From: Desulfobacca sp.
GTDB taxonomy: Bacteria > Desulfobacterota > Desulfobaccia > Desulfobaccales > Desulfobaccaceae
Assembly: GCA_020725545.1 (NCBI GenBank)
Contig: DYEV01000019.1
Location: 62,001 to 126,000 of the forward strand
DNA length: 64,000 nucleotides
Reading direction: 5' to 3'
In this document: positions 1 to 64,000 of the stretch, piece after piece
Numbering within the stretch: position 1 is the first letter of the stretch
How the letters are laid out: each line of letters starts with the position of its first letter
Translations under genes and position numbers: made by a program
Notes under the pieces: model-generated
Seen by the model: the letters and a program-made list of their open reading frames with translations, nothing else
Told to the model about the DNA's origin: nothing
Database searches by the model: none

Positions 1-1159
1 GGCCACAAGGTTCATACCGGGAAGGCATCAGGAAGATGTCCGACCCGGCAATGATGCGGTGGGCCAAGGCCACCGAATAGCCGATTTCCACGCCCACGGT
101 CTGGGGGTAACGGTTGTGCAGCTCTGTAAAGGCGTATTGGTACCGCTCCTCCCCCGTCCCCTGGAGCACAAAGCCAACGTTGGCCGCCACCAGTTGGGGC
201 ATGATGGCATGCACCAGGTCCAAACCCTTGCGCTCATTCAAGCGGGTGGTCATTCCCACCAAAGGCTGTTGTAACGTTAGGTCCAGACCGAAATACTGGA
301 GCAGTTCCCGTTTGCAGACCTCTTTGCCGCTGAGATCGTTGGCATCATACAACGCCGGCAGGAACTGGTCATGGGCTGGATCCCAACTATCATAATCCAC
401 GCCGTTGAGAATGCCATATAAATCATCGGCCCGTTCTTGGAAGACACCTTCAAGGCCAAAACCGAATTCCGGCGTCAAGATTTCTTGGCGGTAGGTGCGG
501 CTCACTGTGGTGATAATGTCGGCGGTGATGAGGCCGCCCTTTTCCAAATTAATTTTACCGTAAAACTCCAAGAGTTTAGGGGTAAAATATTCCCAGCCCA
601 GACCGGTGAGGGCCATATCGTAATGCCAAAAAATACCTTGGTAACCCACGTTGTGGACAGTATAGACGATGGGCAGCCCCTGGCAATAAGGCGTGTTTTG
701 ATAGAGGGTCCGCAGGTAGACCGGCACCATACCCGTCTGCCATTCATGGCAGTGGCAGACATCGAATTCCAGCTCCAGGGTCTTGAGGAGTTCGGGCACC
801 GCCCGGCTGAAAAAGATAAAGCGCTCAGCATTGTCCTGATAGTCGCCATAGGGCGTGCCATACAAGCCCTCCCGGTCAAACAGGCTGTCCTGACCGATGA
901 AGTAGAAATTGAGATCCGGGGTCAGCCAGGCGACATAAAGGTCAGCGGTCAGGGTTTTGATGGACAGTGGTACAGACAGCGTCCTCCCCACCGGCGCAAT
1001 TTTGAATTTGGCATCCTTGACTTGTCGATAATAGGGAATAACCACCGTGACCTGATGCCCTTCCTGGGTCAAAGCCCGGGAAAGACCATAAATCACTTCC
1101 GCCAAAGCGCCGGCCCGAGCAAACGGGTTGGCCTCCGGACTAACGATCAAAATGCGCAT
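1..1159 (-). CDS. glgA: Glycogen synthase (ADP-glucose type), 3' end outside window
   Basis: GT5-family glucosyltransferase that transfers glucose from ADP-glucose to a growing alpha-1,4-glucan in the cytoplasm. About 386 residues are present and roughly the last 100 lie beyond position 1. The start at 1159 (MRILIVSPEANPF) has GGAAGGA six bases upstream; an in-frame ATG at 1165 has no room for a ribosome site. The last residues (SDIFLMPSRYEPCG) match the conserved C-terminal sugar-nucleotide motif of the family. The N-terminal KTGGL loop, whose Lys normally contacts the nucleotide sugar, here reads RAGAL. galT lies 33 bases upstream on the same strand, so the two are probably co-transcribed. 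The family call is firm; substrate preference is less so because of the altered loop. Confidence 0.9.
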   Translation of the reverse strand, partial: MRILIVSPEANPFARAGALAEVIYGLSRALTQEGHQVTVVIPYYRQVKDAKFKIAPVGRTLSVPLSIKTLTADLYVAWLTPDLNFYFIGQDSLFDREGLYGTPYGDYQDNAERFIFFSRAVPELLKTLELEFDVCHCHEWQTGMVPVYLRTLYQNTPYCQGLPIVYTVHNVGYQGIFWHYDMALTGLGWEYFTPKLLEFYGKINLEKGGLITADIITTVSRTYRQEILTPEFGFGLEGVFQERADDLYGILNGVDYDSWDPAHDQFLPALYDANDLSGKEVCKRELLQYFGLDLTLQQPLVGMTTRLNERKGLDLVHAIMPQLVAANVGFVLQGTGEERYQYAFTELHNRYPQTVGVEIGYSVALAHRIIAGSDIFLMPSRYEPCG

Positions 1160-1192
1160 AGTCATTCCTTCCCTACCGAAAGGACCTGAGTG

Positions 1193-2209
1193 CTAAGGCG
1201 CTGTCGTCCCTTCCAGTTGCACCTCCCGGAGGTAGCGAGCTGCGTCCTCCGGTGGGGTCGGATTGATAAAAAAACCGGATCCCCATTCAAATCCGGCCAT
1301 CAGAGTTAATTTCGGCATAATTTCGAAATGCCAATGGTAATATTCCAACTTGGTCTCCCGCACCGGCGCGGTGTGCAGAATGAAATTATATGGGGGCCGA
1401 CTTAAGGCGGCATCCAACCTTTTTAACGTCTCAGAGAAAATTTCCGCCAGTTTGGGAAAGCTGTCGTCATGCAGATCCACATAGGAGGAGTGATGCTGCT
1501 TGGGGAGAATCCAGGTTTCAAAGGGAGAGCGGGGGGCAAAGGGGCACAGGGCCACAAAGAGGTCATTTTCTAATACTACCCGGACGCCTTGCTGGATTTC
1601 TTGACGGATCATGTCACAGAAAACACACCGTTCCTTGAGGCGATAGTGGGCCATGGAACTGGATAGTTCTTCCATGACCAGTTCCGGCACAATGGGCAGA
1701 CCGATGAGCTGGCTATGGCTGTGCTCCAAAGACGCACCGGCAGCCCGCCCTTGGTTTTTAAAGATCAGGATATAACGGAACTTGGGGTCACGGCTGAGAT
1801 CACGGATGCGGTCGCGATAGGCATAGAGGACGTCCGCAAATTGCACAATGCTGACCGTGGACAAGGTCTGATTGTGCTGGGGAAACTCGATGATAACTTC
1901 ATGGGCGCCAATACCGTTCATGAGATCGAACATGCCCTCGCCCCGGCGATCCAGCTCCCCCTCATTTACCAGGGCCGGGAACTTATTGGAGACGACTCGC
2001 AATTTCCAGCCCGCGGAGTTGGGCGGTCCGCCACCTTCCCGATAGGCCATAATCTCAGGCGGGGTGGTATGTTCGTTCCCAGGACAGAAAGGGCAGAAAC
2101 CACCCTTGGTCACCTCCGGCTCCACAACAAAATCGTGCGGCCTCTTGCCGCGTTCGGTGGAAATGATCACCCAGCGGGAAATAATGGGGTCTTTGCGTAG
2201 TTCCGGCAT
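1193..2209 (-). CDS. galT: Galactose-1-phosphate uridylyltransferase
   Basis: Leloir-pathway enzyme exchanging UMP between UDP-glucose and galactose-1-phosphate. The 338 residues show the HIT-superfamily GalT pattern: a zinc Cys pair C39-x2-C42, the active-site HSHSQ (H163, H165 and Q167, with H165 the expected uridylylated residue) and a C-terminal HWHFEIMP segment. A longer reading to 2284 exists, but the ATG at 2209 has AGAGAGGA six bases upstream and gives the normal N-terminus (MPELRKDPI). It sits immediately upstream of glgA, a pairing that suggests use in hexose-phosphate to glycogen flux; in some bacteria GalT relatives act on ADP-sugars or other hexose phosphates instead. Confidence 0.93.
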   Translation of the reverse strand: MPELRKDPIISRWVIISTERGKRPHDFVVEPEVTKGGFCPFCPGNEHTTPPEIMAYREGGGPPNSAGWKLRVVSNKFPALVNEGELDRRGEGMFDLMNGIGAHEVIIEFPQHNQTLSTVSIVQFADVLYAYRDRIRDLSRDPKFRYILIFKNQGRAAGASLEHSHSQLIGLPIVPELVMEELSSSMAHYRLKERCVFCDMIRQEIQQGVRVVLENDLFVALCPFAPRSPFETWILPKQHHSSYVDLHDDSFPKLAEIFSETLKRLDAALSRPPYNFILHTAPVRETKLEYYHWHFEIMPKLTLMAGFEWGSGFFINPTPPEDAARYLREVQLEGTTAP

Positions 2210-2408
2210 GCAAATCCTCTCTTTATGACTGAATCCGGGCGGTGGCGGCGGGCCAGCAACATCGCCTCCAGGCAGTTCGGCCACCGGATCGAGATTATTT
2301 AAATATCAACAGCACAGCAACTGTATCGGGACACTGCCGGTACATTAAATGTATGAATATATCGGCCAGGGCAAATATTGCAAGCTCTTTCCAGCCGCCA
2401 CCCTTTGT

Positions 2409-2621
2409 CTATCGTCGGAACAGAGACAGTAGGATGGTAAGAATAATGCTGAGGATGATCGAGGTTGCCAGAGGAAAATAAAAAGTGAAATTTTCCCGTT
2501 TAATGGTAATGTCTCCTGGGAGTTTGCCGAGCCAAGGAATTTTGGCACCATAGAGCAAAATCAGGCCCAGCCCCACTAAGACAATCCCGAAAATCACCAA
2601 CATTTTCCCAAATTCGCTCAC
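2409..2621 (-). CDS. DUF2905 small membrane protein
   Basis: A 70-residue protein with two hydrophobic segments (about residues 7-25 and 45-66) separated by the family signature GKLPGDITIKRENF, typical of DUF2905. Function is unknown. The start is GTG at 2621, preceded by AGGAGG nine bases upstream; the longer ATG reading from 2735 adds a non-conserved, arginine-rich extension and no ribosome site. It stands alone between galT and the divergent fabH. The family assignment is confident, the role is not known. Confidence 0.82.
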   Translation of the reverse strand: MSEFGKMLVIFGIVLVGLGLILLYGAKIPWLGKLPGDITIKRENFTFYFPLATSIILSIILTILLSLFRR

Positions 2622-2869
2622 TTTGCCAAGCCTCCTGCAATCTATCAACCGAGGCGTCTGCTGAATCTGCCGGTCAACGGCACCAGGCCGGTTGGGGTGC
2701 CCTGGCAGAAATGTGCCCGCCTTTTCTTGTACCATAGCAAAACGCCATCATTTGTCAACGTCGTCTCCCTCGCCCGGTCCAGCCGGAACGCGGCTGGCTG
2801 GCGCTAATTTCTTGTTGCACGTTCAGTGACTTCGCTATATAGTGAAAAAATTTAAAGAGGGGGTGGATT

Positions 2870-3856
2870 GTGAGCACTCTATCCATTGGTATACTGGGGA
2901 CGGGAGCCTATTTGCCGGAAAGGGTGTTAACCAACGCCGATCTGGAAAAGTTGGTGGATACGTCTGATCAATGGATTCGAGAGCGGACTGGCATCAGGGA
3001 GCGACGTGTTGCCGCGCCCGATGAAGATGTCGCCACCATGGGAGTGGCCGCGGGTCGTCAGGCTCTGGAAAATGCCGGCATTGACTGGCAGGACTTGCGC
3101 TACATCATCGTCGGCAGCAATACCTCCAACTACATGTATCCCGCCATTGCCATCCGCATTCAACATGGCCTGGGTTTGGATGATAAATTAGCCGCCTTCG
3201 ATCTCCAGGCCGGGTGTTCCGGGTTTAATTATGCCCTCCATGTCGCCGAAAATCTCCTTAAAGATAATGGCGGCTATGCCTTGGTAATTGGCACCGACAC
3301 CAATACCCGGATGTTGGATTTCACCGACCGGAGCACCTGCATCCTCTTCGGGGACGGCGCCGGCGCAGTGGTTGTTGGCCCCACCGACCGGAGCCGGCTG
3401 CTGGCCTCCTTCCTGGCCTCCAGCTATAACGGCAAACTTTACCTGAAGACCGAATTTTCCGAACTCAATAGCCCTTTTCTACCCAAACCAACCTTGACCA
3501 ATAATTATATGTACATGGACGGGCCGGAAATCTTCAAATTTGCCGTGCGGGCATTGCAGGAGAGCCTCCGCCGTATTCTGGCCCAGGCTGGCATGACTCG
3601 GGAAGAGATCGATTTCCTCATCATTCATCAGGCCAACTTCCGGATCCTTGAAACCGGGGCTCGCTTTGCTAAGATGCCCATGGACAAGGTCTACGTCAAT
3701 GTGGACCGCTACGGTAATACCTCGGCAGCTTCCATTCCCATCGCCCTGCACGAAGCCTTAATGGAAGGCAAGATCCGGAAGAATCACAAAGTCATTCTCA
3801 TCAGCTTCGGGGCCGGCGTCACCTGGGCGGCCAACGCCCTGGAATGGCTGAGTTAA
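2870..3856 (+). CDS. fabH: Beta-ketoacyl-ACP synthase III
   Basis: Condensing enzyme that starts type II fatty-acid synthesis from acetyl-CoA and malonyl-ACP. Catalytic triad is visible: Cys116 in DLQAGCSGF, His in IIHQAN, Asn in NVDRYGNTSAAS. The length of 328 residues is normal. GTG start at 2870 follows AGAGGGGG. It is not in a fab cluster (no plsX, fabD or fabG nearby), so this may be a second FabH-type enzyme making a special acyl product; such relatives in the thiolase superfamily also join acyl chains to polyketides or signals. A weak TTGCAC (2815-2820) and TATATA (2836-2841) pair, spaced 15, lies upstream. Confidence 0.9.
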   Translation: MSTLSIGILGTGAYLPERVLTNADLEKLVDTSDQWIRERTGIRERRVAAPDEDVATMGVAAGRQALENAGIDWQDLRYIIVGSNTSNYMYPAIAIRIQHGLGLDDKLAAFDLQAGCSGFNYALHVAENLLKDNGGYALVIGTDTNTRMLDFTDRSTCILFGDGAGAVVVGPTDRSRLLASFLASSYNGKLYLKTEFSELNSPFLPKPTLTNNYMYMDGPEIFKFAVRALQESLRRILAQAGMTREEIDFLIIHQANFRILETGARFAKMPMDKVYVNVDRYGNTSAASIPIALHEALMEGKIRKNHKVILISFGAGVTWAANALEWLS

Positions 3857-3983
3857 GACACAAGATCGTTGGATCACGCCAACAATTCATCATTAAAAAG
3901 TCGGGCCCCTGGGCTCGCCTGAGATTGCCAAAAGCCGCATTCCCCGCTGTGCCGAACATGCCTCCCTGGTAATGCCAACCCCC

Positions 3984-4019
3984 AAAAAAAACTGTTCCCA
4001 GGCCGTGGCCTGGGAACAG
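3984..4019 (-). terminator. Rho-independent terminator for the minus-strand gene pair
   Basis: Positions 3992-4019 form a perfect 13-bp inverted repeat (CTGTTCCCAGGCC and its complement, two bases between). Read on the minus strand it is followed by eight Ts (3984-3991 are A on the plus strand). It lies 8 bases after the stop of the SH3 lipoprotein gene. Confidence 0.88.
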
Positions 4020-4026
4020 GAAACCA

Positions 4027-4683
4027 TCACATGATCTTGATCTTTTTCTTGGGAGGCTCGCTGGGCGCGGCCGGAGGCGGCGGGGGCGCGACCGGGGTCT
4101 CCGGTGCCGGCGCTACTCTGGCAGGCGGCTCCGCGGCCTCGGCTTCCGGTACCCGGCGACGTTGCGGTTTCGGCGCCTCTTCCTCCTCCTCTCCGGTCAC
4201 CGCGGTTTTGGGCTTGGGCTTGGGCTTGGCCTCAACCTTGGTCTCCGGTTTGGTCTCCGTGGCTTTGGGCGTTCTGGGCGGCGAAGCTTCGGTAGCCGGC
4301 AGCGTTGCGGTTTCCGGGACCGGAGCACTGGCCAGATAGCGGGCGTCCACCCAGCCCAGGGTGCCGTCCTGACGGGAGCGCACCTGGAACCAGCCCTGGC
4401 TCTCACCCACTTTCTCCACTTCCTGATTGCGGGTCAGAGCTGCAATCTTGGGGCAATCCATCCCCGGGCAAGCCCGCAGGTTCAGCCGGTCAGCGGCCAC
4501 ATAAAAAACCTGATACTCCACCTTGGGCGGCGGCAGTGGCAGTGGGGCCGGCGGCGGTGCCACCGGCGGCGCCCAACCCACCTTCTGTTGGCAGCCACTA
4601 ACAAAAATCAGGGTAAAGGCAAAGAGAATTACGAAGAGGCACCAGCAGCGTCTGCTGCTGAGTCGCAAGATATGCTGTTGCAT
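4027..4683 (-). CDS. Lipoprotein with bacterial SH3 domain and Pro/Ala/Lys-rich tail
   Basis: Predicted envelope lipoprotein of 218 residues. After a basic start and hydrophobic stretch there is a lipobox (FVSGC). A proline-rich linker follows, then an SH3_3-type domain (YVAADRLNLRACPG through GTLGWVDARYLA), a fold that commonly binds cell-wall or protein peptides. The C-terminal half is low complexity, rich in Pro, Ala, Glu and Lys, ending KKKIKIM. The ATG at 4683 lies four bases after the stop of the zinc-ribbon gene, indicating translational coupling; the longer frame to 4728 would overlap it. The partner or ligand is unknown. Confidence 0.8.
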   Translation of the reverse strand: MQQHILRLSSRRCWCLFVILFAFTLIFVSGCQQKVGWAPPVAPPPAPLPLPPPKVEYQVFYVAADRLNLRACPGMDCPKIAALTRNQEVEKVGESQGWFQVRSRQDGTLGWVDARYLASAPVPETATLPATEASPPRTPKATETKPETKVEAKPKPKPKTAVTGEEEEEAPKPQRRRVPEAEAAEPPARVAPAPETPVAPPPPPAAPSEPPKKKIKIM

Positions 4684-4687
4684 CGGC

Positions 4688-5458
4688 TTAACCCATGTCT
4701 TTGCTTTCGCGAATTTTCCAGACGCCATCGGTTTCTTCCAACGTCACGTTGATCACGGAGCGATACATCTCCGCCGCCTTGGTCTGGTTATTGATTAACT
4801 GAAAGTTCCAGATAAATTCGGCCACCGCCTGATGCGGACCGGTCCGCCGGAGGTTGGCAATGTTATAGCTGACGTTTTTAAAATCGTAATTTTTCCAGTT
4901 TTCATACGTCTGCCGCTCCAACTCCCCCAGGTTGGGATACGACGGGGCGTAGCAGCTGATGAACATGTTCATGTCTTTTTTCATGTGAGCCGCCCGGATG
5001 CGTTCGGCCAAGCGCTCCACGTCCCGGGCCAGAGTATCAGCCCGCTCGGGCCCCGGCGTAGCGATGGGTGGCAGTCCAGGCAGTGGCACTGTCGGTTTGC
5101 GCTCCACCGTCTTGGGCCAGAAAAAATACACCCCCGCAATGATGACGAGGCCCACGAGGCCCACCAGCCATTTGTTCACCCCCGACCGTCGAGGCGCAGA
5201 ACGGGGGCGGCTGCGTTGGGCCGGAGAGCGGTAGAAAAGGTCATCCTGCACCACCGGACGAGCACTGGGGCGTTCCCCGGACGTTTTAACCCGCTGTCCA
5301 CATTCGGTACAAAAATTTTGGCCAGGATAAACCGGACCCCCACAATTCGTGCAGGGCCGGGAGGGCAACCGTTCCTCCCCCACCAATGGATTACCGCAGC
5401 GCTGACAAAAACTATGCTCGTCACCATGAACTGTTTGGCATTGCGGACAGATAGTCAT
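4688..5458 (-). CDS. Double zinc-ribbon membrane protein with NTF2-like C-terminal domain
   Basis: The 256 residues begin with two zinc ribbons (CPQC/CQRC, then CTNC/CTEC). A basic linker leads to a single transmembrane helix near residues 97-115, and the C-terminal domain of about 120 residues resembles the SnoaL/NTF2-like cone fold (YENWKNYDFKNVSY, ending in VTLEETDGVWKI). Such proteins place zinc ribbons in the cytoplasm and the cone domain outside. It precedes and is coupled to the SH3 lipoprotein, so the two probably work together at the envelope. No enzymatic motif is visible; the role is unknown. Confidence 0.78.
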   Translation of the reverse strand: MTICPQCQTVHGDEHSFCQRCGNPLVGEERLPSRPCTNCGGPVYPGQNFCTECGQRVKTSGERPSARPVVQDDLFYRSPAQRSRPRSAPRRSGVNKWLVGLVGLVIIAGVYFFWPKTVERKPTVPLPGLPPIATPGPERADTLARDVERLAERIRAAHMKKDMNMFISCYAPSYPNLGELERQTYENWKNYDFKNVSYNIANLRRTGPHQAVAEFIWNFQLINNQTKAAEMYRSVINVTLEETDGVWKIRESKDMG

Positions 5459-5759
5459 ACGAGCTGTATCCTTATTCCGCCAGGGTCTCGCTGGACCGTT
5501 CTAGTAGCTTTCTCACCGGCAATGAACTTTACGACATTTCCAGTTGGTAAAATTCTATATAAAATTAACATATTATATTTTCAAGAAAAATTCAAGACGA
5601 AAAGCCTTACTCAGGTCCGATAAACTGGGCGGGTCTTTTATGATATTGCGGAGACCAGGAGGATTCTGACATGCGAAGATCGGGGACTTTTTCCGACTAT
5701 TGTTGCCCTTTGCGGAAAAGATGCGCGATAATAAAAATATTCCATTTTAGGCTCCCCCC
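5459..5759. other. Divergent intergenic region, AT-rich
   Basis: No convincing gene. It separates the minus-strand zinc-ribbon gene from the plus-strand NYN gene and is AT-rich between about 5540 and 5610, as expected for promoters in both directions. An AGGAGG at 5657-5662 stands eight bases before an ATG at 5671, but that frame runs out of register through the NYN gene and looks like a shadow. Confidence 0.5.
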
Positions 5760-6278
5760 ATGGCACTCCATCTCATTATCGACGGCTATAATCTTATCCG
5801 CCAGACACCGGCCTGGCAGGAACTGGACGCCCAGGATCTGCGCTGGGGCCGGGAGGCCCTGTTGGCAAGCCTGGCGCAATACCGCCGGGCCAAAAAACAT
5901 CCCATCACCGTGGTCTTTGACGGCGGTGCCAGCATTGAGATTGCCGGCCACCGGGATTATTATCAGGGTATTTTAGTCCTCTATTCTCATCATGGCGAAA
6001 CGGCCGACGAGGTCATCAAACGGCTGGCGGACCGGGAACGAGAACGGGGTCTGGTCATCTCCTCAGATCGGGAGATCATGGAGCATGCCCTGCGAGTCGG
6101 CGCCGCGGTCATGTCTGCTCCGGAATTCGCTCTGCGGCTGCAGATGGCCGACGGCCTCGCCGGGCACGAAGAGGAGGCTGAGGATTATCTCCACCCCAAT
6201 GGTACAAAAAAGAAAGGGCCGGCCCACCGGGCCCCCAAAAAACTCCGCCGCCTGCACGTCCGCCTGAAAAAAATCTGA
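5760..6278 (+). CDS. YacP-like NYN domain protein (PIN-fold nuclease)
   Basis: The 172 residues open with LHLIIDGYNLIRQ, the signature of YacP/NYN-domain proteins, followed by TVVFDGG, SHHGETADEVIKRL and VISSDREI. These supply the acidic residues of a PIN-like metal-dependent RNase active site. The family includes Rae1 of Bacillus, which cuts mRNA at ribosomes. The C-terminal 30 residues are highly basic and suit RNA binding. The ATG at 5760 has only a weak ribosome site. Its neighbours give no operon partner. Confidence 0.85.
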   Translation: MALHLIIDGYNLIRQTPAWQELDAQDLRWGREALLASLAQYRRAKKHPITVVFDGGASIEIAGHRDYYQGILVLYSHHGETADEVIKRLADRERERGLVISSDREIMEHALRVGAAVMSAPEFALRLQMADGLAGHEEEAEDYLHPNGTKKKGPAHRAPKKLRRLHVRLKKI

Positions 6279-6314
6279 ACTCCCTCTGCCGCCCCGACAC
6301 TCTTTCTATAAGTT

Positions 6315-7472
6315 CTAGACGGCGCGGCCCGCCAGAAAGCCCGCCAAGCGGGCCAACGCCTCCTTGATATTTTCCAGAGAATTGGCATAGGAAAAACGCA
6401 AGAAACCTTCGCCGCCCGGGCCGAAATCAATTCCCGGGGTGACGCCCACGTGGGCTTTTTCCAGGATGTCAAAGGCCAGGCCATAGGAATCATGGGACAG
6501 GTGCCTGGCGTTAACAAACACATAAAAAGCGCCGGTGGGCTCCACCGGGATGGTAAAACCCAGTTTCCTTAAACCGGCCACCAACACCCGGCGCCGTTCA
6601 TCGTAGGTTTGGCGCATCCTGGCCACCTCGGCCCCGGTCTGGGTTAAGGCGGCAATGCCGGCCCGTTGCACAAAAGCATTGGCAGAGATGAAAAAATTCT
6701 GCATGAGCTTCTGCAAAGGCCGCATGAACTCCGCCGGGGCAATGAGATACCCCAGACGCCAGCCCGTCATGGCATAGGCCTTGGAAAAGCCGTTGATGAC
6801 AAAGGCCCGGTCGGTGAATTCCAGGATGGAATGCTCCCTTCCCTCGTAGACTAAGCCGTGGTAAATCTCATCGGAGATAATATAGGGCCCCAACCCGGCG
6901 ATCTCCTGCAAATTATCTCTGGTCAAGACCGTGCCCGTTGGATTGGCTGGGGAATTGATGAGGACGGCCTTGGTCCGGGGGCCAAGACGTTTGGCAATCT
7001 CCCGGGGCTGCACTTGAAATCCCTCAGCTTCCTGGATGGCCACATATTTGGGCACCGCGTCCACCAACCGGACAAAGTTGGGATAGCAGGCATAGTGGGG
7101 GTCGGTAAGGACGATCTCATCGCCGGCATCCAGCAAGACCGCCAGGATGAGCAGCATAGCCGGCGAGGTTCCCGAGGTGACGATAATACGGTCCGGCGTC
7201 AGCCGGACGCCGTAGTGCTCCCCATAGTGCTGACAGATGGCTTGGCGCAGCTCCAGCAGCCCCATGGAATGGGTATACTGGGTCTCACCCCGCTGCATGG
7301 CCGCAAAGGCCGCCTCCTTGACCACCTGGGGCGTGTCCCAATCCGGCTGCCCCACCTCCAGATGGATCACCGGGATGCCCTGGCGCTCCAACTCCTGAGC
7401 CCGCTCCAAAATATCCATGACCAGAAAGGGAGTAATGTCCTGAGCGCGTTGAGATACGGCAGTATGCACCAT
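6315..7472 (-). CDS. Class I/II pyridoxal-phosphate aminotransferase
   Basis: Fold-type I aminotransferase of 385 residues with the expected landmarks: VTSGTSPAML for the phosphate loop, SPANPTG, SDEIYHGL with the Asp that contacts the pyridine ring, and NGFSKAYAMTGWRLGY containing the Schiff-base lysine. It belongs with aspartate/aromatic or alanine-type aminotransferases; the amino-acid substrate cannot be read from sequence. Start at 7472 has AGGAGG six bases upstream. It ends 36 bases from the convergent NYN gene. Confidence 0.9.
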   Translation of the reverse strand: MVHTAVSQRAQDITPFLVMDILERAQELERQGIPVIHLEVGQPDWDTPQVVKEAAFAAMQRGETQYTHSMGLLELRQAICQHYGEHYGVRLTPDRIIVTSGTSPAMLLILAVLLDAGDEIVLTDPHYACYPNFVRLVDAVPKYVAIQEAEGFQVQPREIAKRLGPRTKAVLINSPANPTGTVLTRDNLQEIAGLGPYIISDEIYHGLVYEGREHSILEFTDRAFVINGFSKAYAMTGWRLGYLIAPAEFMRPLQKLMQNFFISANAFVQRAGIAALTQTGAEVARMRQTYDERRRVLVAGLRKLGFTIPVEPTGAFYVFVNARHLSHDSYGLAFDILEKAHVGVTPGIDFGPGGEGFLRFSYANSLENIKEALARLAGFLAGRAV

Positions 7473-7696
7473 ACCAAACCTCCTGCAGACAATAGGGAAA
7501 AGATAGCAGGAATGTTAGAGGATTGCAAGGGAAGGGCTGGCACCCAAATCCCCCGCCTTCTTGGGAGCAGGGTTGCAGGTGCGCGGTGGGGGCCGTTTGG
7601 TGAGATTGAGCCAGGGTTAAAGAGAGCTGGCCGTCTTTTTTTTTCGCCTGCTGAGGGCGGCTTTGCTCTTTGCCAGGGGGATGTGCCACATACCTC

Positions 7697-8243
7697 ACCC
7701 CCGCTGGCCCGGGGCCACCTGCCGAGCATCGGCGTTGTCAGGCGCTGACAACCGGCGCCTAAAGCCGCGCCGCGCCTGGACAGATTGATCAGGGCAACAT
7801 GGCTGGCCTTCAGGCGCTTGGCCACCCACGAACCCGGAAGGACTAGGCGTTGCCTGGCCACGTTCAGGTTCAAGGCCAGGATCATGATCCACCACCAGGC
7901 CGCATTTTGGCCCACATCTCCCCAAGGCAGTTTGCCCCCGGCTAGGTCCGCCTTCTTGACACGGTGGGCCATCCCCCCTTCTGCCGCACCGTTGCTACGG
8001 CCAGGTAAGCAGCTCCCTGCCCCCCGCCAGTTTCGTGATCACCCATAAACCTTGTACCGCCCTTGCTGCCACATCCTGGCCGGGCAAGGCAATGCCCGCC
8101 GGCCGCCCGGCAGTTCCTCCTGGGGCAGTTGCTCCCGGCTAGCCAGATAACGGTTGGTGGGAGATTTCTCGCTCTGCGCTATCTTCTTGGGCACAAAGCA
8201 GACCGCCGACCATCGCCGCCTAAGGAAGCAAGCCTTGTGTCAT
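7697..8243 (-). pseudogene. Decayed IS1380-family transposase remnant
   Basis: Reading the minus strand, an ATG at 8243 with GAGGTG eight bases upstream begins MTQGLLP, the usual IS1380 transposase N-terminus, and stops at once. The next readable pieces are C-terminal: RYLASREQLPQEELPG and RYKVYG (about 8150-8045), then after frameshifts and an in-frame TAG, DLAGGKLPWGDVGQNAAWWW and LNLNVARQRLVLP (7960-7830), then ALINL leading into a shifted frame that ends near 7697. Most of the central catalytic region is missing. No terminal inverted repeats were recognised. The intergenic sequence on either side (7473-7696, 8244-8407) holds nothing recognisable. Confidence 0.7.
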
Positions 8244-8407
8244 AATGGCTTCACCTCGTTGATAATAGCTGGTTTGTTGATGCCTTATTCTATCTGCCTG
8301 ATTTCTCAGGACCAACGAGGTTTTTCTTTATTTTGCTGGTGAGTGGGGGAGGGATGGGAGTTCTCTCGGGCGGCGGCGAAAATACCCTATGTCAAAAAGG
8401 GCAGACA

Positions 8408-8427
8408 TGCTAAAATGAACTTTAGCA
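8408..8427. promoter_or_regulatory. Perfect inverted repeat upstream of the sensor kinase operon
   Basis: TGCTAAA, six bases, TTTAGCA: seven-base arms with no mismatch, 75 bases before the kinase start at 8503. Its form suits a dimeric repressor or activator site. No paired transcription factor is identified. Confidence 0.45.
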
Positions 8428-8502
8428 CAACGAGATGGGGTGGCCTGAGATCGTAACAAGCTGGAATCTGAGACGAAAACTCAGATTATTCCGGAGAATG
8501 GC

Positions 8503-10797
8503 ATGAGTCCCGATAAACAATTTTACCATCTGGCCCTGGTAGGCGCAGGCCGACATGGTATGGCAATCATGGAGGCTTTGATACCCTCGCGGTGGGAAGA
8601 TCAGCCCCTGCGGCTGGTGGGCGTTGCTGATATTGATCTCCAGGCCCCGGGCATTCTCTACGCCCGTCGTTATAATATCCCGGTTTTTCAAGACCTGGCA
8701 GACTTGGTAAGGTTGCCCAACATCGATATCGTGGTAAATGCCACCGGGGTCCCAGAGGTCTCGGACCGCTTACAGGCCCTCTGTTCACTCGAGATGCCTA
8801 TCTTGAATTGTGATCGAACGGTGCCATGGGAAGATTTCTGGGACTCGGTCTCTAAAAGCCTGCTGTTTACCGATAAAGTGGAAGTCATAAAGATCGGCAT
8901 CATCGGCGGCGGTAAGGCCTGTCAGGACGTGTTGGCCCAGGCCCTGAGAAGCAACAGCAGCCGGCGCCGGATGCAGATCATTGGCGTGGCTGATCCCGAC
9001 CCCGGGGCACCGGGCATAGTCATGGCCAATAATGTGGGAATACCAACTTTTAGGGATTGTCTGCCTATTCTCGAGGCGAACCCTGACCTTATCTTGGAAC
9101 TCACCGGGAATGCCACTGTCCGGGAACTGCTCCGCCAGAGAAAACCAGAGCGCAGCCAAGTCATTGATCATATCCAATCCCGACTGTTATGGGAACTGTT
9201 TAAAAAAGAAGAAGATCGCCTGCGCTTCCGAGTGGAGAGCGAGATTAAGTTGGCCGATCAGCGCAACCGTTTTCAGCGCATCTTTGACCACCTGCCAGAC
9301 CCGGTCCTGGTCCTTAACGAGGACTATATTGTCGAAGAGGTAAATCAAACTTTCCTGAACCGTTTCAATAAGACCTTAGATGAAGTGATCGGGCAACCCT
9401 GTTACCGGATTTTTCATCAATTTGACGAACCCTGTGACCGGCGCGGTCTGACCTGTCCATTACCCCAGGTTGTTCGGGAGTGTCAGACCCAAAGTACTCT
9501 CCAGCGCCTTACCCACGACAATGGCTGTTCCCTCTTTCATGAAATAACCATGTCAGCCCTCTGTCCTCCCGAAGGGCGACGACGGAAGCGGGTCATCGAG
9601 GTCATCAAAGATGTTACGGCTAAGATGCAGTTGGAAGAGGCCTTGCAACGCTCAGAGGAATGGACTCGCCGCCTGCTGAAGGAAGCCATTGCCGGGAAAA
9701 ATTTTCTCGAGACCATAATCAATGGCATTGACGATCAGATGATGGTCATTGATCTGGACTATCACATTGTTGAAGTAAACCGAGCCGTTCTGGAAATGGT
9801 GGGGATGCGCAAGGAAGATGTGGTGGGCAAACACTGTTACGAAGTATCCCATCACCTACAGGAACCCTGCTCCAGCCCTGATCATCCCTGCCCCCTAAAG
9901 GATGCGGTTGCCAGCGGCAAGCCCGCCTCTACAACGCATGTTCATTTTGCCAAAGACGGCCGGGAGCATTATATCCATGTCGTCTGCCATCCCATCTTTG
10001 ATGAAAAAGGTCAGGTAGTTCGGGTCATCGATCTCTCTCGGGACATCACCAAGGAGGTCGTCGACCGGACGCGTATGCTGCATGATGATAAAATGACCTC
10101 TTTGGGGAGACTGTCGGCCAGCGTCGTCCATGAGATCAACAATCCTTTAACCGGTATCTTAAATTTCATCAAACTCATGCAGAGGATGCTCAATAAGGGG
10201 CAGCCCAGCGAGGCGGACGTGGCCAACATGAAAACATATCTGGAAATGGTCTATGGCGAAACCTCCCGGGTGAGCAAGACTGTTTCCAACCTGTTGGCCT
10301 TCTCCCGGAAGACCAAACCCGAATTCACCGTAGTTGATTTGCATCAACTGATTGAGGAGACTTTGGCCCTGACGGAATATCAGATGCGGCTGCAGGGTAT
10401 CAGTGTCAAACGCCAATTCGCCGACAAACTCCCGCCATTGAGTGCCGATCCGGGCCAGATGAAGCAGGCCTTCCTCAATCTTTTCCTGAATGCCCAGGAC
10501 GCCATGCCTCAGGGAGGCACCCTGACCGTAGAGACCAAGAGTTATTATAACCAGGCGGTCATCATTCGGGTCACTGACACCGGTGTGGGGATCCCCAAAG
10601 AAAGTTTTTCCCAGATCTTTGAACCGTTTTTTTCCACGAAGAAAAAGGGGGGGGTTGGCTTGGGCTTGTCGGTGGTTTATGGTATTATCCGGGATCATAA
10701 AGGCCTGATCAAGGTCGACAGCGTCGTTGGGCAGGGGACCACCTTTACCATCCGTCTGCCTGCCATGAAAATGGGGGGAGAGCGTGCTGCCGCATAA
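8503..10797 (+). CDS. Soluble sensor histidine kinase with duplicated Rossmann-like input, two PAS domains
   Basis: A 764-residue cytoplasmic kinase with no transmembrane segment. Residues 8-115 and 128-230 are two copies of a Rossmann-like domain; both carry the phrase GVAD followed by APGI. The first has a canonical GAGRHG loop (14-19), the second GGGKAC (135-140). Two PAS domains follow (about 255-375 and 400-520), each with a Cys-containing insert of the type CYRIFHQFDEPC. Then come HisKA (SASVVHEINNPL, phospho-acceptor His) and HATPase_c (NLFLNAQDAM, DTGVGIP, GVGLGLSVVYGI). The start has GGAG upstream. It overlaps the following NtrC-type regulator by 14 bases, so they form a two-component pair. 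The input domain suggests sensing a dinucleotide or related metabolite; that is inference. Confidence 0.92.
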   Translation: MSPDKQFYHLALVGAGRHGMAIMEALIPSRWEDQPLRLVGVADIDLQAPGILYARRYNIPVFQDLADLVRLPNIDIVVNATGVPEVSDRLQALCSLEMPILNCDRTVPWEDFWDSVSKSLLFTDKVEVIKIGIIGGGKACQDVLAQALRSNSSRRRMQIIGVADPDPGAPGIVMANNVGIPTFRDCLPILEANPDLILELTGNATVRELLRQRKPERSQVIDHIQSRLLWELFKKEEDRLRFRVESEIKLADQRNRFQRIFDHLPDPVLVLNEDYIVEEVNQTFLNRFNKTLDEVIGQPCYRIFHQFDEPCDRRGLTCPLPQVVRECQTQSTLQRLTHDNGCSLFHEITMSALCPPEGRRRKRVIEVIKDVTAKMQLEEALQRSEEWTRRLLKEAIAGKNFLETIINGIDDQMMVIDLDYHIVEVNRAVLEMVGMRKEDVVGKHCYEVSHHLQEPCSSPDHPCPLKDAVASGKPASTTHVHFAKDGREHYIHVVCHPIFDEKGQVVRVIDLSRDITKEVVDRTRMLHDDKMTSLGRLSASVVHEINNPLTGILNFIKLMQRMLNKGQPSEADVANMKTYLEMVYGETSRVSKTVSNLLAFSRKTKPEFTVVDLHQLIEETLALTEYQMRLQGISVKRQFADKLPPLSADPGQMKQAFLNLFLNAQDAMPQGGTLTVETKSYYNQAVIIRVTDTGVGIPKESFSQIFEPFFSTKKKGGVGLGLSVVYGIIRDHKGLIKVDSVVGQGTTFTIRLPAMKMGGERAAA

Positions 10798-12133
10798 AAA
10801 GATCAGAATTCTGGTGGTGGACGACGAACCAAGCATCCGCGAGTCCCTGAGTGGTTGGCTCCGGCAGGACGGGTTTGAGGTAGATACCGCGGCAGACGGC
10901 GTCGCGGCTCTGGCCATGACCAAAGAAAATCACTATGACATTATGCTCATCGACGTGAAAATGCCGGAAATGGACGGTCTTACCCTTCTTAAGAAACTGA
11001 AGGAGACAGAACCTGAGGCGGCGGTGGTGATGATGACGGCCCATGGCGCCATCCAAGACGCAGTCGATGCCATGCGCTTAGGGGCCTATGATTACCTCCT
11101 GAAACCCTTTGATCTGGAAGAGTTGAGTCTGACCGTCGACAAGCTGGTACGGCTGCAAACCCTGGCCATGGAAAATCTGATCCTGAAAGACCGGATGGCC
11201 ACCATGACCCGGTTTGAGAATCTGATAGGACAGTCCCCCCCCATGCTGGCCTTGTTCGAGGCCATTGTGGACGTGGCCCAAACGGACGCCACCGTGCTGA
11301 TCACCGGCGAAACGGGCACCGGCAAGGAATTGGTGGCCCGGGCCATCCATGCCCAGAGTCCCCGATGCTACGGCCCTTTTATCGCCATCAACTGCGGTGC
11401 CTTTACCGAACATCTGTTGGAGAGCGAGCTTTTTGGCCACGAAAAGGGCGCCTTTACTGACGCCAAATTTGCCAAAAAAGGCCGGCTGGAGATGGCCGAC
11501 GCCGGCACCCTGTTCCTGGATGAAATCGGCGATATCTCCATGAAGATGCAGATTGACCTGCTTCGGGTGTTGGAAACCCACGAATTCAGCCGGGTGGGCG
11601 GTACAGTCACCCTGCACAGTGATTTTCGGGTAATCGCCGCCACCAACCGGGACCTGAAAGAGGCCATAGCCCAGAAGACCTTCCGACAGGATCTCTACTA
11701 CCGCTTGAACGTCGTCCACTTGCATGTCCCGCCGCTGCGGGAGCGGGTCGAAGATATCCCTCTTTTGGCGCACCACTTCTTGCGGCGGTTCGCCACCGAG
11801 ACGAATAAGAAAATCGACTCCATCCATCCCGATGCTTTGGAGGCCTTGAAACGATATGGCTGGCCGGGAAATGTCCGGGAACTGGAAAACGCCATCGAAC
11901 GGGCCGTAGTGGTGCAGAAAGGCCGGCAGATTAAAGTCGATGACCTACCCTTCATTACCCAACCGGGCCAGGAACCGGCAGCCGCCAAATTGACGCTGGA
12001 AGAAATGGAGCGCCAGCATATCGCCCGCATCCTGGCCGCCCAGGGGGGCAATATCTCCACTACGGCCAAGATCCTGGGCATCAACCGCACCACCCTCTAC
12101 CACAAAATCAAAAAATACGGGCTTAGTCCGTGA
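10784..12133 (+). CDS. NtrC-type sigma-54-dependent response regulator
   Basis: The 449 residues form three domains: a receiver with VVDDE and phospho-acceptor Asp57 in MLIDVKMPEMDG; an AAA+ sigma-54 interaction domain with Walker A GETGTGKE, a sigma-54 contact loop reading GAFTDA instead of GAFTGA, and LFLDEIGD; and a Fis-type helix-turn-helix at the end (ISTTAKILGINRTTLYHKI). GTG start at 10784 lies within the 3' end of the kinase gene, after GGGGGGAG. It is the cognate partner of that kinase. Its target promoters should carry -24/-12 elements; none was found clearly in this window. Confidence 0.93.
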   Translation: MLPHKKIRILVVDDEPSIRESLSGWLRQDGFEVDTAADGVAALAMTKENHYDIMLIDVKMPEMDGLTLLKKLKETEPEAAVVMMTAHGAIQDAVDAMRLGAYDYLLKPFDLEELSLTVDKLVRLQTLAMENLILKDRMATMTRFENLIGQSPPMLALFEAIVDVAQTDATVLITGETGTGKELVARAIHAQSPRCYGPFIAINCGAFTEHLLESELFGHEKGAFTDAKFAKKGRLEMADAGTLFLDEIGDISMKMQIDLLRVLETHEFSRVGGTVTLHSDFRVIAATNRDLKEAIAQKTFRQDLYYRLNVVHLHVPPLRERVEDIPLLAHHFLRRFATETNKKIDSIHPDALEALKRYGWPGNVRELENAIERAVVVQKGRQIKVDDLPFITQPGQEPAAAKLTLEEMERQHIARILAAQGGNISTTAKILGINRTTLYHKIKKYGLSP

Positions 12134-12185
12134 ATCGGCTGAGCAGGGCATTATTCCGGCTCCGGCACTCTGGACCAGGGATGGT

Positions 12186-12824
12186 ATGTCACAGCGGGCA
12201 TTTTTAGGACTGGTGGCTCTCGGTCCGGTGGACCCGGAGATCCTGCGGCGGTTGCGGATCGCCTTGACGAAGTTTTTCGGTCTGCGGGCCAAGGTCTTGC
12301 GACCGCAGCCGTTGCCCGAGCAGACCCGGCATATTGTCCGGCAGCAATATCATTCCACCCAACTCCTGGAATATCTGCTGGCCACCAATACCTCCGGCGC
12401 GTTGCGCGTCCTGGGGGTGACTGCCGTTGACCTCTATATCCCCATCCTCACCTTTGTCTTTGGCGAAGCTCAACTCAACGGCCAAGCGGCGGTTATTTCG
12501 TTGTATCGGCCCCGGGGTGATGCCGATGGTACCAGTCCACCTCAGGCCGTAGTCTTACGGCGCCTCTTAAAGCTGGGCATCCATGAGTTGGGACACACCT
12601 TTGGCTTGGGGCACTGCCGGGAGGAGGGCTGTCTGATGGGGTTCGCGCCGACTTTAGAAAAACTTGACCATAAAAACCTGGCGTTTTGTAAATATTGTCA
12701 GGTCCTTCTGGCTGACTTCTTCCTAGAGCGTCACATCTCCCCCCATTTCAAGAAGTATGAAGGAATTCTTTTACCAGACGCTGCCATCCCAGCTCGGGAA
12801 AGTGCCCGTAAACGTCGTCGATAA
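12186..12824 (+). CDS. Archaemetzincin-type zinc metalloprotease
   Basis: The 212-residue protein carries the complete archaemetzincin signature: HELGHTFGLGHC (H133, E134, H137, H143 and C144), then C149 in CLMG, and the C-terminal pair C168-x2-C171. His133, 137 and 143 bind the catalytic zinc and the four cysteines bind a structural zinc. No signal peptide is present, so it should act in the cytoplasm, probably as an aminopeptidase; biological substrates of the family are poorly known. The ATG at 12186 follows AGGG. Its 3' end overlaps the convergent H-like gene by 77 bases. Confidence 0.92.
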   Translation: MSQRAFLGLVALGPVDPEILRRLRIALTKFFGLRAKVLRPQPLPEQTRHIVRQQYHSTQLLEYLLATNTSGALRVLGVTAVDLYIPILTFVFGEAQLNGQAAVISLYRPRGDADGTSPPQAVVLRRLLKLGIHELGHTFGLGHCREEGCLMGFAPTLEKLDHKNLAFCKYCQVLLADFFLERHISPHFKKYEGILLPDAAIPARESARKRRR

Positions 12825-13650
12825 TAGCCCCGCCGGAGGGCAGGGTGATGCCGGCCGAGGACTCGAGCATTCCCAGAAGTTTATGAGCTTCGTTTTCAAT
12901 CCAGGCCACGTTCCGTTGGCCATAGAGCATATGCTCCAGATCCGGTTTCAGGTTTGTGGGAGAGACCACCACAAGCCAGCCTTCCCCGTAGGGGTCATCA
13001 TGGGCCAAGGCGGGGTTCTGGCGGACCTTAGGATTGACCGCCTCGATAATGCCGTCAACCGGCGCCAGGACCGCGGCCCGGTTATCGCCCCGGGATAAGT
13101 TAAGGGCGGAGGTATCGCGGCGCCAGGCCTGCCCCAGCTCCGGCAGCCAAACCGCGTCGGCCGGACCTAAAACCTTCTGGGAAAAATCGTCCAAACCGAT
13201 GCGCACCTGGCCGCCGGTCTCCAATTGTACCCAGGTATGCCCCCGGTGGAGATAACTGCTGGTGGGAACGCGAAAGCCAAAAACTTCGGCAAGGCGCGGC
13301 AGTTCGGGGGTGAGAAACAGCTCCGTCTGCTCTGCCAGAAGTTGGTCAAAAGAACATCGTTGACAGACGCTCTTCGTGCCGCAATAGCGGGGCGGGAGCC
13401 GACGTTGAGCCTTTTGATCCACGCCGCCGCGCTGCGGTATTTGCTCCTGCCCAGGGATGACCATGCTCTCTTTTCTCCTGGGTCCGGTGCCGGCCCGTTG
13501 CAGGGCTAGGTTGCGCCTGGCCGCCTCGGTCAAGGCCCGGTCAAACTCGCAGGTGACACAATCATAATTATGATTGCAGATCTTATAGTCGATGACGCCC
13601 GCTTCCATCCAGACGCAGAAAGGCGCGGGTTTCGAGGTATGCTCAGCCAT
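12748..13650 (-). CDS. Glycine-cleavage-H-like protein with duplicated Cys motif, no lipoyl lysine
   Basis: A 300-residue protein. The N-terminal 105 residues hold two copies of Cx5CxxCxFD (C25/C31/C34 and C90/C96/C99). The central part matches the GcvH barrel (HRGHTWVQLETGGQVRIGLDDF, LAPVDGIIEAVN, DPYGEGWLVVV), followed by a 70-residue C-terminal region ending IIDDVYGHFPELGWQRLV. At the site of the GcvH lipoyl lysine this protein has Asp, so it cannot be lipoylated there. The ATG at 13650 follows AAGGAGG. No gcvT or gcvP is nearby. The Cys motifs could bind zinc or an Fe-S cluster. The function is unknown and glycine cleavage is unlikely. Confidence 0.85.
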   Translation of the reverse strand: MAEHTSKPAPFCVWMEAGVIDYKICNHNYDCVTCEFDRALTEAARRNLALQRAGTGPRRKESMVIPGQEQIPQRGGVDQKAQRRLPPRYCGTKSVCQRCSFDQLLAEQTELFLTPELPRLAEVFGFRVPTSSYLHRGHTWVQLETGGQVRIGLDDFSQKVLGPADAVWLPELGQAWRRDTSALNLSRGDNRAAVLAPVDGIIEAVNPKVRQNPALAHDDPYGEGWLVVVSPTNLKPDLEHMLYGQRNVAWIENEAHKLLGMLESSAGITLPSGGAIIDDVYGHFPELGWQRLVKEFLHTS

Positions 13651-13725
13651 GGTCGTAGGCCTCCTTTCCTGTTAAATTTTGCTCCGAGAACGTCAGGAAG
13701 CCGATGGCCCCTGCCGACGCCGGGC

Positions 13726-14367
13726 TCAGGAGCGCTTTTTCCACAGCCGACTTAAATCCTGCAAGAGAAATTCCTGTACCAGTCGCCGCCAGGCCAGGGC
13801 CGGAAAATGACCATAGACATCGTCAATAATGGCACCGCCATCAGGGAGCGTCACCCCGACATCGGCTTCCAGCATGGCCAAAAGACGGTGCGCCTCCATA
13901 TCCATCCAGTTCACCGTGGCATCGCCAAAGTGCAGATTGGGGAGATTATATTTTAAGTTGATGGGACGCAGGCGATAGAGCCAGCCCTCACCATAGGGGT
14001 CCTGATTAATAAGACGGGGCTGGCGCTGAACTTGCAAATTAATCTCTTCGATAAGGCCGTCCACTGGCGCCAAAAATTTCGCCCGCCGGCCGCCCCGTAT
14101 CAAGGCCAGACAGACATGGTTCTGAAAATAGACGCCGCCAGGTTCTGGCAGCTCCACCTCATCGGCCGGGCCGAACACTTTCTGGGCAAAGTCGTCGATG
14201 CCGACCCTGACCTGATCATTGTCTGCAATTCTGACCCACGTATGCCCCCGATGGATATAATACGTATCAATGGGGACCTGAAACCCGAATACCTCTACGA
14301 ACCGTGGCGGGGGCACCGGGACGGCGGTCTCACCGGTGTCGATCGGTCGATGATTTTCCTTGCCCAT
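13726..14367 (-). CDS. Second glycine-cleavage-H-like protein, no lipoyl lysine
   Basis: A 213-residue paralogue of the next gene, sharing the H-type barrel (HRGHTWVRIADNDQVRVGIDDF, LAPVDGLIEEIN, DPYGEGWLYRL) and the same C-terminal extension (GGAIIDDVYGHFPALAWRRLV), but without the N-terminal Cys-rich region. The lipoyl lysine position is Gly. The start at 14367 has AAGGAGG nine bases upstream; the frame to 14415 adds residues without a ribosome site. The two genes are 75 bases apart on the same strand and look like a tandem duplication with divergence. Role unknown. Confidence 0.85.
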   Translation of the reverse strand: MGKENHRPIDTGETAVPVPPPRFVEVFGFQVPIDTYYIHRGHTWVRIADNDQVRVGIDDFAQKVFGPADEVELPEPGGVYFQNHVCLALIRGGRRAKFLAPVDGLIEEINLQVQRQPRLINQDPYGEGWLYRLRPINLKYNLPNLHFGDATVNWMDMEAHRLLAMLEADVGVTLPDGGAIIDDVYGHFPALAWRRLVQEFLLQDLSRLWKKRS

Positions 14368-14543
14368 GATCCCTGCCTCCTTTACAATGCTGATGAGAGG
14401 TTCCCAAAACGCCATCTTTTCAGCAGTATTTTATGCAAGGATTGGGCCAGGTCCATTTCTCAGATTATCCCCTGGAAAATTTTGGTTTTTTGCCGATGGC
14501 TGCGAAACGCCCGGCAACAGCTTTTGTGGCATATTTCAACAAA

Positions 14544-14577
14544 ATAACCGGCCAATCGGTTATCCTGTTGATATAAT
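14544..14577 (+). promoter_or_regulatory. Extended -10 promoter with overlapping inverted-repeat operator
   Basis: TATAAT at 14572-14577 is preceded by TG one base away (extended -10). ATAACCG (14544-14550), six bases, CGGTTAT (14557-14563) is a perfect inverted repeat over the -35 position. No good -35 hexamer is seen. This layout suits a repressor or activator controlling the ABC ATPase gene that starts at 14665. Confidence 0.55.
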
Positions 14578-14664
14578 AAAGATTATTGCTGCCTAAAAAT
14601 TATTCAGGGAGGCCGGAGGAATCGTCACGGTGATGTTTGGCGGCCTGGCAGCCAGAACTCAGCA

Positions 14665-15495
14665 ATGATACGCACCGAGGGTTTAACCAAATATTATCGA
14701 CAGGTCACGGCTTTGGCCGATCTGAACCTGGAGGTGGCGACCGGCGAAGTCTTCGGTCTGTTGGGTCCCAACGGCGCCGGCAAGACCACGACTATCAAGA
14801 TTCTCACGACGTTGGCCAAACCCAGTGCCGGGCGGGCCTTCATCCAGGGTTATGATGTGGTCAGCCAACCTCTGGCGGTGAAGCGGTGTATCGCCGTCTG
14901 TCCCCAGGAGATCAACCTAGACAAAGAACTGACCGCCTATGAGAATCTGCTAATTTACGGCAAGCTTTACCGGGTGCCGGACCTGAAAAAGCGCCTGTGG
15001 GAATTGCTGGAGATCGGCGAGCTGGTGGATCGGGCTCATGATCTGGTGAAAATCTTTTCCGGTGGCCAACAGCGCCGCCTCCTCATTCTCCGGGCTTTGC
15101 TGTCCCGGCCCCAGGTGCTCTTTTTGGATGAGCCGACCGTGGGCCTGGATCCCCAGATCCGCCGCCAGATCTGGGAGATGATTCAGCAGTTGCACCAGCA
15201 GGGCATTACCATTATGGTGACCACCCATTATATTGAAGAGGCGGAGAAGCTATGCGGCCGAGTGGGCATTTTAAATCGGGGCCGGCTCATTGCTGTGGAT
15301 ACGCCGACGGCCCTGGTACAGCTGGTGGGCGGCTATGTGGTGGAATCCCATGATAACGGTCGGCGGCACTATGATCTGGTCCGGGATAAAAACGAAGCGT
15401 ATGCCCTGGCCCAGAGGCACCACGATGATGTCACCATCCGCCAGAGCAATCTGGAGGATGTCTTCATTCAACTCACCGGCGAACGGTTGCAGTGA
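14665..15495 (+). CDS. ABC transporter ATP-binding protein (ABC-2/drug-export type)
   Basis: The 276 residues contain Walker A GPNGAGKTT, signature FSGGQQRR, Walker B VLFLDEPTVGLDP and the H-loop TTHYIEEAEKL. The DrrA-like C-terminal region (SNLEDVFIQLTGERL) places it with ATPases of ABC-2 exporters. No membrane permease gene is adjacent: the following gene is DUF2156, so the partner must be elsewhere or the protein may act alone. A regulated promoter lies at 14544-14577. Confidence 0.9.
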   Translation: MIRTEGLTKYYRQVTALADLNLEVATGEVFGLLGPNGAGKTTTIKILTTLAKPSAGRAFIQGYDVVSQPLAVKRCIAVCPQEINLDKELTAYENLLIYGKLYRVPDLKKRLWELLEIGELVDRAHDLVKIFSGGQQRRLLILRALLSRPQVLFLDEPTVGLDPQIRRQIWEMIQQLHQQGITIMVTTHYIEEAEKLCGRVGILNRGRLIAVDTPTALVQLVGGYVVESHDNGRRHYDLVRDKNEAYALAQRHHDDVTIRQSNLEDVFIQLTGERLQ

Positions 15496-15549
15496 AGTTT
15501 GATGGTTCCCATCGCACTCCGCGCCCGCAGATAGAGGTGACTTGACCTC

Positions 15550-16455
15550 ATGGATGTACCTCGCTTCCCCAACTTTGTCCCGCTCGCCTTGGAACATCGT
15601 GACCTTATTCACCCTTTGCTCTGGGCTTACCAGCCCACCACTTCAGAGCTCACCTTTACCAACCTTTTCCTCTGGCAGGGGCATTACGGTTGGTCCTGGT
15701 GTCTTTGGGACGAATGGTTCATCGCCTTGGCCCAACCCAGACATGGCTCCCCTTGGTTCTTGCCCCCTGTCGGCCCCAGTGGCCGGGCTGAACTCTGTCT
15801 TAAGCTCCTGCAGTGGCTGCGTCAGAGTCAAAGGGTGGCATATCCGGCCATTGACCGGGCGGATCGCCGTCTGGCGTCTGAATTATCGGCATTGCCGCAG
15901 ATCCGTTGTGAACCCGTCCGGGATCATTTTGATTACGTCTACCGGGCCACGGATCTCATTTCCCTGGCCGGCAACAAATTTCACAGCAAACGCAATCACA
16001 TCAACAGCCTGAAACGGTCCTACCCGATCCAGTATGAAGCGTTGCACGAGGATCTTCTGGATGCCTGTTTGCGGCTGGCCGATCGCTGGTGTGCCTTTAA
16101 ACGCTGCGAAGAGGATTTGAACCTGACCGGGGAATGGGAAGCCATCCGCCTGGCCTTAGGACATTACCGGGAACTGGCCCTGCAAGGCGGGGTTATCATG
16201 GTGCGGGGCAATGTGGAGGCCTTCTCCCTGGGAGAATTATTGAACCACCGCACTGCGGTGATCCATATCGAGAAAGCCAACCCGGAACAGAGCGGTTTTT
16301 ACACCCTGATTAATCAACAGTTTTGCGAACATGCCTGGCAGGAAGTGGCATTGATCAACCGGGAACAGGATCTGGGTGAACCGGGCTTGCGGCGGGCCAA
16401 ACAATCCTATCACCCCGTCCATTTGGAGGAGAAATTTCGGCTTACTTTGACGTAA
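15550..16455 (+). CDS. DUF2156 protein, phosphatidylglycerol lysyltransferase C-terminal-like
   Basis: A 301-residue GNAT-like protein. The family phrases are clear: NKFHSKRNHINSLKR in the middle and INREQDLGEPGLRRAKQSYHP near the end. These match the catalytic domain of MprF-type aminoacyl-phospholipid synthases but without the membrane flippase half, so it is a soluble stand-alone relative; some relatives transfer amino acids from tRNA to lipids or peptides. The ribosome site GAGGT can pair with ACCTC directly before the start codon. It follows the ABC ATPase by 54 bases and may share its transcript. Confidence 0.87.
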   Translation: MDVPRFPNFVPLALEHRDLIHPLLWAYQPTTSELTFTNLFLWQGHYGWSWCLWDEWFIALAQPRHGSPWFLPPVGPSGRAELCLKLLQWLRQSQRVAYPAIDRADRRLASELSALPQIRCEPVRDHFDYVYRATDLISLAGNKFHSKRNHINSLKRSYPIQYEALHEDLLDACLRLADRWCAFKRCEEDLNLTGEWEAIRLALGHYRELALQGGVIMVRGNVEAFSLGELLNHRTAVIHIEKANPEQSGFYTLINQQFCEHAWQEVALINREQDLGEPGLRRAKQSYHPVHLEEKFRLTLT

Positions 16456-16480
16456 GGATCAAAAAACGGGACGATCGGGG

Positions 16481-16714
16481 TTAACTTCCCACCAAGGTAT
16501 TGATCTGCCAAGCCAACGCTCGGATAGCCTCCATCTTCTCCAAGATCACCTGTAATTGGTCGCTCAGATGTTTTACCTCATCGAACTGCTGGGAGGCTGG
16601 CTCGGCTTCGATCATCAACAGATCTACTTGACCGGCCAACACCGACAAGGGCTGAGCCAGATCATGCAGCAGGAGGCGCATGGATTTTACGTAGTGGGAC
16701 AACTCGTCTTCCAT
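16481..16714 (-). CDS. Stand-alone histidine kinase dimerization (HisKA-like) domain protein
   Basis: A 77-residue protein, almost entirely helical, with LLLHDLAQPLSVLAGQVDLL, in which His17 sits as the phospho-acceptor of a HisKA/DHp domain. There is no ATPase domain after it and no space for one. The ATG at 16714 follows AAGGTG; the longer frame to 16936 adds an implausible extension. It may be a phosphotransfer partner or a dominant partner for a full kinase, or the remnant of one. Convergent with the DUF2156 gene. Confidence 0.68.
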   Translation of the reverse strand: MEDELSHYVKSMRLLLHDLAQPLSVLAGQVDLLMIEAEPASQQFDEVKHLSDQLQVILEKMEAIRALAWQINTLVGS

Positions 16715-17056
16715 GGGACACCTTGGGCCTGGAGAATGCGCAGCAGCAGTGACCGTCGTGTTACAGTTATCTATCGGCAACCCAATCAGAAAAGATAAAT
16801 AAATTTTTTCCTCCACCGATTTATTTTCAAGCCTCTTATAAGGATAGCAGTGCCAAGATATTTTTACTAATGAATCTTGCAAGTTATGTACCAATCGCAG
16901 CTGGCCTTGATTGACCACGCGGCTCCTGTAGTCCAATACCCGCCCCGGGCTGTTCCCTGCCCCGGTTTTTCGGGCCGTGACGCCTTAATGAGTAACCAGA
17001 GCCTTTTGTTGCAGACGTCTCTGGAATAAAAATTAAATTAAATTAAACAACAGGTT

Positions 17057-17566
17057 ATGATAGAAGCAGAGGAAATCTTGGAAGTTTTTGACCGTCACAA
17101 CCGGCTGGTGGGGCAGGCGAGCCGCGGCAGCATCCACCGCCTCGGGTTGCGCCATCGGTCCGTAGGCATCTTGGTCTTTGATGGGTCCGGCCGGCTTTAT
17201 GTCCAATTGCGGCAAAGACACAAGGACCGTTACCCGCGACACTGGGACACCTCTGCCGCGGGACACGTCTCTCCGGGGGAGAGCTATGCGGCGGCTGCGG
17301 CTCGGGAGTTGGCGGAGGAGTTGGGGCTCCAGGAGGATCTATCTCTGGTTGGTTACCTGACAGCCAGTGCTGAGACCGGCTGGGAGCATGTGGCCCTTTT
17401 TCAGTGCCAGACCGCGGTGGCCCCAGCCCCCAATCCGGCCGAGATCGAAATGGGGCGGTTTTTGGCGCCGGCTGAACTGCAGCGCCTGTTTAACGATCCC
17501 GGCGCGGCGGTGACGCCGTCTTTGCGGCTCTGTTATCGCCTCTGGCAGGAACGTCGGCGATCGTAG
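17057..17566 (+). CDS. Nudix hydrolase (isopentenyl-diphosphate isomerase/YfcD-like)
   Basis: The 169 residues contain a full Nudix box, GHVSPGESYAAAAARELAEELG, which binds Mg and cleaves nucleoside-diphosphate-linked compounds. The N-terminus (EVFDRHNRLVGQASRGSIHRLGLRHRS) and the phrase HWDTSAAGH resemble the YfcD/IDI-like subgroup whose substrates are uncertain. The start has no strong ribosome site; an AT-rich run (17036-17047) lies upstream. Its stop is four bases from the stop of the convergent nadA. Confidence 0.88.
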   Translation: MIEAEEILEVFDRHNRLVGQASRGSIHRLGLRHRSVGILVFDGSGRLYVQLRQRHKDRYPRHWDTSAAGHVSPGESYAAAAARELAEELGLQEDLSLVGYLTASAETGWEHVALFQCQTAVAPAPNPAEIEMGRFLAPAELQRLFNDPGAAVTPSLRLCYRLWQERRRS

Positions 17567-17570
17567 AGTA

Positions 17571-18485
17571 TTAGTCTCGGGGCACGGCCAACATCCGGTT
17601 GACCGCGGCCAAAGCCGGCTGGCGGATATCCTCGGGGACGGTGACGATGGGGGCCAGGTCCCGGAGGGCCGTGAGCACATCAGTGAGGGCGATCTTCTTC
17701 ATGTCCGGACAAAGCAGGTGGTCAGAAGGAGAGTAGAAGCGTTTTGTGGGGTTCTCTTTGGCCAGGGTATGAATAATGCCTTTCTCGGTGCCGATGATGA
17801 ATTCTTCCTGGGCGGCCTGGCGCACATATGAGAGCATGCCCGCGGTGCTGCGGATGACGTCGGCCACATCCAGGACTTCCGGCCGGCATTCGGGGTGGGC
17901 CAGAAACAGGGCTTGGGGGTGGGCCGCCCGGCAGGCTAAGACCTCTTCCCGGCTGAGGGCGTCGTGAATGTTGCAGCAGCCGGCCCAGAGATGAACTTTC
18001 TTGGCCGTATAGCGTTGGGTATACAGGGCCAGATTGCGGTCCGGCACCATGAGGACTTGGTCCCCCGGCAACGAATTAACCACCCGCACGGCGTTGGCAG
18101 ACGTGCAACAGATATCACTTTCGGCCTTCACTGCAGCCGAGGAATTGACATAGGTGACCACCGGCACCCCGGGCAATTCAGCCTTCCGGGCCCGCAGCGA
18201 GTCCGGGGTGACGGTATCGGCCATAAAACAACCCGCGTCCAGCCTGGGCAGCAGAACGGTCTTGTCCGGACAGAGGATGGCCGCGGTCTCGGCCATAAAA
18301 TGGACCCCGCAGAAGACGATCACCCGGGCCGGGGTCTTTGCCGCGGTCTGGGACAGCCCCAGGGAATCGCCGGTAAAATCGGCGATATCCTGAATCTCGC
18401 CGGGCTGGTAGTTATGGGCGAGAAGAATGGCTTGCCGTTTGGCCAGCCAATCCCGGATCTCCTGCTGTTGGGCAGATAGGGCCAT
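17571..18485 (-). CDS. nadA: Quinolinate synthase A
   Basis: NAD biosynthesis: condenses iminoaspartate with dihydroxyacetone phosphate using a [4Fe-4S] cluster. The 304 residues have the three-fold repeated NadA fold with LLAHNYQPGEIQDIADFTGDS, VIVFCGVHFMAETA, CCTSANA, AHPECRPEVL and TEKGIIHTL, including the conserved cluster cysteines. Start at 18485 follows GGAGGAG. nadB and nadC are not in this window. lolA is upstream on the same strand, 71 bases away. Confidence 0.95.
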   Translation of the reverse strand: MALSAQQQEIRDWLAKRQAILLAHNYQPGEIQDIADFTGDSLGLSQTAAKTPARVIVFCGVHFMAETAAILCPDKTVLLPRLDAGCFMADTVTPDSLRARKAELPGVPVVTYVNSSAAVKAESDICCTSANAVRVVNSLPGDQVLMVPDRNLALYTQRYTAKKVHLWAGCCNIHDALSREEVLACRAAHPQALFLAHPECRPEVLDVADVIRSTAGMLSYVRQAAQEEFIIGTEKGIIHTLAKENPTKRFYSPSDHLLCPDMKKIALTDVLTALRDLAPIVTVPEDIRQPALAAVNRMLAVPRD

Positions 18486-18556
18486 TTAAGACTCCTCCTT
18501 GCACCAGCCAGCCGACCAAATTTTGATACAGGTGCTTGACGGCGGCGGCACCAGCG

Positions 18557-19267
18557 CTACATCCTTTCCCGGACGACCTGCACCCCGGCAGGGGGAGTAA
18601 AGCGGAATAGGCCGGGGTCTAGGGTCACGTTGAGCTGGGTGCCGGTAAAGGTCATGCGGGTAAAGTCCCCGTACGCATTGGTAAATTCCAAGGCCTGGAC
18701 CAGGTTGGAGACAGGGTCGATGGTCAGGACCAGCTCTTTTAATTCCGGTTGGGCCTTTACCGGCGTCAACAGAATACGCATGGGACCCGAGCCGGCATAG
18801 GGCCTTTGCCAGGTCACTTGGAAATCCCTTTGGATCTCTCCCATCCCGGAAAAAAAACGCATGACCAGGTCCGAGCGCATGACCTGGTTGAGGGGATAAA
18901 TCATGACTGTCTTATCCTGGGGAACATATATAAAAACCTCCCGGCCGTCCACGATGACGTCCTTTTTCTGAGCGGCTGGGCTTTGATACTCCCAGCGCAT
19001 CCGGGATGGCTTTTTAAAATAGAGGATGCCTTCAGCGGTGTCACCGGCTCCTTGACTTTTCAGGCGGGATTCCTGGCGGAAGCGGGTCTTGAAGACCCCG
19101 GTGGTCTCATATTGTTTCTGCACCTGGGCAATGACTTCGGCGGGAGTGATTGTCCAGCCCGGATCTGCCAAGACCAGACTAACGGCCAGCATCAATCCCA
19201 GGCCGGTGGCCCAGCAGGTCCAGAGAGCCATGCCAATCCTCCTGACCGGCAGCGTTTCTGGTCTCAT
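18557..19267 (-). CDS. lolA: Outer-membrane lipoprotein carrier protein
   Basis: Periplasmic chaperone that carries lipoproteins from the LolCDE transporter to the outer membrane. The 236 residues start with a Sec signal peptide (hydrophobic core about 14-33, cleavage likely after VLADP or nearby) followed by the LolA half-barrel (KTRFRQESRLKSQG, GILYFKKPSRMRWEYQSP, VFIYVPQDKTVMIYPL). Start at 19267 has GGGAGATT nine bases upstream. No LolB is seen, as is common outside gamma/betaproteobacteria. Confidence 0.9.
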   Translation of the reverse strand: MRPETLPVRRIGMALWTCWATGLGLMLAVSLVLADPGWTITPAEVIAQVQKQYETTGVFKTRFRQESRLKSQGAGDTAEGILYFKKPSRMRWEYQSPAAQKKDVIVDGREVFIYVPQDKTVMIYPLNQVMRSDLVMRFFSGMGEIQRDFQVTWQRPYAGSGPMRILLTPVKAQPELKELVLTIDPVSNLVQALEFTNAYGDFTRMTFTGTQLNVTLDPGLFRFTPPAGVQVVRERM

Positions 19268-19291
19268 AAAAAGAATCTCCCTGATATTTGA

Positions 19292-19418
19292 GGTTATTGC
19301 AAAATCTCTTTTCTTGCCATCCTGAACGAAGGGAAGGATCTTTATCTAGTTGGCAAGAAAAGATTCTTCGCTGCGCTCAGAATGACATGGAATTGGCTTG
19401 CAGGGTTTTGCAGCTACC
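19292..19418. repeat. Interspersed palindromic repeat, copy A
   Basis: The outer arms TTGCAAAA and TTTTGCAG enclose an imperfect inner palindrome: the segment from CATCCTGAACGAAGGG pairs with GATTCTTCGCTGCGCTCAGAATGAC. A second full copy lies at 31108-31229 and one arm at 29035-29069. RNA from it would form a long hairpin. Similar sequences are widespread in bacterial genomes as non-coding mobile-like repeats. The rest of the 19268-19638 gap shows no gene. Confidence 0.75.
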
Positions 19419-19638
19419 TAGTTCAATAAATGCTAACGATAACGGGAAAGCCGGCGTCTGTCAAGAGATCCGGCCGGACGCCCGACGCAGTCGGCCACAG
19501 GCAAGGGCCGGTCTTCTGATAATGGGGAGGATTCCCTTGGAGAATTGCAGTAGTTAAGATATAGTAAAAAGGGCAGAAGAGAAGAGCTTGGCAGGGGTTG
19601 CATCGATCTGCCCCCCATCAGGCTTGAAGGAGGAGAGC

Positions 19639-20136
19639 ATGAGCGTGAATCGTTTGTTAATGACCATGACACCCTTTGCGAACCTGGATGAACGGCAGAT
19701 AAATATGGTGGCCAGTTGCTGTGAAATTTTACATTTCCCGGCCGGAGCCGTCATTTATCAGCAAAACAGCCCTGCCCAGAAAATGTATATTATTTTAGAC
19801 GGCATGGTCAGTCTCGACGACGTGGTGGACAGCTTCACCTTTATTTCTTATGAGCGGCGCGGTCCCAAAGGAATCATTGGGGCTGCCTCCCTCATCGGGC
19901 AAAAGCTCTATTCCTTGACCGCTACCTGCCTGGAGCCCACGCAGGTCATCGCCATCGACGTTCCCCGCCTGGAGACCATCTATGAGCAGGATGCTGAGGT
20001 CGGTTTTAAGGTCATGGCCGAAGTGGCCTTTATCTTCTTTAAACGCTACGAACGGGCCAAGACCAGATTATACAATGTTTTTAAAGAGATACCTGTTAGG
20101 CTGGTCTGCCGTGAGGTCGCTCTCAGGGAAGACTGA
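19639..20136 (+). CDS. Stand-alone cyclic-nucleotide-binding domain protein
   Basis: A 165-residue protein with a cNMP-binding/Crp-type beta-roll (LDERQINMVASCCEILHFPAG, VIYQQNSPAQKMYIILDGMV, GIIGAASLIG) and a C-terminal helix, but no helix-turn-helix for DNA binding. The phosphate-binding cassette is not the canonical RxSA form, so cAMP binding is doubtful. Start at 19639 follows AAGGAGGAG. It lies upstream of the second sensor kinase pair and may feed into it, but no coupling is shown. Confidence 0.82.
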   Translation: MSVNRLLMTMTPFANLDERQINMVASCCEILHFPAGAVIYQQNSPAQKMYIILDGMVSLDDVVDSFTFISYERRGPKGIIGAASLIGQKLYSLTATCLEPTQVIAIDVPRLETIYEQDAEVGFKVMAEVAFIFFKRYERAKTRLYNVFKEIPVRLVCREVALRED

Positions 20137-20448
20137 TGGCCGCTGGCAAGAATGCTCCCCTCTGTCGCCCTGCCATCACCAGCCGGGGGAAAAATTATCT
20201 TCTTGGTTTTTTTCCGGTCCATGTTTATAATTTGAAACATATATGATAAATTTATTGAACATCAGCCTTTTTTCATTGCCAACGTTAAACTAATCACTCC
20301 CTTCATTCGATAAGAACATAGGTATTGTGCGTGGCGTTCGCCTGTATAAGGCGGTTCCCAGCTGGTGGGGGGCCAAACGATCGGCAAGCATTATCCATCT
20401 CCCCTGAGGCCAAGGTGAGAAGATAGCTTTCTCTCAAGAGATCAAACT
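20137..20448. other. Intergenic region before the second kinase operon
   Basis: 312 bases without a gene. AT-rich between 20220 and 20290, suitable for a promoter, but no clear sigma-70 pair or -24/-12 sigma-54 element was found. Confidence 0.5.
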
Positions 20449-22545
20449 ATGCCCCGGACGGCAAAGATATTGGTTGTTGATGATGAGCCGGCAGTCTTAG
20501 AGGTAATTCAGAAAATCTTGCTTGATCGCGGTTTCACCGTTGATGTGGCTCAAAACGGTGTTGTCGCCTTAAAGTTGCTGGAGCAGAGCAGTTATGATCT
20601 GATGCTTAGCGACGTCAAAATGCCCCAGATGGATGGCATGGAGCTCTTGCAGCAGGTCGGTTTTCTTTACCCCGACCTCATAACCGTCATGCTGTCGGCC
20701 TTTGCCAACATCCAAGACGCCGTGGCCGCCATCAAACTGGGGGCTTATGATTATATTGCCAAGCCGGTCTATCCCGAAGACCTAATACTCTCCATTGAAC
20801 GCGCCCTCAAATTTAAAGAATTGCGCCAGGCCCAACAGGAACTGGAATGGACCCTGAAAGGGGCCGAGGCCTTGGGGTTGCGGGTCCTGGATCTGGCCCC
20901 AGAAACCGAGGAGTTCCAGATCCTGGAAAGGTTGCGGCAGCAGGCCCCAAAAATAAAAAAATTGCCGGAACTGGTCGATCTTTTCCTCCAGAGCGCCCAA
21001 CAACTGACCCTGGCCTCTCGCGGCTCCATCTTTCTCTTTGACCAAGATGGCATCAATCTTATCTGTCTGTCCTGCAGCGAAAACAACACCCAGCAGCTGC
21101 GGTTTAAAAATGTCCGGCCCAGTGAAGGGGTTATGAGCTCGGTCCTGCAGACCGGTCGGCCCCTGTTGGTAGTAGACGTGGCCCTGGAGCCTCGCTATTT
21201 TAATCATCAGCGCAGCGAACGCTATAGCACCAAAAGTTTTATGGTCGTTCCGATAATGGGCAACAAGACCTGGGGGGTCATCAATCTCACGGACCGCTGT
21301 GACCTGAAGTCCTTCAGCCCGCGCGAGCTCTTTCTGATCTGGTTATTGGCCCGCATTCTCAGTGAAATTTTGCAACAGTGGGAATGGGAGGAAAAAAGCC
21401 GGACGATCAACGCTGCCCTGGAAGCCAGCCGCACTGAATTAGAAGACGTCAAGGAGTCTTTTTCCCGGCTGTCCGCCACAGTACCCATGGGTTTGGCGTT
21501 ATTGGATCATAAACTGCGCCTCGTTTTTTTTAATCCGACCTTTGCCAAATTGCTCGGTAGACAAGAACTCATCCCGGGACAGAGGATCTTTGCCTATCTG
21601 CAAGGCCTGGCGGCGGCAGATTATCAGAAGATCAAAATGTGTTTCCGCCGGATTATTCAAGGGGAGTTGACGGCGGATTGCGGGCAAATAACCCTGCCTC
21701 ACCCGGAACAAGGCAACTATTTCTGTCTCCTGCAATTGATCCGGATGGAACAGGCCAATGCCGGCCTGCACATCATGCTGGTCATCGAGGATATCACAGA
21801 AATCTCGCAGTTGCAGCAACGACTGTCTCTCTATGAACATCTGGCCATCATGGGCAAGCTCTCCACCTGCGTCGTGCACGAATTAAACAATCCTTTGGAC
21901 GGCGTCAAGCGCTATGTCTCCCTGGCGCAGAGGAAAAAAGACCAACCGGATGATGTCGACCGCTACCTGAGCGAGGCCCAAAAGGGTCTCAATAAGATGT
22001 CCTCGGCCATCAATTCCATCCTCAACGTCGCAAATCCCAGCCGGATCTTGAAATCCCAGGATACCCTGACCAGTCAGATCCGGGAAGCGGTAAAGATCCT
22101 GCTGTTGCAGGCCAAAGAGCAACGGGTCAATATCGTGCTCTCCACACCACCGGTCTTTGAAGAGGTTTACTATGGCACAGACTTATACACCGTCTTTGTC
22201 AATCTCATCAAAAACGCGGTCCAAGCCATGACTTCGGGAGGTGAACTGGAAATTATCGGGTTTGCCCAGGCCGATCATCTTGAGATACATTTCAAGGATA
22301 ATGGACCAGGCATGCCACCCAATGTCATGAAGGATATCTTCAAACCCTTTTTTACGACCAAAACGCAAGGACAAGGGTTAGGGCTGGGTCTAACCATCTG
22401 CCAGAAAATCGTTTCCCGCTATCAGGGCGTCATTACCGTAGAGAGCACGATGGGGCAAGGCACCAAGTTTACCATCAAATTGCCCCTGGTAGAACGTTTC
22501 CAAGTTCAGGACCAACGCAATGAGGCGGAGGGAAGAGGACATTGA
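20449..22545 (+). CDS. Hybrid sensor histidine kinase: receiver-GAF-PAS-HisKA-HATPase
   Basis: The 698 residues start with a receiver domain (VVDDE, phospho-acceptor Asp55 in MLSDVKMPQMDG). A GAF domain (about 170-320, SRGSIFLFDQDG), a PAS domain (about 340-460), HisKA (CVVHELNNPLDGV) and HATPase_c (NLIKNAVQAM, DNGPGMP, GLGLGLTICQKI) follow. No membrane segment is seen, so the signal is cytoplasmic. A receiver at the N-terminus means the kinase is itself an output of another kinase. It overlaps the next regulator by four bases. The ATG at 20449 has only a weak AAGAGA ribosome site. Confidence 0.92.
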   Translation: MPRTAKILVVDDEPAVLEVIQKILLDRGFTVDVAQNGVVALKLLEQSSYDLMLSDVKMPQMDGMELLQQVGFLYPDLITVMLSAFANIQDAVAAIKLGAYDYIAKPVYPEDLILSIERALKFKELRQAQQELEWTLKGAEALGLRVLDLAPETEEFQILERLRQQAPKIKKLPELVDLFLQSAQQLTLASRGSIFLFDQDGINLICLSCSENNTQQLRFKNVRPSEGVMSSVLQTGRPLLVVDVALEPRYFNHQRSERYSTKSFMVVPIMGNKTWGVINLTDRCDLKSFSPRELFLIWLLARILSEILQQWEWEEKSRTINAALEASRTELEDVKESFSRLSATVPMGLALLDHKLRLVFFNPTFAKLLGRQELIPGQRIFAYLQGLAAADYQKIKMCFRRIIQGELTADCGQITLPHPEQGNYFCLLQLIRMEQANAGLHIMLVIEDITEISQLQQRLSLYEHLAIMGKLSTCVVHELNNPLDGVKRYVSLAQRKKDQPDDVDRYLSEAQKGLNKMSSAINSILNVANPSRILKSQDTLTSQIREAVKILLLQAKEQRVNIVLSTPPVFEEVYYGTDLYTVFVNLIKNAVQAMTSGGELEIIGFAQADHLEIHFKDNGPGMPPNVMKDIFKPFFTTKTQGQGLGLGLTICQKIVSRYQGVITVESTMGQGTKFTIKLPLVERFQVQDQRNEAEGRGH

Positions 22546-23930
22546 AGCAGAAAGATATCCTAATCGTTGATGACGACGACCTGGTCTGTCATTCCCTGAA
22601 AGAAATGCTAGGAATGGAAGGCTATAAAGTCGATTCAACCTTGGATGGCCTCGAAGCCCTGCAAAAATTAAGAGACACCAAATATTCCTTGATTATTTCA
22701 GATATCCGCATGCCTACCCTGGACGGCATCGAGTTGCTCAAAGAGGTCCGCGGCAAAAATCTGGACAGTTTTCTCATCTTCATCACCGGCCATGGTCACA
22801 TTGATGGTGCCGTGGAGGCCATCAAACTGGGGGCCTACGATTATATCACCAAACCCATTGATGATATCCGCCTCAAACTCACCATTAAACGGGCCCTGGA
22901 ACAGAAACAACTTCTGGATTCTTACCAGGATCTGAAGAAAAAGATCCGCCCCTGGGAACTTGACGACCGTATCATCGTCAAAGACCACAAGATGGTGGAA
23001 CTTTTGGATCTGGTCCAAACAGTCTCTGAAACCCTGGCCACCGTCCTGATCACCGGCGAATCGGGCACCGGCAAATCCATGCTGGCCAAATACATCCACC
23101 GCCATTCCTCCCGTAAAGGCGGGCCTTTTATTGAATTGAGCTGTGGCACCTTGACGGAAACGCTCCTGGAAAGCGAACTGTTCGGCCATGTCAAGGGGGC
23201 CTTTACCGGCGCCGAGCGGACCAAAAAAGGCAAGTTTGAGGACGCCCAGGGGGGCACCATTTTCCTGGATGATATCAATTGCGCCTCCCTCAACTGTCAG
23301 ATCAAATTATTGCGAATCTTGCAAGAGCGCACCTTTGAACGGGTCGGCGGCAATGAATCCATTCACACCGATGTCCGCATAATTACGGCCACCAATACCC
23401 CTTTACCTTTGGAAGTGGAAAAGAAAAGATTCCGGGAGGATCTCTACCACCGGATCAACGTGGTGTCGCTGTTTATCCCGCCGTTACGGGAACGGCTGGG
23501 AGATATTGAGCCTTTAATTGAATATTTCATCAAGCGTTTTAATGAAACTCATCAGAAGAAAATCAAAGGGATTACCAAAAACGCTCTGCAACTCTGCTAT
23601 AATTATCATTGGCCCGGCAATGTCCGCCAATTGGAAAACGTCATGGAGCGGGGGGTCATCCTCTCGCCGGGTGATTTTATCATCCCGGAAATCCTGCCTG
23701 ACGAAATGCGGCTGGGCACTCCGGTCGCTGAGGACACCGCTGATCTGCCACTGGCCATAGCCCTGGCCGAAGCTGAAAAAAGAATCATCTTCAGGTGCTT
23801 AAAACAGCATAACTGGAACCGCCAGACCACTGCCCAGGTGCTGGGCATCAGCCGGACCACCCTTTTTAACAAAATGCGCCAATATCAGATTGATGATCCC
23901 CGCAAAATCAGCGAGAGCTTGCTCCACTGA
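22542..23930 (+). CDS. NtrC-type sigma-54-dependent response regulator
   Basis: The 462 residues comprise a receiver with Asp54 in IISDIRMPTLDG, an AAA+ domain with Walker A GESGTGKS, the sigma-54 loop GAFTGA intact and IFLDDINCASLN at Walker B, and a Fis-type helix-turn-helix (RQTTAQVLGISRTTLFNKM). The start is TTG at 22542, overlapping the kinase stop as TTGA, after GGAAGAGG. Overlap and domain logic make it the partner of the preceding hybrid kinase. Confidence 0.93.
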   Translation: MKQKDILIVDDDDLVCHSLKEMLGMEGYKVDSTLDGLEALQKLRDTKYSLIISDIRMPTLDGIELLKEVRGKNLDSFLIFITGHGHIDGAVEAIKLGAYDYITKPIDDIRLKLTIKRALEQKQLLDSYQDLKKKIRPWELDDRIIVKDHKMVELLDLVQTVSETLATVLITGESGTGKSMLAKYIHRHSSRKGGPFIELSCGTLTETLLESELFGHVKGAFTGAERTKKGKFEDAQGGTIFLDDINCASLNCQIKLLRILQERTFERVGGNESIHTDVRIITATNTPLPLEVEKKRFREDLYHRINVVSLFIPPLRERLGDIEPLIEYFIKRFNETHQKKIKGITKNALQLCYNYHWPGNVRQLENVMERGVILSPGDFIIPEILPDEMRLGTPVAEDTADLPLAIALAEAEKRIIFRCLKQHNWNRQTTAQVLGISRTTLFNKMRQYQIDDPRKISESLLH

Positions 23931-23970
23931 TTGACCAAACACCAGCCCCTCCGGACCTCGACAAGACGCT

Positions 23971-25317
23971 ATGGAAGAGAACTATGACACGTTAGCGGCG
24001 TGGGACCACGCCCATCTTTGGCATCCCTTTACCCAGATGCAGGGCTTTGTCCAAGAAGACCTGTTGATCATCACGCGCGGGGAAGGGGTTTATCTTTTTG
24101 ATCACCACGGCCGACGTTATCTGGACGGCGTCTCATCGCTCTGGACCAACGTTCATGGCCACCGGCAGCCGGCCTTGGACCAGGCCCTGCAGGAGCAGTT
24201 GGCCAAGGTGGCCCACTGTACCATGCTGGGGCTGGCCAATATCCCGGCCATCAATCTGGCCAAAGGCCTGGTAGACCTGACGCCCCCCGGCCTGACCAGG
24301 GTTTTCTACTCGGACAACGGCTCCACTGCCGTGGAAGTGGCCCTGAAGATGGCCTATCAATACTGGCAGCTCCGGGGGGAGAAACAGCGTCGGACTTTCC
24401 TGAAACTCAAAGAGGCCTATCACGGTGATACTTTAGGTGCGGTTTCTGTAGGCGGTATTGATCTCTTTCACCAGATCTTCAAGGACCTGCTCTTCCCTAC
24501 GCTGGAGGCTCCCAATCCCTACTGCTACCGCTGCCCGGATCAGGACCATTGTCAGAGCCAATGCCTGACTGCTCTAGAGCAGATCGTGGCTGAGCACCAT
24601 CGGGAGATCGCCGCCATCATCCTGGAGCCGTTGATGCAGGGCGCGGCCGGCATGATTCCCCAGCCGCCGGGTTATCTCAAGCGCGTCCGGGAGCTGGCCG
24701 ATGCCTATGGCCTGCTGCTCATCGCCGATGAAGTGGCCACCGGTTTCGGCCGCACCGGCACCATGTTCGCCTGCGAGCAAGAAGGCGTCTCACCCGATTT
24801 CCTCTGCTTGGCCAAAGGGATCAGCGGCGGCTACCTGCCGTTGGCCGCCACCCTGACCACCGAGGCGGTATATGAGACCTTTTTAGGAGAATTCCAAGAC
24901 TTCAAGGCCTTCTTCCACGGCCATACCTACACCGGCAACCCTCTGGCCGCGGCCGTGGCTGTGGCCAACCTCAAACTTTTTCAGGAAGAACGCCGGCTGG
25001 AAAAACTGCAGCCGCAAATTGCCTATCTGACGAGTCGTCTGCAGGAGTGGCAGGACCATCCCCATATCGGCGACATCCGCCAGCGGGGTTTTATGGTGGG
25101 CCTGGAATTGGTCCAGGACAAGGCCGCCAAAGAGCCTTTTCCGGTGGCCCGGCGCCAAGGGCATCAGGTTATCCTGGCGGCCAGACAACTGGGGGCCATC
25201 CTCCGCCCCCTGGGAGACGTCATCGTCCTCATGCCGCCATTGGCCATCAGTATGACGGAACTGCAGGACCTCTGCGACATCACCATCCAAGCCATTGCTC
25301 AGGCCTGTGAGCGGTGA
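23971..25317 (+). CDS. bioA: Adenosylmethionine-8-amino-7-oxononanoate aminotransferase
   Basis: Biotin synthesis: converts KAPA to DAPA using S-adenosylmethionine as amino donor and PLP. The 448 residues contain HLWHPFTQMQ at the start, SDNGSTAVEVALKMAYQYW, LLIADEVATGFGRTG and CLAKGISGGYLPLAATL with the PLP lysine. These are the BioA-specific forms of class III aminotransferase motifs. It is 40 bases after the response regulator; other bio genes are absent from the window. Confidence 0.94.
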   Translation: MEENYDTLAAWDHAHLWHPFTQMQGFVQEDLLIITRGEGVYLFDHHGRRYLDGVSSLWTNVHGHRQPALDQALQEQLAKVAHCTMLGLANIPAINLAKGLVDLTPPGLTRVFYSDNGSTAVEVALKMAYQYWQLRGEKQRRTFLKLKEAYHGDTLGAVSVGGIDLFHQIFKDLLFPTLEAPNPYCYRCPDQDHCQSQCLTALEQIVAEHHREIAAIILEPLMQGAAGMIPQPPGYLKRVRELADAYGLLLIADEVATGFGRTGTMFACEQEGVSPDFLCLAKGISGGYLPLAATLTTEAVYETFLGEFQDFKAFFHGHTYTGNPLAAAVAVANLKLFQEERRLEKLQPQIAYLTSRLQEWQDHPHIGDIRQRGFMVGLELVQDKAAKEPFPVARRQGHQVILAARQLGAILRPLGDVIVLMPPLAISMTELQDLCDITIQAIAQACER

Positions 25318-25342
25318 GAGGGACAGGACTGGCATAATCTTT

Positions 25343-26101
25343 TTATTGACCACTTGCCACTAACCCCTGGCCACCCAGATATGCTTCTGCCTGGCGGGCC
25401 TCCTCAGGGGTATCCACCTCCAGGGTTTCTGCTCTGGTCTCCACCACTTTAATCTTGTAGCCAAACTCCAAGGCCCGCAATTGTTCTAATTTTTCAGCAG
25501 CCTCCCAAGTCCCCGGAGGCAGCTCCACAAATCTCTGCAAAAAGGCCTGACGATAGACATAAATGCCGATATGCTTGTAATAGCTTGGCTCTCCTTCTTG
25601 GTTCCGATAGTGGGGGATAGCGGCCCGGGAAAAGTAGAGGGCAAAGCCGCGCTGATCAAAGACGGCCTTGACCGCGTTGGGGTCGGCGGCCAGCACTGGG
25701 TCGCGGAAGCGGCGCACTGCCGTGGCCATGGCCGCGTCCGGGTCGGCTTGGAGACTTGCCACCAGAGCCGAAATGAGGGGCACGGGAAAAACGATCTGGT
25801 CCCCTTGGATGTTGACGACGATATCCACCGGCACCAGGCCAAGAATACGCGCGGCTTCTGCCAGGCGGTCGCTGCCCGAGGGATGGTGGCTGCCGGTCAG
25901 GACCGTCTTGCCGCCCACCGTCTGTATACAGGCGGCGATGCGGGCGTCGTCCGTCGCCACGTAGACGTCCATCAACTCCGGGACTTGCCGGGCTGCTTCA
26001 TAAACCCATTGAATCAAAGGCTTCCCCGCTATCAGGGCCAATGGTTTGCCAGGAAAACGGGCTGAGCCGTAACGGGCCGGGATAATGCCCACCACCTGCA
26101 T
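25343..26101 (-). CDS. kdsB: 3-deoxy-manno-octulosonate cytidylyltransferase
   Basis: Activates Kdo as CMP-Kdo for lipopolysaccharide core synthesis. The 252 residues begin VVGIIPARYGSARFPGKPL, the nucleotide-binding loop of the family, followed by VYVATDD, VLTGSHHPSGSDRLAEA and VNIQGDQ. Start at 26101 follows AAGGAGA. It marks an LPS-bearing outer membrane. Convergent with bioA, 25 bases apart. Confidence 0.94.
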   Translation of the reverse strand: MQVVGIIPARYGSARFPGKPLALIAGKPLIQWVYEAARQVPELMDVYVATDDARIAACIQTVGGKTVLTGSHHPSGSDRLAEAARILGLVPVDIVVNIQGDQIVFPVPLISALVASLQADPDAAMATAVRRFRDPVLAADPNAVKAVFDQRGFALYFSRAAIPHYRNQEGEPSYYKHIGIYVYRQAFLQRFVELPPGTWEAAEKLEQLRALEFGYKIKVVETRAETLEVDTPEEARQAEAYLGGQGLVASGQ

Positions 26102-26140
26102 GCGATTCTCCTTGCGCCTAACGTAACTTATAAATAAAAC

Positions 26141-26219
26141 TTGACAAATCGAGAAATAGCATTAGCTTTAGGTAATAGTTGTTCATATCACAGATTCACT
26201 TTCGGAGGAAAGCTTTCCT
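26141..26219 (+). promoter_or_regulatory. clpB leader: sigma-70-like promoter and palindrome over the ribosome site
   Basis: TTGACA at 26141-26146 and TAGCTT at 26163-26168 are 16 bases apart. AGGAAAGCTTTCCT (26206-26219) is a perfect palindrome ending at the base before the clpB ATG and sharing the last bases of the CGGAGG ribosome site (26203-26208). In RNA, AGGAA could pair with UUCCU across an AGCU loop and hide part of the site, as in a simple thermosensor; this is a hypothesis. No CIRCE element is present. Confidence 0.45.
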
Positions 26220-28811
26220 ATGCGTTTTGATAAATTTACCCTCAAGGCTCAGCAGGCGGTGCAAGGGGCCCAGGAATTGGCTCAGACCCTGAACCACGCC
26301 CAGATTGAACCGGGTCACCTGCTCCGGACGCTCCTGGCCCAGGAAGAAGGCTTGGTCCGCCCGGTCTTGAAGAAATTGGAAGTGGAGCCCCAGCGGGTCA
26401 TTCAGGGGGTGGAAGAGATTCTCACCAGGCTCCCCCGGGTTTCTGGCGCGGCCCAAGTCTATCTTTCCCCGGCCTTGTCGCAGATCTTCGACGAGGCCTT
26501 TAAATTGGCCAACCAGATGAAAGATGAATATGTCTCCACGGAGCACCTTTTTCTGGCCCTGGCCATGGCCAAAAATACCGATGTGGGCAAGATGTTGGCC
26601 GGACTGGGGTTGCAACCCGAGGTCATCATGCAGGCCCTGGCTGGCCTGCGGGGCTCGCAGCGGGTGACGGACCAATCGCCGGAAGAAAAGTTTCAGCCGC
26701 TGGAAAAATATGGCCGAGATCTAACGGAATTGGCCCGCACCGGCAAGCTGGACCCGGTCATCGGCCGGGATATGGAAATCCGCCGCATCATGCAGGTGCT
26801 GTCCCGCCGGACGAAAAACAACCCGGTCCTCATCGGCGAAGCCGGGGTCGGCAAGACGGCCATCGTCGAAGGTCTGGCCCAGCGCATCGTCAACGGCGAT
26901 GTGCCCGAAACTCTGAAAAATAAACAGATCGTGGCCCTGGACATGGGCGCCCTCATCGCCGGCAGCAAATACCGCGGTGAGTTTGAGGACCGCTTGAAAG
27001 CCGTCCTGAAAGAGGTCGTGGAATCCGATGGCCGCATCATCCTCTTCATCGATGAACTCCACACGCTGGTCGGAGCCGGCGCCGCCGAGGGCGCAGTGGA
27101 CGCTTCCAATATGTTGAAGCCGCCGTTGGCCCGGGGGGAATTGCGCTGCATCGGTGCCACCACCATCAACGAATACCGCAAATACATCGAGAAAGACGCG
27201 GCCCTGGAACGTCGCTTCCAGCCCATCCTGGTGGCCGAACCGTCCGTGGAAGACACCATCTCCATCCTCCGGGGACTGAAAGAGCGTTATGAGGTGCATC
27301 ATGGCGTGCGCATCAAGGACAGCGCCATCATCGCCGCGGCTACCCTGTCGAAACGCTACATCACCGACCGCTTTCTGCCGGACAAGGCCGTAGACCTCAT
27401 TGATGAAGCGGCCAGCAAGCTGCGCATCGAGATCGACAGCCTGCCTGCCGAGATTGACGAAATCGAGCGGCGCATCCGTCAGGAGGAGATCGAAAAAGAA
27501 GCCCTGAAAAAAGAGACCGATCCCGGCTCCCAGGAGCGTCTGGAGAAGATCGAAAAATCGCTGGCCGACCTGCGGGAGCAGGCCGCGGCCATGAAGGCCA
27601 GGTGGCAGCAGGAAAAGGACGCCATCACCCGCATCCGGGCCATCAAAGAACAGATCGAAGAGACCAAGATCGCTGAGGCCCAGGCCGAGCGTCAGGGTGA
27701 TCTGGCCAAGGCCGCGGAACTGCGCTACGGCAAGCTTCTGAACCTGCAGAAGGAGTTGGAAGCCGAGAACCTGAAGTTGGCGGAATTGCAGAAAGATGGC
27801 GCCATGCTGAAGGAAGAGGTAGACGCCGAAGACGTGGCTGAGGTCGTGGCCAAGTGGACCGGCATCCCGGTGACCCGGCTGCTGGAAGGTGAAAAAATGA
27901 AGCTGGTCCACATGGAAGAACGCCTGGCAGCCCGGGTGGTGGGCCAGATCGAAGCGGTGCAGGCCGTCGCTAACGCCGTGCGCCGGGCCCGCTCAGGCAT
28001 CCAGGACCCCAACCGGCCTCTGGGTTCTTTCATCTTCATGGGCCCCACCGGCGTCGGCAAGACCGAGTTGGCCCGGGCTTTGGCCGAATTCCTCTTTGAT
28101 TCGGAGCAGGCCCTGATCCGCTTGGACATGTCGGAATACATGGAGAAACACACGGTCTCCCGACTCATCGGCGCCCCTCCCGGCTATGTGGGCTATGAGG
28201 AAGGCGGCCAGCTCACCGAAGCGGTGCGCCGCCGGCCTTATTCGGTGGTCCTCTTCGATGAAATCGAAAAGGCCCATCCCGAGGTCTTCGATGCTTTGCT
28301 TCAGATCCTGGACGACGGCCGCATGACCGACGGTCATGGCCGGACCGTGGATTTTAAAAACACCATCGTCATCATGACTTCGAACATCGGCAGCCAGTAT
28401 ATTACGGAAGTCAAGGATGAAGCCGAGATGCGCCACAAGGTCATGGAAGCCCTGCGGTTCCACTTCAAACCGGAGTTCCTCAACCGCGTGGATGATATCA
28501 TCATCTTCCACCGGCTGACCAAAGAACATCTGCGCCAGATCGTTGACCTGCAGGTGCAGCGCCTGGTCAAGCGTTTGGCGGAACACGGCATCCACTTGGT
28601 CCTCACCGATCGGGCCCGGGATTTCCTGGCCGAAGCTGGCTACGACCCGGTCTATGGCGCCCGGCCGCTGCGGCGGGTCATCCAGAAGGAGGTCCAGGAC
28701 AGCCTGGCCAAGCTCATCCTCAGCGGTGAATTTGTGGAGGGTGATACCGTCACCGTAGACGCTGACGCCGCCGGTTTGGTCTTTGCCAAGACGGGGAAAG
28801 GCGAAAAATAA
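26220..28811 (+). CDS. clpB: ATP-dependent disaggregase ClpB
   Basis: Hsp100 hexameric chaperone that works with DnaK to extract proteins from aggregates. The 863 residues show an N-terminal substrate domain (2-145), the first AAA+ module ([28 protein letters not shown]), a long middle coiled coil (about 405-520, rich in Glu/Lys/Arg heptads), and the second AAA+ module ([25 protein letters not shown]). It has no ClpP-binding loop, as expected for ClpB. Length is normal. Heat control may act at the leader. Confidence 0.97.
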
Positions 28812-28838
28812 GCGCCAGGACAACGATGCATATCCTGC

Positions 28839-28906
28839 GGCGGGCGGACCCTTCCGGCCCGCCCTGAAAAATCATTTTTGGTGGCACAGGTTCGCCCGCC
28901 TGTGCC
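28839..28906 (+). terminator. Tandem hairpins after clpB
   Basis: GGCGGGC/GCCCGCC (28839-28863) and GGCACAGG/CCTGTGCC (28883-28906) are perfect stems of 7 and 8 bp. Neither is followed by a strong T run, so termination is plausible but not certain. No gene is seen between 28812 and 29231 apart from the repeat arm at 29035. Confidence 0.4.
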
Positions 28907-29034
28907 ATAATCATTCAGCAGCACAGGCGTGTCCAAGAGACTTCTTGCAGGGGGTCACAACCTTCCTCCCAGGGGGAAATCTTCTCCTGAAGAGGGTTAA
29001 TCTCATTCTCATCCTGTGCGCCGCCAGGGACCTG

Positions 29035-29069
29035 AGATTCTTCGGTCGCTGCGCTCCCTCAGAATGACA
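29035..29069. repeat. Interspersed palindromic repeat, single arm (copy B)
   Basis: GATTCTTCGGTCGCTGCGCT followed by CCCTCAGAATGAC matches the right arm of the repeats at 19292 and 31108. The left half is degenerate or absent. Confidence 0.6.
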
Positions 29070-29231
29070 GAAGAGGCTGCCTTGAAATAACTTCACAGCC
29101 CGCCGGGCTGGATGCAGAACCCTTACTGGACCCTACTGTTATCGGAAACTAAATTTCCCTCTGCTGCTCAGGCTAGGTTACAGAGATACAACTTTAATTT
29201 AATTCCTAAAAGTCGAAAACTGGCCACCGCC

Positions 29232-30104
29232 ATGATTGATAAATTGGACCTGCACCGTCGTCTCTCTGACCATGTCCGCTATTTGAGCGAAACCCTGGGA
29301 GATCGGAGCGTCTATCGACCCCAGGCCCTGCAGGCCGCGGCGGACTATGTCAGTCAGCATCTGGGTGCCCTGGGGTGGCCCCTGCAGCGCCAGAGTTTTG
29401 TGTATATGAAGCAGGAGGTGGCCAATATCATCGCCGGCTGGCAAGACCCCAAAGGCTACTATATCCTGGGAGCTCATTATGATACGGTGGTGGGGACGCC
29501 CGGAGCGGATGACAATGCCAGCGGCGTGGCGGTGCTCCTGGAGACGGCCCGCTTGGCCAGCACCCTGCCCTCTCCCCTGCCCTGGACCTTCATCGGCTTT
29601 ACCACCGAAGAACCGCCCGCCTTTTTTACGCCGTATATGGGCAGCCGGGTCTACGCCAAACGGGCCAAAGAGCAGGGACACGTCATTAAAGGGATGCTCT
29701 GTCTGGAAATGGTGGGCTACTACTGCCATGAACCGGACAGCCAGCCCCTGCCCTTCCCTCTCCAATATATGGGTTATCCCACCACAGGCAATTTCATCGG
29801 TCTGGTGGCCGACCGCCGTTCCCGGTCATTGCTGACGGCCTTGGAGCAGGCCTTGCGGAGCGGTTGCCATCTGCCCACCGCCTCCATCGCCATCCCTTTG
29901 GGAGGCTACCTGCTGCCGGAAAGCCGTTTGAGTGACCACGCCAATTTCTGGGATCAGGGCTATCCGGCGGTGATGCTCACCGATACCGCCTTTTTGCGCA
30001 ACCCCAATTATCACGGCCCCGGGGATGTCATGGCCACCCTGGATTTTGACGCCATGGTTGAACTCACCCTGGGATTGTATTACTTTATTCAGCAGCACTG
30101 CTAA
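29232..30104 (+). CDS. M28-family zinc aminopeptidase-like protein
   Basis: A 290-residue protein with the M28 metal-site motifs in order: GAHYDTV, GADDNASGVAVLLE, TTEEPPAF, LEMVGYY and NYHGPGD. These supply the two-zinc ligands and the general-base Glu of peptidase family M28. No clear signal peptide, so location is uncertain. I chose MIDKLDLHRRL because homology begins there; an in-frame ATG at 29112 would add 40 unconserved residues, and neither start has a good ribosome site. It is followed after 17 bases by the YkgJ-type gene. Confidence 0.85.
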   Translation: MIDKLDLHRRLSDHVRYLSETLGDRSVYRPQALQAAADYVSQHLGALGWPLQRQSFVYMKQEVANIIAGWQDPKGYYILGAHYDTVVGTPGADDNASGVAVLLETARLASTLPSPLPWTFIGFTTEEPPAFFTPYMGSRVYAKRAKEQGHVIKGMLCLEMVGYYCHEPDSQPLPFPLQYMGYPTTGNFIGLVADRRSRSLLTALEQALRSGCHLPTASIAIPLGGYLLPESRLSDHANFWDQGYPAVMLTDTAFLRNPNYHGPGDVMATLDFDAMVELTLGLYYFIQQHC

Positions 30105-30121
30105 TTTTCTCTGAGGATGTA

Positions 30122-31054
30122 ATGGAGCAAAAATCAAAATTTATCGGCAAAATCCGCGACAATCCGCTGATTGCCCTGGAGCGGGGCAACCGGGATGTCA
30201 TGCTCACCATCTGGCGGGAATATCTCACGGAAATTCTGGAACTGGACCCCAAATCCGGGCGCCGACGGCTGCTCATCCAACGCCTGGAACACGCCGGCGA
30301 TTTCGATAAGTTATACAGCGACTGGAATGACCTGTCTACCCAGGAGCGGGGTGACCGCTGGTTGGCGCTGATCCGCACCACCAAAGCCCTGTTAGCGGAA
30401 GTCAAGGATGTTTGCCTGCGCTGCGGTGACTGCTGTTTCCAGAGCAGCCCCACCCTGACCGAGGCAGATATGGGCCTCTTCCAGGACAACATCCTGGGCT
30501 GGACCGAAGTCTACACCCTGCGCCGGGGCGAGCGGGGGGTGGATCCCCGCAGTGGTGCGGTAACCCCCATCACCGAGGAACGGCTCAAGATTAAGGAACA
30601 TGCCGCCACCAAAAACTGCCTCTTCTATGCCACCAACCCCAGCCGCTGCCTGATCTATGAACACCGGCCGCAACAGTGCCGGGAGCAGCTGTGCAATCGG
30701 CGGGAAGAGGAGCTGCCGCCGCCGCCTACGGCTTTCTTGACTCGGCAAGCCTTTTTCGGCCAACACCCGGAATTATGGGCCCTGCTTGTCGCGCATGAAG
30801 AACGCTGTGCCATCGCCAGGTTGGAACAGGCCCTGGAGCTGCTCGCCGCCAATAATGAGGACGAGGCCTCAGAAACCCTCTTTGATATGCTGCATTTTGA
30901 TCATTACCTGCGCCAACTCCTCCTGACCGAATGGGAGATTCCCGCCGGAGCCCTGGACTTTCTCCTGGGCCGGCCGTTGACCCAACTCTTGCCGCAGCTC
31001 GGCCTGAAAGCGGAAATGACCGCCAACGGCGTCTTCCGCCTGGAACGGCTATAA
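30122..31054 (+). CDS. YkgJ-family cysteine-cluster protein
   Basis: The 310 residues carry a metal-binding Cys cluster of the YkgJ family: CLRCGDCC at about 99-106, then CLFY, CLIYEHRPQQCREQLC. The family is predicted to chelate zinc or iron; its molecular role is unknown. The N-terminal 95 residues and C-terminal 130 residues are helical and not recognised. It follows the M28 peptidase closely, suggesting co-transcription. Confidence 0.82.
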   Translation: MEQKSKFIGKIRDNPLIALERGNRDVMLTIWREYLTEILELDPKSGRRRLLIQRLEHAGDFDKLYSDWNDLSTQERGDRWLALIRTTKALLAEVKDVCLRCGDCCFQSSPTLTEADMGLFQDNILGWTEVYTLRRGERGVDPRSGAVTPITEERLKIKEHAATKNCLFYATNPSRCLIYEHRPQQCREQLCNRREEELPPPPTAFLTRQAFFGQHPELWALLVAHEERCAIARLEQALELLAANNEDEASETLFDMLHFDHYLRQLLLTEWEIPAGALDFLLGRPLTQLLPQLGLKAEMTANGVFRLERL

Positions 31055-31107
31055 AAAGATCGGGCCTTGGGACATCCTTAATAAATCAGGTCGAGATAGT
31101 ACCTCCA

Positions 31108-31229
31108 GGTTGTTGCAAACCTTTTTTGTCATTCGGAACGGAGCGCAAGATCTCTTACTAGCTGGAAAGATAAGATTCTTTGCTGCGCTCAAAATGACCC
31201 AGAATCGGTGGTAAGGGTCTTGCAACAGC
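31108..31229. repeat. Interspersed palindromic repeat, copy C
   Basis: Outer arms GTTGCAAACC and its near complement in GGTCTTGCAACAGC enclose the inner palindrome CATTCGGAACGGAGCGCAAG and TAAGATTCTTTGCTGCGCTC. Same family and layout as 19292-19418. Confidence 0.75.
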
Positions 31230-31293
31230 TTCTGGTATACTCACAGGCTGGAGCAAACGACGCCGAAAATATCCGCGAGCCCAGGTAACCCCC

Positions 31294-31321
31294 TTGACTT
31301 AAAAAAGATACTTATTACTAT
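31294..31321 (+). promoter_or_regulatory. Likely sigma-70 promoter for the small Cys-rich gene
   Basis: TTGACT (31294-31299), 16 bases, TACTAT (31316-31321), in an AT-rich run ending at an AAGGAGG ribosome site for the gene at 31350. Confidence 0.5.
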
Positions 31322-31349
31322 TTAATAAACAATAAAAAAGGAGGCCGAC

Positions 31350-31706
31350 ATGGCTGGCGTCCAGATAGAGCGAGCTCCCGGTGGTTTCCAAGTGGATGGT
31401 TTGATCCTGCAACGGGGAAAATGCGGTTGTGGCGGCATGGGCGGCGATTGCTGTTTTACCTATTCCAAGGTGAAAAAAGAAGGCAACCGCCTGGTCTACG
31501 AAGGCAAGGCGACCGCGCCATCCACCAGCAACAATTTCGACTGGGGCTATGTGGTCCGCAAGGGCGAGGTAGAAGTGCAGGTCGATGTGCAGGATAGCCA
31601 CGACCCAATTCCCTATTTTGCCGGCCATTATCCACCGAAACTCGCTGAGTGGGTGGCGCGGGGCTGGGAGGTGGTTTCCCAGTATGAGCGGCCGGCCGAG
31701 GCCTAA
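31350..31706 (+). CDS. Small conserved-looking Cys-rich protein, function unknown
   Basis: A 118-residue protein not recognised as a known family. It contains a Cys/Gly cluster KCGCGGMGGDCC (about residues 24-35) and a soluble C-terminal part (WGYVVRKGEVEVQVDVQDSH, then YPPKLAEWVARGWEVV). Strong AAGGAGG ribosome site and a good promoter suggest substantial expression. The next gene is a small zinc-ribbon protein before a strong terminator; the two likely form one transcript. The Cys cluster could bind a metal; nothing more can be claimed. Confidence 0.75.
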   Translation: MAGVQIERAPGGFQVDGLILQRGKCGCGGMGGDCCFTYSKVKKEGNRLVYEGKATAPSTSNNFDWGYVVRKGEVEVQVDVQDSHDPIPYFAGHYPPKLAEWVARGWEVVSQYERPAEA

Positions 31707-31828
31707 AAGCTGGGCCAAGGGCAGAAACAGACCAACGTGATGTGGTCCAGCCCCAAAAAATGAGTGATATTCCTTTGAGCAAGACCAAGGGAAAAAGTAT
31801 CCCTGCAGTTAGGAGAGGAGTTTTACCA

Positions 31829-31978
31829 ATGTGTCAAAGCTGTCAGGCCCATAAACCAAAAGAAGAGACCGAAGATACTGTCCAATTTTATTGTGCCCAA
31901 TGCAATGCCCTGAAAGAGGGCGCCAAGGGGGCGCCCAAGCCGGAGTGCTGCGGCAAGAAAATGCAGGAAGTTGAATAA
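31829..31978 (+). CDS. Small zinc-ribbon protein
   Basis: A 49-residue protein with CQSCQAH, YCAQC and ECCGKKM, which would form a compact zinc-binding knuckle. The ATG at 31829 is placed after GGAGAGGAG; longer in-frame starts at 31742 and 31760 lack such a site. It ends 14 bases before a strong terminator (31993-32043). Function unknown. Confidence 0.72.
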   Translation: MCQSCQAHKPKEETEDTVQFYCAQCNALKEGAKGAPKPECCGKKMQEVE

Positions 31979-31992
31979 TTCTTCCCGGGTAC

Positions 31993-32043
31993 GCCCTGTC
32001 AGGTGGGCTCTGCCGCCCCCGAGCCGCTTGACAGGGCTTTTTT
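31993..32043 (+). terminator. Rho-independent terminator
   Basis: GCCCTGTCA (31993-32001) and TGACAGGGC (32029-32037) form a perfect 9-bp stem, with additional GGGCTC/GAGCC pairing inside, then six Ts (32038-32043). Confidence 0.9.
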
Positions 32044-32068
32044 CTGTGGTAACATAATAAGGGCGTGC

Positions 32069-32145
32069 GGGCGATTAGCTCAGTTGGATAGAGCGTTGGT
32101 CTCCGGAACCAAAGGTCAGGTGTTCGAGTCACCTATCGCCCGCCA
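32069..32145 (+). tRNA. tRNA-Arg, anticodon CCG
   Basis: A 77-base cloverleaf: acceptor GGGCGAT pairs with ATCGCCC, discriminator G and an encoded CCA. The D stem is GCTC/GAGC, the anticodon stem TTGGT/ACCAA with loop CTCCGGA (anticodon CCG reading CGG), and the T arm AGGTG-TTCGAGT-CACCT. All stems pair fully. Confidence 0.95.
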
Positions 32146-32157
32146 ATCTCATAAATT

Positions 32158-32185
32158 GCTTCCCTTCGTTGGAAGCTTTTTTTTT
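32158..32185 (+). terminator. Rho-independent terminator after tRNA-Arg
   Basis: GCTTCC (32158-32163) pairs with GGAAGC (32171-32176), followed by nine Ts. It lies 12 bases after the tRNA. Confidence 0.88.
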
Positions 32186-32268
32186 CTGAAAAATCAGCCC
32201 AATGACGAGGACGCCTTGCTTTTTCAGCCTTTTTCCGGCTAGTCATTTTAGGTTCGAAGGGGAACGGG

Positions 32269-33042
32269 ATGAATATGCAGCGATGCTCTGAGGGGAGCTT
32301 GGTCTGGTGGCAGTGGCCACTTTTGGCGGCATTTTCTGAATTAGAACACCGCATCTGGACCCGCCACGGCGGCGTCAGTCCGGCCCCCTATGACAGTTTG
32401 AACCTGAGCTACACCGTCGGCGATGCCTCGGCGCATGTGCGCCAGAATCGCACCCTCGTGCGGCAGGCCATGGGGCTGGCGGAACTCATCAGCGTCGGTC
32501 AGGTGCATGGCAGCAATACCCTGATCCTGATGGACCGGCAGACCATCCGGGAGGCAGGGGAAGTGCGGGGCATCGATATTCTGATCACGAACCTGCCGGG
32601 GATCGGCTTGTTGATCAAGCAGGCGGACTGCCAGGCGGTGGCTTTATATGATCCGGAGCAGCGGGTCATCGCCAATATTCACTGCGGTTGGCGGGGCAAT
32701 GTCCAGAATGTCATCGGCCAGGCGGTGGGACGGTTACAGGAGGCCTTTGGCAGCCGCCCGGCAGCTCTGTATGCCGGGATCAGCCCGTCCCTGGGACCGT
32801 GCTGTGCTGAGTTCAAGAATTTTCAGCAGGAGATGCCGCCGGAGTTCTGGCAGTACCAGGTCCGCCCCACCTATTTTGATCTGTGGCAGATCAGCGTTGA
32901 CCAGTTACTGGCTGCTGGCCTGCCGCGGGAACATATCCAGCTGGCCGGCCTCTGCAGCCGCTGCCAGGCAGAGGATTTTTTTTCCTATCGGCGAGAGAGA
33001 GTGACTGGGCGCAACGGTACGGTGGTGGCCTTGGGGGAGTAA
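32269..33042 (+). CDS. pgeF: YfiH/PgeF-family polyphenol oxidase (purine nucleoside phosphorylase/editing)
   Basis: The 257 residues show YfiH (Cu-oxidase_4) motifs: TRHGGVSPAPYDSLNL, QVHGSNT, IKQADCQAVALYD, NIHCGWRGN and GPCCAEF. The zinc ligands (one Cys and two His) are all present. Members phosphorolyse purine nucleosides, and E. coli PgeF removes mis-incorporated serine from peptidoglycan precursors. Start follows AAGGGG. It stands alone between the tRNA gene and the convergent ssb group. Confidence 0.9.
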   Translation: MNMQRCSEGSLVWWQWPLLAAFSELEHRIWTRHGGVSPAPYDSLNLSYTVGDASAHVRQNRTLVRQAMGLAELISVGQVHGSNTLILMDRQTIREAGEVRGIDILITNLPGIGLLIKQADCQAVALYDPEQRVIANIHCGWRGNVQNVIGQAVGRLQEAFGSRPAALYAGISPSLGPCCAEFKNFQQEMPPEFWQYQVRPTYFDLWQISVDQLLAAGLPREHIQLAGLCSRCQAEDFFSYRRERVTGRNGTVVALGE

Positions 33043-33289
33043 GTGGCGGTTAGCAACAGGAATTAACCTGCCAACAGCATGAGACCTCACCGTGGCAAGA
33101 CCTCCAGTCCGGCGAGCCGACACCGCCGCACTGGAAGTCTTTGGCCAACTTCAGGTTGTTGCCGGACGCCAGCTCTTCCCTTCCCTTGGCGCCGCCAGCT
33201 TACAACAAACTGCCTCAGGGGAACGAATGTTAGGGCCGTGCTGGCCGGGCACGAAGTCCCGGGACCGAACGTGTCACGGTAGCCCAGGC

Positions 33290-33427
33290 TTATTCACCTT
33301 TCTTGGAAACTTTGCCCTTGAGGTCTTCGAAGGTCTTCTTGGCGGTATCAATGACGCTCTGGACCTGTTGAGGATATTTGTAACCGATATAGACGCCGAC
33401 AACAAACAGCAGAATGCCGAACCACAT
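33290..33427 (-). CDS. 45-residue single-pass membrane protein
   Basis: An ATG at 33427 with AAGGAAG upstream opens MWFGILLFVVGVYIGYKYPQ, a transmembrane helix with a glycine spacing, followed by an amphipathic Lys/Glu-rich tail ending KGKVSKKGE. Its length, ribosome site and composition look like a real microprotein. It is the last gene of the ssb-HEAT group on the minus strand, 48 bases after the HEAT gene. Function unknown. Confidence 0.72.
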   Translation of the reverse strand: MWFGILLFVVGVYIGYKYPQQVQSVIDTAKKTFEDLKGKVSKKGE

Positions 33428-33475
33428 AGTTATCTTCCTTTCTCAACCTTTTTTTCTTGCTTACTTATCATTACT

Positions 33476-34120
33476 TTAGCCCTTCAGGCTCTGGAGCGCC
33501 TGTTGGGCGATGTGCCCGAGGGTGGAATCCTGCAAGGAACCATTCTGGTAAAGCTTGACGGGGGTGGGGTCAGAGACCAGGGCGGTTAAGGCGGGAACCG
33601 CCTCCTGAGCCCGCAAGATGCCCAGACACCAGGCAGCGTGGGCCTGGACCTGGGGATTGGCATCGGAGAGGCAGGCCTGAATACGAGGCGCCCCCTCCCG
33701 GACAATTTCGGGATGGGATTGGGCCAGGCGTCCCAGACCCCAGAGCATGCCTTCCCGGGCAAACTCATCTTCGAGGAATTGGAACAGCATTTCGATAATA
33801 TCCGCCACCAGGCGATAGTTGGTCCGGCCGATTTCCCCCAACAGGGCGGCAGCACCCCAGCCAAAGCTGGCCGAGTCTTCGTTCAGGGACCAGAGCAGGC
33901 GGGGAATGATCTGCGCAATGGCTTTGGGGTGGCTCTGGGCGATCTCTCCCACTGCCTCAATGGCCCGCCAGTGCAGTTGACTGCCTGGGTCAAAAAGGAG
34001 CTGCAGGAGGATGGTAACCACTCCCCCGGTCTGGTCGTGGAGTCCGGCCACCGCAGTAATATCACCGCGTTCCAAAAGCTGAACAATCTGAGCGCGTTTA
34101 GCTGAGCGGCTGGTGGCCAT
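33476..34120 (-). CDS. HEAT-repeat protein, DVU0298-like family
   Basis: The 214 residues are built of helical HEAT repeats (LHWRAIEAVGEIAQSHP, WGAAALLGEIGRTNYRL, MLWGLGRLAQSHPEIV, QAHAAWCLGILRA). The phrase WSLNEDSASFGWGA followed by LLGEI resembles the DVU0298 family of sulfate reducers and relatives. HEAT scaffolds bind proteins; no target is known. It lies 43 bases after ssb on the same strand. Confidence 0.8.
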   Translation of the reverse strand: MATSRSAKRAQIVQLLERGDITAVAGLHDQTGGVVTILLQLLFDPGSQLHWRAIEAVGEIAQSHPKAIAQIIPRLLWSLNEDSASFGWGAAALLGEIGRTNYRLVADIIEMLFQFLEDEFAREGMLWGLGRLAQSHPEIVREGAPRIQACLSDANPQVQAHAAWCLGILRAQEAVPALTALVSDPTPVKLYQNGSLQDSTLGHIAQQALQSLKG

Positions 34121-34163
34121 AGCTGAACACTATTCTCCCTTTGGTCTGTCGGCAGTGCTTGGG

Positions 34164-34577
34164 TTAGAAGGGGAAATCGTCCTCTTCCGCGGCTCCCCCG
34201 GGGGGCGGTGGGAACGGCGGTTCCTCGCGGGTACCGGCCCGCTCGGCTGCCGCTCCTAACATTTGCATGTCTCTGGCAATGATTTCGGTGGTATAGCGTT
34301 TGACGCCGTCCTTCTCATAGGAAGTGGTGCGCAATCTCCCCTCGATATACACCTGTTTGCCCTTGGCCAGATATTGTCCACAAATTTCCGCCAGCTTCCC
34401 CCAGGCCGTGATATTATGCCACTCTGTCAGTTCCTGACGGTTGCCACTCTTATCGTTAAAGATTTCCGTGGTGGCAATCCGGAATTTGGCCACCGCGGTG
34501 CCGTTGGCGGTATAACGCACTTCGGGGTCTGCCCCCAGGTGGCCGATGAGAATGACCTTGTTAACGCCTCTGCTCAT
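34164..34577 (-). CDS. ssb: Single-stranded DNA-binding protein
   Basis: The 137 residues have the SSB OB-fold ([57 protein letters not shown]) and the disordered tail ending EEDDFPF, the conserved tip that docks repair and replication partners. Start has GGGGGAA upstream. First gene of a minus-strand group with the HEAT and 45-residue proteins. Confidence 0.96.
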
Positions 34578-34765
34578 AATCGTTTCCCCCAGAGATTATC
34601 CAGCGATTGGCAACGCCAGGAACCTGTGAAATAATTCATTATCACAAATCTGCGGACCTGGCAAGCAGGATCGTCACGCCCCCGGGTCTTCCTTTGGTGT
34701 CGCGTTCAGATCGGTAATCAGCCCGTGAAAAAAAATTTCTCTCTGGTGACAATGACAATTTTCTT

Positions 34766-34780
34766 GTGGTATGATACCAC
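34766..34780. promoter_or_regulatory. Perfect 7-1-7 inverted repeat, GntR-type operator candidate
   Basis: GTGGTATGATACCAC is fully symmetric. The core TGGTATGATACCA resembles operators of FadR-subfamily GntR regulators (TGGTnnnACCA form). It lies between the divergent ssb and the lipoprotein gene at 34843. The T run just after it would also permit a weak transcription stop. Confidence 0.5.
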
Positions 34781-34842
34781 TGTTTTTCAGACGTTTTGAA
34801 AGAATCGTATACTTCATCACAAATATTTGATACATATCCTCC

Positions 34843-35715
34843 ATGGTGCAGCGGTGGCAAGCAGGCCCGACAGAGAAGAGGGACTGGTTCAGACGCTGGC
34901 TCAGCCTGTTCCTCCTGAGCGTCTCGGTCACTCTGGTGGCAGCCTGCGTCATGTTAAGCAATCGGCAGTTGACCGTGGACTTGGCGGCGGCCCAGGGCGT
35001 GGTCCGGGTGGGGGTTGTCCTGCAGCGTTGGCCCCATTTTTTGGCCAAAGAGGGCCAGAATTCCTTAGGGGAAGATTTTATTTCTCCGGAGACGGTCTTC
35101 CGGGGCCCCTGGCAGCGGGCGCAGCCCGTCAATCCCCTGGCCATGGATGTGGCGGAGGTTACGGATGCCGAGGTGGCCCAGATTCTCGAGTTGGCTCTGC
35201 GTAAACGGGGGTATGAGCCCCTGCTGGTCAGCGCCCTCCCCGAAGAGACGGCGCCTCGAACCGTGCAGGAACTCTTGGCCAGGCACATCGAGGTCCATCC
35301 AGAGCTGGACGGCTTCCTCTTCTGCTATTATGCGCCGACACTGTTTGTCGCCAGCCCGGAGTTGCTGCCGCCGGGGGCCCGGCAGCGGTCCGTGAGCCTG
35401 TGGGAGCTGGCCAGCAAGGCAGGTCGGCGGGGCAACCTGATCTGGTCGGGGAAACGCCTAACCCAGGCCCCCCCGCATACCATGGTCCATGCCTTTATCT
35501 ATGTGAGTCTGACGTTGTTCAAGGCCCGGACCCAGCAGCCCCTCTGGCTGACCGCTGATTCCCGCGTCGGCGGCCCCATCCGCCCGGCCATTGCTGAGTG
35601 TTTACCGGCACCGACCGAGAAGGATTATCGGACCGATCCGGCTATGATTCGAAGAATCATGTTCAACAACCTGCGCTGCCGCCTCTGGCATCTGCTGCCG
35701 GATGCCTTACCCTAA
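34843..35715 (+). CDS. Predicted lipoprotein, function unknown
   Basis: A 290-residue protein with a basic start, a hydrophobic helix and a lipobox LVAAC at about residue 35, so probably membrane-anchored in the periplasm. The mature part has no motif I recognise; it includes DVAEVTDAEVAQILELAL, LDGFLFCYYAPTLFVAS and a Trp-containing C-terminus. The ATG at 34843 lacks a ribosome site. It precedes the polysaccharide export gene by 202 bases and may belong to the same envelope function. Confidence 0.65.
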   Translation: MVQRWQAGPTEKRDWFRRWLSLFLLSVSVTLVAACVMLSNRQLTVDLAAAQGVVRVGVVLQRWPHFLAKEGQNSLGEDFISPETVFRGPWQRAQPVNPLAMDVAEVTDAEVAQILELALRKRGYEPLLVSALPEETAPRTVQELLARHIEVHPELDGFLFCYYAPTLFVASPELLPPGARQRSVSLWELASKAGRRGNLIWSGKRLTQAPPHTMVHAFIYVSLTLFKARTQQPLWLTADSRVGGPIRPAIAECLPAPTEKDYRTDPAMIRRIMFNNLRCRLWHLLPDALP

Positions 35716-35917
35716 GCGGGGCGTTGCAGCCGCACCGGGGGGCCGGGCATGCCGGGCAACACTACGCGACACCGTGAGAACCAGTTTTGAGCGTCGCCTA
35801 AAGCCTGCGGCTACCAAGCGATTTCTGCAATAATCGCTCAATTTCTCTAGATATTTGACCATCTGGTGCCGGCAACTGGCAACCGATTAGACTTTTTTCA
35901 GTAGGGGTTGGGGATTC

Positions 35918-38272
35918 ATGCCACGGAAAAAACTGCTCAGCCTGATCTTGATCATTTGTTTTATTGTCCCGGCGCCGGTGGGCCGCTGCCAGGAAGGCGG
36001 CTCCCAAGGAACCGGGCCGACGGCGCCAGGCCCTGCCTTGGGACCAGGGCCGGGAACCACTGGCCCGGGAACACCCTCAGGTCCCACTGGACCAAGCATA
36101 GGTCCCACTGGTGCTCCTGGGACAACGGCTACACCGTCCGACCTGTCCTCGCAGGCGCAGTTTTATCTGCAAAAGATATCCCCGGGTTTAGGACCACCAG
36201 AAGTCCAACGGGTTTCTCCAGGCCCGGCTCCCAGTGCTCTGCCAGCTAGTGGACCGGGACAAGCTGAACCGACCCAGGCCCCCATGACAGCAGAGGGCCG
36301 GCAAGCGGCCATGGCAGCCGAAGAGCCCACCGAACTGCAGCAACGGGCCAAGCTCCAGGGGATAACTTTAAGTCATTTCGGCTATGATTTCTTCAGCCGG
36401 CCGCCGCAGACCTTCCAACCGGTGACCAATATACCGGTGGGTCCCGATTATGTGATCGGCCCCGGAGATTCAGTGAATATTGTCCTCTGGGGGGCAATCC
36501 AGGCCGAATATTCCCTCACAGTAGACCGCAATGGCCAAGTCGCCATTCCCAAAGTGGGAGTGGTGCAGGTCAGCGGCCTTACTTTCAGACAGTTGCGGGA
36601 GGTTTTGGATCGGGAATTCGCCCGTCAGTATACCAATTTTCAGATGAATGTCACTTTAGGCAACCTGCGCACCATAACCGTCTATGTAGTCGGGCAGGCC
36701 CGGTTTCCCGGCAGCTACAGCATTTCCTCCTTGTCTACTTTGGTCAATGCCCTTTTTGCCTCCGGCGGCCCCAGCAATCGGGGATCGCTGCGTCAGATCG
36801 AAGTACGCCGGGGCAAGACCACCGTGGTCCGCTTCGATCTTTATGATTTTCTGCTCCGGGGTGACAAGTCCAAAGACATCCGGCTAATGCCCGAGGATGT
36901 GATCTTCATTCCGGTGGCCGGCCAACGGGTGGGCATCTCCGGCCCGGTGAAAGTTCCGGCGATCTATGAACTCCGCCAGGAATATACCTTATCGCAATTG
37001 ATAGACATGGCCGGCGGTCTGACCGCTTCGGCTTTCAAAAACCGTGTGCAGATCATTCGCATCAAGGACCGCCGTCAGGTAATCATGGTGGAAGATGATC
37101 TGGAGCTTTTCCTGAGTGGTCGGCGCCCGGATATTATCCTGGCGGACGGCGACCTCATTCGCATCTTTCCGGTGCCCAGCCAGGATATCCGGATGGTCAA
37201 GATCGGTGGTGCGGTCCAAAATCCCGGTGACTTTGGCTATCGGCCCGGTATGCGCGTGAGTGACCTCATTGTTTTTGCCGGCGGTTTTATTCTCTCCACC
37301 AATCTGGATAACGCCGAGATTACTCGTGTCACCCCGACGCCGGAGGGCCCGAAAACCACCCGCATCCCCATTAACCTGAGACTGGCCATGGCCGGCAACT
37401 CCCGGGAAAATGTCCCGCTGCAACCCAATGACTTTCTGTTAGTCAGGCACATCCCAGAATGGGACCTCTATAAATTGGTCAATATTGGTGGCGAGGTTAC
37501 CTATCCGGGCACTTATACCATCAAGAAGGGGGAAACCCTGAGTTCGGTTCTCTCCCGGGCCGGCGGTTTCACCCGCAATGCCTATCTAAAAGGAGCCTTT
37601 TTCACCCGGGTGGCAGTGAAACAAGAGCAGACCAAACATCTGCGCCAGGCCATCGACCGGATGGAAGCCCAACTCCTGGCCTCTTCCGCGGTTGCGACGG
37701 AGGCAAGCTTGGACCCCAAGGAAGCCCAGCGGGCTGCGGCCGTTTTCGCGCAGCAGCGCCAGCTCATCGCCAAGTTGCGGGAGATCGTGCCCTTGGGAAG
37801 AGTGGTCATCCGCTTGGATGATCCGGAACGACTCCGGGGCACTCCCTGGGACATTGAACTGCAGGAGGGCGACAGCCTGCTGGTGCCCCAGGTGCAACAG
37901 ACAGTCAACGTGCTGGGTTCAGTGGTCAGCCCCACGGCGGTGATCTACAATCCCCACCTATCGGTCAATGACTACATCGCCCGGGCTGGGGGGACCAGCA
38001 AGACGGCTGACGCCAAACAGACTTTTGTCATTAAGGCCAATGGCACCGCAGTCAGCCGCCAGAGTTTCCGGTGGTTCGGCACCGGCTGGACAGGCTCCGA
38101 AGAAACCTTGCATTTCGGCGGCATGAAGTCTCTGCGCCTGGATCCGGGGGATTCCATCATCGTGCCCGAGGATTTTGAACGCATCAACTGGCTGCGCGAG
38201 TTAAAGGATATTGCTTCGATCATCGGTCAGGCAGCCTTGACCGCGGGCGTGGTCATCGCGGCCATTAAGTGA
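35918..38272 (+). CDS. Polysaccharide export protein (Wza-like, multiple SLBB domains)
   Basis: A 784-residue secreted protein. Signal peptide (about 1-24) is followed by a Gly/Pro-rich, collagen-like stretch with GPT repeats (26-75). Next come the Poly_export domain (GPDYVIGPGDSVNIVLWG, then YVVGQARFPGSY) and a series of SLBB domains (SGPVKVPAIYEL, GGAVQNPGDFGY, GGEVTYPGTYTI, LGSVVSPTAVIY). The architecture is that of outer-membrane exopolysaccharide exporters of the GfcD/SleB-like type with extra SLBB units. A short hydrophobic C-terminus (AALTAGVVIAAI) could be the membrane helix. It should export an exopolysaccharide; the polymerase and chain-length genes are not nearby. Confidence 0.9.
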   Translation: MPRKKLLSLILIICFIVPAPVGRCQEGGSQGTGPTAPGPALGPGPGTTGPGTPSGPTGPSIGPTGAPGTTATPSDLSSQAQFYLQKISPGLGPPEVQRVSPGPAPSALPASGPGQAEPTQAPMTAEGRQAAMAAEEPTELQQRAKLQGITLSHFGYDFFSRPPQTFQPVTNIPVGPDYVIGPGDSVNIVLWGAIQAEYSLTVDRNGQVAIPKVGVVQVSGLTFRQLREVLDREFARQYTNFQMNVTLGNLRTITVYVVGQARFPGSYSISSLSTLVNALFASGGPSNRGSLRQIEVRRGKTTVVRFDLYDFLLRGDKSKDIRLMPEDVIFIPVAGQRVGISGPVKVPAIYELRQEYTLSQLIDMAGGLTASAFKNRVQIIRIKDRRQVIMVEDDLELFLSGRRPDIILADGDLIRIFPVPSQDIRMVKIGGAVQNPGDFGYRPGMRVSDLIVFAGGFILSTNLDNAEITRVTPTPEGPKTTRIPINLRLAMAGNSRENVPLQPNDFLLVRHIPEWDLYKLVNIGGEVTYPGTYTIKKGETLSSVLSRAGGFTRNAYLKGAFFTRVAVKQEQTKHLRQAIDRMEAQLLASSAVATEASLDPKEAQRAAAVFAQQRQLIAKLREIVPLGRVVIRLDDPERLRGTPWDIELQEGDSLLVPQVQQTVNVLGSVVSPTAVIYNPHLSVNDYIARAGGTSKTADAKQTFVIKANGTAVSRQSFRWFGTGWTGSEETLHFGGMKSLRLDPGDSIIVPEDFERINWLRELKDIASIIGQAALTAGVVIAAIK

Positions 38273-38281
38273 TGTTTGGCG

Positions 38282-39142
38282 ATGACGATGGCTCGGCCCC
38301 GGCGCACCCTGGTCATTCTCCTCCTTCTGGCCTTGCTGTTCTTGGCCATGCCAAGCCGCGCCGCCGCCATCAGCCAACGGGCCTTTGCCATGACCATCTT
38401 TCCCATCGGGACCGTCGGCTTTTCCTCGCTGATGTATTATCTCTATAAAAACAGCCCTTCCCAACGAGTGCGGGGCTACCCCGAGAACTTGAGCCAGGGA
38501 GAGTATTATCTGGCCCTTTATGGCGGGGCCAGCCTCATGCCGGAGCAGGATTGGACCTTTGGCCAAGGGTTTCGGCCTCCTCTGCGGGGACTGACCGCCC
38601 AGGGTGTGATTTTGCAACCAGGGGCGCTGGGCGGCATCAAGTTCGGCCATTTCTTCAATGCCTTGCCGTGGTTTGGCGTGGAAATGGAGACCAACTTCGG
38701 CCGCAACCTGATCCGGAGTCAACGGGTCCCCCTCTCCAGCCCCCTGCCCGATGGCAGTCGGAGTGTCTTTATTCCTCACGACTCTTTTTCTGTCTGGTGC
38801 CTGCAGAGCAATCTGGTGGCCCGGGCCGGTTTCCGCCCCGACAAAGAATATCCCTTCGGCCGCGTCCAACCTTATATCGGCTTGGGCACCGCCTTCGAAA
38901 TCATGTATGGCCCCTCGGATTCGGCCAAAAACTTTGCCATCGCCACGCAAGTCGGCCTGCGCTATATGGCCGCCGCCAACGTAGCCGTCTTTCTGGAGTA
39001 TAAATTCAGCTACCAGTTTGCCGTGGAATATGAAGCCAAGAGGATTTCGCCCACCCAGGTCGGCATGGTGACCTTTGATGTCCCCACTAACCGCATCGTC
39101 TTCGGAGTGGCCTGGCACTTCAAGAATCTTTTTGGAAATTAG
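38282..39142 (+). CDS. Outer-membrane beta-barrel protein
   Basis: The 286 residues start with a signal peptide (to about AAAISQ) and then alternate hydrophobic/polar strands with aromatic ends (YYLALYGGASL, WFGVEMETNFG, VQPYIGLGTAFEIMYG, VGLRYMAAANVAVFLEYKFSY, NRIVFGVAWHF), typical of an eight-stranded OmpA/OmpW-like barrel. Ten bases after the export gene, so likely co-transcribed and functionally linked to surface polysaccharide. TTG at 38276 is an alternative start; the ATG at 38282 is chosen. Confidence 0.78.
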   Translation: MTMARPRRTLVILLLLALLFLAMPSRAAAISQRAFAMTIFPIGTVGFSSLMYYLYKNSPSQRVRGYPENLSQGEYYLALYGGASLMPEQDWTFGQGFRPPLRGLTAQGVILQPGALGGIKFGHFFNALPWFGVEMETNFGRNLIRSQRVPLSSPLPDGSRSVFIPHDSFSVWCLQSNLVARAGFRPDKEYPFGRVQPYIGLGTAFEIMYGPSDSAKNFAIATQVGLRYMAAANVAVFLEYKFSYQFAVEYEAKRISPTQVGMVTFDVPTNRIVFGVAWHFKNLFGN

Positions 39143-39175
39143 TCGATCTGCCGATAGAGTAGCAATGGAGGTCAT

Positions 39176-40288
39176 GTGGCCATCGATCTTTGGGAGCAAT
39201 TTGCCGACGACTGGGGTCCGGAAAAAATTATCCACATTTATGAACCCCGGTTGCCCCTGCGGGCCATCGTGGTCGTCGATAATACGGCGCTGGGGCCGGC
39301 TATCGGCGGCATTCGCCTGGCCGTCGATGTCAGCCTGGAAGAAGTGTTTCGGTTAGCCCGGACCATGACCTGGAAAAATGCCGCAGCCGGTCTGCCCCAT
39401 GGCGGCGCCAAAGCGGGCATTCTTGCGGATCCCTCTCTGCCTCGCCTTGAGAAAGAACGCTTGCTGCGGGCGCTGGCCCGAGCCATCGCCGATCTCCCAG
39501 ATTATATCCCCGGGCCGGACATGGGCACCGACGAGGCCTGCATGGCCTTTATCTACGACGAGAACCGGCGGGCCGCCGGCCGGCCCAAGGTGACGGGGGG
39601 GATTCCTCTGGATGAGATGGGGAGCACGGGCTTCGGGCTGGCGGTGGCGGCCGAGCAGCATGCCGGACATCTGGGCATGAGCCTGGTAGGGGCGAGGGTG
39701 GCCATCCAGGGGTTCGGCAATGTGGGCAAGGCCGCGGCCAAGTTTTTGGAGAAAAGCGGTGCCCTGTTGGTGGCGGCCAGTGATTCCGCCGGGGCCATCT
39801 ATAATCCCCAGGGATTAAATGTGGCCCAGCTCCTGGCCATCAAAGAACGGCAGGGCAAAGTTCTGGAGTATCCCCAGGCTACGGCCATTGACCCGGCAGA
39901 AATCTTTGCCATCCCCTGTGACATCCTGGTCCCGGCAGCCCGGCCGGACGTCATCTCCATGGCCAATGCCCCGCAGATTCAGGCCAAAATGATCCTGCAA
40001 GGGGCCAACATCCCTGTGGCCGAGGCCGCGGAACGCTATCTCCATGACCGGGGCGTCCTGACTCTCCCTGATTTTATTGTCAACGCCGGTGGCGTCATCA
40101 CCACGGCCATCGAATACCGGAAAGGCAGCACCGCCGAGGCCTTTGCCGCCATTCAAGAAAAGATCCGAGAAAACTGCCAGGCCGTCATCCGATTCATGCG
40201 GGAGAAAAACCTCTATCCACGGGAAGCCGGCCTCTATCTGGCCCAGAGCCGGGTGCGTGAGGGTATGGGCTATCGGCGGCAATTTTAA
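39176..40288 (+). CDS. Glu/Leu/Phe/Val dehydrogenase family
   Basis: NAD(P)-dependent amino-acid dehydrogenase of 370 residues. Catalytic features: TWKNAAAGLPHGGAKAGI with the substrate and catalytic lysines, PGPDMGTDEACMAFIYDE with the catalytic Asp, and a Rossmann loop VAIQGFGNVGKAAAK. It is shorter than most glutamate dehydrogenases (about 410-450), closer in length to leucine/valine dehydrogenases, so the substrate is open. GTG start at 39176 follows GGAGG. A dehydrogenase next to fur-feoA has no obvious functional link. Confidence 0.88.
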   Translation: MAIDLWEQFADDWGPEKIIHIYEPRLPLRAIVVVDNTALGPAIGGIRLAVDVSLEEVFRLARTMTWKNAAAGLPHGGAKAGILADPSLPRLEKERLLRALARAIADLPDYIPGPDMGTDEACMAFIYDENRRAAGRPKVTGGIPLDEMGSTGFGLAVAAEQHAGHLGMSLVGARVAIQGFGNVGKAAAKFLEKSGALLVAASDSAGAIYNPQGLNVAQLLAIKERQGKVLEYPQATAIDPAEIFAIPCDILVPAARPDVISMANAPQIQAKMILQGANIPVAEAAERYLHDRGVLTLPDFIVNAGGVITTAIEYRKGSTAEAFAAIQEKIRENCQAVIRFMREKNLYPREAGLYLAQSRVREGMGYRRQF

Positions 40289-40298
40289 GGAGAGGACC

Positions 40299-40343
40299 TT
40301 GACAAGAGGACCCTGTGCTGTATATTATTGTTAATGGTTCTCA
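40299..40343 (+). promoter_or_regulatory. fur promoter with Fur-box-like palindrome
   Basis: TTGACA (40299-40304), 16 bases, TATATT (40321-40326). Directly after it, TGTTAATGGTTCTCA (40329-40343), read on the minus strand TGAGAACCATTAACA, agrees at 11 of 14 positions with the Fur 7-1-7 consensus TGATAATnATTATCA. It covers the expected transcription start, so autoregulation by Fur is likely. Confidence 0.6.
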
Positions 40344-40360
40344 ATATACGTAAAACCGAG

Positions 40361-40825
40361 ATGTTGCCCGAATTGGCCGTCTTTAAAGAATTCATCCGCT
40401 CCCGGGGCCTGCGGCAGACGCAGGAGCGGGATACCATCGTATTGGAAATTTTCCGCAATCGGGAACATTTCGATGTGGATGAGCTGTTCTTACGCCTCTT
40501 GGCCCAGGGCAAGAAGATCTCCAAGGCGTCCATCTACCGCACCCTGCCGCTTTTGGTGGATTGCGGGCTTATCCGGGAAGTCAATTATGAAGATGGCCAT
40601 TGGCATTACGAACAGATCTATGGGCGGCCGCACCACTGCCATCTGCGATGTTCCCATTGTGGCGCCATCGTGGAATTTGAGGAACCGCTCCTGGCGGTGA
40701 TAGAAAAGAATTTGGCCCAGACCTACGGCTACCAGATTACGAAACATATTCTGGAAGTGCATGGCTGCTGTCCCCGTTGCCAACCATCCCCGGCGGCTCC
40801 GAACCATGAGGAGCATCATGTCTAA
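40361..40825 (+). CDS. fur: Fur-family transcriptional regulator
   Basis: The 154 residues comprise a winged helix (LRQTQERDTIVLEIF, KISKASIYRTLPLLVDCGLI) and a dimerization/metal domain with HHCHLRCSHCG and CCPRC, the paired CxxC structural zinc motifs, plus conserved His residues. I place the start at 40361 (MLPELAVF): the earlier TTG/ATG at 40328 and 40334 lie at the predicted transcription start and inside the Fur box. It overlaps feoA by eight bases, so it most likely senses ferrous iron; PerR or Zur cannot be excluded. Confidence 0.88.
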   Translation: MLPELAVFKEFIRSRGLRQTQERDTIVLEIFRNREHFDVDELFLRLLAQGKKISKASIYRTLPLLVDCGLIREVNYEDGHWHYEQIYGRPHHCHLRCSHCGAIVEFEEPLLAVIEKNLAQTYGYQITKHILEVHGCCPRCQPSPAAPNHEEHHV

Positions 40826-41147
40826 TCAGACCATTATACCCGGGCCGCACCCCGCCAATCAGACTTTGGCCGATCTTGCCGCGGGTCAGGATGCGATCGT
40901 CACGGGTTTTCTGGGCGGTCGCAGCCTCCAGGGTCGCCTGTTAGCCATGGGTCTTTTCCCCGGTCAGCGCTTGACCGTTTGCCAAAACAATGGCACTTCC
41001 CTGGTTATCAGCCGCAATGGCTGCAAGATGGTCTTTGGTCGGGGCGTCAGTCAGAAAATTCTGGCAGTTCCGGCCGGCCAGTGCAGCCGACGGGAAAGTA
41101 CTTGCTGTTGCCCTCTGCAGGACGGCGGCGGCCACTCCGAAGCCTAA
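40818..41147 (+). CDS. feoA: FeoA-domain ferrous-iron transport accessory protein
   Basis: The 109 residues carry an SH3-like FeoA domain (LADLAAGQDAIVTGFLGG, RLLAMGLFPGQRLTV, LVISRNGCKMVFGRGVSQKI). A Cys-rich tail (CSRRESTCCC) follows, unusual for FeoA. The ATG at 40818 overlaps fur; AGGAG is five bases upstream. No FeoB follows: the next 288 bases are without a gene. It may assist a distant FeoB or act with Fur. Confidence 0.85.
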   Translation: MSNQTIIPGPHPANQTLADLAAGQDAIVTGFLGGRSLQGRLLAMGLFPGQRLTVCQNNGTSLVISRNGCKMVFGRGVSQKILAVPAGQCSRRESTCCCPLQDGGGHSEA

Positions 41148-41376
41148 CGACTACCTGGGCCGCTGTTCCAGACGGTGCCTGGGCTTAATCGCAACTTTAG
41201 ATTGCCCCTCCCCTTGGGATTGGACCAGTCAGCCATTACCCCAGACCCCCGCAAGGGGGCTCACGCGGGACGGCCGCCTGCAGCCGTGCCCCGGGTGATG
41301 CCTACGGCGCCTTAAGCTGGCCAGACTCTGGCGCAAGACCCCTTTGCTGCTCCTGCCCCTCTTTCCAGAAAACACC

Positions 41377-41404
41377 TTGACTTTTTGGGAGCAAAGAATA
41401 CAAT
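41377..41404 (+). promoter_or_regulatory. Sigma-70 promoter for zapB-zapA
   Basis: TTGACT (41377-41382), 16 bases, TACAAT (41399-41404), about 30 bases before the zapB GTG. Confidence 0.62.
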
Positions 41405-41435
41405 CTACTCATGACGCCAAAGAAAGGAACAGACC

Positions 41436-41666
41436 GTGGCGCTGGAACTATTTGAGGTGTTGGAGCGCAAGCTGGAAGACCTTCTCGGGCAATACCAAAC
41501 CATGCAGAGTGAAAATGCCACCCTCATGAGGATGTTGGAGGAGCAGGAAAAAGCCTTGGCTGAGACCAGAGAGGCGCTTACTAAATTAAACAAAGAACGA
41601 GATATGGTACGGCAACGTCTCGATCAACTATTACACAAACTAGAAGTGCTGGGTTCAGAGAAATAG
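41436..41666 (+). CDS. zapB: Cell-division protein ZapB-like coiled coil
   Basis: A 76-residue protein that is almost one continuous coiled coil (LFEVLERKLEDLLGQYQTMQ, MLEEQEKALAETREAL), with heptad leucines throughout. Size, composition and position directly before zapA match ZapB-type proteins that bridge ZapA to the chromosome terminus in division. GTG start at 41436 follows AAGGAA. Sequence identity is low in this family, so the call rests largely on context. Confidence 0.75.
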   Translation: MALELFEVLERKLEDLLGQYQTMQSENATLMRMLEEQEKALAETREALTKLNKERDMVRQRLDQLLHKLEVLGSEK

Positions 41667-41677
41667 GAGAGCGTTCT

Positions 41678-41977
41678 ATTTCCACTTCAACTACAAAAAA
41701 GGTTGAGATCTTAGGACGGCCCTTTACCCTGAGGAGTGACGCTTCCCCCCAACACCTGGAACATGTTGTTTATTTGGTACAGGAAAAAATAAAAGAGACG
41801 CGTAAGGCTTTGCCCAAAGCCGCGAATGAGGAAATTGCGATTCTCACGGCGCTGAACTTAGCTTTTGATTATCTTGAATTGAAGGAGGAATTCCACCATC
41901 TCCAACGGGAGATTGAAATAAAATCAAAGAATTTAATCCAATTACTGGAAATAAAAAGTTCACTTCCCCTGCGGTGA
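41678..41977 (+). CDS. zapA: Cell-division protein ZapA, apparent ATT start
   Basis: FtsZ-bundling protein. The frame reads VEILGRPFTLRSDASPQHLEHVVYLVQEK and later ILTALNLAFDYLELKEEF, a full ZapA of 99 residues. Upstream of it the frame has no ATG, GTG or TTG back to a stop near 41588; the first standard start is TTG at 41774, deep inside the domain. An ATT at 41678 lies eight bases after AGGAG, followed by STSTTKK, and is my chosen start. AUU starts are known for infC and pcnB and make expression sensitive to initiation factor 3. A sequencing error is the main alternative. Confidence 0.82.
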   Translation: MSTSTTKKVEILGRPFTLRSDASPQHLEHVVYLVQEKIKETRKALPKAANEEIAILTALNLAFDYLELKEEFHHLQREIEIKSKNLIQLLEIKSSLPLR

Positions 41978-42554
41978 AGGTGATTGGCAGATCCATTATT
42001 GATCCAACACTATTTGAACCGGGACGCCAGTCAGACTCCGGTGTGCATATCCCCGAGGGGAGAGCCTAAAGGAGTATTATGGCAGACCCACTTGTCCAGC
42101 TACGGTTCAAGAAAGGCCTGTCGACACGTCACATTCGCGGGGGAGTGAATTTCTTTGCGGATGCCGGCCGCATGTGGGATTCTCTAAGGGTACTTGCTCC
42201 ATAAAGAAGAAACGACGCCAGTGCGAATGTTTTTTGCCATCGAACCTGCGGGTTCTGCATATACATGAGAAAGTGATCATATCTGAGCATGACCACGAGG
42301 AATGATAGCGCAAGCTTTCAGAGGAGGTTGCTTAGGCAATACAGCAAAAGAAAAATGCGAAAAGTCTTTGCCATAATCTGAGGCCTTATCATCCATCATT
42401 CGCCGTTTCTTGCCCCTTAGTTCCATCCCCGTGCGGCTGGTAGCCGATCTCTTGTTTTACTTTTTTCACAAGCGAACTATTATGTCTTGACCCTGCCCGG
42501 ACTCGTGCGTCGGGTCCGGTTTGGGTTTGTTATATAAACGCGAGGGGACTAGCT
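41978..42554 (+). other. 577-bp region between zapA and rny: possible structured RNA or microprotein
   Basis: No recognised gene. A 41-codon frame at 42079-42204 (MADPLVQLRFKKGL) has AAAGGAG five bases upstream, but its codon use is not GC-rich at third positions as in neighbouring genes. ACATTCGC (42131-42138) is complementary to GCGAATGT (42223-42230), which is followed by a T run (42230-42235); CCCACTTG and CATGTGGG can also pair. A 6S RNA gene often lies downstream of zapA in proteobacteria, so this is a candidate locus. Further on, CCGGAC/GTCCGG (about 42498-42520) forms another hairpin before rny. Confidence 0.4.
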
Positions 42555-44126
42555 ATGGGGTTGCCGCTGGAATCCGTGTCATTGTTGGCGGTTGGCCTAA
42601 GCGGCGTTTTGGGCATCTTTGCTGGATTTTATCTACGCCGGATGATCATCGAATCTAGGATTGATTCGGTGGAAAATTTGGCCAAGAAGATCTTGGATGA
42701 AGCCCGCCGCGACGCCGAGGCCATCAAAAAGGAGACGGCCTTACAGGCCAAAGACCAGCTCTTCCAGATGAAGGTGGAGTTCGATAAAGAAACGAGAGAA
42801 CGCCGGCAGGAACTGAATAATCTGGAAAAGCGCCTACTCCAGAAAGAAGAACATCTGGAAAAAAAGATGGGAATTCTGGACGGCAAGGAGACAGAGCTGG
42901 GGCACCGGCAGAAAGCCATCGAGGTCTTGGAAAAGGAGATAAAAGACAAGGAAGCCTATTACCATGATCTCATTGTCGAACAGAAGCTTCAATTGGAGCG
43001 CTTGGCCGGGATCAGTTCTGAAGAAGCCCGCAACATTCTCCTGAAAAATCTGGAGCGGGAAGTGCGCACCGATGCGGCCCGGCTGGTCAAACGCATTGAG
43101 ACGGAGGCCCGGGAGTTGGCCGATAAGAAAGCCAAAGAGATCATCGGCTTGGCCATCAAGCGCTATGCCAGCGAATATGTGGCGGAACAGACCGTGTCGG
43201 TGGTCAATCTGCCCAATGAAGAGATGAAGGGTCGCATCATCGGTCGAGAAGGCCGCAATATTCGGGCCTTGGAGGCAGCTACCGGCGTGGATGTCATTAT
43301 TGATGACACGCCCGAGGCCGTGATTCTCTCGGCCTTTAATCCCATCCGCCGGGAGGTGGCCCGCCGCTCTTTGGAGCACCTGATTCTCGATGGCCGCATC
43401 CACCCGGCCCGCATCGAAGAAGTGGTGGAGAAAGTCAATCAAGAGGTAGAGACCAGTATTCGGGAAGCCGGGGAAGAGGCGGCCTTTGACGCCGGGGTGC
43501 ATGGTCTGCATCCCGAATTGGTCAAACTCTTGGGTAAATTGAGATACCGCACCAGTTTTGCCCAGAATGTCCTGCAACATTCCATCGAGGTGAGCTACCT
43601 GTGCGGCATTATGGCGTCGGAGTTGGGTCTCAACGTCAAGCATGCCAAGCGGGCCGGCCTGCTCCATGACATCGGCAAAGCGGTGGATCACGAAGTGGAG
43701 GGTCCCCATGCCCTCATCGGCGCGGAATTAGCGAAAAAATATGGGGAAGCCAACCGGGTGATCCATGCCATCCATGCCCACCATGAAGATATTCCGCCGG
43801 AAAGCGTGCTGGCGGTTCTGGTCCAGGCCGCGGATACCCTTTCCGGGGCCCGTCCCGGAGCCCGTCGGGAGATGTTGGAAACCTACGTCCGTCGCTTGGA
43901 GGAATTGGAGAAGATCGCCCGCAGTTTCAACGGCGTCAGCAAAACCTATGCCATCCAGGCCGGTCGGGAGATCCGCCTCATCGTCGATAGCGATAAGATC
44001 AGCGATGAAGAGGCCTTTCTCTTGTGTCGGGAGGCCACCAAGAAAATTGAATCGGAAATGACCTACCCCGGTCAGATAAAAGTTACGGTTATCCGCGAAA
44101 CCCGGGCGGTGGATTACGCCCGGTAA
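42555..44126 (+). CDS. rny: Ribonuclease Y
   Basis: Membrane-anchored endoribonuclease that initiates mRNA decay. The 523 residues show an N-terminal membrane helix (5-27), a long coiled coil (about 35-205), a KH domain (GRIIGREGRNIRALEAATGV) and an HD domain (GLLHDIGKAVDHE, HAIHAHHEDIPPES), with the His-Asp metal site intact. Start follows GAGGGGAC. Length is normal. It is followed by ymdB, the common arrangement. Confidence 0.97.
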   Translation: MGLPLESVSLLAVGLSGVLGIFAGFYLRRMIIESRIDSVENLAKKILDEARRDAEAIKKETALQAKDQLFQMKVEFDKETRERRQELNNLEKRLLQKEEHLEKKMGILDGKETELGHRQKAIEVLEKEIKDKEAYYHDLIVEQKLQLERLAGISSEEARNILLKNLEREVRTDAARLVKRIETEARELADKKAKEIIGLAIKRYASEYVAEQTVSVVNLPNEEMKGRIIGREGRNIRALEAATGVDVIIDDTPEAVILSAFNPIRREVARRSLEHLILDGRIHPARIEEVVEKVNQEVETSIREAGEEAAFDAGVHGLHPELVKLLGKLRYRTSFAQNVLQHSIEVSYLCGIMASELGLNVKHAKRAGLLHDIGKAVDHEVEGPHALIGAELAKKYGEANRVIHAIHAHHEDIPPESVLAVLVQAADTLSGARPGARREMLETYVRRLEELEKIARSFNGVSKTYAIQAGREIRLIVDSDKISDEEAFLLCREATKKIESEMTYPGQIKVTVIRETRAVDYAR

Positions 44127-44215
44127 CTTTTTTCTCGGCCGCGACGATTTTTCTTTGCAAAACCGCCGGGCTTGAGTAAAAGATTATTGGTCGGCAAAGA
44201 CCGGCAGGTTGATCC

Positions 44216-45031
44216 ATGAAAATTTTTTTTATCGGTGATATTATGGGGGCGCCGGGGCGCAAGGCCGTAGCCGGGCTTCTCCATAAAGTGGTGGATAAGT
44301 ATAATATCGACGTCGTGGTGGCCAACGGTGAGAATGCCTCGGGCGGCATGGGGATCACCCCGGAAGTGGCAGAACAACTCTTTCAACTGGGAATCGATGT
44401 CATCACTACCGGCAATCATGTCTGGAAACACAAAGAGATCCAGCCGTATTTGGAGAGCACGGATCGCATTGTGCGGCCGGCCAATTATCCGGCCGGTACC
44501 CCCGGGCGGGGTCTCACCGTCATTGAAACGGCCAGTGGTGAACTGGCGGCGATCCTGAATCTGGAAGGCAGGATCTTCATGAGCCCCCTGGACTGCCCTT
44601 TTCGGACGGCAGACCGGGAACTGGCGGGTTTGGGAGGGGATATCAAAGTCATTCTGGTGGACATGCATGCCGAGGCCACCAGTGAAAAGATAGCCCTGGC
44701 CTGGTACCTGGACGGCCGGGCCAGCGCCGTGATCGGCACTCATACCCATGTGCAGACCGCCGATGAACGAATCCTGCCCCAGGGTTTGGGCTACCTCACG
44801 GATGCCGGCATGACCGGTCCCACAGACGGCGTCATCGGCATGGATCGCCAGGTGATTCTGACCCGCTTTCTCTCCCAACTGCCGCAAAAATTTAAGGTGG
44901 CTAGCCAGCATATCCAACTCCAGGGAGTGGTCCTGGACATTGCCGAGGATGGCACCTGTCGGGAGTTAGTCAGGATCCAGATGAACCTGAATGAAGCCGG
45001 TGAAAAGGGGAAAGGCAAAAGGGAGCAATAG
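44216..45031 (+). CDS. ymdB: YmdB-family metallophosphoesterase
   Basis: The 271 residues match the TIGR00282/YmdB family: FFIGDIMGAPGRKAV, NGENASGGMGI, TTGNHVWKHKEI, VDMHAEATSEK and IGTHTHVQTAD, which provide the two-metal ligands. Members hydrolyse 2',3'-cyclic nucleotides, and in Bacillus YmdB affects biofilm and motility decisions. It is commonly encoded beside rny, as here, 89 bases downstream, which ties it to RNA turnover. The C-terminal tail is short and lysine-rich. Confidence 0.92.
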   Translation: MKIFFIGDIMGAPGRKAVAGLLHKVVDKYNIDVVVANGENASGGMGITPEVAEQLFQLGIDVITTGNHVWKHKEIQPYLESTDRIVRPANYPAGTPGRGLTVIETASGELAAILNLEGRIFMSPLDCPFRTADRELAGLGGDIKVILVDMHAEATSEKIALAWYLDGRASAVIGTHTHVQTADERILPQGLGYLTDAGMTGPTDGVIGMDRQVILTRFLSQLPQKFKVASQHIQLQGVVLDIAEDGTCRELVRIQMNLNEAGEKGKGKREQ

Positions 45032-45123
45032 TCCCCAAAGAAGGTTTTGCTCCTTCCCTTCTCCTCTTTCCCGGCATTTCCCTCAAAACGGCTGAGCAAC
45101 AGCCGGGAACAGACCCTACTGCC

Positions 45124-45882
45124 ATGTCACATTTTTTCTTAAATTTCAGCCAACAGTCTCCGGCCCGGCGTGCTGCGGTTCTGGTTATGGTCGCAGTCTT
45201 CCTCCTGTCCTGCTCCACCTACCGCCCCCAGGTAACGCCTTTTCGCTTGCCCCAGGCTTATGCCAATACCCAGTACGTGGACGGCCTGAGTACGGCCGCC
45301 TCGGTCTGGCAAAATGAGCTGGAGGCCAAAAATGCCTTTGGCTTTAATATCATCAAGGCCGGATTATTGCCGGTCCAAGTCGTCTTTGACAATCAGACGG
45401 CCCAGACTTATCAGATCAACCCTTCCCAGACCTTTCTGGTGAATGACCGCCAGGAGTTGTTTCCGGTGTTGGATAACCAGAGCGCCTATGATCGGGTCCA
45501 GCGGTCCACGGTGGTGGGCGAGACGGTCAAAGGGGTGGGCAAAGGGGCCTTTCTGGGGAGCGCCGCCGGGGCCCTGATCGGAGCCGCCATCGGCGTGGCC
45601 GCGGGCCGTTCGGCAGGTGACTATGCCATGCGCGGGGCGGTTACCGGCGGGGCGGCCGGGGCGGTCCTGGGAGCCAGCCAAGGGGCCGGCGATACGGCCT
45701 TAGCCCGCCAGATTGCCGACGACCTCCACAATCGCTCCCTGAAGAACAACGTCATCCGACCCCAGGAAATCTCTCAGGGAATCATTTTTTTCCCGGCCGA
45801 GGCGGGTCAGCCGACTCAGCTAAGACTACAACTACGGGAAAAGGACTCCGATAAAGTTATCAATCTCCTCTTCCCCTTGTGA
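45124..45882 (+). CDS. Lipoprotein with glycine-zipper segment
   Basis: The 252 residues start with a signal sequence and lipobox FLLSC at about residue 30. A globular part follows (VQVVFDNQTAQTYQI). Then comes a glycine-zipper membrane-spanning-like segment (GKGAFLGSAAGALIGAAIGV, GGAAGAVLGASQG) and a C-terminal beta-rich tail (RLQLREKDSDKVINLLFPL). Glycine-zipper lipoproteins occur in the outer membrane and periplasm; function is unknown. Confidence 0.8.
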   Translation: MSHFFLNFSQQSPARRAAVLVMVAVFLLSCSTYRPQVTPFRLPQAYANTQYVDGLSTAASVWQNELEAKNAFGFNIIKAGLLPVQVVFDNQTAQTYQINPSQTFLVNDRQELFPVLDNQSAYDRVQRSTVVGETVKGVGKGAFLGSAAGALIGAAIGVAAGRSAGDYAMRGAVTGGAAGAVLGASQGAGDTALARQIADDLHNRSLKNNVIRPQEISQGIIFFPAEAGQPTQLRLQLREKDSDKVINLLFPL

Positions 45883-45915
45883 ACGCCGCACCGGGCCGTT
45901 GCGAAAGGTAGATAG

Positions 45916-46104
45916 ATGTTGCAATACGTGGATTTGGAAAGCCTCAAACAGGATTTCGTCCGGGAGAACAAGCAGGAGATCCCCCCCGAATTTGCGGAAT
46001 ATGCTGATTTGTGGGAAAAATCAGCGGAAAATTTCGTGGATTTATTTTTCAGCTATCTCAAACGCCGGGGCCTCGAGATCCGCTTCAAACAGCCGATTTT
46101 TTAA
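45916..46104 (+). CDS. Small acidic helical protein, unknown
   Basis: A 62-residue predicted protein (MLQYVDLESLKQDFVREN) with alternating acidic and aromatic residues and a likely helical fold; no family recognised. AAAGGT lies six bases upstream of the ATG. It follows the lipoprotein gene by 33 bases and is probably co-transcribed. Confidence 0.6.
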   Translation: MLQYVDLESLKQDFVRENKQEIPPEFAEYADLWEKSAENFVDLFFSYLKRRGLEIRFKQPIF

Positions 46105-46181
46105 GGCCGGCGGTCCAGGTGAGTTGCGGCCTGGTTCTGCGGTCTGGTAGCGGCCCGACCAGCAGTTTTTTTAGACAATCT

Positions 46182-46196
46182 TGACAGAAAGTGTCA
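46182..46196. promoter_or_regulatory. TGACA-N5-TGTCA inverted repeat before sucC
   Basis: A perfect 5-bp inverted repeat spaced by five bases, 22 bases before the sucC start and just behind a TTGACA (46181-46186). It could be an operator or chance; no matching -10 leaves room for a normal leader. Confidence 0.3.
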
Positions 46197-46218
46197 GAAC
46201 TGTAGGAAAGGATGGCTC

Positions 46219-47376
46219 ATGAAAATTCATGAATATCAGGCTAAACAACTTTTTCAGAAATTCAATGTCCCCATCCCCCAGGGGGGCGTAGCTGCCACAC
46301 CTCACGAGGCCTATCAGGTCGCCGAAGGTCTCGGCGGCGACCGTTTCGTGGTCAAGGCCCAGATTCACGCCGGCGGCCGGGGCAAAGGCGGCGGCGTCAA
46401 GGTGGCCTCCTCCCTCTCCGAAGTCACCAGCCTCGCCGATGCCATTCTGGGCATGAATCTGGTCACCCATCAGACCGGGCCCGAAGGCCGCCTGGTAAAG
46501 AAGGTCCTGGTGGAGCAGGCCTTGGATATCAAACAGGAACTGTATCTGGGGGTGGTCATCGACCGGGCCCAGGCCCGGCCGGTGATTATGATGAGCGCCG
46601 CCGGCGGTATGGAGATCGAAGAAGTTGCGGCCCGGACCCCGGAATTGATCATCAAAGAGGCCGTTGATCCGGCCGTGGGCCTGCAGCCCTATCAGACCCG
46701 CAATCTGGCTTTTGGCGTCGGCCTCGATCCCATACTGCTGCGCACCGCCTCGGGCTTTATTACCAATTTATATAAAATGTTTGAGGCGTACGACTGTTCC
46801 CTGGTGGAGATCAACCCTTTAGTAGTGACCACCGACGGGCAGATGCTGGCTCTGGACGCCAAAGTCACCTTTGACGACAATGCCCTCTATCGCCATAAAG
46901 AACTTCTGGAACTGGAAGATCCCGACGAAATGGATCCGCTGGAGTTGGAGGCCACCAAACACAATCTGAATTATATCCGGTTGGACGGCACTATCGGCGC
47001 CATGGTGAACGGCGCCGGGCTGGCCATGGCCACCATGGACCTTATCAAGCTGGCAGGCGCAGAGCCGGCCAACTTCCTGGATGTGGGCGGCGGCGCCAGC
47101 GCCGATATGATCGCCAACGGCTTCCGCATTATCCTATCGGATCCCCGGGTCAAGGCCATCCTCATCAACATCTTCGGCGGCATCCTGCGCTGCGACGTCC
47201 TGGCCGAAGGGGTGCTGGAGGCTGCCAAGAAGGTAAACGTCAATGTGCCCATCATCGTCCGCCTGGAAGGTACCAACTGTGAGATCGGCCGCAACCTCCT
47301 CGGGGAATCAGGTCTGAATTTCACAGTGGCCGGCGATATGTTGGACGCAGCCCACAAAGTGGCTGCGCTGGCCTGA
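46219..47376 (+). CDS. sucC: Succinate-CoA ligase, beta subunit
   Basis: TCA-cycle enzyme that couples succinyl-CoA to NDP phosphorylation with SucD. The 385 residues contain the ATP-grasp domain ([19 protein letters not shown]), [20 protein letters not shown] and the C-terminal ligase domain ([31 protein letters not shown]). Start follows AAAGGA. The beta and alpha genes are separated by 246 bases holding a heptad repeat, an unusual gap for this pair. Confidence 0.96.
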
Positions 47377-47511
47377 TCCTGCCAGAGCGTCCAAAGGGTT
47401 GCGGGTCAAGGATCATAGAAAATTCACGCCCGCTGTTACCGGAAGACTTGGCGGGCATGGGGCCCACCCCACCGAAATGGCATCCTCTTCAGGGGCACGA
47501 GATGATTCCCA

Positions 47512-47595
47512 AACACGAACAACGAACAACCTTCAACCTACAACTAAAAACTTACAACTTACAACTTACAACTATAGAACTAACAACTCTCAACT
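47512..47595. repeat. Twelve-unit 7-bp tandem repeat between sucC and sucD
   Basis: Twelve successive heptads, most of the form (A/T)CAACNN such as ACAACGA, ACAACCT, ACAACTT, ACAACTT, ACAACTA and AACAACT, kept in register without slippage. The array is almost free of G and ends 27 bases before the sucD start. Related heptads occur at 49242-49326, 57661-57702 and, inverted, 58526-58560. Confidence 0.88.
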
Positions 47596-47622
47596 GTATT
47601 TTCTTGGTTAAAGAGGTCATCC

Positions 47623-48495
47623 ATGAGTGTTTTGGTTGATGAATATACCCGTGTTGTAGTCCAAGGCATCACCGGCAAAGAGGGATCTTTCCACGCCCGG
47701 CAGTGCATCGCTTATGGCACCAAAGTGGTGGCCGGCGTCACTCCTGGCAAGGGCGGCCAGAAAATGGACGAGGTGCCGGTTTTCAATACAGTGAAAGAAG
47801 CGGTGGCCCAGGCCGGCGCCAACACCTCCTTGATTTTTGTGCCCCCGGCCTTTGCCGCCGACGCCATCCTCGAGGCTGCCGGAGCCGGCATCAAAGTTAT
47901 CGTCTGCATCACTGAAGGGATTCCCACCCTGGAAATGGTCAAGGTGGCCCGCCGCTTGGAAGGGACCGACATCCGCCTCATCGGCCCCAACTGCCCCGGC
48001 ATTATCTCGCCGGGCAAGGCCAAAGTGGGCATCATGCCTGGCCCCATCCATACCGAAGGACCGGTGGCCGTGGTCTCCCGCAGCGGCACCCTGACCTATG
48101 AAGCCGTGTTTCAGCTCACCCTGCGAGGTTTGGGCCAATCCACCTGCGTGGGCATCGGCGGCGACCCCATCATCGGCACCAATTTTATCGACATGCTGAA
48201 ACTCTATCAGGCCGATCCCCAGACCAAAGGCATTGTCCTCATCGGCGAAATCGGCGGCACGGCTGAAGAAGAGGCGGCTGATTTTATCAAAGCCAACGTC
48301 ACCAAACCGGTGGTGGCCTTTATCGCCGGCATGACCGCCCCGCCGGGGAAACGCATGGGCCACGCCGGGGCCATTATTTCCGGCGGCAGCGGCAAGGCCG
48401 CAGATAAAATCGCCGCCCTGGAGGCCGCCGGCGTGACGGTAGTGCGGAATATCGGGGAGTTGGGGGCGATCTGCCAGCAGATCATGAAATTCTAA
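47623..48495 (+). CDS. sucD: Succinate-CoA ligase, alpha subunit
   Basis: The 290 residues have the CoA-binding domain ([28 protein letters not shown]) and the ligase domain with the phosphorylated histidine in [16 protein letters not shown]. Normal length and the obligatory partner of SucC. AGAGGT lies six bases before the ATG. Confidence 0.96.
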
Positions 48496-48521
48496 CATCT
48501 CGTTGGCTGAGACTTTTCACC

Positions 48522-49070
48522 ATGAAAATCCTGCTGCACCTCTGCTGCGGCCCCTGTACTATCTTTCCCCTGCGCATTTTGCGGGAAGGCGGGGCAGAGG
48601 TGCACGGTTTTTTTTACAACCCCAATATCCATCCGTACCAGGAGTTCCAGCGGCGCCTGCAAACCTTGGAGGACTTTGCCGCGGCAGTCGGGCTGCCTCT
48701 GACCGTGCTCCGCAGCTACGATCTGGAGGATTTTCTCCGGCTGGTGGTCTACCGGGAGGCAGAGCGTTGCCGCTTCTGCTATGCCCTGCGGCTGCAGGCA
48801 ACAGCCCGGCTGGCCCAGGAGCAAGGTTTTGACGCCTTTAGCAGCACGCTGCTTTACAGCCGTTATCAGCAGCATGACCGGATTCGGGAAATCGGCAGGC
48901 AGATTGGCCGGGAGGCCGGCATCCCCTTTCATTATGCCGACTTCCGTTTGGGTTGGCGGGAAGGCATCGAGGAAGCCAAACGCCTGGGCATGTACCGGCA
49001 GCAGTATTGCGGCTGTATCTACAGTGAGAAAGATCGATATTATCGGCAGGGGAAAGCGCATAGGGATTAG
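48522..49070 (+). CDS. queH: Epoxyqueuosine reductase QueH
   Basis: Last step of queuosine tRNA modification: reduces epoxyqueuosine. The 182 residues have the DUF208/QueH cysteine motifs HLCCGPC, ERCRFCYALRL and QYCGCIYSE, which bind an Fe-S cluster and a metal. It is a non-orthologous replacement of the cobalamin enzyme QueG. No strong ribosome site; 26 bases after sucD, so translation may follow readthrough. Confidence 0.93.
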   Translation: MKILLHLCCGPCTIFPLRILREGGAEVHGFFYNPNIHPYQEFQRRLQTLEDFAAAVGLPLTVLRSYDLEDFLRLVVYREAERCRFCYALRLQATARLAQEQGFDAFSSTLLYSRYQQHDRIREIGRQIGREAGIPFHYADFRLGWREGIEEAKRLGMYRQQYCGCIYSEKDRYYRQGKAHRD

Positions 49071-49241
49071 GGCGGCCGGCGGCCGCCGCTCAGGGCGTGC
49101 CCGGCACGCCCGCTGATATTGGCGCCTCTCCAAGCCCCGAGCGTCAGCGCGGGGTAAAGATCTCTCTTGTTGGCCGAAGCGCAAACAGGAGAAGACGGCG
49201 GCAGGCGCGCCGCTTTCCCGCTCTGCGGCTCATTTTTTTGT

Positions 49242-49326
49242 TAAACCAAAAACCAGAAATATAGGGCGGTGTGCGGCAAGCCCGATAAGGCTATATTTGC
49301 AACCCAAAAAACAGCAACCAGAAACC
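49242..49326. repeat. Degenerate heptad repeat before cobA-hemD
   Basis: AACC recurs at 7-base spacing at 49244/49251 and again at 49316/49323 (units AGCAACC, AGAAACC), with an off-by-one break between. It ends five bases before the start codon. Resembles the arrays at 47512 and 57661 but less regular. Confidence 0.5.
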
Positions 49327-49331
49327 ATCTT

Positions 49332-50873
49332 ATGACCTCAACGCCAATTGGCATCGTTTATCTCGTGGGCGCCGGGCCCGGTGATCCGGGGCTGATCACG
49401 GCCCGGGCATTGGAACTGATCCGCCGGGCCGACTGCCTGGTGTATGATTATCTGGCCAACGAAGTCTTCTTGGCCGAGGCCGCGCCCGCGGCCGAACGCC
49501 TCTATGTGGGCAAAAAGGGCGGCGACCATACCCTCCCCCAACAGGATATTAACCAGCTCTTGGTGGCCAAAGCCCGGCAGGGGAAGACGGTGGTCCGCCT
49601 CAAAGGCGGTGACCCGTATATCTTCGGCCGGGGCGGCGAAGAGGCCCAGGAATTGCGGCGCCACGGCGTTCCCTTTGAAGTGGTGCCGGGCATCAGTTCG
49701 GCCATTGCCGTGCCAGCCTATGCCGGCATCCCCCTGACCCACCGGCAGCACGCCTCGTTAGTATCGTTTATCACCGGCCACGAGGATCCCACCAAGCCCG
49801 CAAGCGCCATCCCCTGGGACGTCTTGGCCCAGAGTCCCGGCACCCTCGTCTTTCTCATGGGGGTCAAAAATCTGCCGGAGATCTGCCGGGAATTGGTCTC
49901 CCGGGGTAAACCCGCGTCAACCCCAACCGCGGTAATCCAACGGGGCACGACCCCGGCGCAGCGGACCGTGACCGGCACCCTGGCGGATATTGCTCAACGG
50001 GTTCAGGAAGCTGGCCTGACGCCGCCGGCCATCTTTGTGGTCGGCAGTGTGGTCTCCCTGCGGCCGGAATTGGACTGGTTTGAAACCCGCCCCCTCTGGG
50101 GCAAACGCGTCCTGGTAACCCGCTCCCGGCAGCAGGCCAGCGCCTTTGTCAAGTTGTTGACGGAGTATGGGGCCGATTGTCTGGAGGCCCCGACCATCGA
50201 GATTCAACCGCCGGATGACGGCTATGCCGCTTTGGATGCAGCCATCGGGAACCTCGAGAGTTTTCAGTGGGTGGTCTTCACCAGCCCTAATGGCGTCAGT
50301 GCCTTTTTTGACCGGTTGTTTCTAGCCCAGCGAGATGTCCGGGCCTTGGGTGGCTGCCGGCTGGCGGCCATCGGCGCGGCTACGGCCCAGGCTTTGCGGG
50401 AGCATGGTTTGGTGGCCGATGTGGTGCCCGCTGACTTCCGGGCCGAAGGCTTGGCGGCCAGTCTGGTGCCCCTGATCCAGCCAGGGGACCACGTGCTGCT
50501 GCCCCGGGCCCAGGAAGCCCGGGAAATCCTGCCCCAGGAATTGGTCCGGCGGGGCGCCTTGGTGCAGGTAATCCCCAGTTATAAGACCGTGCCCCCCTCT
50601 GCCCTGCCCCCGGCCACGGCCGCGGCCCTCCAGAAAGGCGATATCGACGTTTTGACCTTTGCCAGCTCCTCCACGGTGACCAATTTCGTCCGCCTGGTGG
50701 GACAGGAGCAGTTTCAGCAACTGGCGGCCCGGGCGGTCATCGCGGCCATCGGTCCCATTACCGGCCAGACCCTGGCAAAATTCGGCCACCAACCGCAGAT
50801 TCAACCGTCGACGTATACCATCCCTGCTCTCGCCGCTGCCATTGTCGAATATTTTCAACGGCAATCTCCATGA
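49332..50873 (+). CDS. cobA-hemD: Uroporphyrinogen-III C-methyltransferase/uroporphyrinogen-III synthase fusion
   Basis: Bifunctional tetrapyrrole enzyme of 513 residues. Residues 1-250 are CobA/SumT (VYLVGAGPGDPGLITARAL, VVRLKGGDPYIFGRGGEE, VPGISSAIAVPAYAGIPLTH), which methylates uroporphyrinogen III to precorrin-2. Residues 260-513 are HemD (VLVTRSRQQASAFVKLL, FTSPNGVSAFFDRL, DVLTFASSSTVTNF), which closes the macrocycle. The product feeds siroheme, cobalamin or haem d1. The ATG at 49332 is set by homology; it has no ribosome site and is preceded by a heptad repeat. It ends ten bases before the helicase start. Confidence 0.94.
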   Translation: MTSTPIGIVYLVGAGPGDPGLITARALELIRRADCLVYDYLANEVFLAEAAPAAERLYVGKKGGDHTLPQQDINQLLVAKARQGKTVVRLKGGDPYIFGRGGEEAQELRRHGVPFEVVPGISSAIAVPAYAGIPLTHRQHASLVSFITGHEDPTKPASAIPWDVLAQSPGTLVFLMGVKNLPEICRELVSRGKPASTPTAVIQRGTTPAQRTVTGTLADIAQRVQEAGLTPPAIFVVGSVVSLRPELDWFETRPLWGKRVLVTRSRQQASAFVKLLTEYGADCLEAPTIEIQPPDDGYAALDAAIGNLESFQWVVFTSPNGVSAFFDRLFLAQRDVRALGGCRLAAIGAATAQALREHGLVADVVPADFRAEGLAASLVPLIQPGDHVLLPRAQEAREILPQELVRRGALVQVIPSYKTVPPSALPPATAAALQKGDIDVLTFASSSTVTNFVRLVGQEQFQQLAARAVIAAIGPITGQTLAKFGHQPQIQPSTYTIPALAAAIVEYFQRQSP

Positions 50874-50883
50874 GGTGCCGCCC

Positions 50884-52857
50884 TTGAGCCGGCTTCCGGT
50901 CTTCGACCCCGACGGTCACACCGTCAACCGCAGCATCAACTATCAGCAGGAGCTGAACCCGGCCCAGTATGAGGCGGTGACCCTCACCGAGGGACCGGTC
51001 CTGGTCATTGCCGGGGCTGGCAGCGGCAAAACCCGCACTCTGGTCTATCGGCTGGCTTATCTGGTGGACCAGGGGGTGGCGCCCTGGAATATCCTGCTGC
51101 TGACCTTCACCCGCAAGGCCTCCCAGGAAATGCTGCACCGGGCTTCACAACTCATCGACCGCCCCATGCATCAGGTGGCCGGCGGCACCTTCCATGCGGT
51201 CTGCCATGGCTGGCTGCGCCGTTACGGCCACCGCCTGGGTTATGAGACCAGCTTCACCCTCCTGGACCGCCATGATCAGGCCGATCTGGTCAGAATGCTC
51301 CGGGACCGTCTGCCCCTTAAGGCCGGACCCGGCCAATTCCCCCGGCGGGAAACCCTGGTGCAGATCTTCGGCGCCCTGATCAACAAGAACCTGGACTTAG
51401 ACGTGCTCATGGAGCGGGAGTATCCCCAATTCGTGGAGCAGACTCAACCTGTCGCCGAACTTTTCCAGCTCTATACAAGTCACAAACGGGCGCACCAGCT
51501 CCTGGATTATGACGACCTGCTTCTGGAGGGCCGGCGGCTGTTGGCGGAACATGACGACCTCCGTTTGGAGCTGTCGCAGCGCTATAAGTATATCATGGTG
51601 GATGAGTACCAGGATACCAACCGGCTGCAGGCCGACATCGTCCGGTTGTTGGCCTTTACCCACGATAATGTCATGGCGGTGGGGGATGACTCCCAATCCA
51701 TTTATTCGTTCCGGGGCGCCAACTTCCGCAATATCATGGACTTTCCCCGACTCTTTCCCGGTACCCGGATCATCAAACTGGAGGAGAATTACCGGAGCAC
51801 CCAACCCATTCTGGACCTGACCAACACCATCATTGCCCAGGCCAGCGAGAAATATACCAAGTGCCTGTTCACCCAAAAAAAGGAAGGTCTGCGACCGGTC
51901 CTCCTGCAGACCGGCAGTGAAAATGAGCAATCCCGGGTCCTCTGCCAGACGGTGACGGAACTGCACCGCCAAGGCGTGCCCTGGCGGCAGATGGCGGTCC
52001 TGTTCCGGGCTGCGTATCACTCCTTTGATCTGGAGATCGAACTCCTGCGGGAGCAGATTCCCTTTATGAAATTCGGCGGCTTTAAGTTCATGGAAAGCGC
52101 CCATATCAAGGATCTGTTGGCATACCTGCGCGTAGCCGCCAACCCCCGGGATTCCATCAGTTGGAACCGCCTCCTGCAATTGGTCCCCGGCATCGGCAAG
52201 AAGAGCGCCCAGAAATTCCTGGCCCAGCTCAATCAGAACGATTTTTCCCTGGAAAGTGCCCTGCGGTGGCTGACCTCCCAGAAGAGCGCCAAGATCCGCA
52301 CGGCCACGGAACCTTTGGCAGAACTTCTTGATCAACTCCAGAACCCCGATCTGTCCCCGGCCAGCCGCCTGAACCTGGCCCTGGCCTATTATGAGCCCAT
52401 CTTGAAAACCCATTTTGATGATTATCCCAAGCGCTTCCGGGACCTGGAGCACCTTTTGACCATCACCGCCCGCTACCGGGCCTTGGGGGATTTTCTCAAT
52501 GACCTGACCCTGGAGCCGCCCACCAGTCTGGCGGACGTTACTGAGGCGTCCCATGATTATCTGACCCTCTCCACGGTTCATTCCGCCAAGGGTTTGGAAT
52601 GGGAGGCGGTCTTGATCATCTGGCTGGCCGAAGGCCGCTTTCCCTCGGTCTATTCCCAGGAGCGGGAGGAGGAGCTGGAGGAAGAACGGCGCCTGTTTTA
52701 CGTCGCCGCCACCCGGGCCCGCCGATATTTGTACCTGCTTTTCCCCACCGTCAGTTATAATAGATATCTGGGGACGACCTTGAATACCGTCTCCCGCTTC
52801 CTCCGGGACCTGCCCGGCGGCCTCTTAGAGGCGTTTAAGGTGGAGCCGGAGTGGTAA
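50884..52857 (+). CDS. UvrD/PcrA-type superfamily 1 DNA helicase
   Basis: The roughly 657 residues contain all SF1A motifs: LNPAQYEAV (Q motif), VIAGAGSGKTRTL (I), LTFTRKAS (Ia), YIMVDEYQDTN (II), VGDDSQSIYSFRGA (III), LEENYRST (IV), LSTVHSAKGLEWEAV (V) and RRLFYVAATRARRYLYL (VI). A 3'-5' helicase acting in repair. I chose TTG at 50884 because GAGGTG lies eight bases upstream; GTG at 50875 or TTG at 50842 are possible. It overlaps the cobA-hemD region closely and may be co-transcribed by position only. Confidence 0.92.
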   Translation: MSRLPVFDPDGHTVNRSINYQQELNPAQYEAVTLTEGPVLVIAGAGSGKTRTLVYRLAYLVDQGVAPWNILLLTFTRKASQEMLHRASQLIDRPMHQVAGGTFHAVCHGWLRRYGHRLGYETSFTLLDRHDQADLVRMLRDRLPLKAGPGQFPRRETLVQIFGALINKNLDLDVLMEREYPQFVEQTQPVAELFQLYTSHKRAHQLLDYDDLLLEGRRLLAEHDDLRLELSQRYKYIMVDEYQDTNRLQADIVRLLAFTHDNVMAVGDDSQSIYSFRGANFRNIMDFPRLFPGTRIIKLEENYRSTQPILDLTNTIIAQASEKYTKCLFTQKKEGLRPVLLQTGSENEQSRVLCQTVTELHRQGVPWRQMAVLFRAAYHSFDLEIELLREQIPFMKFGGFKFMESAHIKDLLAYLRVAANPRDSISWNRLLQLVPGIGKKSAQKFLAQLNQNDFSLESALRWLTSQKSAKIRTATEPLAELLDQLQNPDLSPASRLNLALAYYEPILKTHFDDYPKRFRDLEHLLTITARYRALGDFLNDLTLEPPTSLADVTEASHDYLTLSTVHSAKGLEWEAVLIIWLAEGRFPSVYSQEREEELEEERRLFYVAATRARRYLYLLFPTVSYNRYLGTTLNTVSRFLRDLPGGLLEAFKVEPEW

Positions 52858-53000
52858 GGTAATAACAACAGCGTCGGCAAGGCAAAACCCTCGGTGCGAA
52901 AAAGTCTTGGTCCCTGAGGTTAACATGAACCTTGGGCATGTTTAATGTAGTTAACAGAAATAGCCTGTCTCTAAGGCTTTAAACTGAGATTATACCTGTG

Positions 53001-53936
53001 ATGACTCCTTTTGAACCTGCTTACCTCAAAACGCATCGGCAAGGCCAACTCTCGGCCAGGATCCTGAAGGCTTTTGAGATTCTGCTTTCCTGTGAGATCT
53101 GCCCGCACCGCTGTCGGGTGGATCGCCGCCACGGGGAGGTGGGGCTCTGCCGGACCGGGGATAAGCCGGTGGTGGCCAGTTTCGGGCCGCATTTCGGCGA
53201 GGAGGACCCCTTGGTGGGGCAGCATGGCTCGGGCACCATTTTCTTCAGCTACTGCAATCTCTTCTGCATCTTTTGCCAGAACTGGGAGATCAGCCACGGC
53301 GGCGAGGGCGAGGAGATTGACGTGGAGGATCTGGCCGCCATTATGCTGCGCCTGCAGGCCCAGGGCTGCCACAACATTAATTTCGTCACCCCGAGCCATC
53401 AGGTGCCCATGATCCTGGCGGCCCTGCCCGCGGCTATCGCCGGGGGCCTGCGGGTGCCCTTGGTCTATAACACCGGGGGCTACGATGCGGTGCCGACCCT
53501 GCAATTGTTGGACGGCATTATCGATATCTATATGCCCGATTTTAAATTCTGGGATCCGGCGGTGGCCGCGCAGTTGTGCAACGCCGCGGATTATCCGGAA
53601 ATGGCCAGGCAGGCCCTGAAGGAGATGCACCGCCAGGTGGGAGACTTGGTCATGGATGAACAGGGCGTGGCCCAACGGGGTTTGCTGGTGCGCCACTTGG
53701 TCCTCCCCGACGGCTTGGCCGGCACCAAAGAAATTATGGAGTTTTTGGCCAAGGAGATTTCTCCCCAGACCTATGTCAACGTCATGGGGCAGTATCGGCC
53801 CTGCGGTCAGGCGTATCAACACCCATCTCTGGCCAAGTTTCTCACGGGAGCGGAACACCGGGAAGCCCAGGAAATGGCCCGTCAGGCCGGTCTGCTGCGG
53901 CTCGACCGGCGGGAAAAACTCTTCCGTTGGCTCTAA
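53001..53936 (+). CDS. Radical SAM protein (PflA-like)
   Basis: The 311 residues contain the cluster motif CNLFCIFCQN and an N-terminal accessory Cys group (CEICPHRC, GLCR). The central region (NTGGYDAVPTLQLLDGIIDIYMPDFKFW, NVMGQYRPCGQAY) resembles the family annotated as pyruvate-formate-lyase-activating-enzyme-like radical SAM proteins. It lacks a neighbouring glycyl radical enzyme, so the substrate is unknown. GTG at 52998 is an alternative start. Confidence 0.86.
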   Translation: MTPFEPAYLKTHRQGQLSARILKAFEILLSCEICPHRCRVDRRHGEVGLCRTGDKPVVASFGPHFGEEDPLVGQHGSGTIFFSYCNLFCIFCQNWEISHGGEGEEIDVEDLAAIMLRLQAQGCHNINFVTPSHQVPMILAALPAAIAGGLRVPLVYNTGGYDAVPTLQLLDGIIDIYMPDFKFWDPAVAAQLCNAADYPEMARQALKEMHRQVGDLVMDEQGVAQRGLLVRHLVLPDGLAGTKEIMEFLAKEISPQTYVNVMGQYRPCGQAYQHPSLAKFLTGAEHREAQEMARQAGLLRLDRREKLFRWL

Positions 53937-54088
53937 CCCGGAGCAAGATGGTGGGGGTTGGGGAACCCAACTCCTGGACACGAAATTTTCGCGTTTTTCA
54001 TGGGCTTGGTTTAGCTTCATGCTAGGACCCGGATGGCCACTGACGAGAAGGCTCGTTTTTTCCGGCCCCTAGCTCACGGTCTACAAGT

Positions 54089-54730
54089 ATGATTTACGCA
54101 ATCGGCGACATTCATGGCTGCCTTTACCATTTGGAAAAACTCTTCGATCTGGTCAATCCCGATCTGGACCGCCACCAATTGGTATTCATGGGCGATTATA
54201 TCGATCGCGGCGCCAAATCAGCCGAGGTAATAGATTTCATTATTGACTTGAAAAAAAATTATAATCCTGAGAATATAATTTGTTTAATGGGCAACCACGA
54301 ACGCATGTTCCTGGACTATTTAGACGGCAAGGAAGAATTGCTCTTCCTCATGAATGGCGGCGTTACCACAGTTGCCAGTTATTGGGGAGATTACGGCGAT
54401 CGCCTCAACCGCAGCCTGCCGCCGGAGCATTGGGACTTTTACGAGACCTTAAAGCTGTATTTCGAGACCGACGATTATATTTTTGTGCACGCCGGTCTGA
54501 AACCAGGGTTGCCGCTGGCTGCCCAGAGTGAGGATGATCTCCTCTGGATTCGCAAAGAGTTCATTCAATCTGAGTATGACTTCGGCCGGCGGGTGATCTT
54601 CGGCCATACACCGATGCGTTCCCCCTTGGTCATGCCGAACAAAATCGGTATTGACACCGGGGCCGTGTATGGCAATAAACTCACCTGTGTGCTGCTGCCC
54701 GAAGAAAAATTTTATTCGGTATCCGAGTAA
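54089..54730 (+). CDS. Serine/threonine-type metallophosphoesterase
   Basis: The 213 residues show the PPP phosphatase motifs: YAIGDIHGCLYHLEKL, FMGDYIDRGAKSAEV, CLMGNHERMFLDYL, FVHAGLKPG and FGHTPM. The two-metal site is complete. It resembles lambda-phosphatase/PrpA-type protein phosphatases and related diadenosine tetraphosphatases; the substrate is open. Confidence 0.9.
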   Translation: MIYAIGDIHGCLYHLEKLFDLVNPDLDRHQLVFMGDYIDRGAKSAEVIDFIIDLKKNYNPENIICLMGNHERMFLDYLDGKEELLFLMNGGVTTVASYWGDYGDRLNRSLPPEHWDFYETLKLYFETDDYIFVHAGLKPGLPLAAQSEDDLLWIRKEFIQSEYDFGRRVIFGHTPMRSPLVMPNKIGIDTGAVYGNKLTCVLLPEEKFYSVSE

Positions 54731-54881
54731 ATCGGTTGCGTCAGCCAAGGGTGCCTTCCCGGGCCAGCGGCCAAGGCTTTGCAGGTCCTCACAGATATTC
54801 GCTTAGACCAAGAATCCTGCCGATACCAAACACGCGCCGCGGCATTGGCAATATCCAAGGTGGGATGGAGGAGTTTCGAGA

Positions 54882-57542
54882 ATGATTCGGAAAATTCGGC
54901 TAAAGTTTCTTTTCCTGATGGTGCTTACCCTGCTTTCCATTATTGTCATGCTGCCCTCGGTGGGTGTGCAGGTCCCCGACTGGTACAAGAACTATATCTG
55001 GCGGGAAGGCTTCCGGTTGGGACTGGACCTGAAAGGCGGGACGCACCTCATCCTGCAAGTTGATCTGGACCAGCTGGTCGAGAACAACCTCAATATGCAG
55101 GGCCAGGATCTGAAAACTTTGGCCGAAAAACGGGGACTGGACCTGGCGATCGGTGCTGCTCAGAAAAATGCTCTCACCGTCACGGTGCTCAAGGCCGATG
55201 AACAGGCGGTCTTTGCCCAACTGATCAAAGAGGAGTTTCCCCAACTGGAGATCATAGACGCCTCCCGCCAAGGAAGCGGCATGGCCTATACCCTGGCCAT
55301 CAAGCCGGCGGCCTTGACGGAACTCCAGGAGAACACCCAGGCCCAGAGTCTGGAAATTATCCGCAACCGGATCGATCAGTTCGGGGTCACCGAACCGGTT
55401 ATCGTCCCCCAGGGGCATGATCAGATCGTCGTGCAGCTTCCCGGCCTGAAAGATCCCCAGCGGGCCATTACCCTCATCGGCCAGACCGCCCAGCTGGAAT
55501 TTAAGCTGGTGGAAGAGCAGCATGGCCTGAACCTGGAAGAACTAATCGACCAGGCCCTGGCTGCTGGCAAACTGAAACCCGGTTATACCCATGCCGAACT
55601 GAACCAGGCCTTGGCCGGGAAATTGCCGCCGGACACGGAAATTTATATCGAGAAGAGCATCGATCGGACGACCAAAGGCATTAAGCGGCAACCCATCCTG
55701 GTCCAGAAAAAGGCCCTGATGACCGGCGCGGCCATCAAAGGGGCCTCGGTACGGATCGGCGATTTTAACGAACCGTATGTCTCAGTGGATTTCAATGCCG
55801 CCGGCGCCCGGCTCTTTGGCCAGATTACCGGCGCCAATGTCAATCGGCGCCTGGCCATCATTTTAGACGACGTGGTGCGCTCGGCTCCCACCATCAAAGA
55901 ACGCATCGCCGGCGGCAAGGCCCAGATCACCGGTTCTTACACTTCGGAAGAGGCCCATGACCTGGCCATCGTCTTGCGGGCGGGGGCCCTGCCCGCCAGC
56001 GTGCGGGTGGTCCAGAACATTACCGTGGGCCCCACTCTGGGCCTTGACTCCATCCACAAAGGCATGGTCTCCGGTATTGTCGGCACCCTCCTGGTCATCG
56101 GTTTCATGATCTTTTACTACCGTCTTTCTGGTTTGGTGGCCAACTACGCCCTGATTCTCAATATCATCATGCTGTTGGGGGTGCTGTCCATCTTTAATGC
56201 CACCCTGACCCTGCCCGGCATCGCCGGTATCATCCTCTCCATCGGTATGGCCGTGGACTCCAACGTCCTGATTTATGAACGCATGCGGGAGGAATTCCAC
56301 GCCGGCAAACCCCTGAAGGCCGGCATCGACGGCGGCTATGACAAAGCCTTCTGGACCATCGTCGACTCCCACGTCACTACCCTGATTACCGCAGTGGCCC
56401 TCTTCCTCTTCGGCACCGGACCCATCCGTGGATTTGCAGTAACCTTGAGTGTGGGCGTTATCCTGAACCTTTTCACGGCCCTGTTTGGCACCCGGGTTGT
56501 CTATGACTATCTGATCTACAAGAAATGGCTGAAGCATCTCAGTTTCTTTGAACTTTTCGGCAAGACCCACTTTGATTTCATCGGCTTCCGCAAATATGCC
56601 TTCGTCGTCTCTGGCTTTCTGTGTGCCCTGGGGCTCTTGGCCTTTGTGCAACTTTCCCGGGGGCAAGGCAATCTGGGCGTGGAATTTGCCGGCGGCGCCA
56701 TGGTCCAGTTCCAGGCCGACCAGCCCTTCACGGTGGAGGCGGTCCGGGAAGCTTTGAACGCCAAAGGCTGGGGCCATGCAGAGATTCAACCCATCGATGC
56801 CGGCAAGGGGCTCATGGTCAAGCTGAAAAAATCAGAAGAAGCGGTGGGCAAAATGGCCGAGGAGATCGGCGCCGTGCTGAATCAGAGCCTGAGCGGCAAC
56901 CGCTTTATCATTGAGGGCACCTCCGAGATCGGCGCCTCGGTAAGCAAAGACCTGCGCAAATGGGCCATTATCGCTATAGTGATTTCTCTGATCGGCATTA
57001 TCCTCTACTTGGCTTGGCGCTTCGAGTTCGTTTTTGGCGTGGCCGCGGCCATCGCCACTTTCCACGATGTTTTGGCGGTTTTGGGTATTTTCTATCTCCT
57101 GGATCGAGAAATCACCCTCCTGGTGGTCACTGCTCTCCTGACCCTGGCCGGCTACTCCCTTACCGACACTGTGGTAGTCTTCGACCGTATCCGGGAAAAT
57201 TTGATCAAATTGCGAGATTCCTTGGAAAGAACTATTAACATCAGCATCAATGAAGTGCTGTCCCGGACCATCGTCACCACCACCACCGTCTTCCTGGTGG
57301 TTCTCGCTCTCTTCTTCTTTGGCGGCGTAGTTATCCGGGACTTTGCCCTGGCCATGCTCCTGGGGGTCATTGTTGGGACCTATTCGTCGGTTTTTGTGGC
57401 CAGCCCGATTATCTATATCTGGCGCAAGGATACCAAGAAGGTGGCAGTCAAAAAAGAGAAAGTCATTGAACTGGCAGCCCGGCAGCAGAAGCGCACTCAG
57501 AAAAAAGAGGCTGCCCCCCGCAAGAAGACCTCGGGGAAATAG
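54882..57542 (+). CDS. secDF: SecD-SecF fusion, protein translocase subunit
   Basis: An 886-residue inner-membrane protein that uses proton motive force to pull proteins through SecYEG. SecD half (1 to about 545): GLDLKGGTHLIL, a large periplasmic domain, PGIAGIILSIGMAVDSNVLI. SecF half (from about 560): GNLGVEFAGGAMVQ, LTLAGYSLTDTVVVFDRIREN and RTIVTTTTVFLVV. Both halves have six predicted membrane helices. In most proteobacteria SecD and SecF are separate genes. No yajC is next to it. Strong GGAGGAG ribosome site. Confidence 0.94.
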   Translation: MIRKIRLKFLFLMVLTLLSIIVMLPSVGVQVPDWYKNYIWREGFRLGLDLKGGTHLILQVDLDQLVENNLNMQGQDLKTLAEKRGLDLAIGAAQKNALTVTVLKADEQAVFAQLIKEEFPQLEIIDASRQGSGMAYTLAIKPAALTELQENTQAQSLEIIRNRIDQFGVTEPVIVPQGHDQIVVQLPGLKDPQRAITLIGQTAQLEFKLVEEQHGLNLEELIDQALAAGKLKPGYTHAELNQALAGKLPPDTEIYIEKSIDRTTKGIKRQPILVQKKALMTGAAIKGASVRIGDFNEPYVSVDFNAAGARLFGQITGANVNRRLAIILDDVVRSAPTIKERIAGGKAQITGSYTSEEAHDLAIVLRAGALPASVRVVQNITVGPTLGLDSIHKGMVSGIVGTLLVIGFMIFYYRLSGLVANYALILNIIMLLGVLSIFNATLTLPGIAGIILSIGMAVDSNVLIYERMREEFHAGKPLKAGIDGGYDKAFWTIVDSHVTTLITAVALFLFGTGPIRGFAVTLSVGVILNLFTALFGTRVVYDYLIYKKWLKHLSFFELFGKTHFDFIGFRKYAFVVSGFLCALGLLAFVQLSRGQGNLGVEFAGGAMVQFQADQPFTVEAVREALNAKGWGHAEIQPIDAGKGLMVKLKKSEEAVGKMAEEIGAVLNQSLSGNRFIIEGTSEIGASVSKDLRKWAIIAIVISLIGIILYLAWRFEFVFGVAAAIATFHDVLAVLGIFYLLDREITLLVVTALLTLAGYSLTDTVVVFDRIRENLIKLRDSLERTINISINEVLSRTIVTTTTVFLVVLALFFFGGVVIRDFALAMLLGVIVGTYSSVFVASPIIYIWRKDTKKVAVKKEKVIELAARQQKRTQKKEAAPRKKTSGK

Positions 57543-57660
57543 CCTTGGTGTTAAGCTGAAGAAAGAGCCCGGCAATAAAGATGGGGGCAGGCCTCCGGCT
57601 GGCTCTCAGACTATTCCCGGAGCCGAGCCGTTAGGTCGGTTTTCTAGAAATCAACCGGCG

Positions 57661-57702
57661 GAAAACTGGAAGCTCAAAACTAACAACTGATAACTGACAA
57701 CT
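57661..57702. repeat. Six-unit heptad repeat before purQ
   Basis: Units GAAAACT, GGAAGCT, CAAAACT, AACAACT, GATAACT and GACAACT in register, ending four bases before the purQ ATG, where no Shine-Dalgarno sequence exists. Inverted counterpart at 58526-58560 after the gene. Confidence 0.75.
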
Positions 57703-57706
57703 AACC

Positions 57707-58534
57707 ATGGCAACTATTAAAGCCCTCGTCCTCTATGGTTTCGGTCTCAACTGCGATCATGAGACGAAATTTGCCTTGGAGCAGAGCGGTGCCGACGCCC
57801 AGCGGGTGCATATCACCGACCTCATCTCCCGGCAGGTGTCGCTTAATGATTATCATCTGCTGGCCCTGCCCGGTGGTTTCAGTTGGGGGGATGACCACGG
57901 CGCGGGGGTGATTCTGGGTTTGCGCCTGAAAATGGCCTTGCAAGATGATCTGGAAGAGTTTATCCGGGCCGGCAAGGTCATCATTGGCATCTGCAACGGT
58001 TTCCAGGTACTGGTGAATATGGGGCTGCTGCCTGGCTTGGGCGGCGTTTATTTTCAACGCCAGGTCGCCCTGATCCATAATGATTGCGGCAATTTCCGGG
58101 ATGCCTGGGTGCACCTCCGGGTCCGGCCCACCGTCTGCCCCTTCGTGAAAGGTATTGAACAGGTGGAATTGCCCGTGCGCCACGGCGAGGGCAAGTTTTA
58201 CGCCCCCGAGGAGGTGGTCACGGCCTTATTTCAGAACAAGCAGGTGGTTCTGCAATACGCCACACCGACGGGAGAGTTGGCCCAGGGGCGCTTCCCCGCC
58301 AATCCCAACGGCTCTTTGCGGGACATCGCCGGGATCTGTGACGCCAGCGGCCGCATTTTGGGGCTGATGCCCCACCCCGAGGCTTTTATCAGCGCCTTTC
58401 AACACCCCACCTGGACCAGGGACAAAGAAACCTGGCGCCGCCAGGGCCTCCCCTACCCTGCCCCAGCCGGCGCCGGCCTCCGGATTTTTCAGAATGCCGT
58501 GGAGTACCTGGCTGCCAACGTGGCCAGTTGCTAG
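57707..58534 (+). CDS. purQ: Phosphoribosylformylglycinamidine synthase, glutaminase subunit
   Basis: Class I glutamine amidotransferase of 275 residues that supplies ammonia for purine ring step four. LALPGGFSWGDDHGAG, IGICNGFQVL with the nucleophile Cys, and GLMPHPEAF with the His-Glu pair are all visible. purL and purS are not adjacent. The gene is flanked on both sides by 7-bp repeats in opposite orientation. The ATG has no ribosome site, being preceded by the repeat itself. Confidence 0.92.
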   Translation: MATIKALVLYGFGLNCDHETKFALEQSGADAQRVHITDLISRQVSLNDYHLLALPGGFSWGDDHGAGVILGLRLKMALQDDLEEFIRAGKVIIGICNGFQVLVNMGLLPGLGGVYFQRQVALIHNDCGNFRDAWVHLRVRPTVCPFVKGIEQVELPVRHGEGKFYAPEEVVTALFQNKQVVLQYATPTGELAQGRFPANPNGSLRDIAGICDASGRILGLMPHPEAFISAFQHPTWTRDKETWRRQGLPYPAPAGAGLRIFQNAVEYLAANVASC

Positions 58535-58560
58535 TTGCTTGTTGCTAGTTGTTCGTTGTC
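58526..58560. repeat. Five-unit heptad repeat after purQ, inverted
   Basis: AGTTGCT, AGTTGCT, TGTTGCT, AGTTGTT, CGTTGTC: the reverse complement of the CAACNNN type, overlapping the last codons and stop of purQ. Confidence 0.75.
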
Positions 58561-58644
58561 AGTGCCGGGTGAATGGCAAGTGCTTTTGATTGTCCGACGG
58601 TCTTTCTCTCATTCTGTCTGGCGTGGCTGACCAGGACTTTCCTT

Positions 58645-59118
58645 ATGCCCTCAGAAAAAATCAGGCAAACAGCCCCTCAAGGACTCCCCCCTGAAATCAG
58701 GTTGTTATTGGCCTCCCAACAGCTGGCGGTTTTGGCCACGCACCGCCAAGGCCAGCCCCACGCCAGTCTAGTGGCCTTTGCCGCCTCTGCCGACGGCCGG
58801 CAGCTCCTCTTCGCCACCACCCGCACCTCCCGGAAATACGTCAATCTGCAGATGGACCCGCGGGCCGCCCTGCTCATTGATTCCCGGGGTCAGACGGCCG
58901 CGGATTTTCACGAGGCCCAGGCCCTGACCGCCAAAGGGTCGGTGCGGGAAGTGACCGGCGCCGAGAGAGACGGCCTGGCCTCCTTGTTTTTGGCCAAACA
59001 CCCCCATCTACGGGAATTTGTCGGCGCCCCTACCTGCGCCCTGATGGCTTTGCAGGTCCAGGTCTATGAGGTGGCCAGCCGCTTCCAGCAGGTTCTCACT
59101 TACCGGTTTTCGCCATGA
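58645..59118 (+). CDS. Pyridoxamine-5'-phosphate-oxidase-like FMN-binding protein
   Basis: A 157-residue split-barrel flavoprotein: LLASQQLAVLATHRQGQPHASLVAF, LLFATTRTSRKYVNL, DPRAALLIDSRG and ALTAKGSVREV. This is the general PNPOx-like fold used by FMN/F420/haem-binding oxidoreductases; PdxH itself is longer. The ATG at 58645 is nine bases after AGGA; the upstream frame adds unconserved residues. Its stop overlaps the next start as ATGA. Confidence 0.87.
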   Translation: MPSEKIRQTAPQGLPPEIRLLLASQQLAVLATHRQGQPHASLVAFAASADGRQLLFATTRTSRKYVNLQMDPRAALLIDSRGQTAADFHEAQALTAKGSVREVTGAERDGLASLFLAKHPHLREFVGAPTCALMALQVQVYEVASRFQQVLTYRFSP

Positions 59119-61286
59119 GCATGCTTCTCTCCCTGGACCAAATTACGCCGGTCCTGCGCCCTCAGATCGGCGGCAAAGCCTCTGCCCTGGCCCAGTTGGC
59201 CAGGCAAGGTTTCCCGGTGCCGCGGGCGTGCTGTCTTCCCGTCCAGGTCTATAATACGTATGTGGATGCCACGGGCTTGCGGGAGCGCATCCTCATGGAG
59301 CTAAACCGCAAGGATTTCCAGGAGATGCGCTGGGAGGAGATCTGGGACGCGGCTCTGCGCATCCGCAATATGTTCCTGACCACCCCCCTGCCCGCCGAGA
59401 TGGCGGCGGCTCTCACGGCCGAACTGCAGGGATTCTTTGGCACCGCCGCCGTGGTGGTACGGTCTTCGGCACCGGGGGAGGACTCGGCTCAGGCCTCCTT
59501 TGCCGGCCTGCACGAATCGTTTGTCAATGTCCGAGGAGGTGAGGCCATCGTCCAGTATATCTTGCTCGTCTGGGCCTCCCTGTGGTCCGACGCTGCCCTC
59601 CTCTACCGTCAGGAACTGGGTCTGGATGTGGCGGCCAGCGCCATGGCGGTGGTCATCCAGGAATTGGTTGCCGGGGAATGCTCCGGCGTGGCTTTTAGCC
59701 GCAATCCCAACGATGAAACCCAGACGGTGATCGAAGCGGTCTACGGCCTGAATCAGGGCTTGGTGGACGGTGTGGTGGAGCCGGACCGCTGGCTGATCGA
59801 TCGTCAGAACCGCCGGCTGACGCATGTGCCGCCCTCGTCCCGACCAGCCGCCTTTCAGCCGGAGGGGGAGACCGTAGTGTTGCGGGACCTGGAGCCCCGG
59901 CAGTCGGCTGTGCCTCCTCTTACCGAGGCCCAGGTCTGGGAAATTTTTACTCTGGCCCAGCAGTCTGAAGCCGCTTTTGGCAGTCCTCAAGACGTGGAGT
60001 GGACCATTCGGCAGGGGCAGATCTACGTTTTGCAATCTCGTCCCATTACCACGGTGGCCACGGAGGACAAGGACCAACGCCCCTGGTACCTGAGCCTGCA
60101 CCGCAGTTTTGAAAATCTAAAGGTCTTGCGTCGGCGGATTGCGGACGAACTATTACCGGCCATGACCGCTGCGGCCGAGGCCCTGCAGCAGGAGGAACTG
60201 ACCTCCCTTACGGAGGCGGAACTGGCTGCGGCCATCCGCCATCGTCAGGAAATTTACAGTCATTGGGTAGCGGTCTATTGGCGGGATTTTATCCCCTTTG
60301 CCCACGGGATGCGGTTGTTCGGCCAACTGTATAATGATGCCGTGCGTCCCGCGGACCCCTACGAATTTATGATTCTGTTAGCCGGGGCGCCTTTAGCCAG
60401 CCTGGAACGCAATCGTCGTCTGGCCACCTTAGCTGAGCAAGTGCGCCAGGATCGCGATCTGGCCGCCAAGGTGCGCCATCGAGAGTTTGACGCGCTGCCC
60501 TCGGAGTTCAAAGAGGCGCTAGATGAGTTCCTTGCCCGATTCGGGGATTTGTCCTGTCCGGCAACCGGCGGCCAGTGCCAGCAGGGACCTGAGGCCATCC
60601 TGCGTCTGGTTGGGATCATGGCAGACCAGCCACCCCGACCGCCAGCCCAGCCGGAGTCGGCGGCAACCCTGACCAAAGCCTTTCTGGATCAATTTTCCGG
60701 CCAGAAGCGCCAGGAGGCAGCTGAGATCCTGGAGTTGGCTCAGGCCAGCTACCGCCTCCGGGATGATGACAATCTCTATCTGGGACGCATCGAAGCCCAA
60801 AAGACGGCAGCAGTAAATGAAGCCCGCCGCCGGCTGCAGGGCCGGGGTCTGGATCTCCCTGCTGATCTGCCGGCAGAGGAAATCCTGAAGGCCCTGCTGG
60901 ACCCAACCTATACGCCGCAATTGCCAGAGAAATCCGAGGGAACCGCTACGGCCGTCATAGAGCAAGCCCGGCAGCTCATCGGCCAGCCAGCCGGTCCGGG
61001 CCTGGCTCGAGGCCCAGCCCGGGTCATCCAGGCGTTTCCTGATCTGGCGGACTTTCACCATGGCGAGATCCTGGTCTGCGACGCCGTGGATCCCAACATG
61101 ACCTTCGTGATCCCCTTGGCCGCCGCAGTCGTAGAGCGCCGAGGCGGCATGCTCATCCACGGCGCCATCATCGCCCGGGAATATGGTCTGCCCTGCGTTA
61201 CCGGCGTCCCTGACGCCACCCGCCTGATCCACACCGGTGACACCATCACCGTGGACGGCTATCTGGGTATGGTCATTATCGAGTAG
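59115..61286 (+). CDS. PEP-synthase/rifampin-phosphotransferase-like dikinase
   Basis: The 723 residues are arranged as an N-terminal ATP-grasp PPDK domain (IGGKASALAQLARQGFPVP, VVVRSSAPGEDSAQASFAGL, DVEWTIRQGQIYVLQSRP), a central domain of unknown specificity (about 330-610) and a C-terminal swivelling phosphohistidine domain with GGMLIHGAIIAREYGLPCV (His682). It lacks the C-terminal PEP-binding barrel of true PEP synthase, which is the architecture of rifampin phosphotransferases, so it may use ATP to phosphorylate a small molecule bound by the central domain. Translationally coupled to the PNPOx-like gene. Confidence 0.86.
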   Translation: MSMLLSLDQITPVLRPQIGGKASALAQLARQGFPVPRACCLPVQVYNTYVDATGLRERILMELNRKDFQEMRWEEIWDAALRIRNMFLTTPLPAEMAAALTAELQGFFGTAAVVVRSSAPGEDSAQASFAGLHESFVNVRGGEAIVQYILLVWASLWSDAALLYRQELGLDVAASAMAVVIQELVAGECSGVAFSRNPNDETQTVIEAVYGLNQGLVDGVVEPDRWLIDRQNRRLTHVPPSSRPAAFQPEGETVVLRDLEPRQSAVPPLTEAQVWEIFTLAQQSEAAFGSPQDVEWTIRQGQIYVLQSRPITTVATEDKDQRPWYLSLHRSFENLKVLRRRIADELLPAMTAAAEALQQEELTSLTEAELAAAIRHRQEIYSHWVAVYWRDFIPFAHGMRLFGQLYNDAVRPADPYEFMILLAGAPLASLERNRRLATLAEQVRQDRDLAAKVRHREFDALPSEFKEALDEFLARFGDLSCPATGGQCQQGPEAILRLVGIMADQPPRPPAQPESAATLTKAFLDQFSGQKRQEAAEILELAQASYRLRDDDNLYLGRIEAQKTAAVNEARRRLQGRGLDLPADLPAEEILKALLDPTYTPQLPEKSEGTATAVIEQARQLIGQPAGPGLARGPARVIQAFPDLADFHHGEILVCDAVDPNMTFVIPLAAAVVERRGGMLIHGAIIAREYGLPCVTGVPDATRLIHTGDTITVDGYLGMVIIE

Positions 61287-61534
61287 ACCGCGCTGCGCCA
61301 TGACTGCCGGCTGGTGTCCAGGACTGCCTTGATCTTAAATCGCGCCACGGCTTGGCAAATGCTCTGGAAACAGCAAATTTCAAAACCGGCCGCAGCGGTT
61401 TGGCCATGTGTTGCGGGAAACAAACTATCCGTAACTTGGGCAAGGAATTATCATACTATGGAAATTGGCCGATACTTTTGCCAGTCAACGGCTGGGCAGG
61501 TGGCAGCGCCTCATTCCCGAAAGAGAGGTATATC

Positions 61535-62479
61535 ATGACAGAAAATCGGCGGATTGTGGTAACTGGCGGGGCTGGCTTCATCGGCTCCCATGTAGCCGAT
61601 GCCCTCCTGGCGACTGGCTATGAAGTGGCAATCATTGACAACCTCAGTACCGGACGCCAGGAACATGTTCCCGCAGGAGCCCAGTTCCACTTATTGGACA
61701 TCAAGGATAAGGAGGCTTTTAACTTCATCTGCCAATGGCAGCCGTGGGCCCTGGTGCATCATGCCGCCCAGATGAGCGTCCGCCTTTCGGTCGATGATCC
61801 TTTGTTTGACGCCCGGGAAAATATCTTAGGCTCTCTCAATCTCTTTGAGGCCGCGGCCAAAGCCAAAGTGTCGAGGATCGTCTTTGCCTCCACCGGCGGC
61901 GCCATGTATGGTGACCAGGCGCCTGTGCCGGCCCGGGAAGATGACCGGGCCCAACCCGAATGCCCCTACGGCATCGCCAAGCTCGCGGTGGAGCATTATC
62001 TGCACTTTTATCACCGGGAATACGGCATCATTCCTGTGTGTCTGCGGTATGCCAACGTCTATGGCCCTCGTCAGAATGGCTTGGGTGAGGCCGGCGTAGT
62101 GGCCATCTTTATCGAAAAATTTCTGGCCGGCGAACAACCCATCATCAACGGCGACGGCCTGCAGACCCGGGATTTTGTCTATGTGGGGGACGTGGTGGCG
62201 GCCAATCTCCTGGCCTTGGACTATCCGCAGGTCGGGACCTTTAATATCGGTACCGGCCAAGAGACCGATATCCTGACCATCTATCGGCATTTGCAGGAGA
62301 TAATCGGCTCTCCGCTCAATCCGATGCATGGACCGCCCAAAGCCGGCGAGCAGCGCCGCAGCGCTTTGGCTAGCTCTCTGGCCCGACAACGCCTGGGCTG
62401 GCAGCCCGAGACACCACTGGCGGAAGGACTCGCCCGCACGGCCCGGGCCTTCCAGGAACGGGCCGCCGTCCCTGTTTGA
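61535..62479 (+). CDS. NAD-dependent sugar-nucleotide epimerase (GalE-like)
   Basis: Extended short-chain dehydrogenase of 314 residues: VVTGGAGFIGSHVADALL binds NAD, FASTGGAMYGD holds the catalytic Ser/Thr, and CPYGIAKLAVEHYL has the YxxxK pair. RYANVYGPRQ and NGDGLQTRDFVYVGDV are typical of UDP-glucose 4-epimerases. The ATG at 61535 follows AGAGAGG; the longer reading to 61352 is not supported. galT is far away, but the rhamnose-pathway gene rfbB faces it, so a role in surface sugars is likely. Confidence 0.9.
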   Translation: MTENRRIVVTGGAGFIGSHVADALLATGYEVAIIDNLSTGRQEHVPAGAQFHLLDIKDKEAFNFICQWQPWALVHHAAQMSVRLSVDDPLFDARENILGSLNLFEAAAKAKVSRIVFASTGGAMYGDQAPVPAREDDRAQPECPYGIAKLAVEHYLHFYHREYGIIPVCLRYANVYGPRQNGLGEAGVVAIFIEKFLAGEQPIINGDGLQTRDFVYVGDVVAANLLALDYPQVGTFNIGTGQETDILTIYRHLQEIIGSPLNPMHGPPKAGEQRRSALASSLARQRLGWQPETPLAEGLARTARAFQERAAVPV

Positions 62480-63000
62480 GAAACATGGCCTTGATAACCA
62501 TCCTCTAGTTAAAAGCCGGTGATGGGTGCGGCCAGGTTGCCAACGAACTCCTCTCGGTCTTCTTTTTACCTCGTTGGTCGGAGAAATGCAGGTCTGCCTG
62601 ACCGTCGGCCTCCCCCTTGACATGATCGGCGGCAGTCCGAGTCCCCTAACCATGGCCGAGCTCTTGCCCGGCCTCCGGCAGCAGCTCATCCCGAATCCGG
62701 GCTCCAAACTCTGCCAAATCGTCCTGCCGGGCCAGGCTGGCAACCAGGTGGCGTGGTCCAGCGACGTTGAGGCGATAGGCCAAAGGACTTCACTCATCTT
62801 CTGGCGCGAGCCCCTGGGCCGGCAATAAAGACGAGGAGATTTCTTGGCGCTGCGGCAGAATAGCCCCCGGTGCACTGCGGCTGCCATTCGAAAAATAGTT
62901 CCGCTGATCAGGCAACAGGCGTGACGCGATGAATGAGTACGATCCTCGGCAAATCAACAGGCAGAAGGTGCCTTGGCCAGATCACCTTCAGGGGGACGGT
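62480..63000. other. 521-bp region without a convincing gene
   Basis: Lies between convergent genes. On the minus strand a frame from about 62960 to 62646 has smooth coding character (ending RIRDELLPEAGQELGHG) but is broken by TGA at 62790-62792, so at most a decayed gene. Plus-strand frames look random. Confidence 0.4.
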
Positions 63001-64000
63001 CTAGGAAGAATCAGCGCCATAATGCATCTGGAGCCACTGTCGATAGGCGCCGCTGGTGACCGACTCCACCCATTGGGGGTGGTCCACATACCAGCGCACT
63101 GTTTTGGCCAGGCCGCTGTCAAAGGATTCTTTGGGGGTCCAACCCAACTCCTGTTCGATCTTGCTGATATTCATGGCATAGCGCCGATCATGCCCTGGTC
63201 GATCAGGCACAAAGGTAATCAGGCGGGCATGGGGAACAGACGGCGCCTGGGGAAAGAGCTCGTCCAGAAGGTGGCAGATATGGGTCACCACGTCCAGATT
63301 CGTCTTTTCACAGCGGCCGCCGATGTTATAGGATGCGCCCACCCGGCCTTGCGCCAACACCAGCCGGAGGGCTTTACAGTGATCGGCCACATACAGCCAA
63401 TCCCGGACATTCTGGCCGTCGCCATAAATGGGCAACTTTTTGCCCTGCAGGGCATTTAAGATCATCAAGGGTATGAATTTTTCCGGGAATTGCAACGGTC
63501 CGTAGTTATTGGAGCAGTTGGTTATCAGGACGGGGAGGCCGTAGGTCTCGTGATAGGCGCGCACCAGATGGTCCGCGGCGGCCTTGGAAGCGGCATAGGG
63601 GCTGTTGGGAGCATACGGGGTGGTCTCGGTAAAGGCCGGGTCATCGGGGCCCAAAGAGCCGTAGACTTCGTCTGTGGAAATATGGAGAAAACGAAAGGCT
63701 GCCTTCTTGGCTCCCCGCAGCCCTTCCCAATACTGCCGCACTTCGTCCAAAAGTCGGAAGGTCCCCACCACATTGGTCTCAATAAAGGCTTCAGGGCTGC
63801 GGATAGACCGATCCACATGGGATTCCGCGGCAAAATGGATGACGGCATCAGGTTGCTGGTTGGCCAACAGACTGGACAATAGGGGGCGATCACCGATATC
63901 GCCCAACTGGAAAAGATAATCAGGGTCGCGGCGCAACTCGGATAGATTATGTGGGTTGCCAGCGTAGGTCAGCTTATCCAGATTAATAATCCGGGCCGTC
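63001..64000 (-). CDS. rfbB: dTDP-glucose 4,6-dehydratase, 5' end outside window
   Basis: First dehydration step toward dTDP-rhamnose and other deoxysugars. 332 residues are visible; the first 25 or so, including the GxxGxxG loop, lie beyond 64000. Present are [38 protein letters not shown], the [12 protein letters not shown] Tyr-Lys pair and [11 protein letters not shown], all diagnostic for RfbB/RmlB. Further rml genes probably lie beyond the window or elsewhere. Confidence 0.95.

Follow-up and report, generated by a model that had tools for sequence, protein, structure and literature searches.

Tandem GcvH-like proteins without a lipoyl lysine and the association of their relatives with Hdr-type gene clusters

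H-proteins are lipoyl carriers. Two adjacent genes in a 64,000-nucleotide stretch of DNA from Desulfobacca sp. (hereafter, the window) encode H-protein-like polypeptides, designated w1 and w2, that keep the barrel of this fold but carry no lysine at the position where lipoate is attached. We propose the name GcvHL for the clade holding both proteins, which is present in anaerobic Desulfobacterota and in a few other phyla. Based on gene fusions and gene neighborhoods, we consider it reasonably probable that GcvHL proteins serve as non-lipoylated docking or redox-partner subunits of Hdr complexes (HdrA/B/C and HdrA-MvhD-MetFV) and of NrfD/Fe-S electron-transfer complexes. The retention of the fold, the loss of the cofactor, and the ties to Hdr, MetFV, and NrfD genes suggest that the energy-conserving complexes of sulfate reducers and related anaerobes include an unrecognized subunit, which would have its own regulatory circuit.

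H-protein barrels and their lipoyl sites

The genes for w1 (positions 13726..14367, minus strand; 213 amino acids) and w2 (12748..13650, minus strand; 300 amino acids) are separated by 75 bp on the same strand. The w1 reading frame is open to position 14415, but the ATG at 14367 has a good Shine-Dalgarno sequence and is probably the true start, and thus the coordinates 12748-14367 assigned to the pair in an earlier note on this DNA are correct. GCV_H is the sole Pfam domain matched by w1 and w2 (E values of 4e-20 and 3e-19, respectively), and in w2 the barrel spans residues 128-242 (12925..13269). AlphaFold2 modeled w1 with confidence as an H-protein barrel (mean pLDDT of 84.8). The best PDB match to this barrel by Foldseek is 1onl, with a TM-score of 0.90 on the target and 34% identity, and a fold search with the full-length model returned nothing but H-protein barrels among matches with E <= 0.001. 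Furthermore, both proteins can be aligned to the GcvH of Thermus with no gap near the attachment hairpin. The claim in the earlier note that both proteins keep the GcvH barrel is therefore well founded.

This same alignment, which had been proposed as a check, places no lysine at the modification site of either protein. The residue in the lipoyl-lysine column is a glycine in w1 (G109 in the long open reading frame, or G93 from the likely start; codon 14089-14091, minus strand) and an aspartate in w2 (D189; codon 13084-13086, minus strand), just as the earlier note had read from the letters. Each protein also carries a C-terminal extension, present as NWMDMEAHRLL...DGGAIIDDVYGHFP..W..LVQEFL in w1 (13765..13911, minus strand) and as AWIENEAHKLL...GGAIIDDVYGHFP..W..LVKEFL in w2 (12760..12906, minus strand). 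This shared extension, likewise pointed out beforehand, is real and is conserved across the phylum, with a model confidence in w1 that is low to middling. At its N terminus, w2 has a cysteine module (C12-x12-C25-x5-C31-x2-C34-x-FD; 13540..13617, minus strand), followed by a degenerate second motif (C90-x5-C96-x2-C99-x-FD; 13345..13383, minus strand) from which the first cysteine of the module is absent.

A role for w1 and w2 in glycine cleavage can be ruled out because none of the 29 genomes of the order encodes GcvP, and the genome that includes the window has no GcvT. The observation that no gcvT or gcvP gene lies nearby thus extends well beyond the window. This 2.94-Mb genome encodes four additional GcvH-like genes, and a second tandem GcvHL pair is located on contig C29.

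The absence of the attachment lysine is typical of the family as a whole. Among 83 members, the lipoyl-site residue is glycine in 51, lysine in six, and another residue in 26, whereas 59 of 61 GcvH proteins from outside the family have lysine at this position. Lipoyl synthase scores above the cut-off in only 10 of the 29 genomes of the order, and a second match of the BPL/LplA type appears together with it. Several member-rich genomes lack both the synthase and a ligase, and lipA is absent from the family-rich genomes G007, G008, G009, G013, G014, G016, G022, G027, and G028. The earlier assertion that these proteins cannot be lipoylated is upheld by the missing site lysine, by the prevalence of glycine in the family, and by the abundance of members in genomes that have neither lipA nor a lipoyl ligase.

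Within the order, only five lysine-bearing GcvH proteins outside the family were found, and all are LbpA-like (loci L184, L185, L186, L187, and L190). Two of these loci, which were examined in full, include lipA, lplA, and lpdA along with arsenic-type or redox genes. Specifically, the clusters at L184:1905-10785 and L185:788-9445 each combine the lysine-bearing GcvH with lipA, lplA, lpdA, and an OsmC-like gene, and the L184 cluster also has ArsR-, ACR3-permease-, and ArsC-like genes. From this gene content, a lipoate-dependent arsenic system is possible. In genomes G025 and G026, a single contig carries both lipA and the lysine-bearing GcvH gene, and no lipA above the cut-off was found in G019.

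The GcvHL family and its regulatory setting

Members of the GcvHL family are recognized by a non-lysine lipoyl site together with a C-terminal DGG module, both of which are present in w1 and w2. The module has the consensus W..E...RLL.M....G.TL.DGG...DD.YG..P.LGW..LV.EFL and was found in 60 of the 247 genomes sampled from the phylum. Proteins of the w2 type additionally carry one or two N-terminal cysteine modules (C-x12-C-x5-C-x2-C-x-FD), which are nearly exclusive to this family. In a tree built on a short alignment, in which many forks are open, 80 family members form one group apart from other GcvH proteins (support of 86), and a trio at locus L160 comprises the only proteins placed in another GcvH lineage.

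Several related sequences were noted in the course of this survey. Rubrerythrin-like proteins at L144:4679-5188 and L145:2070-2615 have a module-like stretch (VAWIEEESLRRLGMMEPKVGATMHSGG) between helices, as if this stretch were a portable docking element. A 258-amino acid protein at L290 (G058:C1 821500-821757) has two cysteine modules and no GcvH domain, and its gene adjoins those of a response regulator and a histidine kinase. Finally, a second GcvH subfamily (L090:9670-10275 and L167-L197) is also without the lipoyl lysine across the whole order, and the site is in most cases an asparagine within the motif NGRRELxAP. In the genome that includes the window, this subfamily adjoins indolepyruvate oxidoreductase-like genes, and it scores above one of the NCBIfam GcvH cut-offs.

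On the opposite strand, the window pair is accompanied by three genes of a regulatory character. An archaemetzincin-type protease (Peptidase M54) with a HELGHTFGLGHCREEGCLM...CKYC motif is encoded at 12186..12824 (plus strand), convergent with w2, such that the 3′ ends of the two genes overlap by 77 bp (12748-12824). An identical 77-bp convergent overlap recurs at L126, L128, and L150. The gene at 10784..12133 (plus strand) codes for an NtrC-type response regulator composed of a receiver, a sigma-54 activator domain, and HTH_8, which is the presumed activator of the w1-w2 operon. The third gene (8503..10797, plus strand) codes for a histidine kinase with PAS domains and two N-terminal Rossmann (GFO_IDH_MocA-like) domains, an unusual sensor that possibly reads the NAD(P) state. 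A sigma-54-type (-24/-12) promoter, CTGGCCCAATCCTTGCA, is located at 14434..14450 (minus strand), 67-83 bp upstream of the w1 start, and this is the single match to YTGGCMC-N5-TTGCW in the 64-kb window.

This arrangement of kinase, sigma-54 response regulator, M54 protease, and sigma-54 promoter is characteristic of the family. It had escaped the earlier note, as had the cysteine module of w2 and the four additional GcvH-like genes. In family-bearing genomes, 20 of the 31 M54 genes lie less than 2 kb from a family member, compared to an expectation of 0.11, and none was found near any other GcvH gene. We then examined 35 fresh loci picked by the C-terminal module alone, along with 43 GcvH loci outside the family as controls. 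M54 is near 30 of the 35 family loci and none of the 43 controls, although part of this contrast may reflect lineage since most of the control loci belong to other phyla. A histidine kinase and a response regulator are near 27 of the 35. The regions preceding family operons score higher for sigma-54 promoters than those preceding other genes (p~1e-16, with a replicate value of p~2e-9), but these p-values are too small because related loci were treated as independent, and the contrast with the control loci is the firmer evidence. The survey of genome neighborhoods that the earlier note had called for thus reveals a conserved kinase/regulator/M54/sigma-54 setting, as well as Hdr and NrfD links in relatives, and we infer that GcvHL production is inducible from a sigma-54 promoter.

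Hdr and NrfD links and competing explanations

Gene fusions tie the family to Hdr subunits. GcvHL is fused to HdrC at L140 and L150. At L091, its fusion partner is an HdrA2/MvhD-like chain that also carries a molybdopterin-binding-like domain, and MetF, MetV, and HdrA are encoded next to this fusion; four relatives of this locus (L135, L137, L139, and L147) carry a similar HdrA/MvhD-like fusion. Moreover, the gene order GcvHL-HdrC-HdrB-HdrA adjoins the kinase, regulator, and M54 genes at L256, L281, L282, L286, and L287. Other family loci bring together NrfD and a TAT-type Fe-S protein, or DUF1641 and an SQR-like flavoprotein. An HdrA gene lies no more than 5 kb away from 14 of the 44 family loci in the first set and from 12 of the 35 in the second, or only about one third, and so the Hdr link is strong where present but is not universal. 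In the genome that includes the window, no Hdr genes adjoin either tandem pair (the window and C29), and only a fusion on contig C25 adjoins Hdr. Since the window pair has no Hdr neighbor, an association of w1 and w2 with an Hdr/NrfD-type complex is inferred from fusions and neighborhoods in their relatives.

A separate GcvH lineage at L160:6232-10716 includes receiver-GcvH and receiver-GcvH-HdrC proteins beside HdrA and HdrB, and these architectures arose independently of GcvHL. This locus also holds a receiver-STAS-like protein.

If GcvHL proteins are indeed subunits of such complexes, the kinase would sense a redox or metabolic signal, for which its Rossmann domains suggest NAD(P), and the response regulator would fire the sigma-54 promoter to yield GcvHL. 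The protein would then dock onto an Hdr/NrfD-type complex via its barrel face and C-terminal module, while M54 might turn over or process a component. The cysteine module may bind a metal or an Fe-S cluster, or may provide thiols in lipoate's stead. We also considered a version in which lipoate has been replaced outright, with the mobile barrel kept, the swinging arm lost, and the cysteine module acting as a thiol, persulfide, or Fe-S redox center, which would make GcvHL a substrate or carrier of HdrB-type reductases. This version seems rather doubtful to us. The earlier note had held a new scaffold role to be likely, and such a role is plausible in that it is compatible with the Hdr/MetFV/NrfD fusions, the operons, and the regulatory setting, but scaffold, redox carrier, and signaling adaptor are inseparable by sequence.

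The main rival to a docking or redox-partner function is that GcvHL acts chiefly within the kinase/regulator/M54 circuit, as a ligand-binding or cysteine-sensing co-regulator or as an M54 substrate, and that the Hdr link is secondary. Histidine kinases, response regulators, and M54 are the commonest neighbors, and the fact that these are found more often than HdrA could favor signaling. The receiver-GcvH fusions at L160, the placement of the window and C29 pairs apart from redox genes, and the GcvH-less cysteine-module protein beside a kinase and regulator at L290 are likewise in line with this idea. We nonetheless grant it only a modest chance, since the HdrC and HdrA/MvhD fusions and the co-directional GcvHL-HdrC-HdrB-HdrA operons put the domain inside redox enzymes, and sigma-54 promoters make GcvHL a downstream target of the regulator. 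Another proposal would make GcvHL a C1-unit carrier linked to MetF/MetV (the Wood-Ljungdahl methyl branch), with cysteine in place of lipoate. The MetF/MetV neighbors and the HdrA/MvhD-GcvHL fusion are suggestive in this regard, as is the oxidation of acetate via the acetyl-CoA pathway by Desulfobacca acetoxidans (PMC3156406). However, MetF is in the vicinity of just four of the 44 family loci in the first set and four of the 35 in the second, and the HdrA/MvhD-GcvHL fusion has no cysteine module, which makes a C1 carrier unlikely.

It is likewise improbable that GcvHL is a carrier after all, bearing lipoate or another group on a different residue or binding it non-covalently. The genome that includes the window does have lipA and an LplA-type ligase, and lysines or arginines are located close to the site, such as the lysine at position +4 of w1 and the lysine or arginine at +2 in many members. 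However, the site residue is variable and mostly glycine, and lipoylation elsewhere on GcvHL was rejected because lipoate genes are absent from many member genomes. Furthermore, contig C34 encodes a separate E2-like protein with a lipoyl-type domain (a 444-amino acid frame, tentatively identified from its domain and length) that could be the user of the lipoate genes in this genome. The tandem duplication, the loss of the attachment site, and the absence of a glycine cleavage system from the order might also be taken as signs of decaying gcvH paralogs with no function, but we find this hardly credible. Between w1 and its L123 relative, dN/dS is ~0.27. Another pair of w1-type genes gives 0.06, and closely related w2-type pairs give ~0.1; synonymous change between w2 and its relatives at L126 and L128 is near saturation. 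GcvHL genes are therefore under purifying selection, with dN/dS of about 0.06-0.27 where dS is measurable. Given these low values, and the conservation of the added modules, promoters, and neighbors in many families across the phylum, w1 and w2 are not pseudogenes, and the conservation data refute decay.

Comparison with known systems

Genuine GcvH (PF01597, TIGR00527, PRK01202) shares with w1 and w2 the barrel fold and core motifs such as DPYGEGW. Unlike GcvH, however, the two proteins lack the lipoyl lysine of the ESVK-type hairpin and a P or T protein partner, and they carry the extra C-terminal module and, in w2, the cysteine module. Their scores against the NCBIfam GcvH models (62-72 bits) are below the cut-offs of 116-117. 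NF045810 ('GcvH-related protein', desulf) and TIGR03077 ('not_gcvH') are also named GcvH-like families outside glycine cleavage, but membership of w1 and w2 in either was rejected on the basis of scores of 24-36 bits (cut-off of 150) and 31-35 bits (cut-off of 144), respectively. No description of the GcvHL family was found in the literature searched, and its existence explains many would-be 'gcvH' annotations in genomes that have neither glycine cleavage nor lipoate synthesis.

Among known proteins, the closest parallel is LbpA (sLbpA), which binds lipoate in the sHdr pathway of sulfur oxidation and has a strictly conserved, lipoylated lysine (PMC6067878). Like GcvHL, LbpA is GcvH-like, is tied to Hdr-like complexes, sometimes occurs in two copies, and has cysteines that GcvH lacks (PMC6067878). 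LbpA is encoded in or beside hdr-like genes, which is also true of many GcvHL members but not of the window pair. GcvHL differs in its C-terminal module and its sigma-54/M54 setting, and membership of w1 and w2 in LbpA was rejected because the conserved lysine is missing. The cysteines differ as well: LbpA has two conserved residues near its N and C termini, whereas w1 has no such pair and w2-type proteins have an N-terminal four-cysteine module. A further parallel is the Moorella-type MetFV-HdrABC-MvhD methylene-tetrahydrofolate reductase complex (PMC6085437), which is brought to mind by the MetF, MetV, and HdrA genes adjoining the L091 fusion, with the difference that the MvhD/HdrA-like chain at L091 is fused to GcvHL and to a molybdopterin-dinucleotide-binding-like domain.
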